From Dromiciops gliroides (lineage: Eukaryota > Chordata > Mammalia > Microbiotheria > Microbiotheriidae): DNA of 64,000 bases. The stretch spans positions 66,281,492 through 66,345,491 of the forward strand of contig NC_057867.1 of NCBI RefSeq assembly GCF_019393635.1, written 5' to 3'. Below, one piece after another: positions 1 through 64,000 of this stretch. The notes below the pieces were generated by a model that did no database searches, had not been told where the DNA came from, and saw only the letters and a list, made by a program, of their open reading frames with translations. A program made the position numbers and the translations under genes. Positions within the stretch are counted from its first letter, which is position 1. Each line of letters begins with the position of its first letter.

Positions 1-44
1 CATTTCTGTTTCCACACATGGAACGCTCTTCCTCCTCTTCTCTC

Positions 45-150
45 TGAATTCAATTCAGTAAACATTTACCAAGTGTTTGTTGTGTGCAGGGCACTGTCCC
101 TTGGATTGGGAGAGATACAAAACTGAAATAAACTAGAGGAACCTTAACTA
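45..150 (-). repeat. L2-type 3' end fragment, antisense
   Basis: The stretch reads like the antisense of an L2 3' end (TTACCAAGTGTTTGTTGTGT followed by a GGGCACTG core and GGGAGAGATACAAAA). It is diverged and short. Confidence 0.5.
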
Positions 151-309
151 GCCCTAATTGTGCCTGGGGTAAATGTCTTCAGTGGTGTATGGGGGTTAGG
201 GTTAGGGATCCAAGTCCCAGAGAGTCCTGGCTGATGGGCACCATAGCAAAGGGAAAATGGAGGTGGCAGGAGAAAGCCATGCCCTTCCTTGTCAGAGGAC
301 CAACAGACA

Positions 310-505
310 AGGCAGTGGTGCTAGCCTGGAAAGACAGCTGGCTCTGGAGTCAAGCCCAGCCTGTGATATTTACTACCTGTGGAAACTCGAACAAATCACT
401 TAACTTAGCTGGATCTCAGTTTCCTCATCTTACAGATGAGGAGGTTGGACTAGATCAGTTCTCAGCTACTTTCTGGCTCTAAATCTCTGATGCTATGATC
501 AAAAC
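310..505 (+). repeat. MIR-type SINE
   Basis: Sense MIR core: a GGAGTCAAGCCC box, then AAATCACTTAACTTAGCTGG, CTCAGTTTCCTCATC and the tail GGTTGGACTAGATCAG. Confidence 0.75.
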
Positions 506-679
506 AGCACTTGCTCCGGGAGGAAGACTAACCCTTTGGGAAGGATATGCCCCTCACACCAGGTCATCACCCCGAGGCAAAGTGCCATTCATCCCAGCTA
601 AGGAAGGCTCTAGAGACTGGACGATGAGCTAGTTCCCTGATCTCATATAGTCTTCTGCTGTGTTCCCACAGTCTCTGCA

Positions 680-1055
680 TTCAGAAAAATGGACCCCATA
701 CCCACACCTGGAATGCCACCTTGTCCTCATTTCTCCTTGTTGAAATCCTTCTTTCAAGCACAAGCTGTGGAGGCACATTCTCCCCAACACCTTCCCTGAT
801 CCCAAGAGCCTCTCTTCTTTCTCCATCACACTGCTTAGAGGTGGGCATGTCACAGCAGCTGTCCCTTCCCACCCCTGAGTAGACTGGAAACTGCTTGAGA
901 AAGGGAATGCAATGAGGTGGTTTTCCTCGCATAGTTATATTTCCGGCACCAAGCATACAGTCTTATGTATACATATGTGTACTATGTATAATACATATAT
1001 ATATGTTATATTTATGCATAACAAATGCTGGTTGGGTTGGATTAAATGAATGAAT
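680..1055 (+). repeat. L2 3' end, sense
   Basis: CACCTTCCCTGATCCC and AGTAGACTGGAAACTGCTTGAGA are diverged matches to the L2 3' region. It ends in an AACAAATGCTGGTTG / TGAATGAATA tail. An AT-rich run (about 965-1015) sits inside the tail. Confidence 0.65.
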
Positions 1056-1114
1056 ACCACCTTCCTACCATAGCTCTTGGTAGGGGGACAAGGCACAACC
1101 AGATAAGAATAACA

Positions 1115-1370
1115 AAAATGGCTAACATTTATATAGTACCTATTGTGCGCCAGGCACTATACTAAGCACTTCACAAATATCATTTCATTTGATCTTACAA
1201 CAAACCTGGGAGGTAGGTGCTATTATTATCCTAATTTTACATGAGGAAACTGAAGAAGACAGAGGCAAAATGACTTGCCCAGGGTCCTATAGCTAGTAGT
1301 ATCTGAGGCTGGATTTGAACTCAGGTCTTCCTGACTCAGGGCCTGTGCTCTGTGCACTATACCTCAGTGG
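1115..1370 (-). repeat. MIR, antisense
   Basis: Near full-length antisense MIR, running from ATTTATATAGTACCTATTGTG through GAGGAAACTGAAG and TGACTTGCCCAGGGTC to GAACTCAGGTCTTCCTGACT. Confidence 0.85.
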
Positions 1371-1424
1371 TACAAGATACGTGCATTAGAGAGGTACCAA
1401 ACAAAAAGCTGTTATATCCTTCAA

Positions 1425-1648
1425 TACCCAAAGACCCAGCTCTAATGCTACATTCTTCTGAAAGTCTTCCTTATGTTCCATGTTCCCTCAAGGATTTCTG
1501 GATATATTTCCTTCCCCTTGTTCCCAGGCCTGCACCTATTGTGTTTCCCAGGCTAGACTGTAAACTCCTGGAGGGCAGCATCAGGGACTTCTTTATCCAT
1601 GAGATTGGGCATAGCATAAGCACTCAGCATATGCCTATTAAATGAAGC
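1425..1648 (+). repeat. L2 3' end, sense
   Basis: Contains AGACTGTAAACTCCTGGAGG, the L2 3' UTR box, then GCATAGCATAAGCACTCAGC and CTATTAAATGAA, the diverged terminal repeat. The open frame here is not a gene. Confidence 0.8.
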
Positions 1649-2196
1649 AGCTGGAGTTGATTGGGTTTGTTTAGCAGTTTCTGTTACATGGTGCTTTACT
1701 GTTTCTAAATACCCTCTGTTAGGGAGGGCAAATGCTATGATCTCCACTTGCTGGATGAAGGCAGGTGACTTGCCGCACATTATCTTTCCACTATATCCCA
1801 CAGGTGCTCGGATGGTGTTTATTTGGAGGTCCAATGAGGACTCTGATCCCATTTCTCTAGCATGTGAAGGCTTATACAGTGCTTCCTGAGGTTAGGAGCT
1901 CAAGGATTATTATCATTTTATCCAAGAGAAAAAAAAGGCTCTGACATAGAAAGTGGTCATATAGGCCAAGAGTCAACCCCAGCAGCTCCTCTTCCCCCCA
2001 ACGTAGCATTCTTTCCATTAACCATTGTTCTTTAGACTTTTTGTTTTCCTCTCCAACACCCCATTCTAATGTGGAAATTAGGGCTACCACAAATTTATTT
2101 GCATCCAGAAGATTTTAGGATTTGCTTGTAATTTACATATTTCATTTTGTATTATATCATCCTGCGAATTTTTTGAATTAAAAGGTTATGGTTTTT

Positions 2197-3090
2197 AAGT
2201 GGCAGCATGGTATAGTGGATAGAGGGTTGGCCTCAAGAGTCAAGAAGACCCTGGTGGCAAAGAATTGGAAATCGAGGGGATGTCCATCAATTGGGGAATG
2301 GCTGAACAAGTTGTGGTATATGAATGTAATGGAATCTATTGTGCTGTAAGAAATGATGAGCAGGCAGATTTCAGAAACACCTGGAAAGACTTAAGTAGAC
2401 TGATGCTGAGTAGAGTGAGCAGAACCAGGAGAACATTGTACACAGTAACAGCAACATTGTGTGATGAATAACTGTGATAGACTTAGCTCCTCTCAGCAAT
2501 ACAATGATCCAAGACAATTCCAAAGGATTCGCAATGGAAAATGCTCTCCACATCCAGAAAAAAAAACCAGACCTGTGGAATCTGAATGCAGATTGAACCA
2601 TACTATTTCTGCTCTTTTTTTGTTTTGTTTTTGTTTTGTTTTCTGAGGTTTTCCCCTTTTGTTCTGATTCTTCTTTCACAACATGACTAATGTGAAAATA
2701 TGTTCAGTGTGATTGTACATATATAACCTATATCAGATTGCTTTCTATCTTGGGGAGGGGGGAAGGAAGGGAAGGAGGGAGAAAATTTTGGAACTCAAAA
2801 TCTTATAAAAATGAATGTTGAAAACATGCAACTGGGAAAAATACTTTTGTGATTTAAAAATAAATAAATTAATTTTTTTAAAAGAGTCAAGAAAACCTGA
2901 GTTCAAGTCCCACTATGACACAGACTGGCTGTGTGACTCTGGACAAGTCCCTTAACCTCTCGATGTTCTAGACAATCTCTAAGACTATAAGTTACAGAAA
3001 GTACTTACCTGCACTGGTGGAGGGAGTTTCCTTGCCTAGGAGTTCCCTTCATCAATGAAATCATAGGTTTAGTCCATAACCGTGCCCTTA
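2197..3090 (+). repeat. Older tRNA-derived CORE-type SINE, split by an L1
   Basis: The left part, 2197-2250, is a tRNA-like head (GGCAGCATGGTATAGTGGAT). The right part, 2882-3090, continues with TGAGTTCAAGTCCCAC, GGCTGTGTGACTCTGGACAA and a tail with GGTGGAGGGAGTTTCC and CAATGAAATCATAGG. Antisense copies of the same family lie at 25270, 36330 and 55070. The L1 at 2251-2881 was inserted later. Confidence 0.75.
2251..2881 (+). mobile_element. 5'-truncated L1 3' end
   Basis: The open start matches the C-terminal end of L1 ORF2 (GMAEQVVVYECNGIYCAVRN, compare 13590-13660), followed by a 3' UTR with a G-rich GGGGAGGGGGGAAGG segment and an A/T-rich tail ending in AATAAATAAATT. It is flanked by a 16-bp target duplication, AAGAGTCAAGAAGACC at 2235-2250 and AAGAGTCAAGAAAACC at 2882-2897. 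ORF2 breaks at a stop at about 2469, so this copy is dead. Confidence 0.9.
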
Positions 3091-3394
3091 TTTCTACCCT
3101 TTACAAAATGGGGCTGTTGACACACTGGACCTAGACATTTCATGGTAAGTTCTGTCCTACCCTCTACCTTCCTCCTCTCCATAGGGTAGACTTTGAGGAG
3201 TTTGGATAATTGAGACTCCCTAGAGTAGGATGAATTGGGCTCACTGTCCCAGTTTCCATCATTTTCTATCATCCCCTAATCTCTCATCCAAATGGGCAGC
3301 GAGTCAGATAGGGAGGTGGGGGTAAGGGGGAGAGGTGACTGTCAACTCCTGGCCATGTCAGCTGGGATTTATATGAGATTCATTTACCTACAAT

Positions 3395-3500
3395 CAATTC
3401 AATTCATTATTTGCTAAGTGCTAACAATACGCAGTGGCTGATGAGGAAAATGAATAAAACATGATGCCTGCCATCAGAGAGCTTACGGACTGGGTGGTAG
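3395..3500 (-). repeat. L2-type 3' end, antisense
   Basis: Diverged antisense L2 tip: ATTTGCTAAGTGCTAACAAT, then GCCTGCCATCAGAGAGCTTA. Confidence 0.55.
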
Positions 3501-3649
3501 AAAATAAGGTACCACATGAATAACTCTAATATAAAAAATATGGAAAGGAAGGAAGGATTAGGATTGAAGGGAATCAGGAAACATTTGATGGAGGAGGTTG
3601 CATTTGAGTTGCACTTTGACCAAAGACCAGACCATAATGACGTTCATTA

Positions 3650-4390
3650 ATTCATTAAAATAGTATTTATTAAATTTATTTAGGACCTAATTTACATAAG
3701 GTACTGTGCTAGGCAGTGGGGATATAGAGACAAAATGAAAAATGGCATTCAAAGGCAAAACAGAAACAGCACTTGACTTCAAGGAGGAAAGGCTTCCTAT
3801 GAAAGATGGCCCCTGGGTTGCAACTTGAAGGAAGCGAAAGATTCTAAGAGGCAGAGAGAGGACTGAGTGCATTCCAGGCATCAGGGACAGCTTGTGCAAA
3901 GTCACTGAAGCGAGAGATAGAATGCCAAGTTTGGGGAACAGCAAGAAGAACAGTTTGGCTGGAACATGGAGTACATGAATTTCACTAATGGGAAATAAAT
4001 CTGCAAAGGTGGGCTGGAGCCAGAATGTGAAGGATTTTAAATAAGAAACCAAGGAGTTTGTATTTTATCCTAGAGGCAATCAAGAGTCACCAAACCAAGG
4101 GAGTGATGTGGTCAGACTTGTGCTTTAGGAAAAACTATTGTGGCAGCTATGTGGAGGATGGATTAGGGAGGTGACAAACTGACTGTAAGGAGAAAATGTA
4201 GGGGGCTTTTATAATAGTCCAAGCAAAAGATAATGAGGCTCTAAACCAGGGTAGGAGCCATGTGACTGGAGAGAAGGGGATGGACATCTACTTCCAGATG
4301 TCCTGGAAGTACAATTTACAAGAATTGGTCACTGATTAGATATAGGGGGTAAGGGAGTAAAGGGTGTAGTAAAGGGTAACTTCAATGCCA
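3650..4390 (-). repeat. Long L2 relic, antisense
   Basis: It starts at the L2 3' tip (AAGGTACTGTGCTAGGCAGT) and runs into the antisense ORF region. Marks are CATTCCAGGCATCAGGGACA, GAGTGATGTGGTCAGACTTG and ATAATAGTCCAAGCAAAAGA, which are typical of antisense L2. Confidence 0.8.
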
Positions 4391-4497
4391 AACAAAAATC
4401 ATAGTAACTCACATGTCTATAGTGCTTGGATGGTTCATATTACCTCCTCTGCTCTACTGCTCCCTAGTTTAGGTATTATTATCAAATTTGTCTCATA

Positions 4498-4913
4498 AAC
4501 ATAGAAGGAATCTGGCCAGTTGCCTGCTATCTCTATTTTTTAACAGTTGATGTAGCACAGGAATTCTCTGTTCTTTAAATGTTTGATAGAATTCACTTGT
4601 AAATCTATCTGGATCATGAGTTTTTACTCTGGGAGTTTATTTATGTGTTGCTCCATTTCTCTTCCTGAGATTGGGTTATTTCAATTCTTGATTTCCTATC
4701 TGGGTTTTTAAAAAATATTCATCCATTTCATTTAAAGTTTTCATTTCGGTTCACATATAATTGGGTACAGTAGTTTCTGACCACATTATTTCCTTTACCA
4801 CGTGAATTTCCCCTGCTCATTTTTCATCTTGGTAATTTGGTTTTTCTTTCTCTTAAAAAATCAAATTGACTAATGAGTTATCAATTTTATTGACCTTTAA
4901 GAAAACCTTGGTT
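4498..4913 (-). repeat. Old L1 ORF2 relic, antisense
   Basis: AT-rich sequence with TTATCAATTTTATTGACCTT and GAAAACCTTGG, which resembles antisense L1 ORF2 of older families. No frame is open. It is assigned by pattern only. Confidence 0.5.
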
Positions 4914-4996
4914 ATTTTTTTAATTGAATAGAATTTTATTTTCCAAAATATATGTAAAAACAATTTTAACATCAATTTTTAAAAAATTTGTGTTCC
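4914..4996 (-). mobile_element. Older L1 3' UTR, antisense, left half
   Basis: This is the reverse complement of the L1 3' end at 7280-7345 (it shares GAATAGAATTTTATTTTCC and ATATATGTAAAAACAA), starting with a T run. It continues at 14235, on the far side of the large L1, which therefore inserted into it. Confidence 0.85.
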
Positions 4997-5581
4997 GGGA
5001 GGCAGAGCCAAGATGGTGGAGAGGAAGCAGCAAGCTGCCTGAGCTCTCCTTCTGTTCCCTCAAAACAAACATATTAAATCAAGCCTCTGGACGGATTCTG
5101 AAACTACAGAACCTGCAAAGAGACAGAGAGACACAGTCCTCCAACCAGAGATAATTTAGAAGACTTCAGGAAAAGGTCGGTCAGACTCGGGCAAAAGGGA
5201 GGCCCAGCGCAGGGCAGCAACCCAGCGCCGAGGGGGTTGGGGCAAGTCAGCAGGAGCTGCGGGCCACAGCCGAACAACTGAGGCCCCTGGAACCTGGTTC
5301 AAAAATCTGGTGGCCAAGAAGGACAGTGGAAAAACCTACCTGCACCGGCCGAGAGGGCCACGAATGGGTCAGGCGGGATCAGACGCTGGGGTCCGGCGCC
5401 TGGCTGGCCGAGCACAATCAGACAGGAAGTGCAGGGCGGGGGATCTCCACACACCATAAAGGCCTCAGAGTAAAAACCCGGTCACACAGCACCTATACCC
5501 CTGCACAAGAAGCCCAAAACAGGGACCCTGGTGCCCCCAGAACAGACCTCAACTTAAAGAATAAATAAATAGGCTGCAATA
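4997..5581 (+). promoter_or_regulatory. L1 5' UTR / internal promoter region
   Basis: This GC-rich leader precedes the ORF1 start ATG at 5582. In L1 elements it carries the internal RNA polymerase II promoter; that role is family knowledge, not visible here. It is richer in CpG than the flanking DNA, and no tandem monomers were seen. Confidence 0.6.
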
Positions 5582-5840
5582 ATGAGTAAGAAGCAAAAAA
5601 GAGCCCTCTCCATTGAGAGCTTCTGTATCAATAGGGAAGAAGCCAACACAAACTCAGATGAGGACAATAGCCTCAAATTGCCTACATCTGAAGCCTCACG
5701 AGGGAAGGTGAATTGGTCGCAAGAACAAAAAGCCTTCCTGGAAGAGCTCAAAAAGGATTTTAAAAATCAATTGCAAGAAGTAGAAGAAAAAATGGGGAGA
5801 GAAATGAAAGCAAAACAAGAAAACTATGAAAAAAGAATCA

Positions 5841-5998
5841 GGGGGCGGCTAGGTGGTGCAGTGGATAAAGCACCGGCCCTGGATTCAGGAGTACCTGAGT
5901 TCAAATCCGGCCTCAGACATTTGACACTTAACTAGCTGTGTGAACCTGGGCAAGTCACTTAACCCCCATTGCCCAGCAAAAAAAAAAAAAGAAAGAAA
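5841..5998 (+). mobile_element. tRNA-derived SINE, type B
   Basis: Full copy inserted in L1 ORF1. The target duplication AAAAAAGAATCA is at 5829-5840 and again at about 6000-6011. Its end is CATTGCCCAGC plus an A/G-rich tail, the B type (GATTCAGGAG; TTGACACTT). Confidence 0.93.
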
Positions 5999-6075
5999 GA
6001 AAAAAGAATCAGCAGCTTGGAAAAGGAAGCACATAATTTCACTGAAGAAAACAAAGCCTTAAAAAATTCATTTGG

Positions 6076-6131
6076 GTATGTATGTTAGTCCTTCTTTGAG
6101 TCAATTCTGATGGAAGGACTAACATACATAC
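6076..6131. repeat. 18-bp perfect hairpin at the 5' end of the insert
   Basis: The arm at 6076-6093 (GTATGTATGTTAGTCCTT) is the exact reverse complement of 6114-6131. A 20-base loop separates them. The left arm starts at the first inserted base after the target duplication. Confidence 0.9.
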
Positions 6132-6180
6132 TCAAGTGGGTATAGTAATATATTTTGCCCCGAGGGAGGAGAGGGAGATA

Positions 6181-6195
6181 AGGGGGGGGGGGGGG
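6181..6195 (+). repeat. Poly(G) run
   Basis: A run of about 14 G residues inside the purine-rich L1 spacer. Confidence 0.9.
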
Positions 6196-6921
6196 AGAAG
6201 AGGGGAAGGAGGGAAGGGCAGATTCTGGGAGAGAGTAGTAAAAAGCAAAATACTTCCAAGGAAGGTGAAGATGTTCTGCATAACAGCACAAGTATGAAAT
6301 ATTGAGTTGCTTGATTTCATAGGGAGGGTTGAGGAGAGAGGGAGGAAGAAAATTTGGAACATAGAATTAGCTCAAAGACCTTAAACTCATCAGAGTTGGC
6401 TCATGGAGGGAATAACATTCACACCCAGTTGGGAGGGGTAATCTATTTAACATTATAGGAAAGTATGAGGGGAAGAGGATAAGGAAGGAAGGGTGAAAAA
6501 AAAGGGAGTGCAGAGTAGGGGAGGGGACAGTCAGAAGTAAAATACTTTTGAGGAGGAATAGTTTAAAAGAAGATAGAAAATAGAGTAAATATCATGGGAA
6601 GGGAATAGGATGGAGGGAAATAGTTATGATGACTTTGCTGGGCTAATATGAAGAAAATTCTTTGTCAAGTTTAAGGTACTTTATTTAGATTATGATGAAC
6701 AGGATACTATTAGAAAAACCTGGAAAGACCTACATGAACTGAAGCAGAGTGAAATGCACTGTATACAAAATAACAGCAATAGTGTAAAATGATCTGCTGG
6801 GAAGCAGGTGGTTATTTTCAGCAAGGCAATGGTCCAATATAACCCTGAAGGACTTATGAAAATGGCAACCCATCTACAGAGAAAGAAGTGATAGTATCTG
6901 AAAATAGATGGAAACACATTT

Positions 6922-7089
6922 TTTTTCTTTTCTTTTTTTTTTCTTTCTTTTTTGGTGAGGCAATTGGGGTTGGGTGGCTTGCCCGGGGTCATGTGGCTGG
7001 TGGCTGTTGGGTGTCTGGGGCCGGATTTGGGCTCGGGTCCTCCTGGTTCCAGGGCCAGTGCTCTGTCCGTTGTGCCACCTAGCTGCCCC
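6922..7089 (-). mobile_element. tRNA-derived SINE, antisense
   Basis: It sits inside the L1 3' UTR of the 6076-8108 insert and has a TGGAAACACATTT duplication at 6909-6921 and 7090-7102. The copy is unusually G-rich on this strand (GGTTGGGTGGCTTGCCCGGG) compared with the others. Confidence 0.92.
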
Positions 7090-7366
7090 TGGAAACACAT
7101 TTAAAAAAAAAATTTTTTTCTCTTTGACAATTCCTCAGTCTGAAGTTTTGGGAGTTTTTTGACTGTTTTTTCTCACAATGTGGGAATGTTTTCCGTGACT
7201 ACTCATGTATAATTTATTTTGAAATGCTTGAGTTCTAGTGGGTGGGGGGTGGGAATAGAGGAGGAAGAGAAGTTGGAACAATTTTTTTTAATTGATGTTA
7301 AAATTTGTTTTTACATATATTTTGGAAAATAAAATTCTATTCAAAAAAGAAGAAAGAAAAAGAGGA

Positions 7367-8085
7367 AGGGATTGAGAACAAAAGAAAGGAAAAGGAAAAC
7401 AATTTTAAAGAAGTAGAAATTATTTTGTTCCAAACAGTTATTCCTAACTGAACAATTAAAGAGGCACTTGTAGAAATTTCCACCTTGAAGAATCTTCTCT
7501 GTTCTCAAAGGCATACTAATTTGCTCAATATATGAAATCCAATTATTAAGATAACATATGAGAGCAGATGAATGAATAACACAGTCTTGAATATGTCCTG
7601 TCAGCTCTAGACGTAAATGATTTCAAATGGTTAGTACTTCATTTGATGTTTTAATATCCATCAAAATGCATTCTGAAATTTAAAATTAGTAAATGGGGGA
7701 CAGCTGGGTGGTACAGTGGATAGAGCGCCGGCCCTGGACTGAGGAGGACCTGAATTCGGGTTCGGCCTCAGGCGCTTAACACTTACTAGTTGTGGGGCCC
7801 TGGGCAAGTCACTTAACCCCGGTTGCCTCACAAAAAAATAAAATAAAATAAAATAAAATAAAATAAAACAAAATAAAATAAAATAAGTAAATGAATGTGT
7901 TAATTTTCCTAATGAGAATAATCACAATTCCAAATTTTTCCTTCTGTGTTTTCTACAAAATTGATGTTACTAGCTCATTTTTCCCTTTCTTCCTTCTTCC
8001 AGTTTTCCCAGAATACCATCTTATGTTACAATAACAATGGTACCAGAGGAGATAGATTTTTCTAATAAATAACCTTTTGAATATT
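7367..8085 (+). other. Probable transduced flank of a source L1
   Basis: About 720 bases without L1 similarity lie between an L1 3' end and a second poly(A) signal (AATAAA, 8064), inside the same target duplication as the L1. A SINE interrupts it. No coding frame stands out. Confidence 0.65.
7696..7885 (+). mobile_element. tRNA-derived SINE, type A, with (AAAAT)n tail
   Basis: A-type copy ending GTTGCCTCAC and followed by about 10 AAAAT units (about 7838-7885). A short AGTAAATG duplication lies at 7688-7695 and 7886-7893. Confidence 0.9.
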
Positions 8086-9961
8086 AAAAATAAAAAAATA
8101 AAAAATAAAAAAAATTCATTTGGCCAAATGGAAAAAAGGTGCATAATCTCACTGAAGAAAACAATACCTTAAAAAATTCACTTGACCAAATGGAAAAAAA
8201 GGTGCATAATCTCACTGAAGAAAACAATGCCTTAAAAATTAAAGTGGGATAGTTGGAAGATAAGGAATCCATGAGGAAGATAAGGAATCCATTCAGGAAT
8301 CAGTCAAGCAGAATTAAAAAAATGAAAAAAATAGAAGAAAATGTGAAATACCTCATTGGAAAGACAACTGATCTGGAAAACAGATCGAGGAGAGACAATT
8401 TGAGAATCATTGGACTGCCTGAAAGCCATGACCAGAAAAAGAATCTAGACACCATATTCCAGGAAATTATTAAGGAGAACTGCCCTGATATCATAGAATC
8501 AGAGGATAAAATCATCATTGAAAGAATCCACCAATCACCTCCTAAAAGAGACCCCAAAAGGAAAACTCCAAGGAATATTGTAGCCAAATTCCAGAATTAT
8601 CAGGTGAAGGAGAAAATACTCCAAGCAGCCAGAAAGAAGCAATTTAAATATCATGGAGCCACAGTCAGGATTGCTCAGGACCTGGCAGCTTCAACATTAA
8701 AGGACCGCAAGGCTTGGAATATGCTATTCCGGAAGGCAAAGGAGCTTGGATTGCAGCCGAGAATCTATTACCCAGCAAAAATGTGCATTTTCTTTCAGGG
8801 GAAAAGATGGACATTTAATGACATTGGGGACTTTCAATCTTTCCTGGTGAAAAGACCAGAACTGAATAGAAAATTCGATCTCAACATACAAGACTCAAGA
8901 GAAGTTTAAAAAGGTAAACAGAGGGGGAAAAAAAGGTTACCCTATTAGGTTAAACTGTTTATATCCCTACACAGGAAGATAATACTCATAACTCTGTGGT
9001 AAAATATGAAAGTTTTTAACAGTCGGTTAGGATAACTGAAAGACGCCAGTTTTTCAAGGACCACCCTTTTGGGGAGGAGATGAACAGTCCGCCTGCTGCG
9101 CATGTCAGACTGCCTGCCGGGTTTTTTGACTTCCGGGGTGGAGAGAACGAGAGGAGGCCTTTTGCCTGCTTGGTGGGACTCCTGACGGCGAGGCACAGAC
9201 TCTCTCTCCAAAGGTGGCCTTTATCGGTTTGGTGAGTTTTTATAAGGAATATAGACTAAGCTTAGACTTAAGACGATTTGTATTGTGTTTCTACTTTCCT
9301 ATCCTTCTAATCAACATCACCTTGTGACTATCATAACTATAAATAAAAAGGTCTATCTAGAAAACCAAAAGCTGCTTCCATTTACTAGTTTGGGAGATAA
9401 ATTAAGGGAAAGGTTAAGTAGGGGAGATTTATGATCTAATATCCAATTTTAAATCTCACAACTCTTAAGAACTGTAAATGTATTTGGGCAGAGAGAAGGA
9501 CTTTACACAGAGGGTATAAATATAAATTGTCATTGATGTGATGATAGAAAAGAATTAAGGGGTTAAAAAGGGAGTCTAGGGGAGAAGAGGAAAGGGGAGG
9601 TGGAATGGGATGAATTATATCATATGAAGAGGTGGAAAAAAACCTATTACAATAGAGGGAAAGAAAGGAGGGGGGAACATTGTTTCAACCCTATTCTCAT
9701 TAGATTTGACTCAAAGAGGGAATAACATATACATTCATTGGGATAAAGAAACTTAACTCATTCTTTAGGGAAACAAAAGGGGAAGGAAAAGGGGGGGACT
9801 GATAGAAGGGAGGACAAAAGCAAGGGAGAAAAGGGTAAAGAAAAGAGAGGGGGGTGATAAAAAGGGAGGGCAGATCGGGGGAGGCAGGGGTAAGAAGTAA
9901 AACGTCAGTGAGGAGGAATAGGGTGAAAGAAGGGGGGGAAAGTACAAAGGGGGTAAATAGA

Positions 9962-12900
9962 ATGGAGGGGAATAGACAGTCAGTAATAATAACTGTGAAT
10001 GTGAATGGGATGAACTCTGCTATAAAACGGAAGCGAATTGCAGAGTGGATTAAAAACCAGAACCCTACAATATGCTGTTTACAAGAAACACATTTGAAGC
10101 AGAGAGATACACACAGAGTAAAGGTAAAAGGCTGGAGCAGAATATATTATGCCTCAGCTAAAGTAAAAAAGGCAGGGGTAGCAATCCTTATCTCAGACAA
10201 AGTGCAGGCAAAAATAGATCTCATTAAAAGAGATAAGGAAGGAAATTACATCTTACTTAAAGGTACTATAGATAATGAAGTAATATCAATATTAAATACG
10301 TATGCGCCAAGTGGTATAGCATCCAAGTTCTTAGAGGAGAAGTTAAATGAGTTACAAGAGGAATTAGACAGTAATACTATACTAGTGGGGGATCTGAATC
10401 TCCCCCTCTCAGAATTAGATAAATCTAGCCAAAAAATAAATGAGAAAGAAGTGAAAGAGGTGAATAGATTACTAGAAAAGTTAGACATGATAGATGTCTG
10501 GAGAAAATTGAATGGGGATAGAAAGGAATATACCTTTTTCTCAGCAGTAAACAGCACATTTTCAAAAATTGACCATGTATTAGGGCACAAAAACATCAGA
10601 GTCAAATGTAGAAAGGCAGAAATAGTAAATGCATCCTTCTCAGATCATGATGCAATAAAAATTACATGTAAGAAAGAGCCAGGGAAAAGTAGAATGAAAA
10701 TCAATTGGAAACTAAATAATTTCATTCTAAAGAATGAATGGGCCAAACAAGAAATCATAGAAACAATCAATAATTTTATCCAAGAGAATGACAATAATGA
10801 GACAACATACCAAAATCTATGGGATGCAGCCAAAGCAGTGCTTAGGGGAAAATTTATAGCTTTAAATGCTTACATGAATAAAAAAGAGAAAGAGGAGATT
10901 AATGAACTGGGCATGCAACTTAAAAAGCTAGAAAAAGAACAAATTAGAAATCCCCAATTAGACACTAAATTAGAGATCCTGAAAATTAAAGGAGAAATTG
11001 ATAAGATTGAAAGCAAAAAAACTATAGAATTAATCAATAAAACTAAGAGCTGGTTTTATGAAAAAACCAATAAAATAGATAAAATATTGGTTAATTTGAT
11101 TAAAAAAAAGAAAGAAGAAAACCAAATTACCAGTATCAAAAACGAAAAGGGTAATGTTACCACCAATGAAGTGGAAATTAAATCAATAATTAGGAATTAT
11201 TTTGCCCAACTGTATGCCAATAAATTTGACAATCTAAATGAAATGGGTGAATATTTACAAAAATACAAACTGCCCAGGTTAACGGAAGAAGAAATAAAAT
11301 CCTTAAATAAACCCATATTAGAAAAAGAAATTGAACAAGCCATTAATGAACTCCCTAAGAAAAAGTCCCCAGGGCCAGATGGGTTTACGGGTGAATTTTA
11401 CCAAACATTTAAAGAACAATTAATTCCAATATTATACAAATTATTTGGAAAAATAGGTGAAGAAGGAGTTCTACCAAATTCGTTTTATGACACAAATATG
11501 GTGGTGATACCAAAACCAGGCAAAGCAAAAACAGAGAAAGAAAATTATAAACCAATTTCCCTAATGAATATTGATGCTAAAATCTTAAATAAGATATTAG
11601 CAAGGAGATTACAGCAAGTGATCACCAGGATAATACACTATGACCAGGTGGGATTTATACCAGGAATTCAGGGCTGGTTCAACATTAGAAAAACTATTAA
11701 CATAATCAACCATATCAATAAGAAAACCAACCAAAATCATATGATTATCTCAATAGATGCAGAGAAAGCTTTTGACAAAGTACAACACCCATTCCTAATA
11801 AAAACACTAGAGAGTTTAGGAATAGGTGGAGCTTTCCTTAGAATAATAAACAGTATCTACCTAAAGCCATCAGCAAGTATTATATGCAATGGAGATAAAT
11901 TAGAGGCCTTCCCAATAAGATCAGGGGTGAAACAGGGATGTCCATTATCACCCCTATTATTTAATATTGTCCTAGAAATGTTAGCTTTAGCAATCAGAGA
12001 AGAGAAAGGAATTAAAGGAATTAGAATAGGCAAGGAGGAAACAAAACTATCACTCTTTGCAGATGATATGATGGTATACTTAAAGAATCCTAGAGAATCA
12101 ACTCAAAAATTACTTGAAACAATTAACAACCTTAGCAAAGTAGCAGGATATAAAATAAATCCACATAAATCATCAGCATTTCTATACATGACCAACAAAG
12201 TCCAGCAGCAAGAGATAGAAAGAGAAATTCCATTTAAAGTAACGGTAGATAATATAAAATACTTGGGAGTCTACTTGCCAAGACAAACCCAGGAACTCTA
12301 TGAACACAACTACCAAACACTCTTCACACAAATCAAATCAGATCTAAATAATTGGAAAGATATCAATTGCTCATGGATAGGCAGAGCTAATATAGTCAAA
12401 ATGACAATACTGCCTAAATTAATTTACTTATTCAGTGCCATACCAATCAGACTACCTAAAAATTATTTTATACAGCTAGAAAAAATAATAACAAAATTCA
12501 TCTGGAAAAACAAAAAATCAAGAATATCCAGGGAAATAATGAAAAAAAATTCACAAGAAGGTGGGATAGCGGTACCAAACCTGGAGCTTTACTATAAAGC
12601 GGCAGTCATCAAAACTATCTGGTACTGGCTAAAAAGTAGAGTGGTAGATCAATGGAATAGGCTAAGCTCAGGAAATGCAGTAGTAAATGACACTAGTAAT
12701 GTAGTGTTTGATAAACCCAAAGACTCCAGCTTCTGGGGTAGAAACTCAGTATTTGACAAAAACTTCTGGGAAAACTGGAAGATAGTATGGCAGAAATTAG
12801 GCATAGACCAACATCTTACACCTTATACTAAAATAAGGTCAAAATGGATACACGATTTAGACATAAGAGGTGATACCATAGGTAAATTAGGAGAGAAAGG

Positions 12901-13778
12901 ACCTTTGGAAAGGAAAACAGTTTTTGACCAAACAAGAGATAGAGTATATTATAAAATGCAAAGTGGATGATTTTGATTATATTAAATTAAAAAATTTCTG
13001 TACAAACAGAAGCAATGCATCCAAAATTAGAAGGGAGGCAGAAAGCTGGGAAACAATTTTTGAGGCCAGTACTTCTGATAAAGGCCTTATCTCTAAAATA
13101 TATAGGGAACTAAATCAAATTTATAAGAATCCAAGTCATTCCCCAATTGAGAAATGGTCAAAGGATATGAACAGGCAGTTTTCTGATGAAGAAACCAAAG
13201 CTATCTATTCCCATATGAAAAAATGCTCTAAATCTCTAATGATTAGAGAGATGCAAATTAAAACAACTCTGAGGTACCACCTGACACCTATCAGATTGGC
13301 TAAAATGACAAAAAAGGAAAATAATAAATGTTGGAGAAGCTGTGGGAAAATTAGAACACTAATTCATTGTTGGTGGAGCTGTGAACTGATCCAGCCATTC
13401 TGGAGAGCAATTTGGAATTATGCCCAAAGGGCGCTAAAACTGTGCATACCCTTTGACTCAGCAATACCACTTTTAGGTCTTTTTCCCAAAGAAATCATGG
13501 AAGGGGGAGCAGGACCCACATGTACAAAAATATTTATAGCTGCTCTTTTTGTTGTAGCAAGGAATTGGAAGTTGAGGGGGTGCCCATCAATTGGGGAATG
13601 GCTGGACAAGCTGTGGTATATGAATACGATGGAATACTATTGTGCTGTAAGAAATGATGAGCAGGAGGAGTTCAGAGAAACCTGGAGTGTCTTGCGTGAG
13701 CTGATGATGAGTGAGATGAGCAGAACCAGAAGAACATTGTACACAGTATCATCAACATTGAGTGTTGACCTACTGTGA
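9962..13778 (+). pseudogene. L1 ORF2 (endonuclease and reverse transcriptase), one frameshift
   Basis: ORF2 nicks target DNA and copies RNA into it. The AP-type endonuclease (about residues 1-235) keeps QETH with E42, GDLN with D144 and N146, IDH with D204, and SDH with D228/H229. The reverse transcriptase shows SPGPDGF (about 11375), DAEKAFD (about 11757) and FADD at residues 699-702. The frame is open from 9962 to 12970. It shifts by one base near 12925-12955 and continues to 13778, where the Cys/His region ([16 protein letters not shown]) and C-terminus lie. GDLN in place of the usual GDFN is a visible change. One base keeps this from a full-length reading frame of about 1,270 codons. Confidence 0.93.
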
Positions 13779-14234
13779 TGGACTATATTCTTCTCACCAA
13801 TGCAATGGTACAGAAGAGTTCCAGGGAACTCGTGATAGAAGAGGATCTCCAAATCCAAGAAAAAAAAAAAAGAACTGTGGAGTATAGATACTGATTGAAC
13901 CATACTATTTCTTTTGTTTTGGGTGCTGTTGTTTTTTTTTCTATTTTGAGGTTTTGCATTACTGCTCTGATTTTTTCCTCTTATAACAGGATTAATGCAG
14001 AAATAGGATTAATGTTATTATGGATATATATGTGTGTATATATATACATCTATATGTGTATGTATGTAGATGTATAGATATAACTTATATCAGATTGCCT
14101 GCTGTCTAGGGGAGGGGGGGAGGGAGGGGAGGGAGAAAGATCTGAGGTTGTAGAGCTTGTATGGACAGGGGTTGGGAGCTATCTTTACATGTGGTGGAGA
14201 AAATGAAATACCTTATATGTAAAAAAAAAAAAAA
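13779..14234 (+). other. L1 3' UTR and A tail
   Basis: After the ORF2 stop come a T-rich stretch, a TA/TG dinucleotide block (about 14020-14075), a G-rich tract (GGGGAGGGGGGGAGGGAGGG) common in L1 3' UTRs, and the A run at 14221-14234. Confidence 0.85.
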
Positions 14235-14343
14235 TTGTGTTCCAACTTCTCTTCCTCCTCCATTCCCACCCCCCACCCACTAGAGCTCAAGCATTTCAAA
14301 ATAAGTTATACGTGAGTAGTGACTACTCACGTATAACTTATTT
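14235..14343 (-). mobile_element. Older L1 3' UTR, antisense, right half, with foldback 5' end
   Basis: Continuation of 4914-4996. It matches, in reverse complement, 7190-7282 (CTCAAGCATTTCAAAATAA). Its outer end is a 22-bp perfect inverted repeat with a one-base centre: 14299-14320 and 14322-14343. Confidence 0.85.
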
Positions 14344-14552
14344 CAGTTCTTTTTTATCACTGAAAATCTTCTTGCCTTTTAAAAAAATTGTATAATCTAT
14401 GTTTTCAAAGGATCTTATTTTACCTTTGATCTTCAAATTTTCTACTTTTGTCTTTGGGGATTGTTCACTTGTTGATTTGCTAATATCTGTAATACTTCAC
14501 AGTGTTGCTAGGATCAAATGAGTTAATGTGTGGAAAAGACTTTAGAACTCTT

Positions 14553-14666
14553 TTTTGGGGGGGTCACATAGCTAGTAAGTGTCAAGTGTCTGAGGTTGGA
14601 TTTGAATTCAGGTCCTTCTGACTCCAGGGCTGGTGCTCTATCCACTGCGCCACCTATCTGCCCTGT
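14553..14666 (-). mobile_element. tRNA-derived SINE, antisense, partial
   Basis: It lacks the A-tail-proximal part. Flanks AGACTTTAGAACTCTT (14537) and AGACTTTATAACTCTT (14667) are a target duplication inside a MIR-like stretch. Confidence 0.88.
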
Positions 14667-14734
14667 AGACTTTATAACTCTTAAAGTGCTACACAAATAT
14701 CAGCCATTATTCTTAGTTATGTGCACCATTTCTT

Positions 14735-14990
14735 AGGAGACAGTGTGGTACAGTGGAAAAACAGTTGAATCCTGTGATCTTGGACAAGTCAATTCAATTC
14801 CCTGGACCTCAGTTTCCTCATCTATAAAATGATGGGTGGTACTAGTTAATCCCGGAAGGTCCCTTCCAGCTCTAATTGTGTGATCCTATGTGTGTGACCC
14901 TGGACTAAGTTATCTCTGTAAAATGTGGAGGTTTGATTAAATGATGCCAGAAGTTCCTTCGATCTATGTTCTATGATCCTATGATCATTG
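14735..14990 (+). repeat. MIR fragments, sense
   Basis: GACAGTGTGGTACAGTGGAA, then CTCAGTTTCCTCATC and GGTCCCTTCCAGCTCTAATT. A second diverged MIR tail follows from about 14885. Confidence 0.75.
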
Positions 14991-15019
14991 ATCTTCTCTT
15001 TTTTAATATAAGTATTCAT

Positions 15020-15065
15020 ATCAATATATATATGTATATATTATATTATATAATATATTATATAT
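15020..15065. repeat. AT-rich simple repeat
   Basis: TATATA and TATTATA runs just before a SINE head. Confidence 0.85.
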
Positions 15066-15322
15066 GGGGGCAGCTAGGTGACACAATGGATAGAGCACTG
15101 AGCCTGGAGTCAGAAAGACCTGAGTTCAAATGCTACCTCAGACACTTACTAGCTGTTTGACCTTGGGTAAGTCATTTTACCCTGTCTCCCTCAGTTTCCT
15201 CATCTGTCAAATGAGCTAGAGAAGGAAATGACAAACCACTCTAGGATCTTTGCCAAGAAAACTCCAAATGAAGTCACAAAGAATTGAGCACAACTGAAAA
15301 AACAACTGAACAACAACACATA
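15066..15322 (+). mobile_element. Mar1-type SINE with RTE/BovB-like tail
   Basis: A tRNA-like head (GGGGGCAGCTAGGTGACACA) and core are followed by CTCAGTTTCCTCATCTG, GAAGGAAATGACAAACCACT and the terminal GAGCACAACTGAAAAAAC with ACAAC repeats. This tail resembles BovB/RTE 3' ends, which fits mobilisation by RTE. Confidence 0.88.
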
Positions 15323-16002
15323 CATACATATTCCTCTAGGAGTTACTTTAGTTGAATCCAATAAGTTTTGGTGCATCGTATTATCTTTTTTTTGCAAGTA
15401 TCATACTTTTGTTGACATTTAATGGTCACAGAGGACTTTTTCACAGAACAGAAAAAAGGAACCCAGTATGAAAAAGAAAATATACAAATTCATCTTCATT
15501 GCCTTCATCTTTCCCCTTAGCACTATCTGTTCCTTTGCGAAGTCACCATTAGGAACCACAGTTGGAGGATAATAATTGATGCCAGCCTCGAAGCCAATTG
15601 TGCACCAATCCACAAACTGGATCAAACACTTTATCTTAATGGTGCTGATGGCAGCACTGACATCTTTGAGAACCTCATCACCAACAGGTAACAGTATATG
15701 TATTTAGCATGGTGAGGGTCTACTTCATCATCTGGTTGGTTGGCTCAAAGTAATCACTGGAGATCTCTGCTATAGTAGGCTGCTTATGGTAGGCTCCCTT
15801 AGCAAAGATGGCTGGGGCATATTTGACCAGAAGGAACTAGATGAGAGGATAGGCCATCAGATTGGTCTGGAATTCTGTCAGGTAAACAGTCAATAAAAAG
15901 AATAAAAAGCCCAGTAAATAGAGAACAGAGCAGAAACAGAGCACCATCAAATCAGAGAGGTAATTTGTCTACTAAGATGATTTGGATTAGCTGAATCAAG
16001 TT

Positions 16003-16650
16003 AATTAGTATTAAGTGCTTACTGGGGGCAGCTAGGCAGCACAGTGGATAGAGCACTGGCCCTGGATTCAGGAGGACCTGAGTTCAAATCTGAGCTCAGA
16101 CACTTGACACTTACTAGCTGTGTGACCCTGGACAAGTCACTTAACCCTCATTGCCCCGCAAAAAAATAAATAAATGAAATTTTTTTAAAAAGTATTAAGT
16201 GCTTACTATCAGGCACTGTGCAAAACAATGAGGATACAAAGAAAGGCAAATGAGTCTCTGCTCTCCAGGAGTTCAGCTTCTAAAGGGGGAGACAGCATGT
16301 GTACCAACAACTATGTACATACAAGATATATACAGGGTAAACTGGAGATAATCTAAGAGGGAAGACACTCGCACTGAGGAGGCTTCTTACAGAAGGTGGG
16401 ATTTTAGCTGAGATCTGAAGAATGCCAGGGAAGCTTGAAGTAAGAAAGGAGGAAGGAGAACATGGAAGGCATAAAGGCTAGTCAATCAAAATGCAGAGTT
16501 GGGAGATGGAGTGTCTTATGTGAGGAATTGCAAGGAGGCCGGTGTCATTGGATCAGAGTAATCAGAGAGAAATGAAGTGTAAGAAGACAGAGAAACCAAG
16601 AAGAAGATTCTAGATTTGATTATGGTGGTAATAGTGAACCGCTAGAATTT
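16003..16650 (-). repeat. L2-type repeat, antisense, inside the tubulin pseudogene
   Basis: It begins near the L2 3' tip (TTAAGTGCTTACTATCAGGC, now split by a SINE), then runs GAGACAGCATGTGTACCAAC, AGAAGGTGGGATTTTAGCTG and GTGTCTTATGTGAGGAATTG. Tubulin sequence lies on both sides, so it was inserted after the cDNA copy arrived. Confidence 0.75.
16024..16190 (+). mobile_element. tRNA-derived SINE, type B
   Basis: Perfect 17-bp duplication AGTATTAAGTGCTTACT at 16007-16023 and 16191-16207. It lies inside the L2-type repeat. Confidence 0.95.
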
Positions 16651-17190
16651 CTTGTGCAGTGCATGCAAGATCCAAGTTTCTGCCACAGATATCATAGATA
16701 GCTTCATTGTCTAGCATGAAGGCACAAAGCGTTTCAGGGTGGTGTGAGTGGTCCAAAGGGAGTTGTAGGTCTCAAATACCGCTGTGAAAACCTGAGGTGC
16801 TGGGTGAGGGGGGAATTCCAGCTCTGACTTCTTGTCTTAATCAATGGACAGACATTCCAGCAGCAGAGAGGCAAAATCATAACCACCAAGGCTGTGGAAA
16901 ACAAGGAAGCTTTCAAGACCTGTGCACTCATCAGCAAGCTTCTGGATCTTGTACAGAACTAGATTGATGATTTTCTTCCCAGTAGGTGTAGTGCCTGCCC
17001 ATGGACATAGTTATTGGAGGCATCTTCCTTGCTAGTCATCAGCTGCATAGGATAGAAATCCGGTAGTAGGTTTCATTATGAGCCCTGTGAATGACAGTTG
17101 GCTCCAGATCTACAAGCATTGCCCTGGGATGCCAGCACCTGTTTCACTGAAGGAGTCATCTCCCTCAATGGCCTTAGTAGCCAGCATTTA

Positions 17191-17312
17191 TAAAGAATCT
17201 GAAGGTTTTGTGAGACTCTTTAGATATCTTAACTCATTTGATCCTCATAAGAACCTTTTGAAACAGGGGGCATTATAATTCCCATTTTATAGATGGGGAA
17301 ACTAGAGTTGTC
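17191..17312 (-). repeat. MIR-type fragment, antisense
   Basis: TTTGTGAGACTCTTTAGATA, AACTCATTTGATCCTCATAA and ATAGATGGGGAAACT. It abuts the truncated 5' end of the tubulin copy. Confidence 0.7.
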
Positions 17313-18374
17313 CCTTGGATTCTCTCAGGTTGGATACCAACCTGGTTAACATGAATTACAATAAATTCATGTATGATGAAGGTATGCAGGAGTCCTCTGG
17401 GCTAAGAATAAATGGAAAGGAAATGGCACAAGTTTGTCACTGACTGAGAGGTAGGGAATCTCTAGGAGAAAAACTAGTGAGCTATCATCTAAAAATATTT
17501 ATTTATTTTTGTAATTTCTTCATTTTTTGATAGAGCAAACCAATTTTATTGAGGGGATATGCTCATAATAAATATAGGCATCCAGGAAGGATGGAAATAG
17601 GTCAGATCCACTTGGGCCAGGTAGAATAGGGCACCACACTGGGGCACCAAGTTCAATTAGGCAGTGGAGCAGAGGATAGGTTGGCACAGGGAGAGACTTG
17701 AGGCAGGGAGACCAATTAAAAGACTATTGCTATTCTTTCAGTGCAGTTGAGATTGTAGCTACTTGTTTAATGGCTTAAATTCTTGCAATATTTTCTCTTT
17801 GACCTAAAAGCTCTAGAACTTGGCCAATCCATTTCTGGGTATTAAACTTGAAGTTCCTCTCTTTGGTGTCATATGGATTCTATCATTTTTGTACTTTGCC
17901 CTCTTGTTAGAATACTTCCTAGCAATTTTCTTTTATGATTTCCTAAAATATTGTGTTTAGTTAGGCTTTTAGCTTCATCATGTTTTCCTAACAGGCCAAT
18001 GAGCCTGACAATGTCTTTTAGCTGAGTCAATTGTCTTTGTCTGTGGAGCCCTCATGTGTTCTTCAAATTTCACTGTCTTTTTCAAATTTTCACTGTCTTT
18101 TCATAAATCTTATTGTATCATTATGTCTTTGAGTTCTGTCTCCCCCATTCTATTTTGAAGGATATCTATTATCTTGTTAAGGTTTTCCAGCTTCTGCTAA
18201 ACACCATCAAGTTTCCTTTAGAGTTCTGTTTTTCATTAAGAGCTCTAATTTCACATCTTATCTCTTCTTTCAATTTGTTATTAGGCCTTTGAACCATCTC
18301 GCTGGAAGTTCTTGATCTGCTTTTTAAAAAGCAGCCTAATAGCACAATTCAAATGCTTAGTTAAGGTCATTAGT
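17313..18374. other. No gene recognised; AT-rich
   Basis: No credible frame on either strand. On the reverse strand near 17550 an AATAAA is followed by an A-rich run, which could be the end of an unidentified retroposed transcript, but no coding match supports that. At 18058-18105 a short direct repeat (TTTCACTGTCTTTT) is visible. Confidence 0.5.
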
Positions 18375-18590
18375 TAATATTTCTATGGCACCTCAAGATT
18401 TATTAATAATATCACCCATTTTTCTAGTGCTTTCAGTCTTACATGGTTTTTTTTTTCATAACAAATCTATGAGGTAGGTAGTATCATTTCCACACTTTAC
18501 AGATGAAAAAATTGAGAGTCACACAGGTAGTGTTATAGCCAGGATTTCAACTCAGCCCTAAAACCAATGTACTTTCCTCCTATATAACAT
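18375..18590 (-). repeat. MIR, antisense
   Basis: AACAAATCTATGAGGTAGGT, TTACAGATGAAAAAATTGAG and ACACAGGTAGTG are in MIR order. Confidence 0.75.
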
Positions 18591-18784
18591 TACTTCTTGC
18601 CTTAGGACAGTATGGGTCAACCTCCAGATAAGACTTTTTTTTCCCCTTTTTAAGATGAGACTTAAAAGAAGCAGCAGCAATATCAGCCTTTACAATAAGA
18701 CCCTCTGAAGAAATGAAGAAGCTTTCCACATTCTGGATGAATCATTTTTCCTCAGTCTTGAGTTTAGGGTGGCTAGAGCAATTG

Positions 18785-18995
18785 ATCAATCAATCCATAA
18801 AGATTTATTAATTGCCTTCTGTGTGTCAGGCGCTGTGCTAAGTGCCGGGGATAAAAAAAGAGACAAATGATGGTCCCTGCTCTCAAAGAGCTCTCAGTCT
18901 AAAGGGGGAGACAACATGCCAACAAATATAAACAAAACAAGCTATCTACAAGATAAAGAGAAAAACCATTAACAGAGGGAAGGTACTATCAACAC
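18785..18995 (-). repeat. L2-type 3' end, antisense
   Basis: CAGGCGCTGTGCTAAGTGCC, CTCAAAGAGCTCTCAGTCTA and GGGGGAGACAACATGCCAAC; a well-preserved tip. Confidence 0.85.
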
Positions 18996-19019
18996 CCCGC
19001 CTCCAGTTTGGTGGCGGAC

Positions 19020-19205
19020 AATGTGGTATGATAGAAAGACTACTGAATCTGGGGCTAGAATACCTGAATTTGCATTCTAACTCTGCTATTAATTATTTGT
19101 GTATTTTCTTCTTTTAAAAAATTGAAATAATATTTGTATCACCTAACTCACAGGGATGATATGAGGGGAGTTCTTATAAACTCTACAAAGCTATAGAAAT
19201 AAACA
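19020..19205 (+). repeat. MIR-type fragment, sense
   Basis: AATGTGGTATGATAGAAAGA, then a diverged core and CTCACAGGGATGATATGAGG. Confidence 0.65.
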
Positions 19206-19344
19206 ATTGCAGCAAATTCTGGTCTTCAAACGCTCCCCCCACATAGCCCCTTTCATCCCTAGGTTTGGACAGGGAAGCAAATCGTATGAATACGTTTCTT
19301 TGAGGATTTTAGCTTTGAGAGCTGGCAGTTAACCTTGGAGATCA

Positions 19345-19550
19345 CTCAAAGTTCTAAACCTGGAATCCATGGATGGTCTGTGAACATGGATCAGTAAAAA
19401 TCCCATCTTTATATTCACTAATATTTGGTTTCCTATGTGTTTTATTTTATGCATTTAAAAACATTATTTGGAGAGAAGAGGTCATTGGCTTCACCAGATT
19501 GCCAAAGGGGTTTATGACCCACAAAAAGGTGAAAAATCCCTGATAAACAT
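19345..19550 (-). repeat. Interspersed repeat, hAT-like non-autonomous family (copy 1)
   Basis: It carries ATCCATGGATGGTCTGTGAA at one end and GGCTTCACCAGATTGCCAAA, GGGGTTTATGACCCACAAAA at the other. Other pieces of the same family lie at 27762 and, inverted, at 40115. Assignment to hAT is from memory of similar mammalian repeats. Confidence 0.55.
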
Positions 19551-19874
19551 GAACCTCTTCTCTAGTGTCTGTTGATATCAAATATAAAAAACATCTCAAA
19601 CTATTTCCTTGGTCTCTACAGGGACTTCAAGGGCTCTCCAGTTTCCCTGGGTTGCCAAGAAATGCTATTAAAGTTTGGCAGTCAGGTCAAAGATGCACTC
19701 TATCACAATGTCTTCTGTCCGTGACATTTCAGTGTCCAGCAGGCAGGTCTGCTCAGAGTTTATCAGTAGGAGTATTTCTTCTTGTCTTCCACACCCTTGA
19801 CTGCCCTCCCTCAGGAGAGCTGCCTCATTCCTGGAGGGCAGTCTTTACTGCTAGGGAGTCTTCTGCAGCTGACA

Positions 19875-19984
19875 TCCATCTATCTCTGTCTCTCTGTGTC
19901 TCTCAGTCTGCCTCTATGTCTCTTTGTCTCTCTGTTTCTGTGTGTCTCTCTCTCTTTCTCTCTGAGTCTTTCTCTCTCTCTAAG
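19875..19984. repeat. CT-rich low-complexity tract
   Basis: About 110 bases of TCTCTGTCTC variants. Open frames over it are low-complexity Ser/Leu artefacts. Confidence 0.9.
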
Positions 19985-20074
19985 AAACTGTCTAATGTAC
20001 TGAGGAGAGGCTTCACCATTTACATGGGGAAATAGTTTTGAAAAATATCTCATCAAAGTCATCAAGTCATCTCT

Positions 20075-20200
20075 TGAGAGGCAAAGTGATACAGCCAAAT
20101 AAGCATTAGATCTGGAGCCAGAATACCTGGGTATGAGTCCCACTTTCACTATTTACCAGCTATATAACCTTAAGTAAGTTAATCCATCCTTTTTGTCCTG
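20075..20200 (+). repeat. MIR, sense
   Basis: GAGGCAAAGTGATACAGCCA, GGAGCCAGAATACCTGGGTA and a diverged ACCTTAAGTAAGTTAATCC. Confidence 0.7.
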
Positions 20201-20254
20201 GCTCCATATATGCAAAATGCTAATCATAATGATAACTCATTTTTCCAATTTATA

Positions 20255-20440
20255 TCTCTCTAGTGCTACAATGCTACAACGTACTTTCCTAACAAGATCT
20301 CTGTGATATAGGTAGGGCAAATTATTGGTATTCCCCGCTTTAGAAATGAGAAACCTGAGACTCAGAGAGGGGATGTTAGTCACTAGGGTCCCAAGACTGG
20401 GAAGTGACAGAACCAGGACCTGAATACCAGGAAATATTAG
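20255..20440 (-). repeat. MIR, antisense
   Basis: Reads AACAAGATCTCTGTGATATA, GAGAAACCTGAGACTCAGAG, then ACCAGGACCTGAATACCAGG. Confidence 0.7.
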
Positions 20441-20616
20441 TGAGTAAAGCACTTTGTACATTATAAAGGTCTATAGAAATATGGGTTTTAAAAAATTAAA
20501 ATTTTTATTCTTATCTTTTTTATGTCACCTCCATTTCCAAATATGTCTCTTCCCTCTGCCCTACCCAGTAAACCACCCCCTTGATAACAATACTAATTTA
20601 AAAAGATGGGGAGGGA

Positions 20617-20758
20617 GGGGCAGCTAGGTGGCACAGTGGATAGAGCACCGGCCCTGGAGTCAGGAGTTCCTGAGTTCAAATCCGGCCTCAGACACTTAAC
20701 ACTTGCTAGCTGTGTGACCCTGGGCAAGTCACTTAACCCCAATTGCCTCACTAAAAAA
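20617..20758 (+). mobile_element. tRNA-derived SINE, type A
   Basis: Ends CCCCAATTGCCTCAC plus A run. AAAAAGATGGGGAGGG flanks it at 20600 and about 20759. A second SINE follows head-to-tail. Confidence 0.92.
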
Positions 20759-20772
20759 AAAAAGATGGGGAG

Positions 20773-20915
20773 GGGCAGCTAGGTAGCGCAGTGGATAAAG
20801 TACTGGCCCTGGATTCAAGAGGACCTGAGTTCAAATCCAGTCTCAGACACTTGACACTTACTAGCTGTGTGACCTGGGGCAAGTCACTTAACCCTCATTG
20901 CCCCACAAAAAAGAG
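20773..20915 (+). mobile_element. tRNA-derived SINE, type B
   Basis: Ends CCTCATTGCCCCAC. It sits directly behind the A-type copy, in the duplicated AAAAAGATGGGGAGG site. Confidence 0.92.
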
Positions 20916-21234
20916 GGGGGGAAAGCCACTTAGCAAAACCAAATAACTCATTAATCAAATCTGACAGAGTATATGATGTTCCATACCCTAGTCTTCCACC
21001 TGTGCAAATAAAGGGATAGAGATGACTCCTTTGGGGTCAAACTTGGCCATTATAATTATAGAGTTCAGTTGAGTTGTTTTTTGTTGCTGCTCTTTCTATT
21101 TGCATTGTTATAGTCATTATATATTGCTTTCCTGTTTCTGATTGTTTCACTCTATATTTATCAGTTCATGTTTCTCTGAATTCTTCATATTCATTGGGTT
21201 ATTTCTAGACCATGTCAAAAACAGAACCCAGCAT

Positions 21235-21665
21235 ATTCCTCCCTTAAAGTCACCCCTCCTCAAACTTCCCTAATCTGCTGTGAGAATCATCATCCTTCCA
21301 GCCACTCAATTTATAACCTTGGAGTCAATGTAGGCTCTTCCCTTTCCCTCACCCCACCCTGCATACCCATATCCAGTGTTTGCCAAATAATCACTTCTCA
21401 TCTGGAATAACTGCAAGATCCTCCTAAATGTCCTCTATTCCTCAAATCAATTTATCCTTTGCAGAGCTGCCAATGATATTCCTAAAGCACAAATCTAACC
21501 ATGTCACTCTCCTACTCAAAGAAACCAAAAACTTCCAGTGGCTTCCTATTATTTTGAGGATAAAATACATCCTCCTTAGTCTGGCACTGAAAGTCCTTCA
21601 CAATCCAGCTCTAGGCCACCTTTCCAGGCTTCTTCCAGATTACTATCATACATTCTGGTCAAGGT
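21235..21665 (+). repeat. L2 ORF/3' relic, sense
   Basis: The string ACCATGTCACTCTCCTACTC, CAGTGGCTTCCTATTATTTT and CAATCCAGCTCTAGGCCACC is typical of the L2 region ahead of its 3' end. Confidence 0.85.
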
Positions 21666-21774
21666 GACCTATTTTCTATTTATCATACACAACATTTCAT
21701 CTTCCATCTCTATACCTGTGCAAAATGAAGTAGGTAGGCATACTGTATGCTAGCTACAAACTACCAGACGAGTG

Positions 21775-21860
21775 TGTGTGTATATATATAAAATGCAAAG
21801 TTAATATATAAAATATATATAATACAAAGTTAATACAAACATATATATATATATAAATCA
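21775..21860. repeat. TG/TA simple repeat
   Basis: GTGTGTGTATATATAT followed by imperfect TATATA runs. Confidence 0.85.
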
Positions 21861-21932
21861 ATGCAAGGCAGTTTGAGAGGGCACTGCCAGTTGGGGACAT
21901 TAGGAAAGGTTTCATTCAAAAATAGTACCTGA

Positions 21933-22080
21933 GGGGGCAGCTAGGTGGCGCAGTAGATAAAGCACTGACCCTGGATTCAGGAGGCCCTGAGTTCAAATCT
22001 GAATTGAGAGACTTGACACTTACTAGCTGTGTGACCCTGGGCAAGTCACTTAACCCTCATTGCCCCACCCCCAAAAAGAA
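21933..22080 (+). mobile_element. tRNA-derived SINE, type B
   Basis: B-type head and end (CCTCATTGCCCCAC), with a C-rich start to the tail. No clear target duplication was seen. Confidence 0.88.
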
Positions 22081-22768
22081 AGAGAAGAAATCGGAGGTAG
22101 AGGTAAGGAGCAATGGGAGATGGAGTATCATGAGTGAGGAACAGAGAGAAGTCCAGCCAGAGGACTGAAGAGAATAGAAGGGGGAATGATGTCCAATGAG
22201 TCTAGAAGATAGACTGGGGCCGGATTGTGCATTTATTAAGTGATTACTATGTGCCAAGTACTGGGGGTACAAAGAGAAACAAAGCTAAAGCCAGGCCCTG
22301 ATTTCAAGGAGCTTATATTCTAATGGGGTAGGAAACGCATAAAAAGGAGCTAAAAAGGATGGGAGGAGGGGCAGTATCAGTGCAGAGATATGGTGGCAGA
22401 GTCCAGAGAGTCAGGAGAGCTGGGAGAGGAATGAAGGATGGTTGGCCTAAGCCATTCCTCAAAATGGAGAGTCCAGAAGGAACTCACTAATGAGAGGAGA
22501 AGGCCACAAGAGTGGAAACACATTCCAGGGTGAGAAGGCAGCCAAGACATGTTGCAGTCTGGAGAGCCAGAAGCAGAATGAAAATAGGAATTTTAAATCT
22601 ATTCTAGAAGCAATAGGAAGTCACTGAAGGTGGTTGAGTAGAGGAGCCACGTGGCCACATCTGTGCTTAAGGAGAATGACTTTAGCAACAATGCATAGGA
22701 GGGACTACAGAGATGAGAGACTAGAGGCAGGGAGACCAACGAGGAGGCTGTTGTAAGAAACTAGGCAA

Positions 22769-22926
22769 TGAGGGCAGCTAAGTGGCGCAGTGGATAAAAC
22801 ACTGGCCCTGGATTCAGGAAGACCTGGGTTCAAATCCAGCCTCAGACACTTGACACTTACTAGCTGTGTGACCCTGGGCAAGTCACTTAACCCTCACTGC
22901 CCTATACCAAAAAAAAAAAAAAAAAA
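22769..22926 (+). mobile_element. tRNA-derived SINE, type B
   Basis: Duplication AGAAACTAGGCAA at 22756-22768, and with one change at 22927-22939. The tail is a run of about 18 A. Confidence 0.93.
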
Positions 22927-23115
22927 AGAAGCTAGGCAACAGGTGATGATGGCCTGAACTAAGGTGGTAGCTGTTTGAGTGGAGAAACATATCCAGATGC
23001 AGAGATGTTGTGCAGGCAAGATTTGGCAACTAACTGGATATGTGGTTGATGCACAATGAGGCATCAAGGAGGCTAGGATAACACTGAGATTGTGAACCCG
23101 AGATGGTGGAAAGAT

Positions 23116-23431
23116 TTTGTCGTTGTTATTTGTCCTTTGGCTCTGGAAGAGGACTGTGACATTGGGGTGATGTCATGACTTGCACTGAATTGGATTTTTA
23201 AGTAAGGGAGGACTGTGCACGGTCACCAACCTTACTCTCTCCTCCACAGCCATCTGGGTTGAGTGGCAAGATATACACGAGGATGACTGGAGATGGCATG
23301 TTTAAGGCAATTGGGGTTAAGTGACTTGCCTAGGTTCACACAGCTGGTAAGTGTCTGAGGTGAGATTTGAACTCAGGTCCTCCTGACTCCAGAGCCAGTG
23401 TTTTATCCACTGCGCCACCTAGTTGCCCCCA
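23116..23431 (-). mobile_element. Composite SINE: tRNA-like head plus RTE-like tail, antisense
   Basis: The right part (23307-23431) is the antisense tRNA-derived SINE body. The left part (23116-23306) is a different tail with TTTGTCCTTTGGCTCTGGAA and GGTGATGTCATGACTTGCAC, related to the repeat end at 42360-42415. Both lie inside one GTGGAAAGAT duplication (23106 and 23432), so they moved as one unit. Confidence 0.8.
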
Positions 23432-23689
23432 GTGGAAAGATGGTGGCACCTTCAACAGAAAGAGTGAAGTTTGGAAGAGGTAATGGTTTAGGAGGAAAGA
23501 TTATGAGTTCCATTTTAGACATATTGAGTTTAAGATGTCTCTGAGATATCCAATTTGAAATAACCAAAAGGCAATTACTGATATGAGACTGAAACTCAGG
23601 GGAGAGAATGGGACTGGATATATAGATCTGCTTGCCATCCAATAATCTAAATTCAATATTCTAAAACTTCATCCTTCCTCAGGTTTCCC

Positions 23690-24320
23690 ACACCACCTTT
23701 CCCCAACCCTCTCAAAACCATTCATGAAGAGTACAATCTTCTCCCCTCTTCCTCAACTCAAATCACTCATATATCTTCCCCCATTATCTTCTCCTTCACT
23801 TCTTTCTCTCATAAAGAAGTGGTCCTTCTCCTTGCCAAGACACACCCCTTGACCCCATTCTATCGCATCTTCTCCAGCAGATTGGCTCCTCTCTTATCTC
23901 CACTCACTAAACTTCAATCTTTCCCTATCTACTGATATCTTCCCTACTACCTACAAACAATACCATGTTTCCCCCATACTGAAAAAACTCCCCAGTGGAT
24001 CCATCAACCTCCATTAGCTGTCATTCTATATCTCTCCTTAGCCTTAGTAGCTAACTTCAATGAAAAAGCTTTCTGTAATCAGTGCCTCCACTTTCTCTCC
24101 TCTCACTAGCTTCTAAGCCCTCTATAATGTGGCTTACAACCTCATCCTTCAACTGAAACTGGGCTATCTAAAGTTACCAGCGATCATTTAATTGCTAAAT
24201 GCGATGGAATTTTCTTAGTCCTTTCTACTTAATATGTCTGCCGCCTTTGACCCTATGGATCACCCTCTTCTTCTAGATAACCTCATCTCACTTGATTTTT
24301 ATGATACTGCTGTCTCCTGT
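23690..24320 (+). repeat. L2 ORF relic, sense
   Basis: Translated segments end in SAAFDPMDHPLLLDNLISL (24237-24293), the conserved reverse-transcriptase stretch of L2/CR1-type LINEs. Upstream DNA is C/T-rich as in the L2 sense strand. Frames are broken. Confidence 0.85.
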
Positions 24321-24344
24321 TCTCAGCACCTGGAACATAAATAC

Positions 24345-24710
24345 TTGTTGACTGACTTGTTGACTCTGGAGTACTGTGTTCAGTTCTGGGAGGCATGGTT
24401 TAAGAAGGACTTTGATAAGCTGGCGAGTGACCGGAGGTGAGCAACCAGCATGGTGAAGGGCCTTGAGTTCATGTCTTATGAGAAGCTGTTGAAGGAGTTG
24501 GGCACGGTTAGCCTGAGCAAGAGCATACTGGAGGCGGGGGGCAGTGTCTGAGCAGAAGCATAGGACCAACTTTAGGCTCAATGTCTGGAAAAACTTACTA
24601 ACAATAACAATGAGAGCTGTCCTGAGGTGGAATGGGCTACCTCGGGAAGTGGTGGGTTCCCCATCCTGGGAAGGCTTCAAGGAGAAGCTAGACTACCACT
24701 GATCAGGTAT
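24345..24710 (+). repeat. L3/CR1 3' end, sense
   Basis: GAGTACTGTGTTCAGTTCTG, CAACCAGCATGGTGAAGGGC, ACTTTAGGCTCAATGTCTGG, and the end TGGGAAGGCTTCAAGGAGAA are CR1/L3 3' landmarks in the right order. Confidence 0.85.
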
Positions 24711-24989
24711 GTTATAGTAGGGATTCCTTTCATTTCTCATTTCTCATTTCTACCAGCCAATGCTGAGGTCCCTCCTCATTCTCAGTCTTTGATTCTCTAG
24801 TCCACTGCTGCCTGCCCCCAGTATCCCTGAAAATTCTGTTCTGTTCATTCAGAACAGCATCCAAACTACCAGAATTGCCATCGTGAATCACTGAAGTGTC
24901 TCTGTCCTGGACACCATGTGAAGAAAATGACACCTACAAGTCTTTGCCCTGCTTGGACTGTAAATTGTACAACATAAAAGTCAGAACTA

Positions 24990-25190
24990 AGTGAAACGCA
25001 CTATGGTAGGCTGGAAAGAACCATAGACGTGTAGCCCTAGCTCTGGCATTTAAAGATCTACATGACCTTGGGCAAATTCCATGCCTTAGTTTCCCCAGCT
25101 ATAAAATAGAGATAATAATGCTTGTAAAGGATTTGCTTTGAGGTAATAATAAATATATGGTACTTTTAAAACTATAAAGACTTTTACAAA
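24990..25190 (+). repeat. MIR, sense
   Basis: CTATGGTAGGCTGGAAAGAA, then ACCTTGGGCAAATTCC and CCTTAGTTTCCCCAGC. Confidence 0.75.
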
Positions 25191-25269
25191 TTTGGCCAAC
25201 ACTGTTATTTTGATTGGTTCCCTGAACCATAAGCCACACTCAAGACAATCAGTTGGGGTGGGGGTGTTG

Positions 25270-25440
25270 TGTGGGGAAATAGCCCTATGATTTCATTGGT
25301 ACAGGGAACTTCTGATGAGCAAACTCTCTTTACCAATGCAGAATGGCACTTGCTTTGTAGCTTCCAGTTTTAAGAGACTTGCCTGGGCAACTGAGACGTT
25401 AAGTGATTTTCTCAGTCACAAAGTTTTTCTCAGGTAAAAC
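25270..25440 (-). repeat. Older CORE-type SINE, antisense
   Basis: Same family as 2197-3090: TTTCATTGGTACAGGGAACT, CTTTACCAATGCAGAATGGC and GACTTGCCTGGGCAACTGAG. Confidence 0.75.
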
Positions 25441-25729
25441 CTTAGTCTCCCTGTACACCCCAGAAGACACAATGGAGTCTAAAGCTAGGACTCCTTGAGA
25501 TAAAAAAGAGAGCAAATACTCAGAAGAAGGGTGTGTGTGGGGGGAGGGAAACCTCTGGTTTTCAATCAAAATTCTGATAGGCAAGATAAGGAAATCATTG
25601 TACAGAATTAGGTCTGTTCAGGTAAGTTCTGATAGATGGAGCCAAGCGGTAGGGGTTGGACAAAGAAAAATAAGCACGCATCAAGAGTCCTTGGGTATTT
25701 AGGAGCTATATCAGGAATGGAGCCTACCC

Positions 25730-25880
25730 AGGGAGTGGGGATGTGGGACCATGGACAAGTCATTTCACACCTCAGACCCCAAGTTTCCTCATCTGTAAAA
25801 TGGAGATGATAATAATACTTGGATTATCTACCTTACAGAGCTGTTGTGAGGAAAGTGATTTGTAAAAAAAAAGTGATTTG
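25730..25880 (+). repeat. MIR 3' part, sense
   Basis: GGACAAGTCATTTCACACCT, TTCCTCATCTGTAAAATGGA and CAGAGCTGTTGTGAGG. AAAGTGATTTGT is duplicated in tandem at 25852-25881. Confidence 0.75.
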
Positions 25881-25959
25881 TCAATTCCCAGGTGCCACTG
25901 AGTTATGACCCTTCAATGGATCTAAGTCTTATCAGTGTGGACACCTCCTTGCAATGGTA

Positions 25960-26160
25960 CAAGTGTGGAGAAATGGGAAGAATATTGGATTTGGAGTCAG
26001 AAGACCTTTGTTAGAATCCCAGCTCTGCCACTTAGTTCCTGTGTGATCTTGGGCAAATAACAATTTATATTGGCCTCAGTTTCTCCATATGTAAAACGAA
26101 AGGGTTGAACTAGGTGACCTCTAACAAGGTCCCTTCCAGCTCTAGTTGCATCCTACCCAT
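25960..26160 (+). repeat. MIR, sense
   Basis: GGAGAAATGGGAAGAATATT, TTTGGAGTCAGAAGACCTTT and CCCTTCCAGCTCTAGTTGCA. Confidence 0.8.
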
Positions 26161-26242
26161 TATTTCTCATCCTGTATGATGTCTGTTCATATATCCTCAT
26201 AAATCCTCCACAGAAGATAAATCCAATGTATTAGTGGCCTTC

Positions 26243-26470
26243 TTAGAAGGTAACATTCCATGGGTAATGATAGAGCACTTGGGCTGCACATCTGTTAGCC
26301 CTCATTCTCACTACATGACTGGCCCACCTCCATTCCCAGCCATATATTTCCTGTGTAATATCTTTTATGCTACTTCTTGGGCAACAGTCATCATTGTAAT
26401 TGTGCAGTGGTCCATTTATGCCCACCATGTAACTGTCCATCGTCCTTTAGATGACAGGTTGTAAACTGTG
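26243..26470 (-). repeat. RTE-clade LINE fragment (C-terminal RT region), antisense
   Basis: The reverse strand encodes a 65-residue open stretch with SYMVG, then WEWRWASHVVRMRANR and an HYPWN end. That is the RAMER / RWAGH-RM / W-PR order at the C-terminal side of RTE-clade polyproteins. The upstream part is not readable. The hAT-like element at 26867 lies beyond it. Confidence 0.75.
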
Positions 26471-26866
26471 GTATTCCATGACTAACAGCTTCTATAGAAG
26501 CTCTGGGAGAACATCAGTGTTAAAAAAATTGGATTTTGTGTTTGAGCACAGCTTGAAGATACTGAAAATAATGTGTAATTTCCCAAATGTAATCCAGTCC
26601 TCTTTTTTCTTCCTATCCACTTCTGAGACTGGCTCACTGTCTATCCACAATGTCTGTCCATGACATGTACAGATAACAGCTGTTCATTCAACTGGACAAT
26701 AGAGATTCTTTCATCCACTCAGTTTTTCCTATGTGGATTATTCAACTGATCTCTTTTCAGTATTACAGATTTTCTATATGGCTATGCAATGTTCTGGGGG
26801 CATGATACAATCACCGCAATGTTGATAGTGAACAGGACCATCTGGAGGAGCTTACTAGCTCTAGGG

Positions 26867-27242
26867 CAGTGGTTTCCAACATTTTTTTTTTGTTTCACAA
26901 GCTCTTTTCAACAAAAAAGTGTTGTGAACACCCAGGGTAATTTAATATATTACTCATAATATTCTTTTTAGTTTATTCATTAAGTGCTTACAATAACTAC
27001 AATGATAACATTTGCTCCCCCCCCAAAAAAAACTCATGATGGGTTTGAATCACTGCAAAAATAGGCATATAATGCTTCAAACCAGCACATACTTCTTGTC
27101 ACAGAGGAAAAATATATTTGTAACATAATTGTAACATAATTGGGCAATTATTTACTGCCATTAAGGAATGTTTAGCTTAAATCTCTTGGACAATAGGCAG
27201 GAACCCCTAAGGGGTTCACAAACCACTAAATAGGAACCATTG
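26867..27242. mobile_element. hAT-like non-autonomous DNA transposon
   Basis: A 376-bp unit. The left end is CAGTGGTTTCC and the right end, reverse-complemented, is CAATGGTTCC: inverted ends of the CARTGGTTYC kind. Flanks CTCTAGGG (26859-26866) and CTCCAGGG (27243-27250) make an 8-bp target duplication with one change, the size used by hAT transposases. The interior is AT-rich with no coding frame. Confidence 0.75.
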
Positions 27243-27250
27243 CTCCAGGG

Positions 27251-27760
27251 AATCCGGCATATGTCACTGAAAACCCTTTCCTTGCTCCCTGCCTGTGCCT
27301 ACCTCTTTGGGTCCATAATATGCCTTTATATCAACACACTTCCTGTCATCAGCTGCTTGTGGCATTGGGTTCAATTGTTTTATCTGCTATATTTTCCGAA
27401 TTTGCACATGTCTGGGCTGGTCTTCTCTGAAACTATGCCCTGGAAACAGCTTACTCAAACTCAACTGGACAGCATGGAGGGGAAACAGTACCCTGTACCT
27501 AAGAGACAATCTCATTATAGTAATAAGGACTAGAGCCCCTAAATCTACAATTGCACTCCTAGAAATCTACACGTAATAGGACTCCTGAGAAGAAATGAGT
27601 TCGAAGACTTGTTGCCCAACTCTACAGTCTGCTGATAACTGTTTCAGGAATCAAGCGATCGATCTTTTCAGAGTATCTGCTGTAGACCCATTGCTGTACT
27701 GGGTCTAGTGAGAGACACGTGAGAAACTGAAGACTTGATCCTCACATTTTCCTTTATGCA
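27251..27760. other. No gene recognised
   Basis: Mostly unique-looking sequence. The open frame at 27240-27533 starts inside the hAT-like element's flank and shows no recognised domain. Part may be a decayed RTE body. Confidence 0.4.
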
Positions 27761-27761
27761 T

Positions 27762-27850
27762 CCCAAATATGGTTCTGAGAAGGGTTCCATAGGCTTCACT
27801 GAGCTGCCTAAGGGGTCCATGACAAAACAAAGTGAAGAAGCCCTGATGCT
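27762..27850 (-). repeat. hAT-like non-autonomous family (copy 2, end only)
   Basis: TTCCATAGGCTTCACTGAGC and CTAAGGGGTCCATGACAAAA match the end of the 19345 repeat in the same orientation. Confidence 0.55.
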
Positions 27851-27859
27851 GTTCAACCT

Positions 27860-27980
27860 TCATTTTCCACATAAGGAAACTGAGACTAGAAAACTGTCCA
27901 TGGCCCCACAGTTAGTATCAGAAGCAGGATTTGAATGCAATTCCTTTGTAAGTTTACTTTCCATTCCACCTTGCTGCTTC
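27860..27980 (-). repeat. MIR, antisense
   Basis: ACATAAGGAAACTGAGACTA followed by ATGGCCCCACAGTTAGTATC and a GGATTTGAATGCAATTCC box. Confidence 0.75.
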
Positions 27981-28084
27981 TTTATACCGAGAATATCCTC
28001 CATAGGTGAAGTCTGAAGTTCCTGTCGGTGGGTTGTGTGCACTTGACGTTTTTTCATCGTGGGAATGTGCTTGATCATAATTTG

Positions 28085-28160
28085 GGTGGAGGCCTTTAAG
28101 GGCATCAGTCCCTGGCACACAGTAGGCACTTAATAAATGGTTGCTGATGATTGATCGGGA
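28085..28160 (+). repeat. L2 3' tip, sense
   Basis: CCCTGGCACACAGTAGGCAC and TTAATAAATGGTTGCTGATG. Confidence 0.75.
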
Positions 28161-29280
28161 GGTAACCAAAGCCCTGGTATGTTTGGTGGCCTAGAGGTGG
28201 TCAGCGATTGGTTGGGGTTCTCTGAGTATTTCAGTGTTGGAGCAGAGATCATGGTTGCCAAGAGTATAGTATTCGGGTACACATGTAGCATGGGAGGAAG
28301 ATGAATGAAAGGTGAGGAAGAGGTTACCCAAGTCACCTGGCAGGTGACAGTGAGTGCAGAGGGGGCTCCTTTCTCTGCATGGGATTGGCGATGGGTGCCC
28401 AGGAGGTGGAGAATGGCTTGGTTGCCCGTACCCCCACTCCCACCCCCACGCAGCAATATGTATTGAGCAATGCTGAAAACCTAAAAAATCAGCTTTTACA
28501 TAGCCCCACTCATCTGAATCATGGACAGCTGAGTTCACCTCTGGGTTTCTGTTTTAGAAGGAGAATGCTGGGGGGGAGGGTTGGGGGAGACTGGGTGAAC
28601 TAACAGCCACTGTAACTCAAAACTTGGTGTGACTCTGTCCTACCTATAGGCATTTGATAACAATAACTGCGAAGCAATGAAGCAACGTGATCCTGGAAAC
28701 CAAACATCTGTTCCAAGACCTGGGGTGAGCATGTTTTTCTGGAATATCCCCTTAGAAATGTTTTCTTAACATTTGTTCAAACAAGTTGAGGTCTGGCCAC
28801 CCTCTCATGTCTTGCTCGATTGGGTAGGCGCCAAGTATGACATTATTCACTTCCATGTGGTTTGAGTTAGGGGGAGGTGCTGTGTGAGGCAGAGACACTG
28901 GGGTAAGCCCCAAAGGAACGAGTCAAGTGGGACCCTGGAGAGGACAGTTTCCTTTTGCAAAGTGGAGGGGGGAGGGGGGAATAGGCAACTGGGTAGAGGC
29001 CACTAGGAAGCTACAGCCGCCCTAATGTTCCCTCTCCAGCCTGCTAGTCTGTCCTGGATTCTTTCCCCCAACTCACTCCATCCTCTGCTTTGCCTATTTC
29101 CTCAGCTCTGAAACAGAAGCCAAATATACCCTACAGGCTTCTGGGGATCTTAGGGAGAACTTGGAGCTCTGGGCAAGAGCCACATTGGCCTCGGTTTGCT
29201 CTGGTCTTGCTTGCCTGACACAAGCAGTGAAATCCATTGGGTCAAAGGATTTTTAGTGGTACAGGTACTTAGTAAGAGTT
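28161..29280. other. Largely unique sequence, no gene assigned
   Basis: Few repeat marks are visible. One splice-flanked open segment lies within it (28650-28724, listed separately). The longer open frames on both strands here run across each other and carry no recognised domain. Confidence 0.5.
28650..28724 (+). other. Exon-like segment, unassigned
   Basis: A 75-base segment is bounded by a pyrimidine-rich acceptor (CTGTCCTACCTATAG) and a GTGAGC donor. A branch-point-like ACTAAC lies about 53 bases upstream. It is open in phase 0 for all 25 codons (starting AFDNNNCEAMKQ). It is in unique-looking DNA. I could not match it to any protein, and splice-like sites arise by chance. Confidence 0.25.
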
Positions 29281-29284
29281 CATG

Positions 29285-29425
29285 GGCTCACAGATTCATA
29301 GAATGTCGGAGCCAGGAGGAATCTTTGAGTTCATCTATCTTAGCCCATCTCAGTCATTTTACAGAGGACGGAACTGGAACCAAGAGAGTTAGATGACTTG
29401 CCCAAGGTCCTACAGGTAATGAGTG
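29285..29425 (-). repeat. MIR/L3-type fragment, antisense
   Basis: ATTCATAGAATGTCGGAGCC, CATTTTACAGAGGACGGAAC and TGACTTGCCCAAGGTCC. Confidence 0.7.
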
Positions 29426-29474
29426 AATGGGTAGCAGAGCCAAAGCTTCATAGGAGCAAAAATTGCTCCATCGT

Positions 29475-29700
29475 AGAATTCTGGAAACCTGGGGGTGAAG
29501 ACCAGCTCCTGCACTTCCTGGCTGTGTGACCTGGGTCAAGTCTCTTCCCCTATCTGGTTCTCATTTTTCTCTTCTTTAAAGTGATGGAGCTAGCTTGGCT
29601 GATTCTGAAGGGCCCTTCTAGCTCTGACATTCTATGACTCTATGATCTTGAAAGGCCCTTCTAGCTCTGACATTCTATGACTCTATGAACCCAGGTCTCC
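29475..29700 (+). repeat. MIR with a tandemly duplicated tail
   Basis: After GGCTGTGTGACCTGGGTCAA the MIR tail GGCCCTTCTAGCTCTGACAT / TCTATGACTCTATGA appears twice, spaced about 43 bases (29609 and 29652). Confidence 0.85.
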
Positions 29701-30290
29701 CATCTCTAAACCCTCCCCACTAAAAAGGTTAGGTAATTGATTGATGTCACTTCAGGTGCCTCCCAGAGCCCATAAATCAAAAGGACTCTTAGTGAAGGCA
29801 CTTTTCTATGTTGGGCAGAACACAAGAACACCCAGTAAGCAGATTGAATATCATCCCTTGGTCTGGGCTGGCCAGAGAATAACTGTGGAACTTGCCAACA
29901 GGGGCAGCATGTGATGAAGCCTCTGGCAGCTTTGGAGACACAGACAGCCTGCTAGGGGAGAGGGCCCTGTATCCTCAACCCTTGCGTGATCTAGAGATGC
30001 TGGAGGACACTGGCTGAGGGGTGATAAGGAGGCTTGGGCTGGAAGAAATGTGATATGTGTGCTGTCAGCTACAATCACGCTATTAGATGGTTTTGCTTAA
30101 CTATGTTCAGGGAAGGTTGGTTTGGGTGTTTGTTGGAAAGTGTCTGGTATATCCAAACAAAATGTGCCAAAACACTTTTAAAAGTTTTTCATTAGAAACT
30201 TAGCAATCATCACCAAACAAAACATTTTAATATAAAAAGAACACAAGAGGATTGTATAAGATGAAATGTTCTGTGCTGTTCGTTTTTTAA
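29700..30290. other. No gene recognised
   Basis: Unique-looking sequence on both strands. The reverse open frame at 29851-30078 has no recognised features. Confidence 0.4.
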
Positions 30291-30350
30291 GTGTATATTA
30301 AATTTACCAAGAGAGTAACAAAATTGCCCTGTTTGTGTCAACATATTTTT

Positions 30351-30491
30351 TTTTGGGCGGGGCAATGGGGGTTAAGTGACTCGCCCAGGGTCACACAGCT
30401 AGTAAGTGTCAAGTGTCTGAAGCCGGATTTGAACTCAGGTCCTCCTGAATCCAGGGCCGGTGCTCTATCCACTGTGCCACCCAGCCGCCCC
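30351..30491 (-). mobile_element. tRNA-derived SINE, type B, antisense
   Basis: Duplication GTCAACATATTTTT (30337-30350) and GTCAATATATTTTT (30492-30505). Confidence 0.93.
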
Positions 30492-30889
30492 GTCAATATA
30501 TTTTTTAAACTGGCTATGGAGAGGAGGAGGGGGAGGGCTTTTAAAAATGCAGATTAAGGCTACATTACTAACAACAGGGAAAGAATCATAAATAACATTC
30601 TAGGAAAGGATAAAAGTTGCCCGCTGTCATTTTTACATCCACATATACCATAATTGCAGAAAAAATATACTACATTACATTTACCAAAAAAAGATGTTTT
30701 ATTCATGCTTTTTCTTTTCACATCACAGTTATTTCTTAATAGAATACATTTGGCCACCTCCCCCCACCTCACTCCACAACTGAACTCTCTTGGAACAAAG
30801 AAAAACCAGTAAAGCCAACTGATACGGTGACCACATCTGTCAATGTGTACAACATCCTGTCCTTGTAGTTAGTCTCCCACTTCTCTCTG

Positions 30890-31465
30890 TGTTTCATTAT
30901 TTGTTCTCTAGAACCACTATTGCTTGTGTAGTTACTCAGAGATTGGCTCTTTTTCAGTATCTAAAGCACAGCTCTGACCATGTTACCTCCACCCTCCCAC
31001 TCAGTAAAACAGCAGTGGCTCCCTACTGCCTCCAGGATCAAATACAAAGCGTTCTGTTTGGCGTTAAAAGCCCTTCATAATCAAGCCCCTCCTACCTTTC
31101 TAGCCTGCTCCCACCTGTGTGTACTCTTTGATTCTCCTGGCTGGTCCACAAATAAGATGCTCCATCTCTTATCTCCCGGCATTCTCTCCTTCCTCATCTC
31201 CTACTGGCTTCCTTCAAGTCCCATCTAAAATCCCATCTTCTCCAGGAAGCCTTTCTCACCCCCTCTTAATTCTAGTACCCTTCCCCTGCTACTTACTTAC
31301 TATTTATCCTGGAAATAGCTTGTTTGTGCATACTTCTTTGCATTCTGTCTCCTCCATCAGACTGAGTTCCTTGAGGGAAGAGACTGTCTTTTACCTCTTT
31401 TTGTAATCCTAGTGCTTAGCACAGTGCCTGGCACATAGTAGGTGCTTAATGTTTACTGACTGAAG
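30890..31465 (+). repeat. L2 3' end, sense, well preserved
   Basis: ACTGCCTCCAGGATCAAATA, GACTGAGTTCCTTGAGGGAA and GCACAGTGCCTGGCACATAG / TAGGTGCTTAATG. The three overlapping open frames are decayed L2 ORF. Confidence 0.9.
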
Positions 31466-32032
31466 TTTACAATAAGTCATGTTATTTTAAACGTGGTTAT
31501 TGTTCTGGTTCTGCTTATTTCAGTCATTATTACTTCATATAAATCCTCCCATCCTTCTCTGAATTACTCATATTCATCAGTTCTTATCCTGTGGTATACT
31601 ATTATGTTCATTTATCACTGTGTGGTCAACCATTTCCCCCAATCAACAAGGGCTCACTTGGTCTTTAATTCTTGGCGCCATTAAAAAAGTGCTGTGATGA
31701 ATATTGTCTTATGTGCTCGACCTTCTTATCTTTTGAGCTCCCTGGGGTGTGTGCTCAGCAGTGAATCCTCTGCTTTTTCACAAAAAAGCTTCCACAATGA
31801 AGTTCTTTATTTTAAAAATCTGAATGGTGGGGACAAAAGCTGAGAATGTGGGGACCACATTCACAAATCCCCGTCCATGTTGGAGAAGAACAGAGACAGC
31901 AGGAGGGGCCACAGAGCTAGAAGAGACCTTGGACATCCAGTTCTGTGAGAAAGAGATCACCAGGATGAGAGGATCACATGATCACAGCTGGGAGGCACTT
32001 CCAAGGTTATCTGTTCTCATGTAAGAATGCTT

Positions 32033-32189
32033 TGGGGGCAGCTGGGTGGCACAGTGGATAGAGCACCAGCCCTGGATTCAGGAGGACCTGAGTTCAAATC
32101 CGGCCTCAAACACTTGACACTTACTAGCTGTGTGACCCTGGGCAAGTCACTTAACCCCCATTGCCCCACAAAAAGAAAAAAGAAAAAAA
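32033..32189 (+). mobile_element. tRNA-derived SINE, type B
   Basis: Duplication AAGAATGCTT at 32023-32032 and 32190-32199; A/G tail. Confidence 0.93.
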
Positions 32190-32671
32190 AAGAATGCTTG
32201 ACACGTGTGGTCATCAGTGCTTTAGGTGAAGATCTCCAAGGAGAGACAGCCACTGCCTCCCTCTGCACTGACAGGCCTAAGTGTGCCCTCTTGGCAGCTT
32301 TCCCTCCTTCCTCTCTTCCAAAAGACAGTGACAGAGATTACGTTCCCACCAAGAAATTGGTCCAATCTGGGTTGATCTCCCAGATAAAGCAACAATGGAG
32401 AAAAGTCAATCCCTGGGTTTGGACTCAGAGGTCCTGGGTTCAAATCACTGACAAACTGGAGCTAGTTCAAAAGAAGGCAATGCAAATGGAATGATCCAAG
32501 GAACTGACCAAGAGGAGAAAAGACTGGGTGGGGGGCGCAGCATGGTCACTATTTCCAAGTATTTCAAGGGCTATCTGGTGATAGAGCCATTAGTCTTTTT
32601 ATTCTGCTTGGCCCTTCAGGGCAAACAAGGAGCCAGGGTGGTGGTGATGATGGCAAGGAAGACAATTCGAT

Positions 32672-32725
32672 TCAGCAAAAAAAAAATTGTTAAGAACCTA
32701 CTATGTGCAAGGTACTGTGCTAGGC
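32672..32725 (-). repeat. L2 3' tip, antisense
   Basis: TTAAGAACCTACTATGTGCA and GGTACTGTGCTAGGC. Confidence 0.7.
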
Positions 32726-32749
32726 TCCAGAAAAACTGACCAAAGTCCA

Positions 32750-32885
32750 AACAGTCCCAGTTTGTGTTTCCTTGGCCAAGTCCCTTCTTCTTCTCTCTGA
32801 GCTTCAGGTTCCTTATTTGTCAAATGAGGAGGTTGGAGGAGATGACCATTAAAATCCCTTCCTACTTGGTATCTGATAAACCACC
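32750..32885 (+). repeat. MIR, sense
   Basis: CTTGGCCAAGTCCCTTCTTC, then TTATTTGTCAAATGAGGAGG. Confidence 0.7.
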
Positions 32886-32899
32886 CTGAGGGGGAACTG

Positions 32900-33419
32900 A
32901 CTCTGAAGCTACTTCCTGAGTGAACCATAGGGAAGGGGGTAGGAAAAGGAGGAGGCAGAGCTGGGGGTGAATCTTCTCTCATGGAGGCCCCTGTCTCAGA
33001 CTATTTCTTTTCACCAGCCTTTCCAACATATTTTGGAAAAGCTTAGACACAAAGGAAATGTGCTGACAGTCCCAGGCAGGCCTGGAGCATGTGAAGCCTG
33101 AGAAAGTTAGCTGCCCAGCTGGCCCAGGGGCCTTTAATCACTGGGGAGGAGAAGTGGGGGAATTTTAGCTGGAGAGAGGGCTCTAGCCCAGCCTTTGGTC
33201 CCCTAGATGTCCCATCTACCCCTGAGGCCTCTGCTGAGGAAAGGGAGGGTCAAGGGGTCACGGGAAGGGAAAGGTGAGCTTTGGAGTTTGAGAGGTGACT
33301 CTGAGGGCTTAGCACCTGGCACTGGGTACCACTGCCTGAAGGACTTTCTGAGGCAAAAGGCCAGAGTAGGAGAACAGAGAAGATGAGTTAGTCAGACAGA
33401 GGAATCACTGTGTGTGGTA
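32900..33419. other. No gene recognised
   Basis: G-rich, unique-looking sequence between MIR and SINE copies. No credible coding frame or splice pattern was seen. Confidence 0.4.
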
Positions 33420-33431
33420 GAAAGAGAACTT

Positions 33432-33579
33432 CGGGGGAGCAGCTAGGTGGTGCAGTGGAGAGAGCACTGGCCCTAGAATCAGGAGGACCTGAGTTCAAAT
33501 CCAGCATCAGACACTTAACACTTACTAGCTGTGTGACCCTGGGCAAGTCGCTTAACCCCAATTGCCTCACTAAAAAAAG
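33432..33579 (+). mobile_element. tRNA-derived SINE, type A
   Basis: Duplication GAAAGAGAACTT at 33420-33431 and 33580-33591. It split a MIR (GGAGTCAAAAGAGCTGGGTT continues after it). Confidence 0.93.
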
Positions 33580-33589
33580 GAAAGAGAAC

Positions 33590-33760
33590 TTGGAGTCAAA
33601 AGAGCTGGGTTCAAGACCCAGCTTGGCCATTAACTCATTGTATGACCTTGAGCTAGTCCCTTTCCCCATCTGGGCCCCAGTTTGCTCCTCTGTGAAATGA
33701 GTGAGTTGGATTGCAGACCCCCTAGGTACCTTAAAGCAGACACTCTGTGATTTGCAAAGT
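33590..33760 (+). repeat. MIR, sense
   Basis: GGTTCAAGACCCAGCTTGGC, TATGACCTTGAGCTAGTCCC and GAAATGAGTGAGTTGGATTG. Confidence 0.8.
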
Positions 33761-34190
33761 AGGATAGGGCTTTAGAATTGGAACTGTGCAAGTGGGTTTG
33801 CTTTGGATCACAGTGGTATTGAGGGAAATCTGGGGAGACACCATTGGAAACCATGAGCAGGTCCTCCCACGCTCCTCTTCCATAAAATGAAGGGGTCAAA
33901 CTGCATGATCTCAAGGGCTCTTCTACCTCTAGACCCTTGAAGCTATCCAAGTCAGTCAAACTATCCATGGCTGGGTATGACAGCCCACTACTGGCACAAT
34001 TGGGGAGGCAGTGACTGCTGCTACATTTTAGCGCTGGTGGATCTGGGCTTTACAGTGAACATGAAACTGAGTGTTTGGAAGAGCTAGAGAACCAGATAGC
34101 CTGGTAAGACTTCTTACTGTACAACCATGTAACTCTGGTTTTCCCTGGGTACAGAGGTGTGCTTGTAAGTATTTAACAACCAGCTCTTTT

Positions 34191-34773
34191 TAAAAAGCAT
34201 GTTACATTTTAGGCAGTATTGTCATTTTTACTATATTAGCTCTGCCTATCCATGAGCAATTGATATCTTTCCAATTATTTAGATCTGATTTGATTTGTGT
34301 GAAGAGTGTTTGGTAGTTGTGTTCATAGAGTTCCTGGGTTTGTCTTGGCAAGTAGACTCCCAGGTATTTTATATTACCTACCGTTACTTTAAATGGAATT
34401 TCTCTTTCTATCTCTTGCTGCTGGACTTTGTTGGTCATGTATAGAAATGCTGATGATTTATGTGGATTTATTTTATATCCTGCTACTTTGCTAAAGTTGT
34501 TAATTGTTTCAAGTAATTTTTGACTTGATTCTCGAGGATTCCTTAAGTATACCATCATATCATCTGCAAAGAGTGATAGTTTTGTTTCCTCCTTGCCTAT
34601 TCTAATTCCTTTAATTCCTTTCTCTTCTCTGATTGCTAAAGCTAACATTTCTAGAACAATATTAAATAATAGGGGTGATAATGGACATCCCTGTTTCACC
34701 CCTGATCTTATTGGGAAGGCCTCTAATTTATCTCCATTGAATATAATACTTGTAAAAAGCATGTTACATTTTA
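34191..34773 (-). mobile_element. Internal L1 ORF2 piece with target duplication and no poly(A)
   Basis: The body is 34212-34752, 541 bases. It equals positions 11874-12414 of the large L1 in reverse complement, with equal length and few changes. The reading frame stays open through [11 protein letters not shown] and FADDMMVYL; about five residues differ from the large L1. It is flanked by an exact 21-bp duplication (34191-34211 and 34753-34773). No A tail, 3' UTR or ORF2 ends are present. The pre-insertion site reads TTTT/AAAA on the sense strand of the insert, the L1 endonuclease pattern. L1 bases TAAA at the 3' junction overlap the target. Confidence 0.92.
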
Positions 34774-34884
34774 AAATTTAATCTTCATTATTAATATTTT
34801 CTCCATCACTTCTGAGGTATAAATGTTTACCCTGAAAATTTAACAATCAGCTCTCAAGAGCCTGTCCAGCTGGCTCCAGAACCC

Positions 34885-34887
<3 letters not shown>

Positions 34888-34913
<26 letters not shown>
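34888..34913. repeat. (GT)n microsatellite
   Basis: About 12 uninterrupted GT units. Confidence 0.95.
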
Positions 34914-34917
<4 letters not shown>

Positions 34918-34924
34918 TGTGTCA

Positions 34925-35310
34925 TTCGAGTCTCCTGCATTGAGCTATGCTGTCAGCTACCTGGCCTCTCTTACAAGGACCACCAAAAGTCTGGGTGATG
35001 AAAAAGGCAGTACAACCACCAAACTCCTTAGTCCTACCATGTAGCTTTCCATTGTCCTCTGGGTCACATGCAACTAGAATTCTGCCAGGATTGTGACATC
35101 CCATGATCCATAGCCACAGGGCATCACCAGGACAACATGAGTGTTAAGAAGAAGGGCTTTTGCTGCACGGAGACCCCTGGCATCACTGACAGTTCTGTGC
35201 AGCTTACCAAACATGACCCAACTTGTTCTCCTCCGCCATTGAGTTCTAGGTCCAATTCATTACCCACATGCAGAGCCCAAGATAGATATGTGTGTGTGTG
35301 TGTGTGTGTG
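34925..35310 (-). repeat. RTE-clade LINE fragment, antisense
   Basis: Reverse-strand reading shows HVGNELDLELNGGGEQVG (35225-35285), then YGSWDVT and TQRTMESYMVG (near 35035-35095). The order matches the RTE C-terminal half (YLG...RRAGW, then YGSETW, then QRAMERSMLG). Stops and shifts interrupt it. Confidence 0.65.
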
Positions 35311-35314
35311 TGCG
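35289..35314. repeat. (TG)n microsatellite
   Basis: About 11 TG units followed by GCGCACATGTGC, inside the RTE relic. Confidence 0.95.
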
Positions 35315-35560
35315 CACATGTGCATGTGCCTATGCATATACTTTCTAGTCCACACACACTGATGGACTAATTCAGCTGTCTGCCTGTCCCTCTACATGCC
35401 AGATTTCTGTGCAATGTGAATTTCATCTACTTCTTCTTGTCTGGGGCTTGATTCAATGAGTACAATATCACCTGTGGATGGGGACATTTAGAAAAGCTTG
35501 TCATCCCTATTGTGATTACTGAACAGTTATTTCCAGTCACACCTGTCATAAAAGCTTGTA

Positions 35561-35707
35561 GGGGCAGCTAGGTGGCTCAGTAGATAGAGCACCGGCCCTG
35601 GATTCAGGAGGATCTGAGTTCAGATCCGACCTTAGACACTTAACAATTAGTAGTTGTGTGACCCTAAGCAAGTCACTTAACCCCAATTGCCTCACCCCCC
35701 CCAAAAA
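35561..35707 (+). mobile_element. tRNA-derived SINE, A-like
   Basis: Duplication AAAGCTTGTA at 35551-35560 and 35708-35717. It mixes a GATTCAGGAG middle (B) with a CAATTGCCTCAC end (A). Confidence 0.92.
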
Positions 35708-35766
35708 AAAGCTTGTAAAAATTTATAAAATACATAGAATGAGATATTTGAGATATAAATATTTTT

Positions 35767-36003
35767 TGTTGTTGTTCAGTCATGCCTGACTCTGTGACCC
35801 CATTTTGGGTGTTCTTAGCAAAGATACTGACGTGGTTTGCCATGTCCTTCTCCAGCTCATTTTACAGATGAGGAAACCGAAGCAAACAGGGTCAAGTCCA
35901 GGGTCACACAGCTAGGAAGTGTCTGAGGCCAGATTTGAACTCAGGAAGAGGAGTCTTCCTGACTCCATGCCAGACGCTCTATCCACTCTGCCACCTTGCT
36001 GCC
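35767..36003 (-). mobile_element. Mar1-type SINE, antisense
   Basis: TTGTTGTTGTTCAGTCATGC, CTCCAGCTCATTTTACAGAT, and the tRNA-like end CACTCTGCCACCTTGCTGCC. Its head half is shared with the second arm of the inverted duplication. Confidence 0.9.
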
Positions 36004-36277
36004 CAAATACATTTTATATATTTATATTCTGATAGGTGGGAGTCACTGTAGTAACATAAGGGATAGGGTGCTAGGAAGCTTGAAGCCCGGAAGATCTGGG
36101 TTCAAATCCTCCTTTTGATATTTTCTGAGTTAATGTGTGGCCACTTATGTATGTGTTAGTGCCTCTTCTTTCTCTTTGAGTTTGACACCACTGGTTGAAG
36201 TCATAGAAGGGCTGCTATCCGCATTGGTGAAGGGAGTTCCCACACTGAGAATTCCTCAGGTTGATCCTTCAAGCATA
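35918..36277 (+). repeat. Inverted duplication, left arm
   Basis: About 350 bases match 38477-39003 in reverse complement. The match crosses the junction between a Mar1 head and a CORE-type SINE. Over about 230 bases (36040-36270) I count about 14 differences by eye. Confidence 0.85.
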
Positions 36278-36324
36278 TTTTGGTGACTTTGTTGTTCTTG
36301 TTCTTTTTGTCGTTTTGGACCAGA

Positions 36325-36485
36325 CCTCGGATTTCATTTTATAGGAAACTGCTGATGAGAAAACTTCCTCTACCCATTGCAGACAGGTACCTTCTTAGCA
36401 AACTTTTGTCTTGGAGAGTTGTCTGGGGGCACTGAGAGGTTAAGTGACCTATTACAGATCGTGCTTGATAAATTTTTATTTGTCA
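36325..36485 (-). repeat. Older CORE-type SINE, antisense
   Basis: CTCTACCCATTGCAGACAGG, TTGGAGAGTTGTCTGGGGGC and GAGAGGTTAAGTGACC; related to 25270 and 55070. Confidence 0.7.
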
Positions 36486-36520
36486 AAAATAGAATTCTTT
36501 ATTAAGAACAACTTATTCTG

Positions 36521-36676
36521 GGGGCAGCTAGGTGGCGCAGTGGATAAAGCACCGGCCCTGGATTCAGGAGGACCTGAGTTCGGGTCCGGCCTCTGACATT
36601 TGACACTTACTAGCTGTGTGACCTTGGGCAAGTCACTTAACCCTCATTGCCCCACAAACAAAACCAAATCAAACCT
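36521..36676 (+). mobile_element. tRNA-derived SINE, type B
   Basis: Short duplication TTATTCTG at 36513-36520 and 36677-36684. Confidence 0.9.
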
Positions 36677-36899
36677 TTATTCTGTATTATTATAATTTGT
36701 CTATGTGTTCCAGCCCCCTCACACCCTACTAATTCTGGCTGGCTCATGGGAGTTAGAGCTACCTGGAAGAGACTTTAGAGGCAACCCAGGCCACCTTTCC
36801 TGGTACCCAGAGGAATTAAATAAACTTCCCGAGGTCATCTAGATCCAAGCAGCAGAGCCAAGATCCCACCAAACCTAATGGTCTATGTCTCCACAAGAT

Positions 36900-38030
36900 G
36901 AGGGAAGATTTGAATAGGGTTCCAAGTGCGTCAGAAACCAAATCCGTCCCTACTAAGAGCCTGGTCTTTAATCACCTTTGGTTTGGGATTATCAACACCC
37001 AGAAAGTGTGGTCATCCTCACAGGATCTGCAAATTCCAGCTGGAACCCCTGACTAACAGCATCCACACAAACCCCACATATGCTCTCCCTTCATACCCAA
37101 CTCCCCCAATGTTCCCTGGAGCAAGGTTTGCTGGGTGCTTTTAGGGTGGATTTGTTTGTTGTTTCTGCTTTTTTCCTACCTGCAGGTCGATCTAAACACT
37201 TTGGTGGTTTCTAGATCTCTTGCCCACGGCCCACCTCCTCTTTCAGAGTGTGGAGTTGTTAGTGCTCGAAGTTTCTCCTCCACTATAACTGAAAAACGAT
37301 TTTCCTTCCTACTTTCCTTCTTTCCTTCCTTTTTTCCTTCCTTCCCTCCCTTTTAAATTTTCTTCCTTTTCCCTTGCTGTTTTGCTACTCTTTAACATCC
37401 ATTCTCCATCAGAAGACATGCATATTCAAATACACCCACAAGAATAAAAGAACCAAAGAATGATCACATCTATGACGCTGCTCAAAGCCTGGGAGGCTTT
37501 ATAATACATAATATATTGTAGATTATATACATAATAAAAGCAGGAATTTGGAACAAAGGATTGAGGTGAAAGGCAATGCTTTGTGCCAGTTCTAGCTAGA
37601 GGTTTTTGTTCCTTGCTTTTCCCCATTCCTTTCATTTGCATGGGACACCAAAAGAATCTGGGGTTTGAGGAAACCTGGTGGCCTCAGACCCAATCTTTTA
37701 TTAGTTTGCTTAAAGAGCAGTGCCCAAAACAATGCCGAAGGGGTACACATTGGCAATCAGAAATTTAGTGGGATATACAATGACTTTCTAACCTGAAGTC
37801 AGATAGAGGCTTGGGATAGAGACAGGCATTATTTATGCAGCAGCAGAAGAAAGGTTAAAAGTTTTAATAGCTATAACCACCTCTGAGCTGGCTTGCTAGT
37901 TTCTTTTCCAAAAGAGCTTAGTCCCCCAAGGTAAAGACCCTTTTTATGGGGAGAGGGGGAAAAAAACAGCCAACCACAACCAACACTCTGAAAACTGACC
38001 ATTTCCTTGCCCTTATGGGGAGAAAAGTAT
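36900..38030. other. No gene recognised
   Basis: Includes a TTCC-rich tract at 37308-37352. An acceptor-like site (TTTTTTCCTACCTGCAG, ending about 37186) leads into an open stretch, but no donor or domain was found. Confidence 0.4.
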
Positions 38031-38044
38031 CTGAGGAGTTTTTC

Positions 38045-38205
38045 CTCTAATCTGATACTGGGTGTCTGTAACGTTTACTTTACTAGCTATGTGACCCTTA
38101 ACCTGTTTCCCTCAGTTCATCTGGAAAATGGGAATCATTAATAGCACCTACCTCACAGGGTTGTTGATCAAATGAGATAATAATTGTAAAGTGCATAGTA
38201 GATAC
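38045..38205 (+). repeat. MIR, sense
   Basis: GCTATGTGACCCTTAACCTG, CACCTACCTCACAGGGTTGT and AATTGTAAAGTGCATAGTAG. Confidence 0.8.
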
Positions 38206-38335
38206 CACACTGTATGTATGCATGTATGTGCATAAATATATGTGTAAATATACATATATACATATAATTATATATGTATGCATATATGGGTGCATATACA
38301 TCCATCCATATATGCATACATGCATACACGTACTC
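38206..38335. repeat. TATG/CATA-rich simple repeat
   Basis: Imperfect alternating TATGCATG/TATACATA runs. Open frames over it are Tyr/Ile/His artefacts. Confidence 0.9.
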
Positions 38336-38476
38336 TTTCAAGAGAGCTTGATCATCTGGCCTCTAAGTTACAAGAGAGATGAGAGAGCCCTCTTTTCCTC
38401 TACAGCATCTTAGCTGAGAACTGTACTCTGCCTGAAGCCAGAAGCAGAAAGAAGCCTCAGAACTGTGTGCTGGGCA

Positions 38477-39003
38477 CAGAAGGATCAACCTGGGCAATTC
38501 TCAGTGTGGGAACTCCCTTCACCAATGCAGATGGCAGCCCATCTATGACTTCAACTAGTGGTGTCAAACTCAAGGAGCAAGAAGAGGCACTAACACATAC
38601 ATAAGTGGCCACACATTAACTCAGAAAATATCAAAGGGAGGATATGCACCCAGATCTTCTGGGCTTCAAGCTTCCTAGCACCCTATCCCTTATGTTACTA
38701 CACTGACTCCTATCTATCAAAATATAAGTATATAGGGGCAGCTAGGTGGCGAAGTGGTTAGAGCACCAGCCTTGGAGTCAGGAGTACCTGAGTTCAAATT
38801 CGGTCTCAGACACTTAACACTTACTACCTGTGTGACCCTGGGCAAGTCACTTAACCCCAATTGCCTCACTAAAAAAAAAAGAAAGAAAGAAAGAAAGAAA
38901 ATATAAGTATATAAAATGTATTTGGGCAGCAAGGTGGGAGAGTGGATAGAGCGTCTGGCCTGAACTCAGGAAATCTGGCCTCAGACACTTACTAGCCAGG
39001 TGA
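38477..39003 (-). repeat. Inverted duplication, right arm (with a later SINE)
   Basis: Reverse complement of 35918-36277. A SINE (38735-38897) with its own target duplication interrupts this arm only. Confidence 0.85.
38735..38897 (+). mobile_element. tRNA-derived SINE, type A
   Basis: Duplication AAAATATAAGTATATA at 38719-38734 and 38898-38913; GAAA-repeat tail. Confidence 0.95.
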
Positions 39004-39084
39004 TCCTAAGATCATCTGTGTAAATGGGATGAGGACTAATCACTGTATTTGTTGGGGTCCTTAATCTAGTCTGAAAAATGAGGG

Positions 39085-39275
39085 TGTTGAATGAGAAAAT
39101 CTCTCAAGTCTCTTTCGGCTCTCATATTCTGTATTCTAAGGTTCCTTCTAGCTCTGACATTCAACGTCCTAAGACCCCTCTTGGCTCTGACAATAAGTGT
39201 TCTAAGTCCCTTCTCAGCTCTGATGGTTTATGTTCTAAGGTTCCTCCCAGCTCTGATAGCCTAGGTCCTATAATT
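39085..39275 (+). repeat. 33-bp tandem repeat, about five units
   Basis: Each unit reads roughly GTTCTAAGGTTCC-TT-AGCTCTGACATT, the tail box of MIR-type repeats. Exact 33-base spacing holds over at least four units. The 11-residue periodic open frame here follows from this and is not a gene. Confidence 0.88.
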
Positions 39276-39394
39276 TCTTTTCAAGCCATCAAAATGTACC
39301 CACAATGTACTTGGACACATTAAGCCCCCCACCCAAAATCTGGCCATGCCAGTGCTCCTGAGCTCCTGCAGAGAACATTTGGGGAAGAGATGCA

Positions 39395-39434
39395 ATGAGT
39401 GAGTGAGTGTGAGTGTGAGTGTGAGTGTGTGTGT
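39395..39434. repeat. (GTGAGT)n / (GT)n simple repeat
   Basis: Repeated GTGAGT units then GTGTGTG. Confidence 0.9.
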
Positions 39435-40110
39435 GCCAAGTTCAGCCTTCATCCTTCTCCTGACCCTGAGAAGTAGTCAGTCTTCAAGTATCTCTCACTA
39501 CCTCTGAAGCTTTATGCTCAAAGAAGCTCCAGTCCTTTCCCCACCCCTGGCACTGCTCAAGGTCACAGAGAAACTGCATAGAGGCAGTAAAATGCTAAAC
39601 ACCCTCCTCCCTCCCATCCCTTGGGTTGGATTTGGGAAGTTCTGGACAATGGCTGATGCTGTGCCCTAATGTTCCGAATTAGGGGGTTTGAGCAGCCAGA
39701 TTACAGGGCTTCACTTTCACACCAGCCTTAACAAGCTGGAAATGGGTTTCCCAGAGAGTGAAAGCAAGATGCTAATTTGAAATGGAAAGGGCTTGGAATT
39801 TTACTGGAATTTTAAAAATAGCCAGCCTGAAAGTACAGACACACAGTGATTTCTTGTGTTTTCCTTGTGTTTTATACTTTTCAAAGAGTTTTCATATCTA
39901 TTTTCACTTGAGTTCTTTAAAAACAAACAAGCAAAAAACAATAAACTCTGTGGGGTAGGTAGCAAGTTTCCTGTCACTGTAGAGAATCAAGCCGCTGCTT
40001 AGGGAGATTGTAGATATTCAAATAAGGGTTGAAATTCACACAAGATTATAGGATTTAGACACAAAAGGGGCCTTAGATATATAAGAGTCCAGAGATTATT
40101 ACCCTTTTTG
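39435..40110. other. No gene recognised
   Basis: Unique-looking sequence; nothing coding or structured was found. Confidence 0.4.
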
Positions 40111-40114
40111 TATA

Positions 40115-40262
40115 ACCGGCTTCCTCTGGCAGTCTGACAAAACCTATGGACTCCCTAGAAAAATGTTCTTAAGCATTTGAAATGTTTAAAAATACATAGA
40201 ATTCCCAGGGAAAATAATTGTGTTTGAAAGTAATGAAGTTATCAAGAAAAACAAATTCACAA
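40115..40262 (+). repeat. hAT-like non-autonomous family (copy 3, inverted)
   Basis: GGCAGTCTGACAAAACCTAT, GGACTCCCTAGAAAAATGTT and ATGTTTAAAAATACATAGAA match 19345-19550 in reverse. Confidence 0.55.
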
Positions 40263-40309
40263 AACCCCTGTAGGTCCGTGGATGCCAGGTTAGGTTACAA
40301 AATCCCTGC

Positions 40310-40445
40310 TGCAGTCCAGTCCTTTCATTTAACAAAGGAGGAAACTGAGGCCAAGAGAGAGGAGGTAACTTGCCAAAGTTCACACCTGCAGGGTGGGCAG
40401 ACGGTAAGCCCAGGCTTCAAATTCATTGCTCTTCCCACTATTCCA
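40310..40445 (-). repeat. MIR-type, antisense
   Basis: AAGGAGGAAACTGAGGCCAA, GAGGTAACTTGCCAAAGTTC. Confidence 0.75.
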
Positions 40446-41269
40446 CAGCTGTTAACAGAAGACTTCTGTAACAAGTGCCTTCAAACTCTAGAACTCTATG
40501 ATAAAGAAATTGAGCTCCAGAGACAGTAAAAGGCTTGCTTAAGATAACACAGGAAGTTAGTTGCAAAGATCTGGAGGGACAAGGGGGAGAGATATTTCAA
40601 ACAAAGGAAATGGACTGGAGGGAAGGAATTGGTCAGAAAATCTGTGGGGGGGTGTTAATAATCTCTGGACTATAATATCTCTACAGCCCCTGCCATGTCT
40701 AATCCTATGATCTTAAGTGCATTTCAACCCCTATTTTAATATCCATAATATCCCTAAGCAGAAGCTTGAATATCTTCAGTGACAGGAAACTTGCTACCTA
40801 TTCCACAGGGTTTATTGTTTTTAAGGGGCCAGGCCCATCTGCTAAACTGAAGAGCGTAATGTCTATCACTAGAGGAGGGCAGAGACGACGTCTAATTGTA
40901 TCTTCCTGCCCCCCTCCTCTTCAGTGCTCTTCACACAGCAGCTTCTTAATAAGTTTCTGATGAATGCAATGGAATTTTCCTCTGAAAAACTGTCAAAACT
41001 ATTTTCATCTGCCTGGGCTGGCTTAACATGAAGTGGCTTCAGCCACCAAAGCCAATCACTAGCTGAGAAGTATCTGTTGAGGCCCTTGTACACGCAGTGC
41101 ACTGTGCTAGGCTCCATGGGATTGCAAGGAGAGGTCCCTCACAACCTCTTGGGGAAGTGGCATATATACATATGAAAGGAGCCGGCAATGCTAGGCTGGG
41201 TGAGCATCGGGTGAGCAGCACAGGTACAGAGGCAAAGGTAAGTGAAGGGATCAAAAGAGACAGAGTGAG

Positions 41270-41575
41270 CAAAGCTATGTGCCAGGCACCGGGCTGCAAG
41301 CAAGGATGACAGTCTCTGCCCTGCCCTCAGAGAGCTTATGTCCTAATGGGAGAAGACAATACATAAAAGGATCCTAGAAGGCAGTGGGAGGAGAGAAGAG
41401 GGATGAGCAAGAGGACCAGGACGACCAGGAGACTATAAGAGCTGGTAGATGTGACTGCTGAGGGATGTCTCCATGGTCCTGGAGAACTTCTAGAAGAGGA
41501 AGGGAACACAGGACTGAAGAAGGGCCAAAACTGAGCCAGTTTTTGAAGAAAGGGAAGACCGTGGAGTTTGCATGA
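41270..41575 (-). repeat. L2 3' region, antisense
   Basis: GCCAGGCACCGGGCTGCAAG, TGCCCTCAGAGAGCTTATGT and AATGGGAGAAGACAATACAT. Confidence 0.75.
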
Positions 41576-41579
41576 TCAG

Positions 41580-41715
41580 CCATCAAGCTTGGCTTCGATT
41601 ACTGAGCAAATTCTAGAATGTATTATCTGAGACATGGCTGGTGACTGTCTAGAAAAGGAAGAGCCAGCTGGACTTCATCAAGACCAAGTCATGCCAGCCT
41701 TGAGCTGGTCCCTGC
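41580..41715 (+). repeat. L3/CR1 fragment, sense
   Basis: CTAGAAAAGGAAGAGCCAGC followed by AAGACCAAGTCATGCCAGCC, as in CR1/L3 upstream of the 3' end. Confidence 0.65.
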
Positions 41716-41939
41716 AAAGTAACCACAATGTGAGTAAGTGGAGAGGAGCTCTGAGGGCATTCCAGGTCATAGGAGATGGGGGCGGGGGTTAGGTGTGTGA
41801 GTAAAGGAAGTGAGACAGGAAAATGCAAAGGGGTCTACATGTTGGAGGACTGACTGACCACCATAGAGCAGAAGGCTTCTGGTAGGGAACTAGTCAGAGA
41901 AAGGGGGTGGGGAGTGTTCAGGGAGGACGTGCAGAGCCC

Positions 41940-42415
41940 TTTTCAGGGCTGCTCATCCATCTTTGGGATCCATCTTCACCCAACTCTTACCAGTGTCTCC
42001 AAGAAGCTGTAGCATGTGCAACGGCCACACCCTGGTAAAACCGTCTTGGCTGATAGGCTACACAACATGGAGGATAAGTACAGGCCTCCAACTCATCAGT
42101 GAGTAGAGGGATGTCTACCGCATGCATGTGAAGACTTTCTCCAGATGAGGACAATTTGTTCCAAGGGCCTTGAAAGCGGCTAAAGCAGGCACCGTGGAGT
42201 GCTTAGAGCTTTGTCAAATATCCGAGACACCAAGGTCATCCACTGCATCCTGGGCCATCACTGGTTGTCTTGACTTTTGGCCTGCCATTGGACTTAAATG
42301 ACTATGGAAGGCAGGCTGACAACTTTGTGCAATTCTGCCTCACTTAAATACAATTCACAGGCAAGTCAAGACATCGCCCTGTGAGGTCATTGGTCCTCTT
42401 CAAAAATGAAGGAGG
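41940..42415 (+). repeat. Marsupial repeat with RTE-like 3' end
   Basis: The right end GTGAGGTCATTGGTCCTCTT / CAAAAATGAAGGA matches the tail of the composite SINE at 23116 in reverse. The upstream 400 bases have no readable frame. It could be a decayed RTE 3' part or a long SINE. Confidence 0.5.
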
Positions 42416-42694
42416 GAAAAAAAGGAAAAAAATAAGACAAAACAAAAAAAGGAGGAGGAACTAGGTAGGTTGGATCACAGGATCTGGAGTTTGAAGCAAA
42501 ACTAAAGATTATCTAGGCCAACCACCTCAATAGACAAGGGAGGAGACTAAGAGGAAATGACTTATCTAAGGTCACACAGCTAGTGGAGGCAGGCTTCAAA
42601 CCCAAACCCTTTGACTCCAGAGCCAGTGTTCTTCCAGTTGGACTGAAGGCTGATTGTAGAAAGCCTTGAATGTTCCAGGCTCATGTTCCAGGAT

Positions 42695-42925
42695 TCTATG
42701 ACTTATATGACAATAATAACTATAATAATAGCTAGCATTTCTATAGCACTTTAAGGTTTGCAATTGATCTTCAAAACAACCCTGAGAGGCAGGTATTACT
42801 ATTACTATTATTATTATTATTATTAACATTTTATGGATGTGGAAACTGAGGTTCAGAGTAGTTAAGTGATTTGCCCAGGGTCACACAGCTAAGAGGTGGC
42901 CAAGGCAGGATTCCAACTATGACAT
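42695..42925 (-). repeat. MIR, antisense, with (TTA)n
   Basis: CTAGCATTTCTATAGCACTT, a (TTA)n run at about 42796-42826, GTGATTTGCCCAGGGTCACA. An older MIR piece lies just left (42530-42640). Confidence 0.85.
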
Positions 42926-42929
42926 GATG

Positions 42930-43610
42930 TTTATGAATCTCTTTTTCACTTCTCATATACAACAGAGCTCTCTCCATCATCCTTAACAGGCAGCTCCACA
43001 ACACATGTGTAGAGTTAGGAAAAGAGCCCCCTTTTAATCATGTGACTAGAGCAGCTATTCAGCTGTTAAAAGAGGGGGGAAAAACCCAGTCATTTAAGGA
43101 ACTCAGATTTCCCAGACTCTTACTCCAAAACGTCGCAAGTAATTTTATTGAAGCATTGCACATAGTTTGGGCCCAGGACCAAGAATGAGAGCTTTCCCCC
43201 CAATGGCAAAACCAGTACAGAGACTTAGAGGCAATGGAAACTGGTGTTCTGGATAGAGCTCATTGGAGGCCAGGCTATGTGCCTCTGGTGGCACTTATAG
43301 CCGGGATCCCATGGGCATCACAAGGTAAGAGTTCTAGTTTCTCAAATCCGTATCCACTGGGACTTCCAGACCCATATTAGGGTCAATCGGAGCAAAGTAA
43401 AAGGCTCTAAAGAGCCCGCCAAATTTTGAAAGGCCAATGTTTATTTCAAGTGATTCTCTGGATAGGAGTATGTCTCAAAACCAATTCACTTTAGCACTCC
43501 TCCTGCTTGTCCCTTCCCAGGCTTCATTGGGGCTTCTTCTTCAGTCTATCATCTTAGGGATGCAGTCTTTACAGTCTGCTCTACCATATCTCAGGCACAA
43601 CCCAGAAAAC
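42930..43610. other. No gene recognised
   Basis: Unique-looking sequence. The 68-residue frame at 43437 shows no recognised motif. Confidence 0.4.
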
Positions 43611-43614
43611 ATGA

Positions 43615-43785
43615 GAGGTGGAAGGGCCCTTCCAGATCACTGAGTTCACCTCCCTCATTTTATACATAAGGACACTAAGGCCCAGAGGGGTGACTTGCCC
43701 AAGGTAATACAGCTAGTAAGTGGAAGATTTGGAATTTGAAGACAAATTCTTGACTCCAAATCCAGTGTCCTTTCCAGGACAACAT
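43615..43785 (-). repeat. MIR, antisense
   Basis: ACATAAGGACACTAAGGCCC, GTGACTTGCCCAAGGTAATA, TTGACTCCAAATCCAGTGTC. Confidence 0.8.
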
Positions 43786-43849
43786 GCTGATTCTTTAATA
43801 ATAACAATGAATAAGAATAAGAATAACTCAGCAAACATTTATTAACCAC

Positions 43850-44335
43850 ATCCTATATGAGTGGTTGCAGAAAAGGAGGAGTACAGAAGTGACCTGGAGT
43901 GAGTGTGGATCCTTTGGGTTTGCAAATGTCATGCATAGAGTCCAAATGGAAAGATTCCCTATAAATGAGGAAGTCCTCCAGGTGCTCCTGTTTGTAGGTT
44001 ACATTGTGCTAATTGCATCAAGTCTGTGAACACTGAAGGATCTTGTCAATGGCATCTAGAAGACAAATGTCTCTTGTCTGGACTATCACATACGATTGGC
44101 TCTCCATCGATATGTATTCTGGGGACACAAATGGGCTGGAACATCATGACATACACCCAGGATGGATGATAAACTGAGTTCAGATTGAGTAGGAGGGGAA
44201 GTTGTTGAGCCACTTGTAGTGATCCCATCTTTCTAATATTGATATTTTCCTGGTACAACCCAAATAGCAAGTGACTCACATGCCAACAGAGAGTCAACCA
44301 TATGCTAACATAAGCAGGCTACAGAAGATTTTCAT
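43850..44335. repeat. Probable RTE-clade relics, mixed orientation
   Basis: The + strand at 43980-44030 reads VLLFVGYIVLIASS, close to the RTE catalytic stretch FADDIVLIA with the aspartates lost. The reverse strand at 44080-44120 reads RIHIDGEPIV, like a segment that normally follows it. The opposite strands suggest two pieces or a local inversion. Confidence 0.4.
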
Positions 44336-44710
44336 CCAAGTGATAGTTTATATGTAATAACTGGTACAAAAGATAGGTGAATATAGTTGTTATTTGGTCA
44401 GTGTGGAAAGTCCTACCACCAACGCAGATCATAACCCATCTATGACTTAGTAGATAAAGCATAGGGAAGTACCTGAGGCTCACTATAAGGTTGACTGCAG
44501 AAGAAGAGCTCAATTTTTCAGCTGCAGCAATTCACGTGCCTCTCAACTAAATCACAGGAGGACTGTGGTTTGTGTCAGTGGAGGGAAAACCACACCAATG
44601 AAGAAGTGGTGGAATCTTGAAGTATGTGTGCCAGGAGGAATAGAAGAGAAACAGTAGTCATGGTGCACGATTTGAGGTGCTCACTGCCAATAAAAGATGC
44701 CTGTTCACAG

Positions 44711-44850
44711 GGCAGCTAGATGTCCCAGTGGATAGAGCACCAGCCTTGGAGTCAGGAGTACCTGAGTTCAAATCCAGCCTCAGACACTTAACACTTACTA
44801 GCTGTTTGACCCTGGGAGAGTCACTTAACCCCAACTGCCTCACTTAAAAA
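44711..44850 (+). mobile_element. tRNA-derived SINE, type A
   Basis: GGAGTCAGGAGTACC and CCAACTGCCTCAC; A run. ATGCCTGT occurs on both sides, but the left copy is a few bases away. Confidence 0.88.
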
Positions 44851-44934
44851 AAAACATGCCTGTGCTAGCCCATGTAATCCATATAATAAGTACTTCTGAA
44901 GTTAGAGAGATCAGTGTGAGCTGCAGTAGTCATG

Positions 44935-45060
44935 GAAAAGTTGGGGCTTGAGTTAGGCCTTGAAGAACTGGGATAGGTGAGGAGGAGCAGGGAGGGAATC
45001 CCAGACAGGGAGTGTGAGCAAATGCAAGGATGGAGAAGAAACTGTGGGTAGGACTACAAG
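44935..45060 (-). repeat. L2 fragment, antisense
   Basis: GAGTTAGGCCTTGAAGAACT and GTGAGCAAATGCAAGGATGG. Confidence 0.65.
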
Positions 45061-45064
45061 GGAA

Positions 45065-45235
45065 GAGGCAGCATGGTGCCCTGGCAAGAGCATAGATTCT
45101 AGACTAAGATAAATCCCAACTATGAGGACTTAGCCAAGTCACTTCCCTTCTCTGGGCCTCAGTTGTGAAATAAAGGGACTAAGTGATGTCTGGGGTTCCT
45201 TCCAACTCTGTTATGCTACGAGAACCCATATCTGT
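45065..45235 (+). repeat. MIR, sense
   Basis: GGCAGCATGGTGCCCTGGCA, TTAGCCAAGTCACTTCCCTT, GGGTTCCTTCCAACTCTG. Confidence 0.8.
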
Positions 45236-45239
45236 TTTT

Positions 45240-45875
45240 GGAAAAAGACCTCCTGCCTGCTTTGGCAAAGGGTTGTGACTGGGATAAGAGTGGTGAGTCA
45301 AAAGCAGTGGAAATAAAACATTGTCAAGAGAAGATGAAGTAAGGTCACAGTAAAACAGTGAGCAAGTCTTGAATGGAAGAGAGAAACTGAGTCAGTAACT
45401 AGCATGACACAGGCTTGACTACAAATGGTTCTTGTTGCTTACCACCCGATTCCATGAGAGAATGGCTAGTGGAGGGCCTTGTGGAAGGGTTCCAAGTTCT
45501 TGACAGAAGCCAGGTAGAGGGCTACCGAGAATAATCTGTCCTACTTGTATGACTCTGGGAGCTCATTATTGTCGTGCTCCTTCTGCTGATACAGTGGCAC
45601 CCCAACCTTGCCTTCACCCACATCTCATGCCAGTCTCCACAGAGAATTCGCCCACCAAGCCTGAGGCCTTCTTCGGATTCTCTGAATAGTTCACAGGTAC
45701 ATGGATATTGCTCAGTCTGTCCATCTGTCCATCTTTACTCTCACTACACAAGCAGCCCATTCCTTTTCCCAATCACACATGTCCCAAAGGATGCTTTCTA
45801 CACTATTCTTCACCTGAAAAGCACTGCAGGTAACGTGTTACAGCCTGCTTCCAGACACATGTGTGCATACACACA
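45240..45875. other. No gene recognised
   Basis: Unique-looking. The frame at 45574-45927 is Pro/Ser/His-rich without a domain and runs into an RTE relic. Confidence 0.4.
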
Positions 45876-45879
45876 GACA

Positions 45880-46440
45880 TACATACATTCTAGGCACCAT
45901 GTGCCTGTCCATTGCCCTCCGGGTTAACTGCAGTTTGGATTCTGAGACTGTGGTGCTTTGTGACTTGCTTTCATATGCCAACACTTGGAGAACAGCAGTA
46001 TGAAAAAGCACGGGGCTGCTTGGGGGCCCGGAGGCAGTGTTGCACATGGGAAAGGGCACTAGATTTGGAATCACATGACCTGGGTTTTTATATCCTGCCT
46101 CTGCCACCTACTAGCTATGTGACCTTGGCCAAGTCGGTTAGCCTCTCTGGGCCTCAGTTTCCTAATATATAAAAAGAGGGTTGTTTTTTTTACTAGATGA
46201 CTTTCCAGCTCTAGTTTGGGCTCTGATGAAAATACCAAATACATTTCCAAAGGAAGTCTAGCCTGCTTTCCTCCTCCTAGTCAATTCAAGGCCCAGTTTA
46301 TTGCTCATGTGGAGCCTGACAAAGATGCATACATACGTACATACGTATTCATATACACAACATGTGTGTAGGTATTTCCTGATGTGCCAACTCAGTGAGC
46401 TGTCAATCCAATTGCATGGCATAATCTGGGCAATATACAT
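45880..46440 (-). repeat. RTE-clade LINE fragment, antisense, split by a MIR
   Basis: Reverse strand: HMSNKLGLELTRRRKAG (46258-46310), then after the MIR, AYESKSQSTTVSESKLQLTR and RAMDRHMV (45895-45975). The order agrees with the copy at 34925. Confidence 0.7.
46025..46218 (+). repeat. MIR, sense
   Basis: GGAGGCAGTGTTGCACATGG, GACCTTGGCCAAGTCGGTTA and CTCAGTTTCCTAATATATAA. It divides the RTE relic. Confidence 0.85.
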
Positions 46441-46832
46441 TTTTATCCATTTTCAATTCAATTCAACAAATACTGAAGTGTCTAATGTTTGAAAGACACT
46501 GTGCTATATCCTTTGCTATAAAATCAATATTTTTATCTAAATGTTAATATTTATTCTTTTTAATAAGAGTATTTTATTATTTTCCAGTTACATGTAGAGA
46601 GTTTTCATTTGCTATAAAATATTATACAATTTATTGCTTTTCTACCTGAAATTTGAAAACACGGGTTTCATAAAAAGCATCCTTTAGGAAAAGTCTTCAG
46701 TGGAGTAAAAACTTTATCTTCCTTTTCATCAAAGTGTGGCATGCATGCCATATCTCATTTTGTAGGGGAAAAAGTCATTCAAATCCCTTTTATAGTTTTT
46801 AACTAATTGATCATCATCTCAAGGAGTTATTA

Positions 46833-46973
46833 TTATTTTTTTGAAGGGCAACGGGGGTTAAGTGACTTGCCCAGGGTCACAAAGCTAGTGTCAAGTGTCT
46901 GAGGTCGAATTTGAACTCAGGTCTTCTTGAATCCAGGGCCGGTGTTTTATCCACTGCTCCACCTAGCTGGCCC
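46833..46973 (-). mobile_element. tRNA-derived SINE, type B, antisense
   Basis: Duplication CTCAAGGAGTTATT at 46819-46832 and 46974-46987. Confidence 0.93.
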
Positions 46974-47174
46974 CTCAAGGAGTTATTTTTTTACAGATAA
47001 AGAAACTGAGGCCCAAAGAGGTTAGTTGACTTGCCCAAGGAAGTAGCAAGGCCAGGGTTCAAGTCTACTTCCCTGTTCACTAAACCTTATTGTATATTTG
47101 TACAAATCAAAGGGTGTCTGCCATTTTTCTGCTTGCTCACTCAAAATCCCTCTGCAGTTTATTCCTGCCTGCCT

Positions 47175-47480
47175 GCCTGGTTGAGAATTACAGAATCACA
47201 GAGTTTCAGAGTCGGAAGGTGTCTAGACACCTGGTCCAACCTACACCTGAAAAACAATTCCCTCTCTAAGTGGTCATCCAATGGGAACTCAGCCAGCTCA
47301 TTACATGGAGGGAGCTTGGTGTCATCTCCAAACAGACTGTTGTCCCTGTGCACTACAATTCTCAAACAATCCAGAAAACGTTCAGGCTGATGTGCATCGA
47401 GGTCCTTGTCGAACTGCATTACTTAGCCGGCTCCATCCAGAGGAGGACCAGCTGCTTCCTGCACCTTTCTTCTTCTCTCT
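47175..47480 (-). repeat. L3/CR1 3' end, antisense
   Basis: AATCACAGAGTTTCAGAGTC, CTGGTCCAACCTACACCTGA, then GTGGTCATCCAATGGGAACT. The middle is strongly diverged. Confidence 0.6.
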
Positions 47481-47639
47481 TAGTTCCCTCTATACAATAA
47501 AACACTCTCACCACCCCTACAGTATTTTTGCACCTTAAAGATCTTTCAAGAACTCAAAGAAGAAGACTGCACACTTTTCTTCAGCTCTCATTTTTGTTTT
47601 TCCCTGCCCTGGCTAGCTGGGGGTAGAATGAATAAAACA

Positions 47640-47765
47640 TCTGGACCCATGAGACTGCACCTGTGTCATGGCTCTTCCTCTAACTACCTGGGTGACTTTC
47701 AACGGCCTTAGTTTCTTGCTCTGTAAAGTGAGAGGGGTTAAGATAGATGATCAAACCTAAATGTC
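47640..47765 (+). repeat. MIR-type fragment, sense
   Basis: TCTAACTACCTGGGTGACTT, TTCTTGCTCTGTAAAGTGAG. Confidence 0.65.
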
Positions 47766-47769
47766 CCTG

Positions 47770-49060
47770 GCTCCCCTTTAAGCCCATTTTCTTGTGCTCT
47801 GATCTGGAGGGGAAAGGAAATGAGCTTCTTTCTTTGAAGAACGAGCATTTCGCTTTTTGTAGAGGCTGCTGTTAAGGCCCCCAACGAGGACCATTTGTTT
47901 TCAGCATTCTGGGGCCCTGAGCCCCTTTCCCTTTGGGGACATTCCTGGGTGTCAGCTCTTATGAAGCCTGTTTCCCCTGTGAAAGGAAGCATTGTGGGCC
48001 TTCTCCTCAGGAATGTTGGAGCTATTGGTTCCTCCAGACTCCTCTCAGGTCACCATGGTGACCACAAGGTAAAGCCACTGCATTTGTAAAACCTGTTAGG
48101 ATGGAAGGCCCCACCCCAGCCCTGTTGTTTGAAATCAGATCAAAGATTTTAAAGGGTGTCATTGTAGAAGGTTCTAATTGTGCTGCCTTTGCTTAATGTT
48201 ATTAGTATTTTCCATGGGGTGATGCCAGAGCATAGCTGGCACCCACAGGACACAGCAAACATCTTGCTCTGGGTAACCTAGCAGGGCCATTTCGTAGCTA
48301 TAGTGATCAAACAGGCGTTGACCCCAATGGAGCTGGCGGGGGCCAGACAGGCAGAGCAGCTATCCTGGGCCTGACTTGATGTCAAGAAAAACGTTTTGCT
48401 TCATCTCTCCCTGTCCCGGGGATGGTGTCAGGCGCTGGGAACTGGGCACTTGCTTCACTGCGTGATCAGAGGTTTGGATTCTTTAATAGCAAAAGGCTAG
48501 TGTTGTTTGCCCAACTTCGCAGGTCTTTGGCATGGCCCTTCTGCATTCCCACTCCTCTTCATCTGGACCAGCGAAGGATGCGGCAGACCGTTTTTCCTCA
48601 AAGTCTGCTCTCTCTGTCCTCCCCTAAAGCCCTCCTCGGGGCCCTGGAGGGTCCTCCCAGATTAGAAAGTTTTCAGATTCCAGCCAACAGTGGGCTGGGA
48701 GCCTGTTACCTGAAGGCCAAATGCACCCACACAGTAATTACCCATTTCTGGGCCCAGGTCACCTCATGAGTGTGCAGGGGCTGGGATTTGCAATCGCAGC
48801 TCCTTGAAATCCTTCCTAACACAGAGAAGTATGTACTATGTTCAGAAAAACTTCTTTCGAAAACCGTGACGTCTTGGCATTTAATGGGGAAAGCTTCAGC
48901 TGTGTGGGACATGAACTTCTATGGAGCGATGGCTTCTTAGTGGTAACAGCAATAATGCTCCCATTTCTACCATACTTTAATGCTTGCTTATACAGCACGT
49001 TCCTCACGACAAAACGTCTTCCTCAATCCTATGTGCTAACTCATGTGTAATTATATTAAG
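47770..49060. other. Longest unique-looking stretch, no gene assigned
   Basis: No repeat family was recognised over about 1.3 kb. One short splice-flanked segment (48011-48068) shows an acceptor-like CCTTCTCCTCAG and an AAG/GTAAAG donor, open in two of three frames. TGACGTC (CRE-like) occurs at 48868. Open frames of 100-115 residues have no domains. Confidence 0.4.
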
Positions 49061-49064
49061 AAAG

Positions 49065-49205
49065 TGTGCTCTTCCATGGCATAGTGGAAAGAACATTGAA
49101 TTGAGAGACAGAAGCCCTGAGTTCAAACCCTTCCCCTCTCTGGGCCTCAGTTTCCTCATTTGTAAAATAAGGTGATGTACCATCCAGCAGGAAATCCTAT
49201 GATCT
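49065..49205 (+). repeat. MIR, sense
   Basis: TGGCATAGTGGAAAGAACAT, CTCAGTTTCCTCATTTGTAA. Confidence 0.85.
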
Positions 49206-49284
49206 TGTGGTCTCCAACGGCTTCAGAAGTTGCTGTTGGAACTGGTTGAAGACACAGAGGCCCGAAGAGATGGCTGAAGCTGAG

Positions 49285-49500
49285 AGGTGGAAGGGGCCTC
49301 AGGAACCTTGCAGTACAATATACTTCAAGGAGAATCTTTCTACAAATAGCTGTGGCCTTCTACTTGAAGGTCCCTAGGAATGGGGAATTCCTGACCAAAG
49401 GCAAACAAAGCTTATCATTTCCCCATTCCTAGGTTCTTTCCTCATCGCACTGAATTTTATACTCTAGTCTCCCCTCTCCAAACCAAAAAGAGCTGAAACC
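49285..49500 (-). repeat. L3/CR1-type fragment, antisense
   Basis: TATACTTCAAGGAGAATCTT, CTACTTGAAGGTCCCTAGGA and GGGGAATTCC in the order of the CR1/L3 end. Weak. Confidence 0.45.
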
Positions 49501-49544
49501 AGAAGACACTAGCCCTGGCCCAATGGCTTAAGGGTCTTCAAAAG

Positions 49545-49705
49545 GATCACATGACAAAGAATCAAAAGACTTGGGTTGCAATTCTGGCTCTGTCACTTAT
49601 AAGCCATGTGACCCTTTGCCCTCTATGGGCCTCAGTATCCTCCTCTATAAAGTGAGGGAGTTGGACTAAATGATCTTTAAGTTCCTTTCCAGCTCTGACA
49701 ATCTC
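49545..49705 (+). repeat. MIR, sense
   Basis: CAAAAGACTTGGGTTGCAAT, CTCAGTATCCTCCTCTATAA, GTTCCTTTCCAGCTCTGACA. Confidence 0.85.
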
Positions 49706-49779
49706 TGGTTTTCTCTACCCCACATTATTTTTGTTAATATTATTATTATTATTCCCGTAACAAAGACAGGACATTTGGA

Positions 49780-50060
49780 AAGGAAGCAAACTGGGCCTGG
49801 ACTGCTCCCCTCCCCCGCCTTTTTTCCAGCTCCAGCCCTGGCTGACAAGTTTCCAGGGCCGCCTTTGAGCAGGGTTTGTGGTGGCGTCAGTCCCCAAAGG
49901 CTCCCCCAAAGAGCCCGGGCCGAGGACAATACGGTGGCTGCCGTCCTCCCTCCACCCGCCCGCACCTCCTCCATCTCCTGGCATTTTGATATTCGAAAAA
50001 GATGAATCTACACCCTCCCTGTCTGTCCTTTTGACTTTTCACAGGCTTGGAGTTTATGTG
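49780..50060. other. GC-rich unique segment
   Basis: It holds several CpGs (GCCCGGGCCGAGG, CACCCGCCCGCACC) in otherwise AT-leaning DNA and shows no repeat marks. Frames are open on both strands because of composition. It could be a conserved non-coding element or a small CpG cluster; there is no direct evidence for either. Confidence 0.35.
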
Positions 50061-50379
50061 GCGTGAAATCCTATCCAGGGAGACGCTCAAACCCAAAAGG
50101 AATAAGGTCACAGCTTTGAGAATCTGAAGTGAGGCCTCTTCCAATGTGTGACTAGATCTTTCCAACTCCTATGTATATTGTGTTAGGAAGAGGAAAATGA
50201 GCCATGAAGGAATGAAGTATTTTTTATCGATGAGCTTGACAAACTGACTTTCCTGAGGGGTGAAAAGGTTGATGGGAAAGAGAGGGGGGTCAGGAGCAAG
50301 GCCTCAGATGCCGTCTGTCAAGCTAGAAATCAAGGAAAATAACACGATGGGGTTCATTAAATGCCCACCAGGTACCCAG

Positions 50380-51030
50380 GCCTCAGGCATGTTGGGGGTA
50401 AGGCCTCAAGGACCTTCTTCTGATCACCCAGACTCAAACCCTCCCCAGTCATTCTTGGCTCTTCTCTCGCCCTGAGCCCCCATTTTGGGTCAGTTGCCAA
50501 ATCTTGTCATTTTTATCTCCACAAAATCACGTATATCTGGCCCCTTCTCTCCATTCACACAAGCACCACCCCAGTTCAGGCAGGCACAGGTCTGTCCACG
50601 TCATTGCACTGATCTAAAACCTTCAGAGCTTCCCAACCAGCTCCAGGATAAACTTAATTCTTCTCAGCCTGGTATTAAAGGCCGTCCATAATAAACCGGG
50701 TCCACCCTCCCTTTCCAGCCTCATTACACACTAACCCCCTTCCTGTGCTCTATGTTCCAAGCCAACTGTGCTTCTCATCACTCTCCAGTCAGTATCCAAC
50801 CTCTGTGCCTTTATCTAGACTGTGCCCCATCCCCAGAACAGAGCACCATTTCTCCTTCTTTAAATGCTGAAATACTTCTCCCCCAAAGCTCAGCTCAGAG
50901 GCCACTCCTCTGTGAAGTCTTTCCTCATCCCCTTAGCAAAAGTCCTCCTTCAAGTCTGTCAGCCCTCTCTGTTTAACCTCTCCTCCTTACTAATTTTCTA
51001 ACTGGTATTAGGGTCCTCTCTGTACATATA
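50380..51030 (+). repeat. L2 3' half, sense
   Basis: GTCATTGCACTGATCTAAAA, CAGCTCCAGGATAAACTTAA, GAAGTCTTTCCTCATCCCCT. It lacks the terminal AATAAATG tip. Confidence 0.88.
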
Positions 51031-51034
51031 TTGT

Positions 51035-51500
51035 GTTCATCAAGGCATTACGGCAGATTGGTTGCAGGCTGATGAATCTTGTAGCCACCGCAACTCTCAA
51101 AGACCATATTCTAAGATGGATCACAAATGCGTTGGGAAAGGGAAGAGAGCCTTTCAAGAGTGAAGTGACTGTGTCCAGCCGTTATCTGTCGCATATTCCT
51201 AACTATGGTTTATGCATACGATGTGCTGTTAGGGATAGCAATGAAGATGGGTAAGGCCAGGAAAGGAGGTGGCTGGGTCATATAATGTAAGTAGAGAGTC
51301 AGAATGCAGCACGGCTATCCACAGAATGATAACAGACGTAGAAGAAGGAAGTTTCCCATATGCTGGGTAAGTTTGTTGGGAGGATGTCAAAAAGAAGTAC
51401 ACAAAACCAGGAACCATGGGAATAATCAGCACTAATGAGCTCACAGATGCAGAGACGCATCTAAGTATTATCTCCCTACTAGAATGGTATTTGCTGAACT
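51035..51500 (+). repeat. RTE-clade LINE fragment, sense
   Basis: Near 51255 the + strand reads RRWLGHIM, the RWAGHV-R box, followed by degenerate sequence; the end GCTGAACTGAACTGAATTAC looks like a BovB/RTE 3' end. Frames are broken. Confidence 0.65.
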
Positions 51501-51509
51501 GAACTGAAT

Positions 51510-52025
51510 TACAGTCTAGCTGAGGTGAGACTTATTCACATGAAAAATTAGTAATACAAAGTGTAACGTATTAAATGGGATAGATACTCCTCAGAGGAGC
51601 CAGGGCCCCAGTGGGGACTTGGAGGATGGCTAGGGTTAACTGGAAAAATATAAAGAAGAGGACAAATTCCTTTCCCATAAGGAATGGGGGAGTCATTGAC
51701 AGGCAGGAGCTAGGAAAGCGTGTGGGTGACAGCACAGAGGCCAGTTTGGATGAGCAGAAGGCTTGTATTAGGGAGCAGTTGAGTAGGCCACACTGAGGAA
51801 GGCTTTCAAAGTAGGACAGAAGAGTTTGGACTTATTTTCTGAGGTAACTGGGGAACCACCAAGCAAGGGAGCATCACTATGGAACCAGTGTTTTCAGAAG
51901 AGGCATCTGGTGGTGATAGTGTACAAGAGGAATGGTTTGCTAGAGAGAGGGAAATTTAGTGCAAGACCATTGTATTAATCTAGGTATGAAGTGAGGAGAG
52001 CTTGTACCAGAGCAGTGGCACAGAA
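51510..52025 (-). repeat. L2 relic, antisense
   Basis: GGAAGGCTTTCAAAGTAGGA, GACCATTGTATTAATCTAGG and GAGAGCTTGTACCAGAGCAG. Confidence 0.7.
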
Positions 52026-52034
52026 AAAAAAGAT

Positions 52035-52980
52035 CCTCTGATTAATATCTCATTTCTAATAAAGTTAGGGAACTGATTAAAGCATAGAAGAGCAAAAGCT
52101 ATTTCCCAATGGACAAACTGTCAAAGGATGTGAACAGGAAGTTTTCAGAGGAAGCTATCAATAGCCATATAAAAATAATCCAAATCACCAATAGTTAGAG
52201 AAATGCAAATGAAAACAACTCTGAGGTTTTACCTTATACCTATCAGTTGACAAAGTTGAAAAAAAAGACAATGACAACTGCCAGAAGGGCTGTGGAAAAA
52301 CAGGCACACTAATGCACTGCTGCTGAAGCTGTGAACTAGTCTAACCATTCTGGAAAGCAATTTGGAACTATGCCCCAAAATCTATTACACTGTGCATACT
52401 GTTTGACCCAGAAACACCTCTACTAAGTCTATACCCTATTGAGATAAAGGAAAGAGAAAAACACATATGCACAAAAATACTTATAGCAGTTCTTTTGAGG
52501 GTAGTAAAGAATTGGAAACTGAGGGTATACCCATCAACTGGGACATGGCTGAACAAGTTGTGGTATGGGAATATCTAAAAAAATGATAAAGGGAATACTT
52601 TCAGAAAAACCTTGAACTAATGCAGAGTGAAGGGAGCAGATCCAGGAGAAGAATTTCTACAATACCAGTAATATGAAGACAAACAACTTTGAAAGTCTTG
52701 GGAACTCTGAGCAAAACAATGGCCAGAGTACCAATGATGAAGAATGCTCCACCCATCTTGGCAGAGCTGTGATGGACTTAGGATACAAACTGAGACATGG
52801 TTTTAAGACGTGGTCAAGTTGGAAATATATATATATATATATATACATACATATATATATATATATTCATTTCAAGGACTTTCTTTTTCAATGGAGAGGG
52901 AGAATAGGAAAGAGAGAAGGTGGATTTTCATTCTTGAGAAAAATTCAATTTAGAAAAGAGTCCACGCAAGAAAACTAAAA
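52035..52980 (+). repeat. Old L1 ORF2 end and 3' UTR, sense
   Basis: CTGTCAAAGGATGTGAACAG, TAGAGAAATGCAAATGAAAA, GAACTAGTCTAACCATTCTG and GAATTGGAAACTGAGGGTAT align in order with 13150-13640 of the large L1. It is much more diverged, with many stops. Confidence 0.9.
52828..52868. repeat. (AT)n microsatellite
   Basis: Two ATATAT runs separated by ACATACAT, inside the old L1 3' UTR. Confidence 0.92.
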
Positions 52981-53099
52981 GGAAAAACTAAAGGGACAGG
53001 ATATTGCGGGGAGAGAGCAAGGCAAGAAAAGACGCAAAGAATTGGAGTTTGAGTGGCTTGGAGAATGTGGTATCACTGACAAAAAATAGGCAAGCCAGG

Positions 53100-53335
53100 A
53101 AGCAAATAAATCAAAAAATATTTATTAAGCAGGTGCTGGAGCTAAAAATGCCAAAGTAAGATAGCCTCCAGCTCCCCAGTTTCAGGGGAAAAGATGATGA
53201 ATGCCATTTTAACAATGTTAACTTAGAAGTGAAATTGAATGGCTCAATGGAGTTGTCTGGGGAACGCTTGGAGATGTAGGAAGGGAGCTCAGGACAAAGA
53301 AAGATGATCCCTTAGACACCATAGCACTTCCAGGA
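53100..53335 (-). repeat. L2-type fragment, antisense
   Basis: AATATTTATTAAGCAGGTGC then a diverged body. Only the tip is convincing. Confidence 0.45.
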
Positions 53336-53479
53336 TCATAGCGATGTTCAAATGAGACTATGTATGTATGATAGTTTGGGACCACAAACCATGACACAGA
53401 TGAAAGCTGTGATTAACTCTGAGAGGAGGCAGAGCAAGGTTTAGTATCCCCAGATATAAATCTATGAGTATAAGAAGGA

Positions 53480-53660
53480 ACATGATGTAGCAGCAAAAGT
53501 GCTGGAAGACCCGAGTTCCAATTTGGGCTTTGACATTTACTGGCTGGGTGACCTTGAGCAAGTCATTTCCTCTACCTGTGCCTCAGTTCCCTATCTCTAC
53601 AATGGATGGTACAGGAGTTGATCTAGGTAATCTTTACAATCCCTTTTAGAGATTGAACCT
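53480..53660 (+). repeat. MIR, sense
   Basis: GAACATGATGTAGCAGCAAA, TGGGTGACCTTGAGCAAGTC, AGTTGATCTAGGTAATCTTT. Confidence 0.8.
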
Positions 53661-53880
53661 GCTCACAAAAGGCAGCTGTTAAATTTTCAGTGTGAGTTTT
53701 CACACCTCCGAAATAGGCAAATGCTATAAATCAGCGCTTGGTTTATACTGTTTTGTTGCTTGTCTAGACTTAAGAAAGTGATGAAGAAAATATTAATAAG
53801 GCAAATTCAACTTAAAAGGGTGTCACAGGTCCACTTTATTTTTTTGGAGAAAATTTTTTTTGTTAAAAATTTACCAGCAT

Positions 53881-54046
53881 TGGGGCAACTAGGTGGCACA
53901 GTGAATAAAGCACCAGCCCTGGATTCAGGAGGACCTGAGTTCAAATCCAGCCTCAAACACTTGACACTTACTAGCTGTGTGACCCTGGGCAAGTCACTTA
54001 ACCCTCACTGTCCCACCAAAACAAAACAAAACCCAAAAAAACAACA
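53881..54046 (+). mobile_element. tRNA-derived SINE, type B
   Basis: Duplication AAAAATTTACCAGCAT at 53865-53880 and 54047-54062; CAAAA-rich tail. Confidence 0.95.
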
Positions 54047-54062
54047 AAAAATTTACCAGCAT

Positions 54063-55060
54063 ACCCCTGATTCAAACCCCTATCCTCAGGCTCCAAAGTC
54101 TAGGATGCCTGCTCCTGTACCGAGCTGCAAGTTTTAGTCAATCTCCAATTTCCTCAAGGACTATGCATTGTGCAGGAATGATGGAAACTGGCCCTACCTC
54201 GTGGATATAAGTTGTTGACAACACAGCTCTATTTCCAGTTCTTGATGTTAACCAAGTAGGTCAGAGGTGAGCAGGCCATGTTCCTCTGCAAGGGAGCTGG
54301 AGACAGTGTTCACAGCCAACAGGCCAGACCCAGGCCAGGCCCTGCCTAGCAAGGACTTAGAGGGAAATAAGCAGAATCTCATAACTGGAAAGGAACTCAA
54401 AGACTTTGGGTGAGATTGGAGATAGTCAGTCTCTCTCTATTCGTTCAGATGAAATGTCTCACTCCATCTAATGTCTGATACATCTCATATGTACAACTTT
54501 TATGACTTCTGTTTGCTATTGGCCTGGATAAACTGGTTTATTTGCTATTCATTATGTGTGGTCTTTATGTAACTGACATTTGGAGGGAGTCAAGCCTGAG
54601 ATGTGTAGATTGGGGTGCTCTTTCCCAGTTAAGGGATAGCGATCAAGTGGGCAGCTTGAACCTAAAAATAGTTTCCCGTACATTAACGATATTTGAGGGC
54701 AAATAGATAGTACTCCCTCCCTGAGGAGAATAGAGTAACCAATCTCATGATATCCAACTCTTGCTCCCCCTTTGAGAAGGGTAAGTGAAAGAGACTAGAG
54801 ATACCTAGTCATGCTTCCCTGTAAGCCACATCTAGACAGACCCATATAGACATACGTAACCTACATAAGCAATATATAGACACACCCTATAGCAAAAAAA
54901 AACAAGAAATCATCAAAATGAGAAAAATGTATGGCATGCAATTTTTTCAAAACCCACCCAAACTATTTAAACTATTTAACTGATGCTGAGAAATAGGAAA
55001 TAAGTAAAAGAACAGACAAAAACTATTACCCTTTCCTAAGGAAGCTATGGGGGATTTTGT
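54063..55060. other. No gene recognised
   Basis: About 1 kb without repeat marks, credible frames or splice patterns. Confidence 0.4.
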
Positions 55061-55069
55061 TGTTGTTCC

Positions 55070-55290
55070 AGAATTGTAAATTCATTGACAAAAACATCTC
55101 TCTTAGGGAAGAAACTTCAGAAGCAACACAGGTCAGCACCTTCTCCAGCCTTGGAAATTTGCCTGGGCCACGGAGTTTTGATGATTTGGAGAGGGTCACA
55201 CAGGCAGTATTTGTCAGAAGCAGAACTTGAACCCAGATCTTCTTGACTCTAAGGTTGGTACTCTCCCCACTGCTCCAATGTCCTTTTAAG
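55070..55290 (-). repeat. Older CORE-type SINE, antisense
   Basis: TTGCCTGGGCCACGGAGTTT, GAGGGTCACACAGGCAGTAT, GAACTTGAACCCAGATCTTC. Confidence 0.75.
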
Positions 55291-55496
55291 CAAATTTAAC
55301 CCATGTCAATCAAATGCCACAATAAAGAAACCATAAGGATTTAGAAACTACCTCAGTCATCAAACAGTTGGTCTCTTTGCCCACAGAGATATGGAAGCCA
55401 GTTTAGAGTAGAAACTCATTTGTAAGGTCTTCCATAGAAAGATGGCAGAAGAGGATGACAAGAGTGGAGGGAAAAACTTATTTTAAGAAGGCTTGG

Positions 55497-55642
55497 GGGG
55501 CAGCTAGATAGCGCAGTGGTAAAGCACTAGCCCTGGATTCAGGAGGACCTGAGTTCAAATCCGGCCTCAGACACTTGACACTTACTAGCTGTGTGACCCT
55601 GGGCAAGTCACTTAACCCTCATTGCCCTGAAAAAAAAAAGAA
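55497..55642 (+). mobile_element. tRNA-derived SINE, type B
   Basis: Duplication AAGGCTTGG at 55488-55496 and 55643-55651. Confidence 0.92.
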
Positions 55643-55929
55643 AAGGCTTGGCAAGAGATGTAACTAGGCACAGTCATCCTGAAGATCTTTAAGGATGAAA
55701 GTGGAAGGAAGACAACAGATATGAAATGGGATATATATTTTTCCCACCACTGAGGACAGTGGAGTCATCATATTTAGACATTAGCATCCAAAGCCATAAC
55801 TAGGGATTCTTATACCCTGAGTAAATTCAGTCGTGGGGTGGAGGATCATCTGTCCCAGATAGAGTTTCTATAATTCCATTAGGAGAGGGAGGGCTCCATA
55901 CCCCTGAGAATCTGGTCTTCACACCTGAT

Positions 55930-56535
55930 CTTTCCCAACCTCCAGGAAGAAATATTATCCAGGAGGAAAGATATTAGAAACAGGGAGACCAGGTTAGAGG
56001 TTATCTCATCAGTCCAGGTGAGGTATGGTAAGAACATGAACGAGGATGGTGACCACATAAGTAGAGAGAAGGGGAGAGATCTGAGAGATTTTTCAGATGA
56101 CACTAAAACCAAGAAGCAAGAAGGTAGAAACAAGATGGAATCATAGAATCCTGGATGAAGAGGGAAGGGATCCTACAGATCATTTAATTCAACTCCTTCA
56201 TGTTACAGAGGAGGAAACTGAGAGATGGATAGGAAAAAAGTTTCAGATGACTCCCAAGTTTTAAGTATGGGGGAGAGGGAGATTGTTTTAAAAAATAAAT
56301 TCATGCCACTGAGAGAAATTGGGAAGTTGTGAAGAGAGGCAGGTCTGTGCAGAAATATCATCAATTCTATTGGGGACATGTTGAGTTTGCGGTCACAGTA
56401 GCCATGCGGATGGAGCTGTGCCCCAGACAAGTTGGCTATTCCATCTGAAGCTCAGGATAGTAACTGGATCTAGATGCATAGATTGGGATGTCATCTGTGT
56501 GGGGATGATAATGGAAGCTGTGGATGGGAAGCAGT
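55930..56535 (-). repeat. L2 relic, antisense, with a MIR-like insert
   Basis: AGTCCAGGTGAGGTATGGTA, CTATTGGGGACATGTTGAGT and TTGGGATGTCATCTGTGTGG. From about 56135 to 56225 a MIR/L3-type tract (GGAATCATAGAATCCTGGAT) interrupts it. Confidence 0.8.
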
Positions 56536-56536
56536 C

Positions 56537-57000
56537 AATCAACAAGCATTCATTAAGAACCCACTTCATAGGGCAGCTAGGTGGTGAAGTGGATAGAGCA
56601 TTGGCCCTGGAGTCAGGAGAACCTGAATTCAAATCCGGTCTCAGACACTTCACACTTACTAGCTGTGTGACCCTGGGCAAGTCACTTTACCCCAAATGCC
56701 TCACCAAAAAAAAAAAAGAAGAACCCACTTCATGGCAGGCACAAAGGCAAAGCCCTGGAGGAGCTTATACTCCAATGGGGGTGTGCTCATGCACATATAT
56801 AGGCATAAAGAGAATGTATACCAAATGGATCCTGGGTAGTTTGGAGAGGGAGGTCACCAGAAACCGATGGGATGAGGAAAGACTCCAAATAAAGGTGGAG
56901 CTTGATCTGAGTCTTGAAGGAAGCCAGGGATTCCAAGTGGTGGAGGGGAGGTGGACGTGCATTCCAAACACAGGAGATCAACAGGACAAAGACAGAAGCT
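56537..57000 (-). repeat. L2-type 3' end, antisense, split by a SINE
   Basis: CAACAAGCATTCATTAAGAA, then after the SINE GAGGAGCTTATACTCCAATG and CTGAGTCTTGAAGGAAGCCA. Confidence 0.75.
56570..56718 (+). mobile_element. tRNA-derived SINE, type A
   Basis: Duplication AAGAACCCACTTCAT at 56555-56569 and 56719-56733. Confidence 0.95.
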
Positions 57001-57002
57001 CA

Positions 57003-57430
57003 GAATGGGAAGTAAATAAAGGCCACCTGGTCCAAGTCCTACCTGTGAAGAATCCCCTCTCTAACATTCCTAAGAAATGGTCATTAAGGGGCAGCTAGGT
57101 GGCGCAGTGGCTAAAGCACTGGCCCTGGATTCAGGAGGACCTGAGTTCTAATCCAGCCTCAGACACTTGACACTAGCTGTGTGACCCTGGGCAAGTCACT
57201 TAACCCTCATTGCCCTGTTTAAAAAAAAAGAAATGGTCATTCAGTGTCCTCTTGAAGCCCTCTTTTAACAAAGAACCTACCTTCTTCCAAGGAGGCCATC
57301 TACTTTTGAAAGAGCTCGAATTGTTAACAAGTTATTACTGAGACCCAGCTTAACTCTGCCTCTCTGCATTTTCTGCCCACCGTTCAGAGTTCTGCCCTCG
57401 ACGGCCAAGAGAAAGGCAAAAAATAGTAGG
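57003..57430 (-). repeat. L3/CR1 3' end, antisense, split by a SINE
   Basis: CACCTGGTCCAAGTCCTACC, then after the SINE TCAGTGTCCTCTTGAAGCCC, TAACTCTGCCTCTCTGCATT and GTTCTGCCCTCGACGGCCAA. Confidence 0.8.
57086..57227 (+). mobile_element. tRNA-derived SINE, type B
   Basis: Duplication AAGAAATGGTCATT at 57072-57085 and 57228-57241. An internal short deletion removed CTTACTAG-type bases (GACACTAGCTG). Confidence 0.94.
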
Positions 57431-57779
57431 AGCCTGTGATAAAAACAGAGAAGGGATGTGCATCAAGTTGGAGCAGAACCAGAATCATACAATGACTCCA
57501 TGGCCAAGGGAAGACAAGGCTTTCAAAAAAGAAGTCCGGTTCTGCAGAGAACTCAAGGAAGGTGAGTACTGTGCTGGGAAGTCATTGGATTTGGTAACCT
57601 TCATGCAAGGAAGCAGTTTCAATTATGTGGTAGAGGGAGAAGCATGATTTCAGAGAGAAGAAGTTTGTTCTCCAAATAAAGGACCCCTCCCCATTAGACT
57701 ACAGACCCTCCCCAAGAGGCCTCCTTCCCATAAATCCCAGTCTACTGAAGGCCCTGAGCTCTTGTGGTTTCTATTAAAG

Positions 57780-57867
57780 GAAGAGAGGCAAGCCGGTCTG
57801 GATACAGACCACAGAATGGAAGGATCTGCTGTGGACCAAAATAACTGGAGACACATCAGATGGCAAG
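57780..57867 (+). other. Exon-like segment, unassigned
   Basis: An acceptor-like TGTGGTTTCTATTAAAG precedes 88 bases that end at a consensus donor, CAAG/GTAAGA. Two frames are open: one reads KPVWIQTTEWKDLLW, the other EERQAGLDTDHRMEG. No protein match is known to me. Confidence 0.22.
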
Positions 57868-58202
57868 GTAAGAAAGGCACTTTGAATGGAGGGTGGGATC
57901 AGGGTCCAGCTCTGAAAGGATAGAAGAGACCTGGGTTGTCCTGAACATGAAGAGACCAAAAAGGAAAAGGGAAGGGTGACTTCAAATGGCTCCCCCTCCC
58001 CACCTCATAATAAAAAAGCCATCCTCTGTGCCCAGAGATGAAATATAGACACATTGGCATGACTTCTGATGGCCTCACCCCAACCCAGCACACCCCCACC
58101 CACCTGCGCCTGGGTAGCCTCTGGGCTGGGATTCCAGCAGTCCATTAAAGCCGAATTTATGGTGATTACAGTGACTTTTCTGAATATTTTTAGCTTTTGT
58201 AT

Positions 58203-58242
58203 GTATGTGTGTCTGTGTGTGTGTGTGTGTCTGTGTGTGCTT
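58203..58242. repeat. (TG)n microsatellite
   Basis: TGTGTG runs with CT interruptions. Confidence 0.92.
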
Positions 58243-58544
58243 CTCTGCCCTCCTCCAATATAGTTATTTATGAGGTCACCTCCTGAAACAGCCTATTCTC
58301 AGTCGCTCTTGCAGACCATACCCGATCCCCCACAACTAATTTTAACTTTTTCATCTGGTGCCAGGATGGAGCCAGTGCCCAGCTCAGAGCTGCTCTTGGA
58401 ATTTCACACTCTCTCTGTCCCAGAAGAACTCAGCACGGGCCTCTCTCTGCTCCATCACACCAAATGTCCTCTCCTCAGGAGACTGGGTATGATGGGAGAC
58501 CTGGACTCTGGCATCCTGAGATTTTCTTCTGTTGGGTGACTAGT

Positions 58545-58660
58545 AACCTCGGACCAATTATTTACATTTTCTGGGCCTCTGTTTTCTCACCTGTAAAGTA
58601 CAGGAAGGAGACTAAGGAATTTCTAAGACCCCTTTAAGCTCTAAATCCTGTGAGAATATT
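58545..58660 (+). repeat. MIR 3' part, sense
   Basis: ACCTCGGACCAATTATTTAC, TTCTCACCTGTAAAGTACAG. Confidence 0.7.
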
Positions 58661-58689
58661 CTGGACTCCAGGAATTCAATATGTATTGT

Positions 58690-58895
58690 TTGATAGTATT
58701 CAGAAATATGAGGAAGCAGAGAGATCCCTTAATCTGACTTGGCAGACAGAGGCCAGAGGATGCCCTGCCTTTGCCACTATGACCTTGGCCAAGTTATTGA
58801 ACATCCTTGGGCCTCGGTTTTCTCAACTGTAAAATGGGAAGATTGGACTAGATAGTCTCTGAGATCCCTTCCAGCTCCAATTCTGTGCTTTATGA
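58690..58895 (+). repeat. MIR, sense
   Basis: CTATGACCTTGGCCAAGTTA, TTCTCAACTGTAAAATGGGA and GATCCCTTCCAGCTCCAATT. Confidence 0.85.
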
Positions 58896-58934
58896 CGATC
58901 GCTGATCTATTAACTTTTATGGAAGAAGAAACTG

Positions 58935-59216
58935 AATAATAATAATAATTATTATTGTTGTTGTTGTTGTTGTTGTTGTTGTTCAGTCATGTCTGATTCT
59001 TTGTGACCCCATTTGGGGTTTTCTTGGCAAAGATGCTGGAGTGGTTGGCCATTCCTTCTCCAGCTCATTTAACAGATGAGGAAATAGAGGCAAACAGTGT
59101 GAAGTGACTTCCCCAGGGTCACACAGCTAGTGAGCATCTGAAGCCAGATCTGAATTCAAGATGAGTCTTTCTGACTCAAGGCCAGTACTCTACCCACTGA
59201 ATTACCTAGCTGCCAT
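58935..59216 (-). mobile_element. Mar1-type SINE, antisense
   Basis: Starts with TTA/TTG triplet runs, then TTCAGTCATGTCTGATTCTT, TTCTCCAGCTCATTTAACAG and ends TGAATTACCTAGCTGCC. Confidence 0.92.
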
Positions 59217-59221
59217 ATAAT

Positions 59222-59455
59222 AATCATAAAAATAAATAATAATAATAATCACTAGCATTTATATAGTGCTTTAAGGTTTGCAAATCACTTCATAAATATT
59301 ATCTCATTTGATCCTCACAATATACTATCTTTATCTTACAGTTGAGGAAACTGAGGCAAGCAGAGGTTAAGTGACTTGCCCCAGGTCATACAGCTAGTAA
59401 CTGTCTAAGGCAGGATTCGAACCTGAGTATTCCTCACTCTAGGTTCACAACGCCA
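59222..59455 (-). repeat. MIR, antisense
   Basis: CACTAGCATTTATATAGTGC, ATTATCTCATTTGATCCTCA and TTAAGTGACTTGCCCCAGGT. Confidence 0.9.
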
Positions 59456-59684
59456 TGTTATCTTGTCAGGGTGACAAGAGGTCAATCAATTCAGGGTCTG
59501 CTGAACCCTGAACAGCTGCTGTGACTGGCTTTTGTTCACTGCTTTGATTGACCTTCCCCAGAGGACATAAATGCCAAGGGCTCCCCCAGCAACCCCCACC
59601 CCTCCTGAAGAATGTGGCTTCTCTTTTTCCTGGTATTTATTCAGTGAGCAAAGACAAAGTAAATGAACTTTCCTGGACTTAGAT

Positions 59685-59800
59685 ATTAATACTGCCATTT
59701 TACAGATAAGGAAACTGAGGTTCAAAGAGGTCAAGTAACTCATCCAGGTCACCCAGCTACTAAGTATCTGAGGGCGACTTTGAACCTATGTTCTCCTAAT
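59685..59800 (-). repeat. MIR, antisense
   Basis: TTTTACAGATAAGGAAACTG, GTAACTCATCCAGGTCACCC. Confidence 0.8.
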
Positions 59801-59944
59801 TCCACGGGCTGAAGAAGGCCTTGAAGCACCAACATCACCTGAGAAGTATACTAAGTTTCACTTGAGTCCATGCATCCCTGGAACATAAACACATCATTGG
59901 GAACATCCCACATTCACTGAAGAGACTGGGGGCTGCCCTCAGGT

Positions 59945-60190
59945 GGCCTACTGTGTATTTATTCAACATTGATTAAGCATCTACTGGGAAACAAAGTACT
60001 ATTCTACAACCTGCAAAAGATACAAAATTGCAATAATCAGCAGCCCTCACACCACTTCCAGTCTCATAAGGGAATATGATGCAAACACAGGGTTTTTTTT
60101 AATACAAGAGGGGTGAATTAAAGGGGTGTGTGGTGCTGTGTGAGGATATGCCGGGGGGGGGGAAGTGGATTGATTCCCCATGGGGAGATC
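59945..60190 (-). repeat. L2-type 3' end, antisense
   Basis: TTATTCAACATTGATTAAGC, CACTTCCAGTCTCATAAGGG. Confidence 0.6.
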
Positions 60191-60204
60191 AGAGAAGGCT
60201 TCTT

Positions 60205-60272
60205 AGAAGAATACACACCCATACATACACACACATACACACACATACACACACATGTGCACGCACGCACAA
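60205..60272. repeat. (CA)n / (CATA)n simple repeat
   Basis: CACACATACA units ending in GCACGCACGCAC. Confidence 0.9.
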
Positions 60273-60274
60273 AC

Positions 60275-60735
60275 ATTAAAAACCACTAAGCCAAGGCTGG
60301 AAGAATCTTACATCCAACACAGGCCAACAGAAAATGTGCTTTAGGAGCAAAGGCATAACTGGGCAGGAGCAAAGGGTGTAGCCATGGGACTCTACTACCC
60401 AAACAATGCAAATCAAAGGGAAGCTTTCATCTTTCCTTTCCTCCTTCTCAAAGGCTTCCCAGAGTTGGAAATCCATCTTGACTTAATCAGATTCTCTTGC
60501 AGACTCCCTGTAGCTCCACCCCATAACACACCCCATGTCTACACGGTACAGTCACTGGAACATTTTAAAACCCTTGAGTACCCACCCTTTTGCCTCCTCC
60601 AACCCCCACCCAGTGCGTCATGATTTCCAGTGAAGGAGTCCAATCATGAGATTTCACACCAAAGGTCTTCATTTCACAAAATAGCCACAAAGTTCTATTT
60701 AACTACTGTGAGGAAACCACTGTATTTCTTTGGGC
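60275..60735. other. No gene recognised
   Basis: Unique-looking sequence. C/A-rich open frames lack domains. Confidence 0.4.
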
Positions 60736-60739
60736 AAGC

Positions 60740-60925
60740 AAGCCCTAAGGACCAGTCCACTGGCCTTGAGATCAGATAATCCTGGCTCAGTCCCATCTTT
60801 TACCAGCTGGGTGACCTTGGGCAAGTCACTCCCCCTCTCTGAGCTCCCAATTCTCCCATCTATAAAATGAGGCTGTTGGACTGGATGACCTTTAAATGCC
60901 CATCCAGCTGTAAAGGACTGTGATT
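60740..60925 (+). repeat. MIR, sense
   Basis: GTGACCTTGGGCAAGTCACT, TTCTCCCATCTATAAAATGA, TGGACTGGATGACCTTTAAA. Confidence 0.9.
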
Positions 60926-60929
60926 CTGC

Positions 60930-61680
60930 TGACAGGCTGTTCGGCTGGACCAGCTGTGGTTTAAAATGTTCAGAAGAGAAAAAGGCAGAGCCCCTTTAAG
61001 AAAGTTTTGGCAGAATTGGCCCTTGGCCCACGTTCTGTTGGAAAGGGGGCAATGAGTTTGCCAAGGGAACTCTCTCCCAAATGGAAAAATGTCACAGGAG
61101 CTATGGACATGGAGACCTGCCTGCAGAATCATGATCTTTTTTCTGCCTTTTCAATTTTGTCTAGCGTTTTAAGGGGGGAAAGGAGGAATGGGTGGAAAGA
61201 CAGGAAGTAGAGAGCTCTTCTTGCTTAGAGAGGCTAGTTTAGTTAAGTGAGAGCTGAGCATGAGGGAGTGTGTACCCTCAAAGCACTTCCAACAGATCCC
61301 ACTTACAAAGTGACAAGCAGGACTTTACAGAATACAACTATTCTCAAACTTTTTAGCCTCCAAAGTGGAAGTGACAGAAAGCAAAGGAGAAGAAGAAGAC
61401 TACGAGTTAGATGAATTAAAGAGAGGAAATAAAGGAAGCTTAGTGGAAGAAGGTACTTAATTTGTACCTAGGTGTTTGTATTTATTTAAAGTCTTTCCTT
61501 TCTATTCTTTAAGTCTTGCTGCTTGTGAGAAGAAAATGCACATCAATATTTGGGCTTTTAATAGTTATGTTTCAATAGTCAACACTTTTGTAGAGAAAGC
61601 ACTGATCTCCAATTTCTTCTTAGAAGCAACCAGACTTAAAGACTAAAGAAATTGGTCTTGGAAACACACACCTCGAAAGT
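60930..61680. other. Unique-looking sequence, no gene assigned
   Basis: No repeat family seen. It holds the exon-like segment 61357-61452 and a purine-rich surrounding. Confidence 0.4.
61357..61452 (+). other. Exon-like segment, unassigned
   Basis: A 96-base segment between an acceptor-like TTCTCAAACTTTTTAG and a donor-like GAAG/GTACTT. Only one frame is open throughout (phase 1, 31 codons). It gives an acidic peptide starting SKVEVTESKGEEEDYELDEL. The length is a multiple of three. The sequence is purine-rich, which favours chance open frames, and no protein match is known to me. Confidence 0.25.
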
Positions 61681-61689
61681 TTAATGAGA

Positions 61690-61855
61690 CAACATGGTAG
61701 AGAGAAAAGAGAGCTAGCTCTGGAGTTAACCTGGGTTCTGTTGTTTGTGACCGATGTGACTTCAGATAAATCACTTTATACTGCTTGGCCTCGGTATCTT
61801 CACCTGTCAAATGAAGCATGGACTCAATGATTTCTAATATCTCTCCCATATTTCA
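61690..61855 (+). repeat. MIR, sense
   Basis: ACAACATGGTAGAGAGAAAA, CTTCACCTGTCAAATGAAGC. Confidence 0.8.
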
Positions 61856-61859
61856 TTGG

Positions 61860-62475
61860 GCCCATAGCCTGATTTCTTTCAGCTTTGAGCATGGCACCCA
61901 TTTTACTGGCTGGAAGATACAACAAGAGAATTGTTTTCCCCTTTCTGCTGTGGACTTAAGGTCCTGGGACCTTTGGAAGCCGTATTTGTTTTCTTTTGTG
62001 CCTCAATCGTTTGGGGGGCAATGACAAGTCGCATGGACTTTCCTCAGGCCCCTTGAAAGTCTGGTGTGTAGTACATTTATGCATATGTGTGTGTATGTTT
62101 GTCTACACACACATACATATATATATATATACACATATATAGTATAACAATCGTCGAAACCTCATGATGACAACAATATCCAATTCCTGTCGAATGACAA
62201 CCCATTAAGAATAACAGAACAGTAACTACCCAGACCCCTCCTCTCTGGCAGTCATTCAAAGCCCAACTGGAGGTGTTATTTTTTTCCTTCTACATTAATT
62301 TTTCTTCCTGATTTCAATTAGCCAAACTTCAATGGAGTGCTTACAGACAGTCCAAGGCCAGCTCAGAGCTGTGCAGACAGCCCTCGCTTGCTCGCTGCCA
62401 AGCTGTCTATCACCAAGACAACTGGGCCAGTGTGCTTGGCTCTGGACAAATAGCTCTGGGGGGCTCTTTTCAGAG
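61860..62475. other. No gene recognised
   Basis: Contains a TG/TA simple repeat (62080-62142). Otherwise unique-looking. Confidence 0.4.
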
Positions 62476-62479
62476 GAGC

Positions 62480-62605
62480 CCCAGCGAGTCGGTGGGACTT
62501 AAGATTTAGTCCCCAGTCAGCTGCTCGCAAGCTGTGTGACCTCAAGCAAGTCACCGAACTCTTCCCAGCCTCACAGAGGGCCGTCAGAACACAGAGAGCT
62601 TGCCA
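62480..62605 (+). repeat. MIR-type fragment, sense
   Basis: CAAGCTGTGTGACCTCAAGC, AAGTCACCGAACTCTTCCCA. Confidence 0.6.
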
Positions 62606-62644
62606 GAGCTTAGAACCCAGAACAAAGAGTGGCTAAGCCGGGAG

Positions 62645-63105
62645 GGAGGGAGGGGAAGCCAGGCCGCCTAGTCCAAGCTGTACCTTGCCCAACAAGGATC
62701 CATCCCCTCCACCACACACCTGCTTGAACACACCCCATGTGAAGGGATGCACTAGCTCCCTAGGCAGCAGCCGTGTGCTAGTTCTAAGGCTTGGGGGGAC
62801 TCGGGGCCCAAATCCAGCTTTTTCATCTTCCCCCGACAACTCTTTGAAAACTTAAAGGCAGCGATCATGTCTCCCCCGGGGTGTCCTGGTCTTGGGGCTA
62901 AACAGGCCTCGTTCCTCCAAGTGATGCTCGGGTAGCATGGATTCCAGGTCCTTTCCCCTCCCAAATGGCCTTCCCTGAATGTGGCCCTCCAAACTGAGCA
63001 CCATGCTCCAGATGTGGTCTGAGCCCCATAGAGGAGAAGGGCATTCAGCCCCCTTCTTCCTGGATGCAATGTAGCTTAAGGCTGGACCTGCTTTCTGGTT
63101 AGAGA
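62645..63105 (-). repeat. L3/CR1 3' end, antisense, well preserved
   Basis: GCCTAGTCCAAGCTGTACCT, GCGATCATGTCTCCCCCGGG, GCTAAACAGGCCTCGTTCCT and GCTCCAGATGTGGTCTGAGC occur in CR1/L3 order. Confidence 0.9.
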
Positions 63106-63117
63106 CAGAAACGAACC

Positions 63118-63290
63118 CCATTTATTTAGTGCCTGCTATGGACCGGGCACTGTACTAGCCCCTGTCCTCAAGGAGTACACGCTGTACCTGAAAATGCCAG
63201 AGTGAACAGGTCATAGAACTCATCGAGTCCATTTTACATAGGGGGAAACTGAGGTCCAGAGAGGGCACGAGAGTCTTTTGGCCTATCCAG
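63118..63290 (-). repeat. L2 tip and MIR, antisense
   Basis: L2 tip TTTATTTAGTGCCTGCTATG and CCGGGCACTGTACTAGCCCC, then a MIR piece with GGGGAAACTGAGGTCCAGAG. Confidence 0.75.
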
Positions 63291-63525
63291 TGAAGAGAAC
63301 AAACCCTGAATTTTCCCGAGAATAAACCCTAAGTCAGAGAGGAGACCAGAGAACACATCAGTTTATTTGACTTTTCAAAAGAAAGGAGGAAAGGAGAGTG
63401 GGAGGGTTCAAATCCAAGGCTAATAATCAATTCCAAGTGAGATAGTCTACAGGAGATTGGCATCAACAGCTCTACAGGAAAAGACCAAAGTCTCAGGTTA
63501 GAGAAAATGGCAGAAGTAAATGTCG

Positions 63526-63685
63526 GGGGCGGCTGGGTGGCACAGTGGATAGAGCACCGGCCCTGGCTTCAGGAGTACCTGAGTTCAAATCCGGCCTCAG
63601 ACGCTTAACGCTTACTAGCTGTGTGACCCTGGGCAAGTCACTTAACCCTCATTGCCCTGCAAAAAAAAAAAAAAAAGAGAGAGAG
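63526..63685 (+). mobile_element. tRNA-derived SINE, B-like
   Basis: Duplication AGAAGTAAATGTCG at 63512-63525 and 63686-63699; tail of A then (GA)n. It combines a B-type end with GCTTAACGCTT in the middle. Confidence 0.94.
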
Positions 63686-63844
63686 AGAAGTAAATGTCGT
63701 CAGGGAGGTTGCTTTGGCTTCTTGGCCAGAGCGAGATTTGATAAATCTGTATGGTGAAGTGTTCGATACACAGGAACCAATTTCCCAACAAATCAAAGAG
63801 GGTAAAAAAAAGAGGGAGTTGGCTTAGATGAACCCTCATCTTCC

Positions 63845-64000
63845 TTCTGTCTCTGACCTTCTGTGTTCTAAGGGCTCCCACAGCTTTAAGTTCACTCCTA
63901 GTTTTGAAACCCTGTGTTCTAAGGTCTCACCCAGGCCTGCCATTTTGTGTCCCAAGGGCCCTTCTAACGCTGACATTCTGCGCTCTCGGGTCCTTTCCAG
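63845..64000 (+). repeat. 33-bp tandem repeat, runs off the window
   Basis: Units start TGTGTTCTAAGG, TGTGTCCCAAGG and TGCGCTCTCGGG at 33-base spacing, with AGCTCTGACATT-like ends. They match the unit of the array at 39085-39275. Confidence 0.8.

Follow-up and report, generated by a model that had tools for sequence, protein, structure and literature searches.

An internal L1 ORF2 piece with an exact target duplication and no poly(A) tail: a possible case of priming inside the L1 RNA

How does a segment from the middle of an L1 element come to lie between perfect copies of a target sequence when it carries neither the L1 3' end nor a tail? The locus that raises this question lies in a window of 64,000 nucleotides (the whole stretch of DNA analysed), on an 85-Mb contig of the 3.3-Gb assembly of 17 contigs that was searched. 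The SINEs of the window resemble marsupial MAR1-type SINEs, and we take the host to be a non-primate. The locus is made up as follows.

34152 to 34882, no strand: old dispersed repeat interrupted by the piece (34152-34211 and 34774-34882), recognized by the joined-flank search
34186 to 34197, minus strand: context of the second-strand cut, CTTTTTA/AAAAG, by direct reading
34191 to 34211, no strand: target site duplication, copy on the L1 3' side, exact 21-mer TAAAAAGCATGTTACATTTTA
34212 to 34752, minus strand: internal L1 ORF2 fragment (reverse transcriptase region), 541 bp, colinear with 11874-12414
34753 to 34773, no strand: target site duplication, copy on the L1 5' side, exact 21-mer TAAAAAGCATGTTACATTTTA
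34767 to 34777, plus strand: context of the first nick, TTTT/AAAA, with the plus strand as primer, by direct reading

The frame is open across the full 541 bases of the piece. Compared with nucleotides 11874-12414 of the large L1 in the same window, the piece shows nine substitutions and no indels, and both its coordinates and the alignment agree with the length and the lack of indels given in an earlier note on this DNA; blastn, with the shared TAAA counted in, returns 536 identities of 545. Between the two exact 21-mers lies the L1 segment alone. Read from 34212 to 34752, it lacks both the poly(A) tail and the 3' end of L1. The target accounts for every one of the four As at the L1 3' junction, which bears out the earlier statement that there is no poly(A). 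The piece therefore does not have the L1 3' end and poly(A) tail of a classical 5'-truncated L1. Scans of the whole window against Rfam (gathering threshold) and for tRNAs gave no matches.

Chance cannot reasonably account for an exact repeat of 21 bases on both sides of an insert. The repeat was found at 34191-34211 and 34753-34773 as previously described, with one refinement: since L1 and target have TTTA (TAAA in the L1 sense orientation) in common, the true duplication measures 17-21 bp, and 20 bp if the nick falls at the canonical TTTT/AAAA. At the first nick, direct reading shows CATTTTAAAAT spanning the end of the 21-mer and the start of the flank, so that the context, CATTTT/AAAATTT, is of the L1 endonuclease type and contains the TTTT/AAAA target as claimed. 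If one places the break at the 21-bp boundary, shifted by one base from the TTTT/AAAA nick, the target reads TT/TAAAATG and agrees in 8 of 9 letters with TT/WAAAAWW, the consensus that passages of PMC5322556 give for the targets of tailless retropseudogenes.

Both ends of the 21-mer resemble TTTT(A)/AAAA, so two L1 endonuclease cuts are possible. The sequence CTTTTTA/AAAAG at the second-strand cut would also suit a staggered double-strand break whose repair captured a fragment of L1 cDNA, and the discussion in PMC5402677 allows internal-priming copies at staggered breaks. However, the canonical first nick and the simple junctions make a separate repair unnecessary, filler bases were not seen at the junctions, and we consider such a repair quite improbable.

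For the state of the target without the insert, we built a query from the two flanks with a single 21-mer between them and ran it against the genome, scoring 40 of 968 candidates. The query recovered its own locus as two halves together with 45 non-self rows of 72-91% identity from these 40 scored candidates; the matches are confined to positions 184-381 of the query, and 31 of the 45 rows cross the joint. Such matches genome-wide place the piece in an old dispersed repeat. We retrieved 20 paralogous loci, nearly all from joint-crossing rows. All 20 align through the joint and lack an L1 insert; many show small gaps. The earlier note had named two findings that would speak against its reading, a rearrangement of a longer L1 and an empty site in which the 21-mer is not single-copy. 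When one copy was tested against two or none, one gave the best score in 18 of the 20 paralogues, in agreement with a single-copy target. In the other two, two copies outscore one (L040, 67 versus 63; L047, 51 versus 46), and for L047 zero copies also beat one copy by a single point; both loci carry extra bases in the variable part around the joint. Being paralogous rather than orthologous, these empty sites reveal how the repeat is laid out, not the allele before insertion. An origin at the DNA level, with a genomic L1 duplicated or rearranged, for which the existence of many near-identical L1 copies is the one point to be cited, is disfavoured by the isolation of the L1 segment between exact 21-mers, by paralogues whose flanks are joined without an insert and by a junction pattern found once, and seems to us hardly credible. 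Nick context, duplication and paralogous empty sites together support the L1 endonuclease-type insertion proposed earlier.

To place the piece among its relatives, we took the best 40 of 1867 first-look candidates, one of which is the piece itself, and retrieved and compared 25 distinct loci from the 39 non-self matches listed. In all 25, the sequence reads on as L1 past both breakpoints, so that the tailless 3' end of the piece lies inside the element. The piece differs from each of these 25 at one to three positions (one copy has a 1-base gap), a closeness that is partly selection since the copies compared are the best-scoring ones. The nearest among them, L002/L009 and L003/L010, differ from it solely at the position matching 11886; with one difference from the two nearest copies, the piece has one private change. 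The C at 12263 is common to 8 of the 25. By these comparisons the sublineage of the piece is nearer to the compared copies than to the large L1. The large L1, implied as parent in the earlier note, is not the nearest copy (nine differences versus one in 541), and with nine differences against one to three for the 25 distinct copies it is out as parent. If substitutions are assumed to arise at 1.5-3e-9 per site per year, one change in 541 puts the age at roughly 0.6-1.2 million years, within the broad limits of 0.02-6.9 million years. The suggestion that the piece is young is upheld by its closeness to the nearest two copies, from which a single private substitution in 541 sets it apart.

The junctions allow us to address where the cDNA began. 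At the 3' breakpoint L1 reads CTGCC/TAAATTAAT and the target TAAAATGTAAC, with TAAA in both, as the earlier note had remarked; 3+1 bases are common to L1 and target and none is untemplated. No base is shared at the 5' junction (L1 ...CAG/CAAG; the duplication ends ...CTTTTTA). On balance, we think it probable that an L1 endonuclease nick was followed by internal priming in ORF2, giving a tailless retrocopy. L1 endonuclease would nick the plus strand at CATTTT/AAAATTT, and the TTT-3' end would pair with the AAA of ...CUGCCUAAAUUAAU... in ORF2 of the L1 RNA. Extension of the cDNA would proceed for 541 nt and then stop, leaving a 5' truncation, while the second strand would be cut 17-21 bp away and the ends filled to form the duplication. 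That the template ran past the priming point and that pairing chose this point are, like all the enzymatic steps, what we infer. The exact duplication, the colinear piece, the canonical nick and the simple 3' junction support internal priming. Against it stand the mere three to four paired bases, despite longer A runs in the same RNA, and the two of 20 paralogues in which a one-copy target is not best.

How much the pairing can be asked to explain was examined by comparison with the rest of the element. CCUAAAUU would give a TTTT primer three paired bases, or four if the nick is TTTTA/AAA. At least three bases pairable with the primer occur at 343 of 4600 positions of the same L1 stretch, and a total overlap of at least four bases arises at 238 of 4600 random breakpoints (5.2%). 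Over 10 nt the identity at the breakpoint is 4/10, a value reached at 1946 of 4600 positions and so no better than chance. Local fold prediction gives the breakpoint site an unpaired probability of 0.161, the median over all 5-mers, and 54 of the 68 TAAA sites, the breakpoint included, are predicted to be equally or more open. An open loop at the breakpoint is thus unsupported, the fold prediction leaning against a single-stranded region. The L1 RNA has many runs of A5-A10 elsewhere, and the A run GUAAAAAUG ends 13 nt before the breakpoint. The earlier proposal of priming at a "short A stretch" holds to the extent that three As are there; with weak pairing that 343 of 4600 positions could match, an overlap reached at 5.2% of random breakpoints and a site not predicted to be unusually single-stranded, the stretch is only a hint.

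With only three As and a four-base overlap that about 5% of random breakpoints would match, a broken RNA end becomes a serious rival. The target-primed reaction would be the same, its template a fragment of L1 RNA terminating at, or slightly beyond, ...CUGCC(UAAA), and the nicked target would have primed on that terminus almost or entirely without pairing. This would account for the minimal pairing (10-nt identity of 4/10, matched at 1946 of 4600 positions) and for the longer A runs left unused. However, the four-base overlap mildly favours pairing (5.2% by chance), and the sections of Noll et al. 2015 (PMC5322556) on tailless 5S and U2 copies present no convincing truncated source RNAs behind them; we regard the broken end as unlikely, though it deserves weight. 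Whether the RNA was whole or broken, we are fairly confident that the cDNA started inside L1 sequence.

Ordinary insertions of the same family provide a comparison. Among 20 young L1 loci retrieved with wide flanks from the same genome, 17 have flanking repeats of 12-19 bp with A-rich starts, and the remaining three (L015, L021, L026) have no flanking repeat above 7. L028 makes a direct contrast with the piece: its 5' truncation lies 22 nt upstream of the 5' end of the piece, but it ends normally on the 3' side, carries an A-rich tail and is flanked by a 15-bp duplication. These copies bear on the idea that a tailed, 5'-truncated L1 was inserted first and later lost everything between the TAAA of ORF2 and the AAAA where tail and duplication meet. 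The TAAA microhomology at the junction would suit such a deletion, and an internal deletion of 249 bp is known in another L1 copy, L064. On the other hand, the loss must end exactly at the boundary of tail and target, sparing the four As of the target while taking the whole tail; the young L1s retrieved retain their A-rich 3' ends; and a second event would be needed in a short time, since one private substitution in 541 leaves little time for later remodelling. Because exact removal of a whole tail is required in a copy with a single private substitution, we judge later deletion improbable, and internal priming at the time of insertion remains our preferred account.

The 3' junction pattern of the piece has a single occurrence genome-wide; the piece is therefore not an amplified rearranged fragment, and an amplified or repeated tailless piece is ruled out. 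Analogous patterns at three strong A-run sites gave 2, 3 and 2 matches, seven in total, in scans that took exact matches only at few sites and so give no frequency estimate. Five of the seven are small changes within continuing L1, and one, L061, does not match the L1 reference. The last, L056, is a true L1/non-L1 junction: an internal L1 piece (1174-1519; reference 3097-3443, 89% identical) ends at GATTAAAA against non-L1 sequence. It has no tail, and no duplication of more than 7 bases was found within the flanking stretches compared, making it a candidate for an older tailless or rearranged piece. A second tailless piece with a clear duplication was thus not found at the three A-run sites, a result that counts against internal priming. 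A non-A control site gave three matches, all indels within L1; in one of them, L064, the 249-bp internal deletion (around position 1519) runs from reference 4292 to 4540 and is joined CCCC/AGCAGC.

Several published systems resemble the piece in part. Insertions of L1 and Alu by internal priming are attributed to Srikanta et al. 2009 in the relevant passages of PMC5402677 and PMC4859970; the former applies internal priming to a tailless Alu with duplications and holds that the L1 endonuclease nick is not always required for such insertions. Like them, the piece is tailless and has a duplication, an L1-type nick and a probable cDNA start upstream of the tail, but its internal site is just UAAA and not A-rich, and its host appears not to be a primate. 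Noll et al. 2015 (PMC5322556) describe, in the sections pertinent here, tailless retropseudogenes that include 5'/3'-truncated tailless L1 forms, of which relaxed screening of the human genome gave 5,593 with duplications (data unpublished there). The piece, 3'-truncated, tailless and duplication-flanked, with 8 of 9 letters of their target consensus, belongs to this published class. The cases treated in detail there derive from small RNAs cut short at specific sites within single-stranded regions, whereas the junction of the piece occurs once in the genome and its breakpoint is not predicted to be open. The same paper mentions recent L1 activity in marsupials, and it was the only one found to bear on internal priming of marsupial LINE-1, which is no proof of absence elsewhere in print. 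Endonuclease-independent L1 insertions (Morrish 2002 and Sen 2007, as referenced in a passage of PMC4859970) are compared with tailless tRNA copies for their 3' microhomologies in part of PMC2912911.

The piece resembles the endonuclease-independent insertions in being internal and in the microhomology at its 3' junction. Such insertions usually come without duplications and L1 nick sites; the piece has both and falls outside that class.

Leaving the priming step aside, the event is real, young and clean. The piece is a clean, very young natural L1 copy whose cDNA appears to have started inside L1, apparently outside primates, and it offers a defined junction, a source sublineage defined by sequence and paralogous empty sites. 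It is an illustration that insertion can truncate the element on the 3' side as well as on the 5' side, and it leaves the accepted picture of L1 copying unchanged. We give little credence to the broader idea that the L1 reverse transcriptase here begins readily from broken L1 RNA or from internal sites, given as few as three paired bases, young tailless L1 pieces with full duplications being common in the lineage beyond A-rich sites.

The element that served for comparison has features of its own.

4997 to 14233, plus strand: large L1 with nested insertions, nine differences from the piece, a comparison copy and not its nearest relative

It is bounded by short near-identical flanks, AATTTGTGTTCC and AATTGTGTTCC. 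A SINE lies at about 5840-6005 inside its ORF1, which is also interrupted by some 2 kb of sequence (6075-8105) flanked by copies of AAAAAATTCATTTG. The young L1 copies L009-L028 contain a 63-bp (21-aa) tandem unit of variable number, probably part of the ORF1 coiled coil, at about 820-1100 of L1 (8109-8238 in the window). Unit number was measured in 18 of these 20 copies: 13 are like L020, four (L016, L017, L021, L024) have about one unit fewer, and L022 has about two more. Similar variation in ORF1 length is a feature of rodent L1s. Elsewhere in the window, two SINE-like copies stand in tandem at 20613-20912, with a period of 155 bp and 86% matches.
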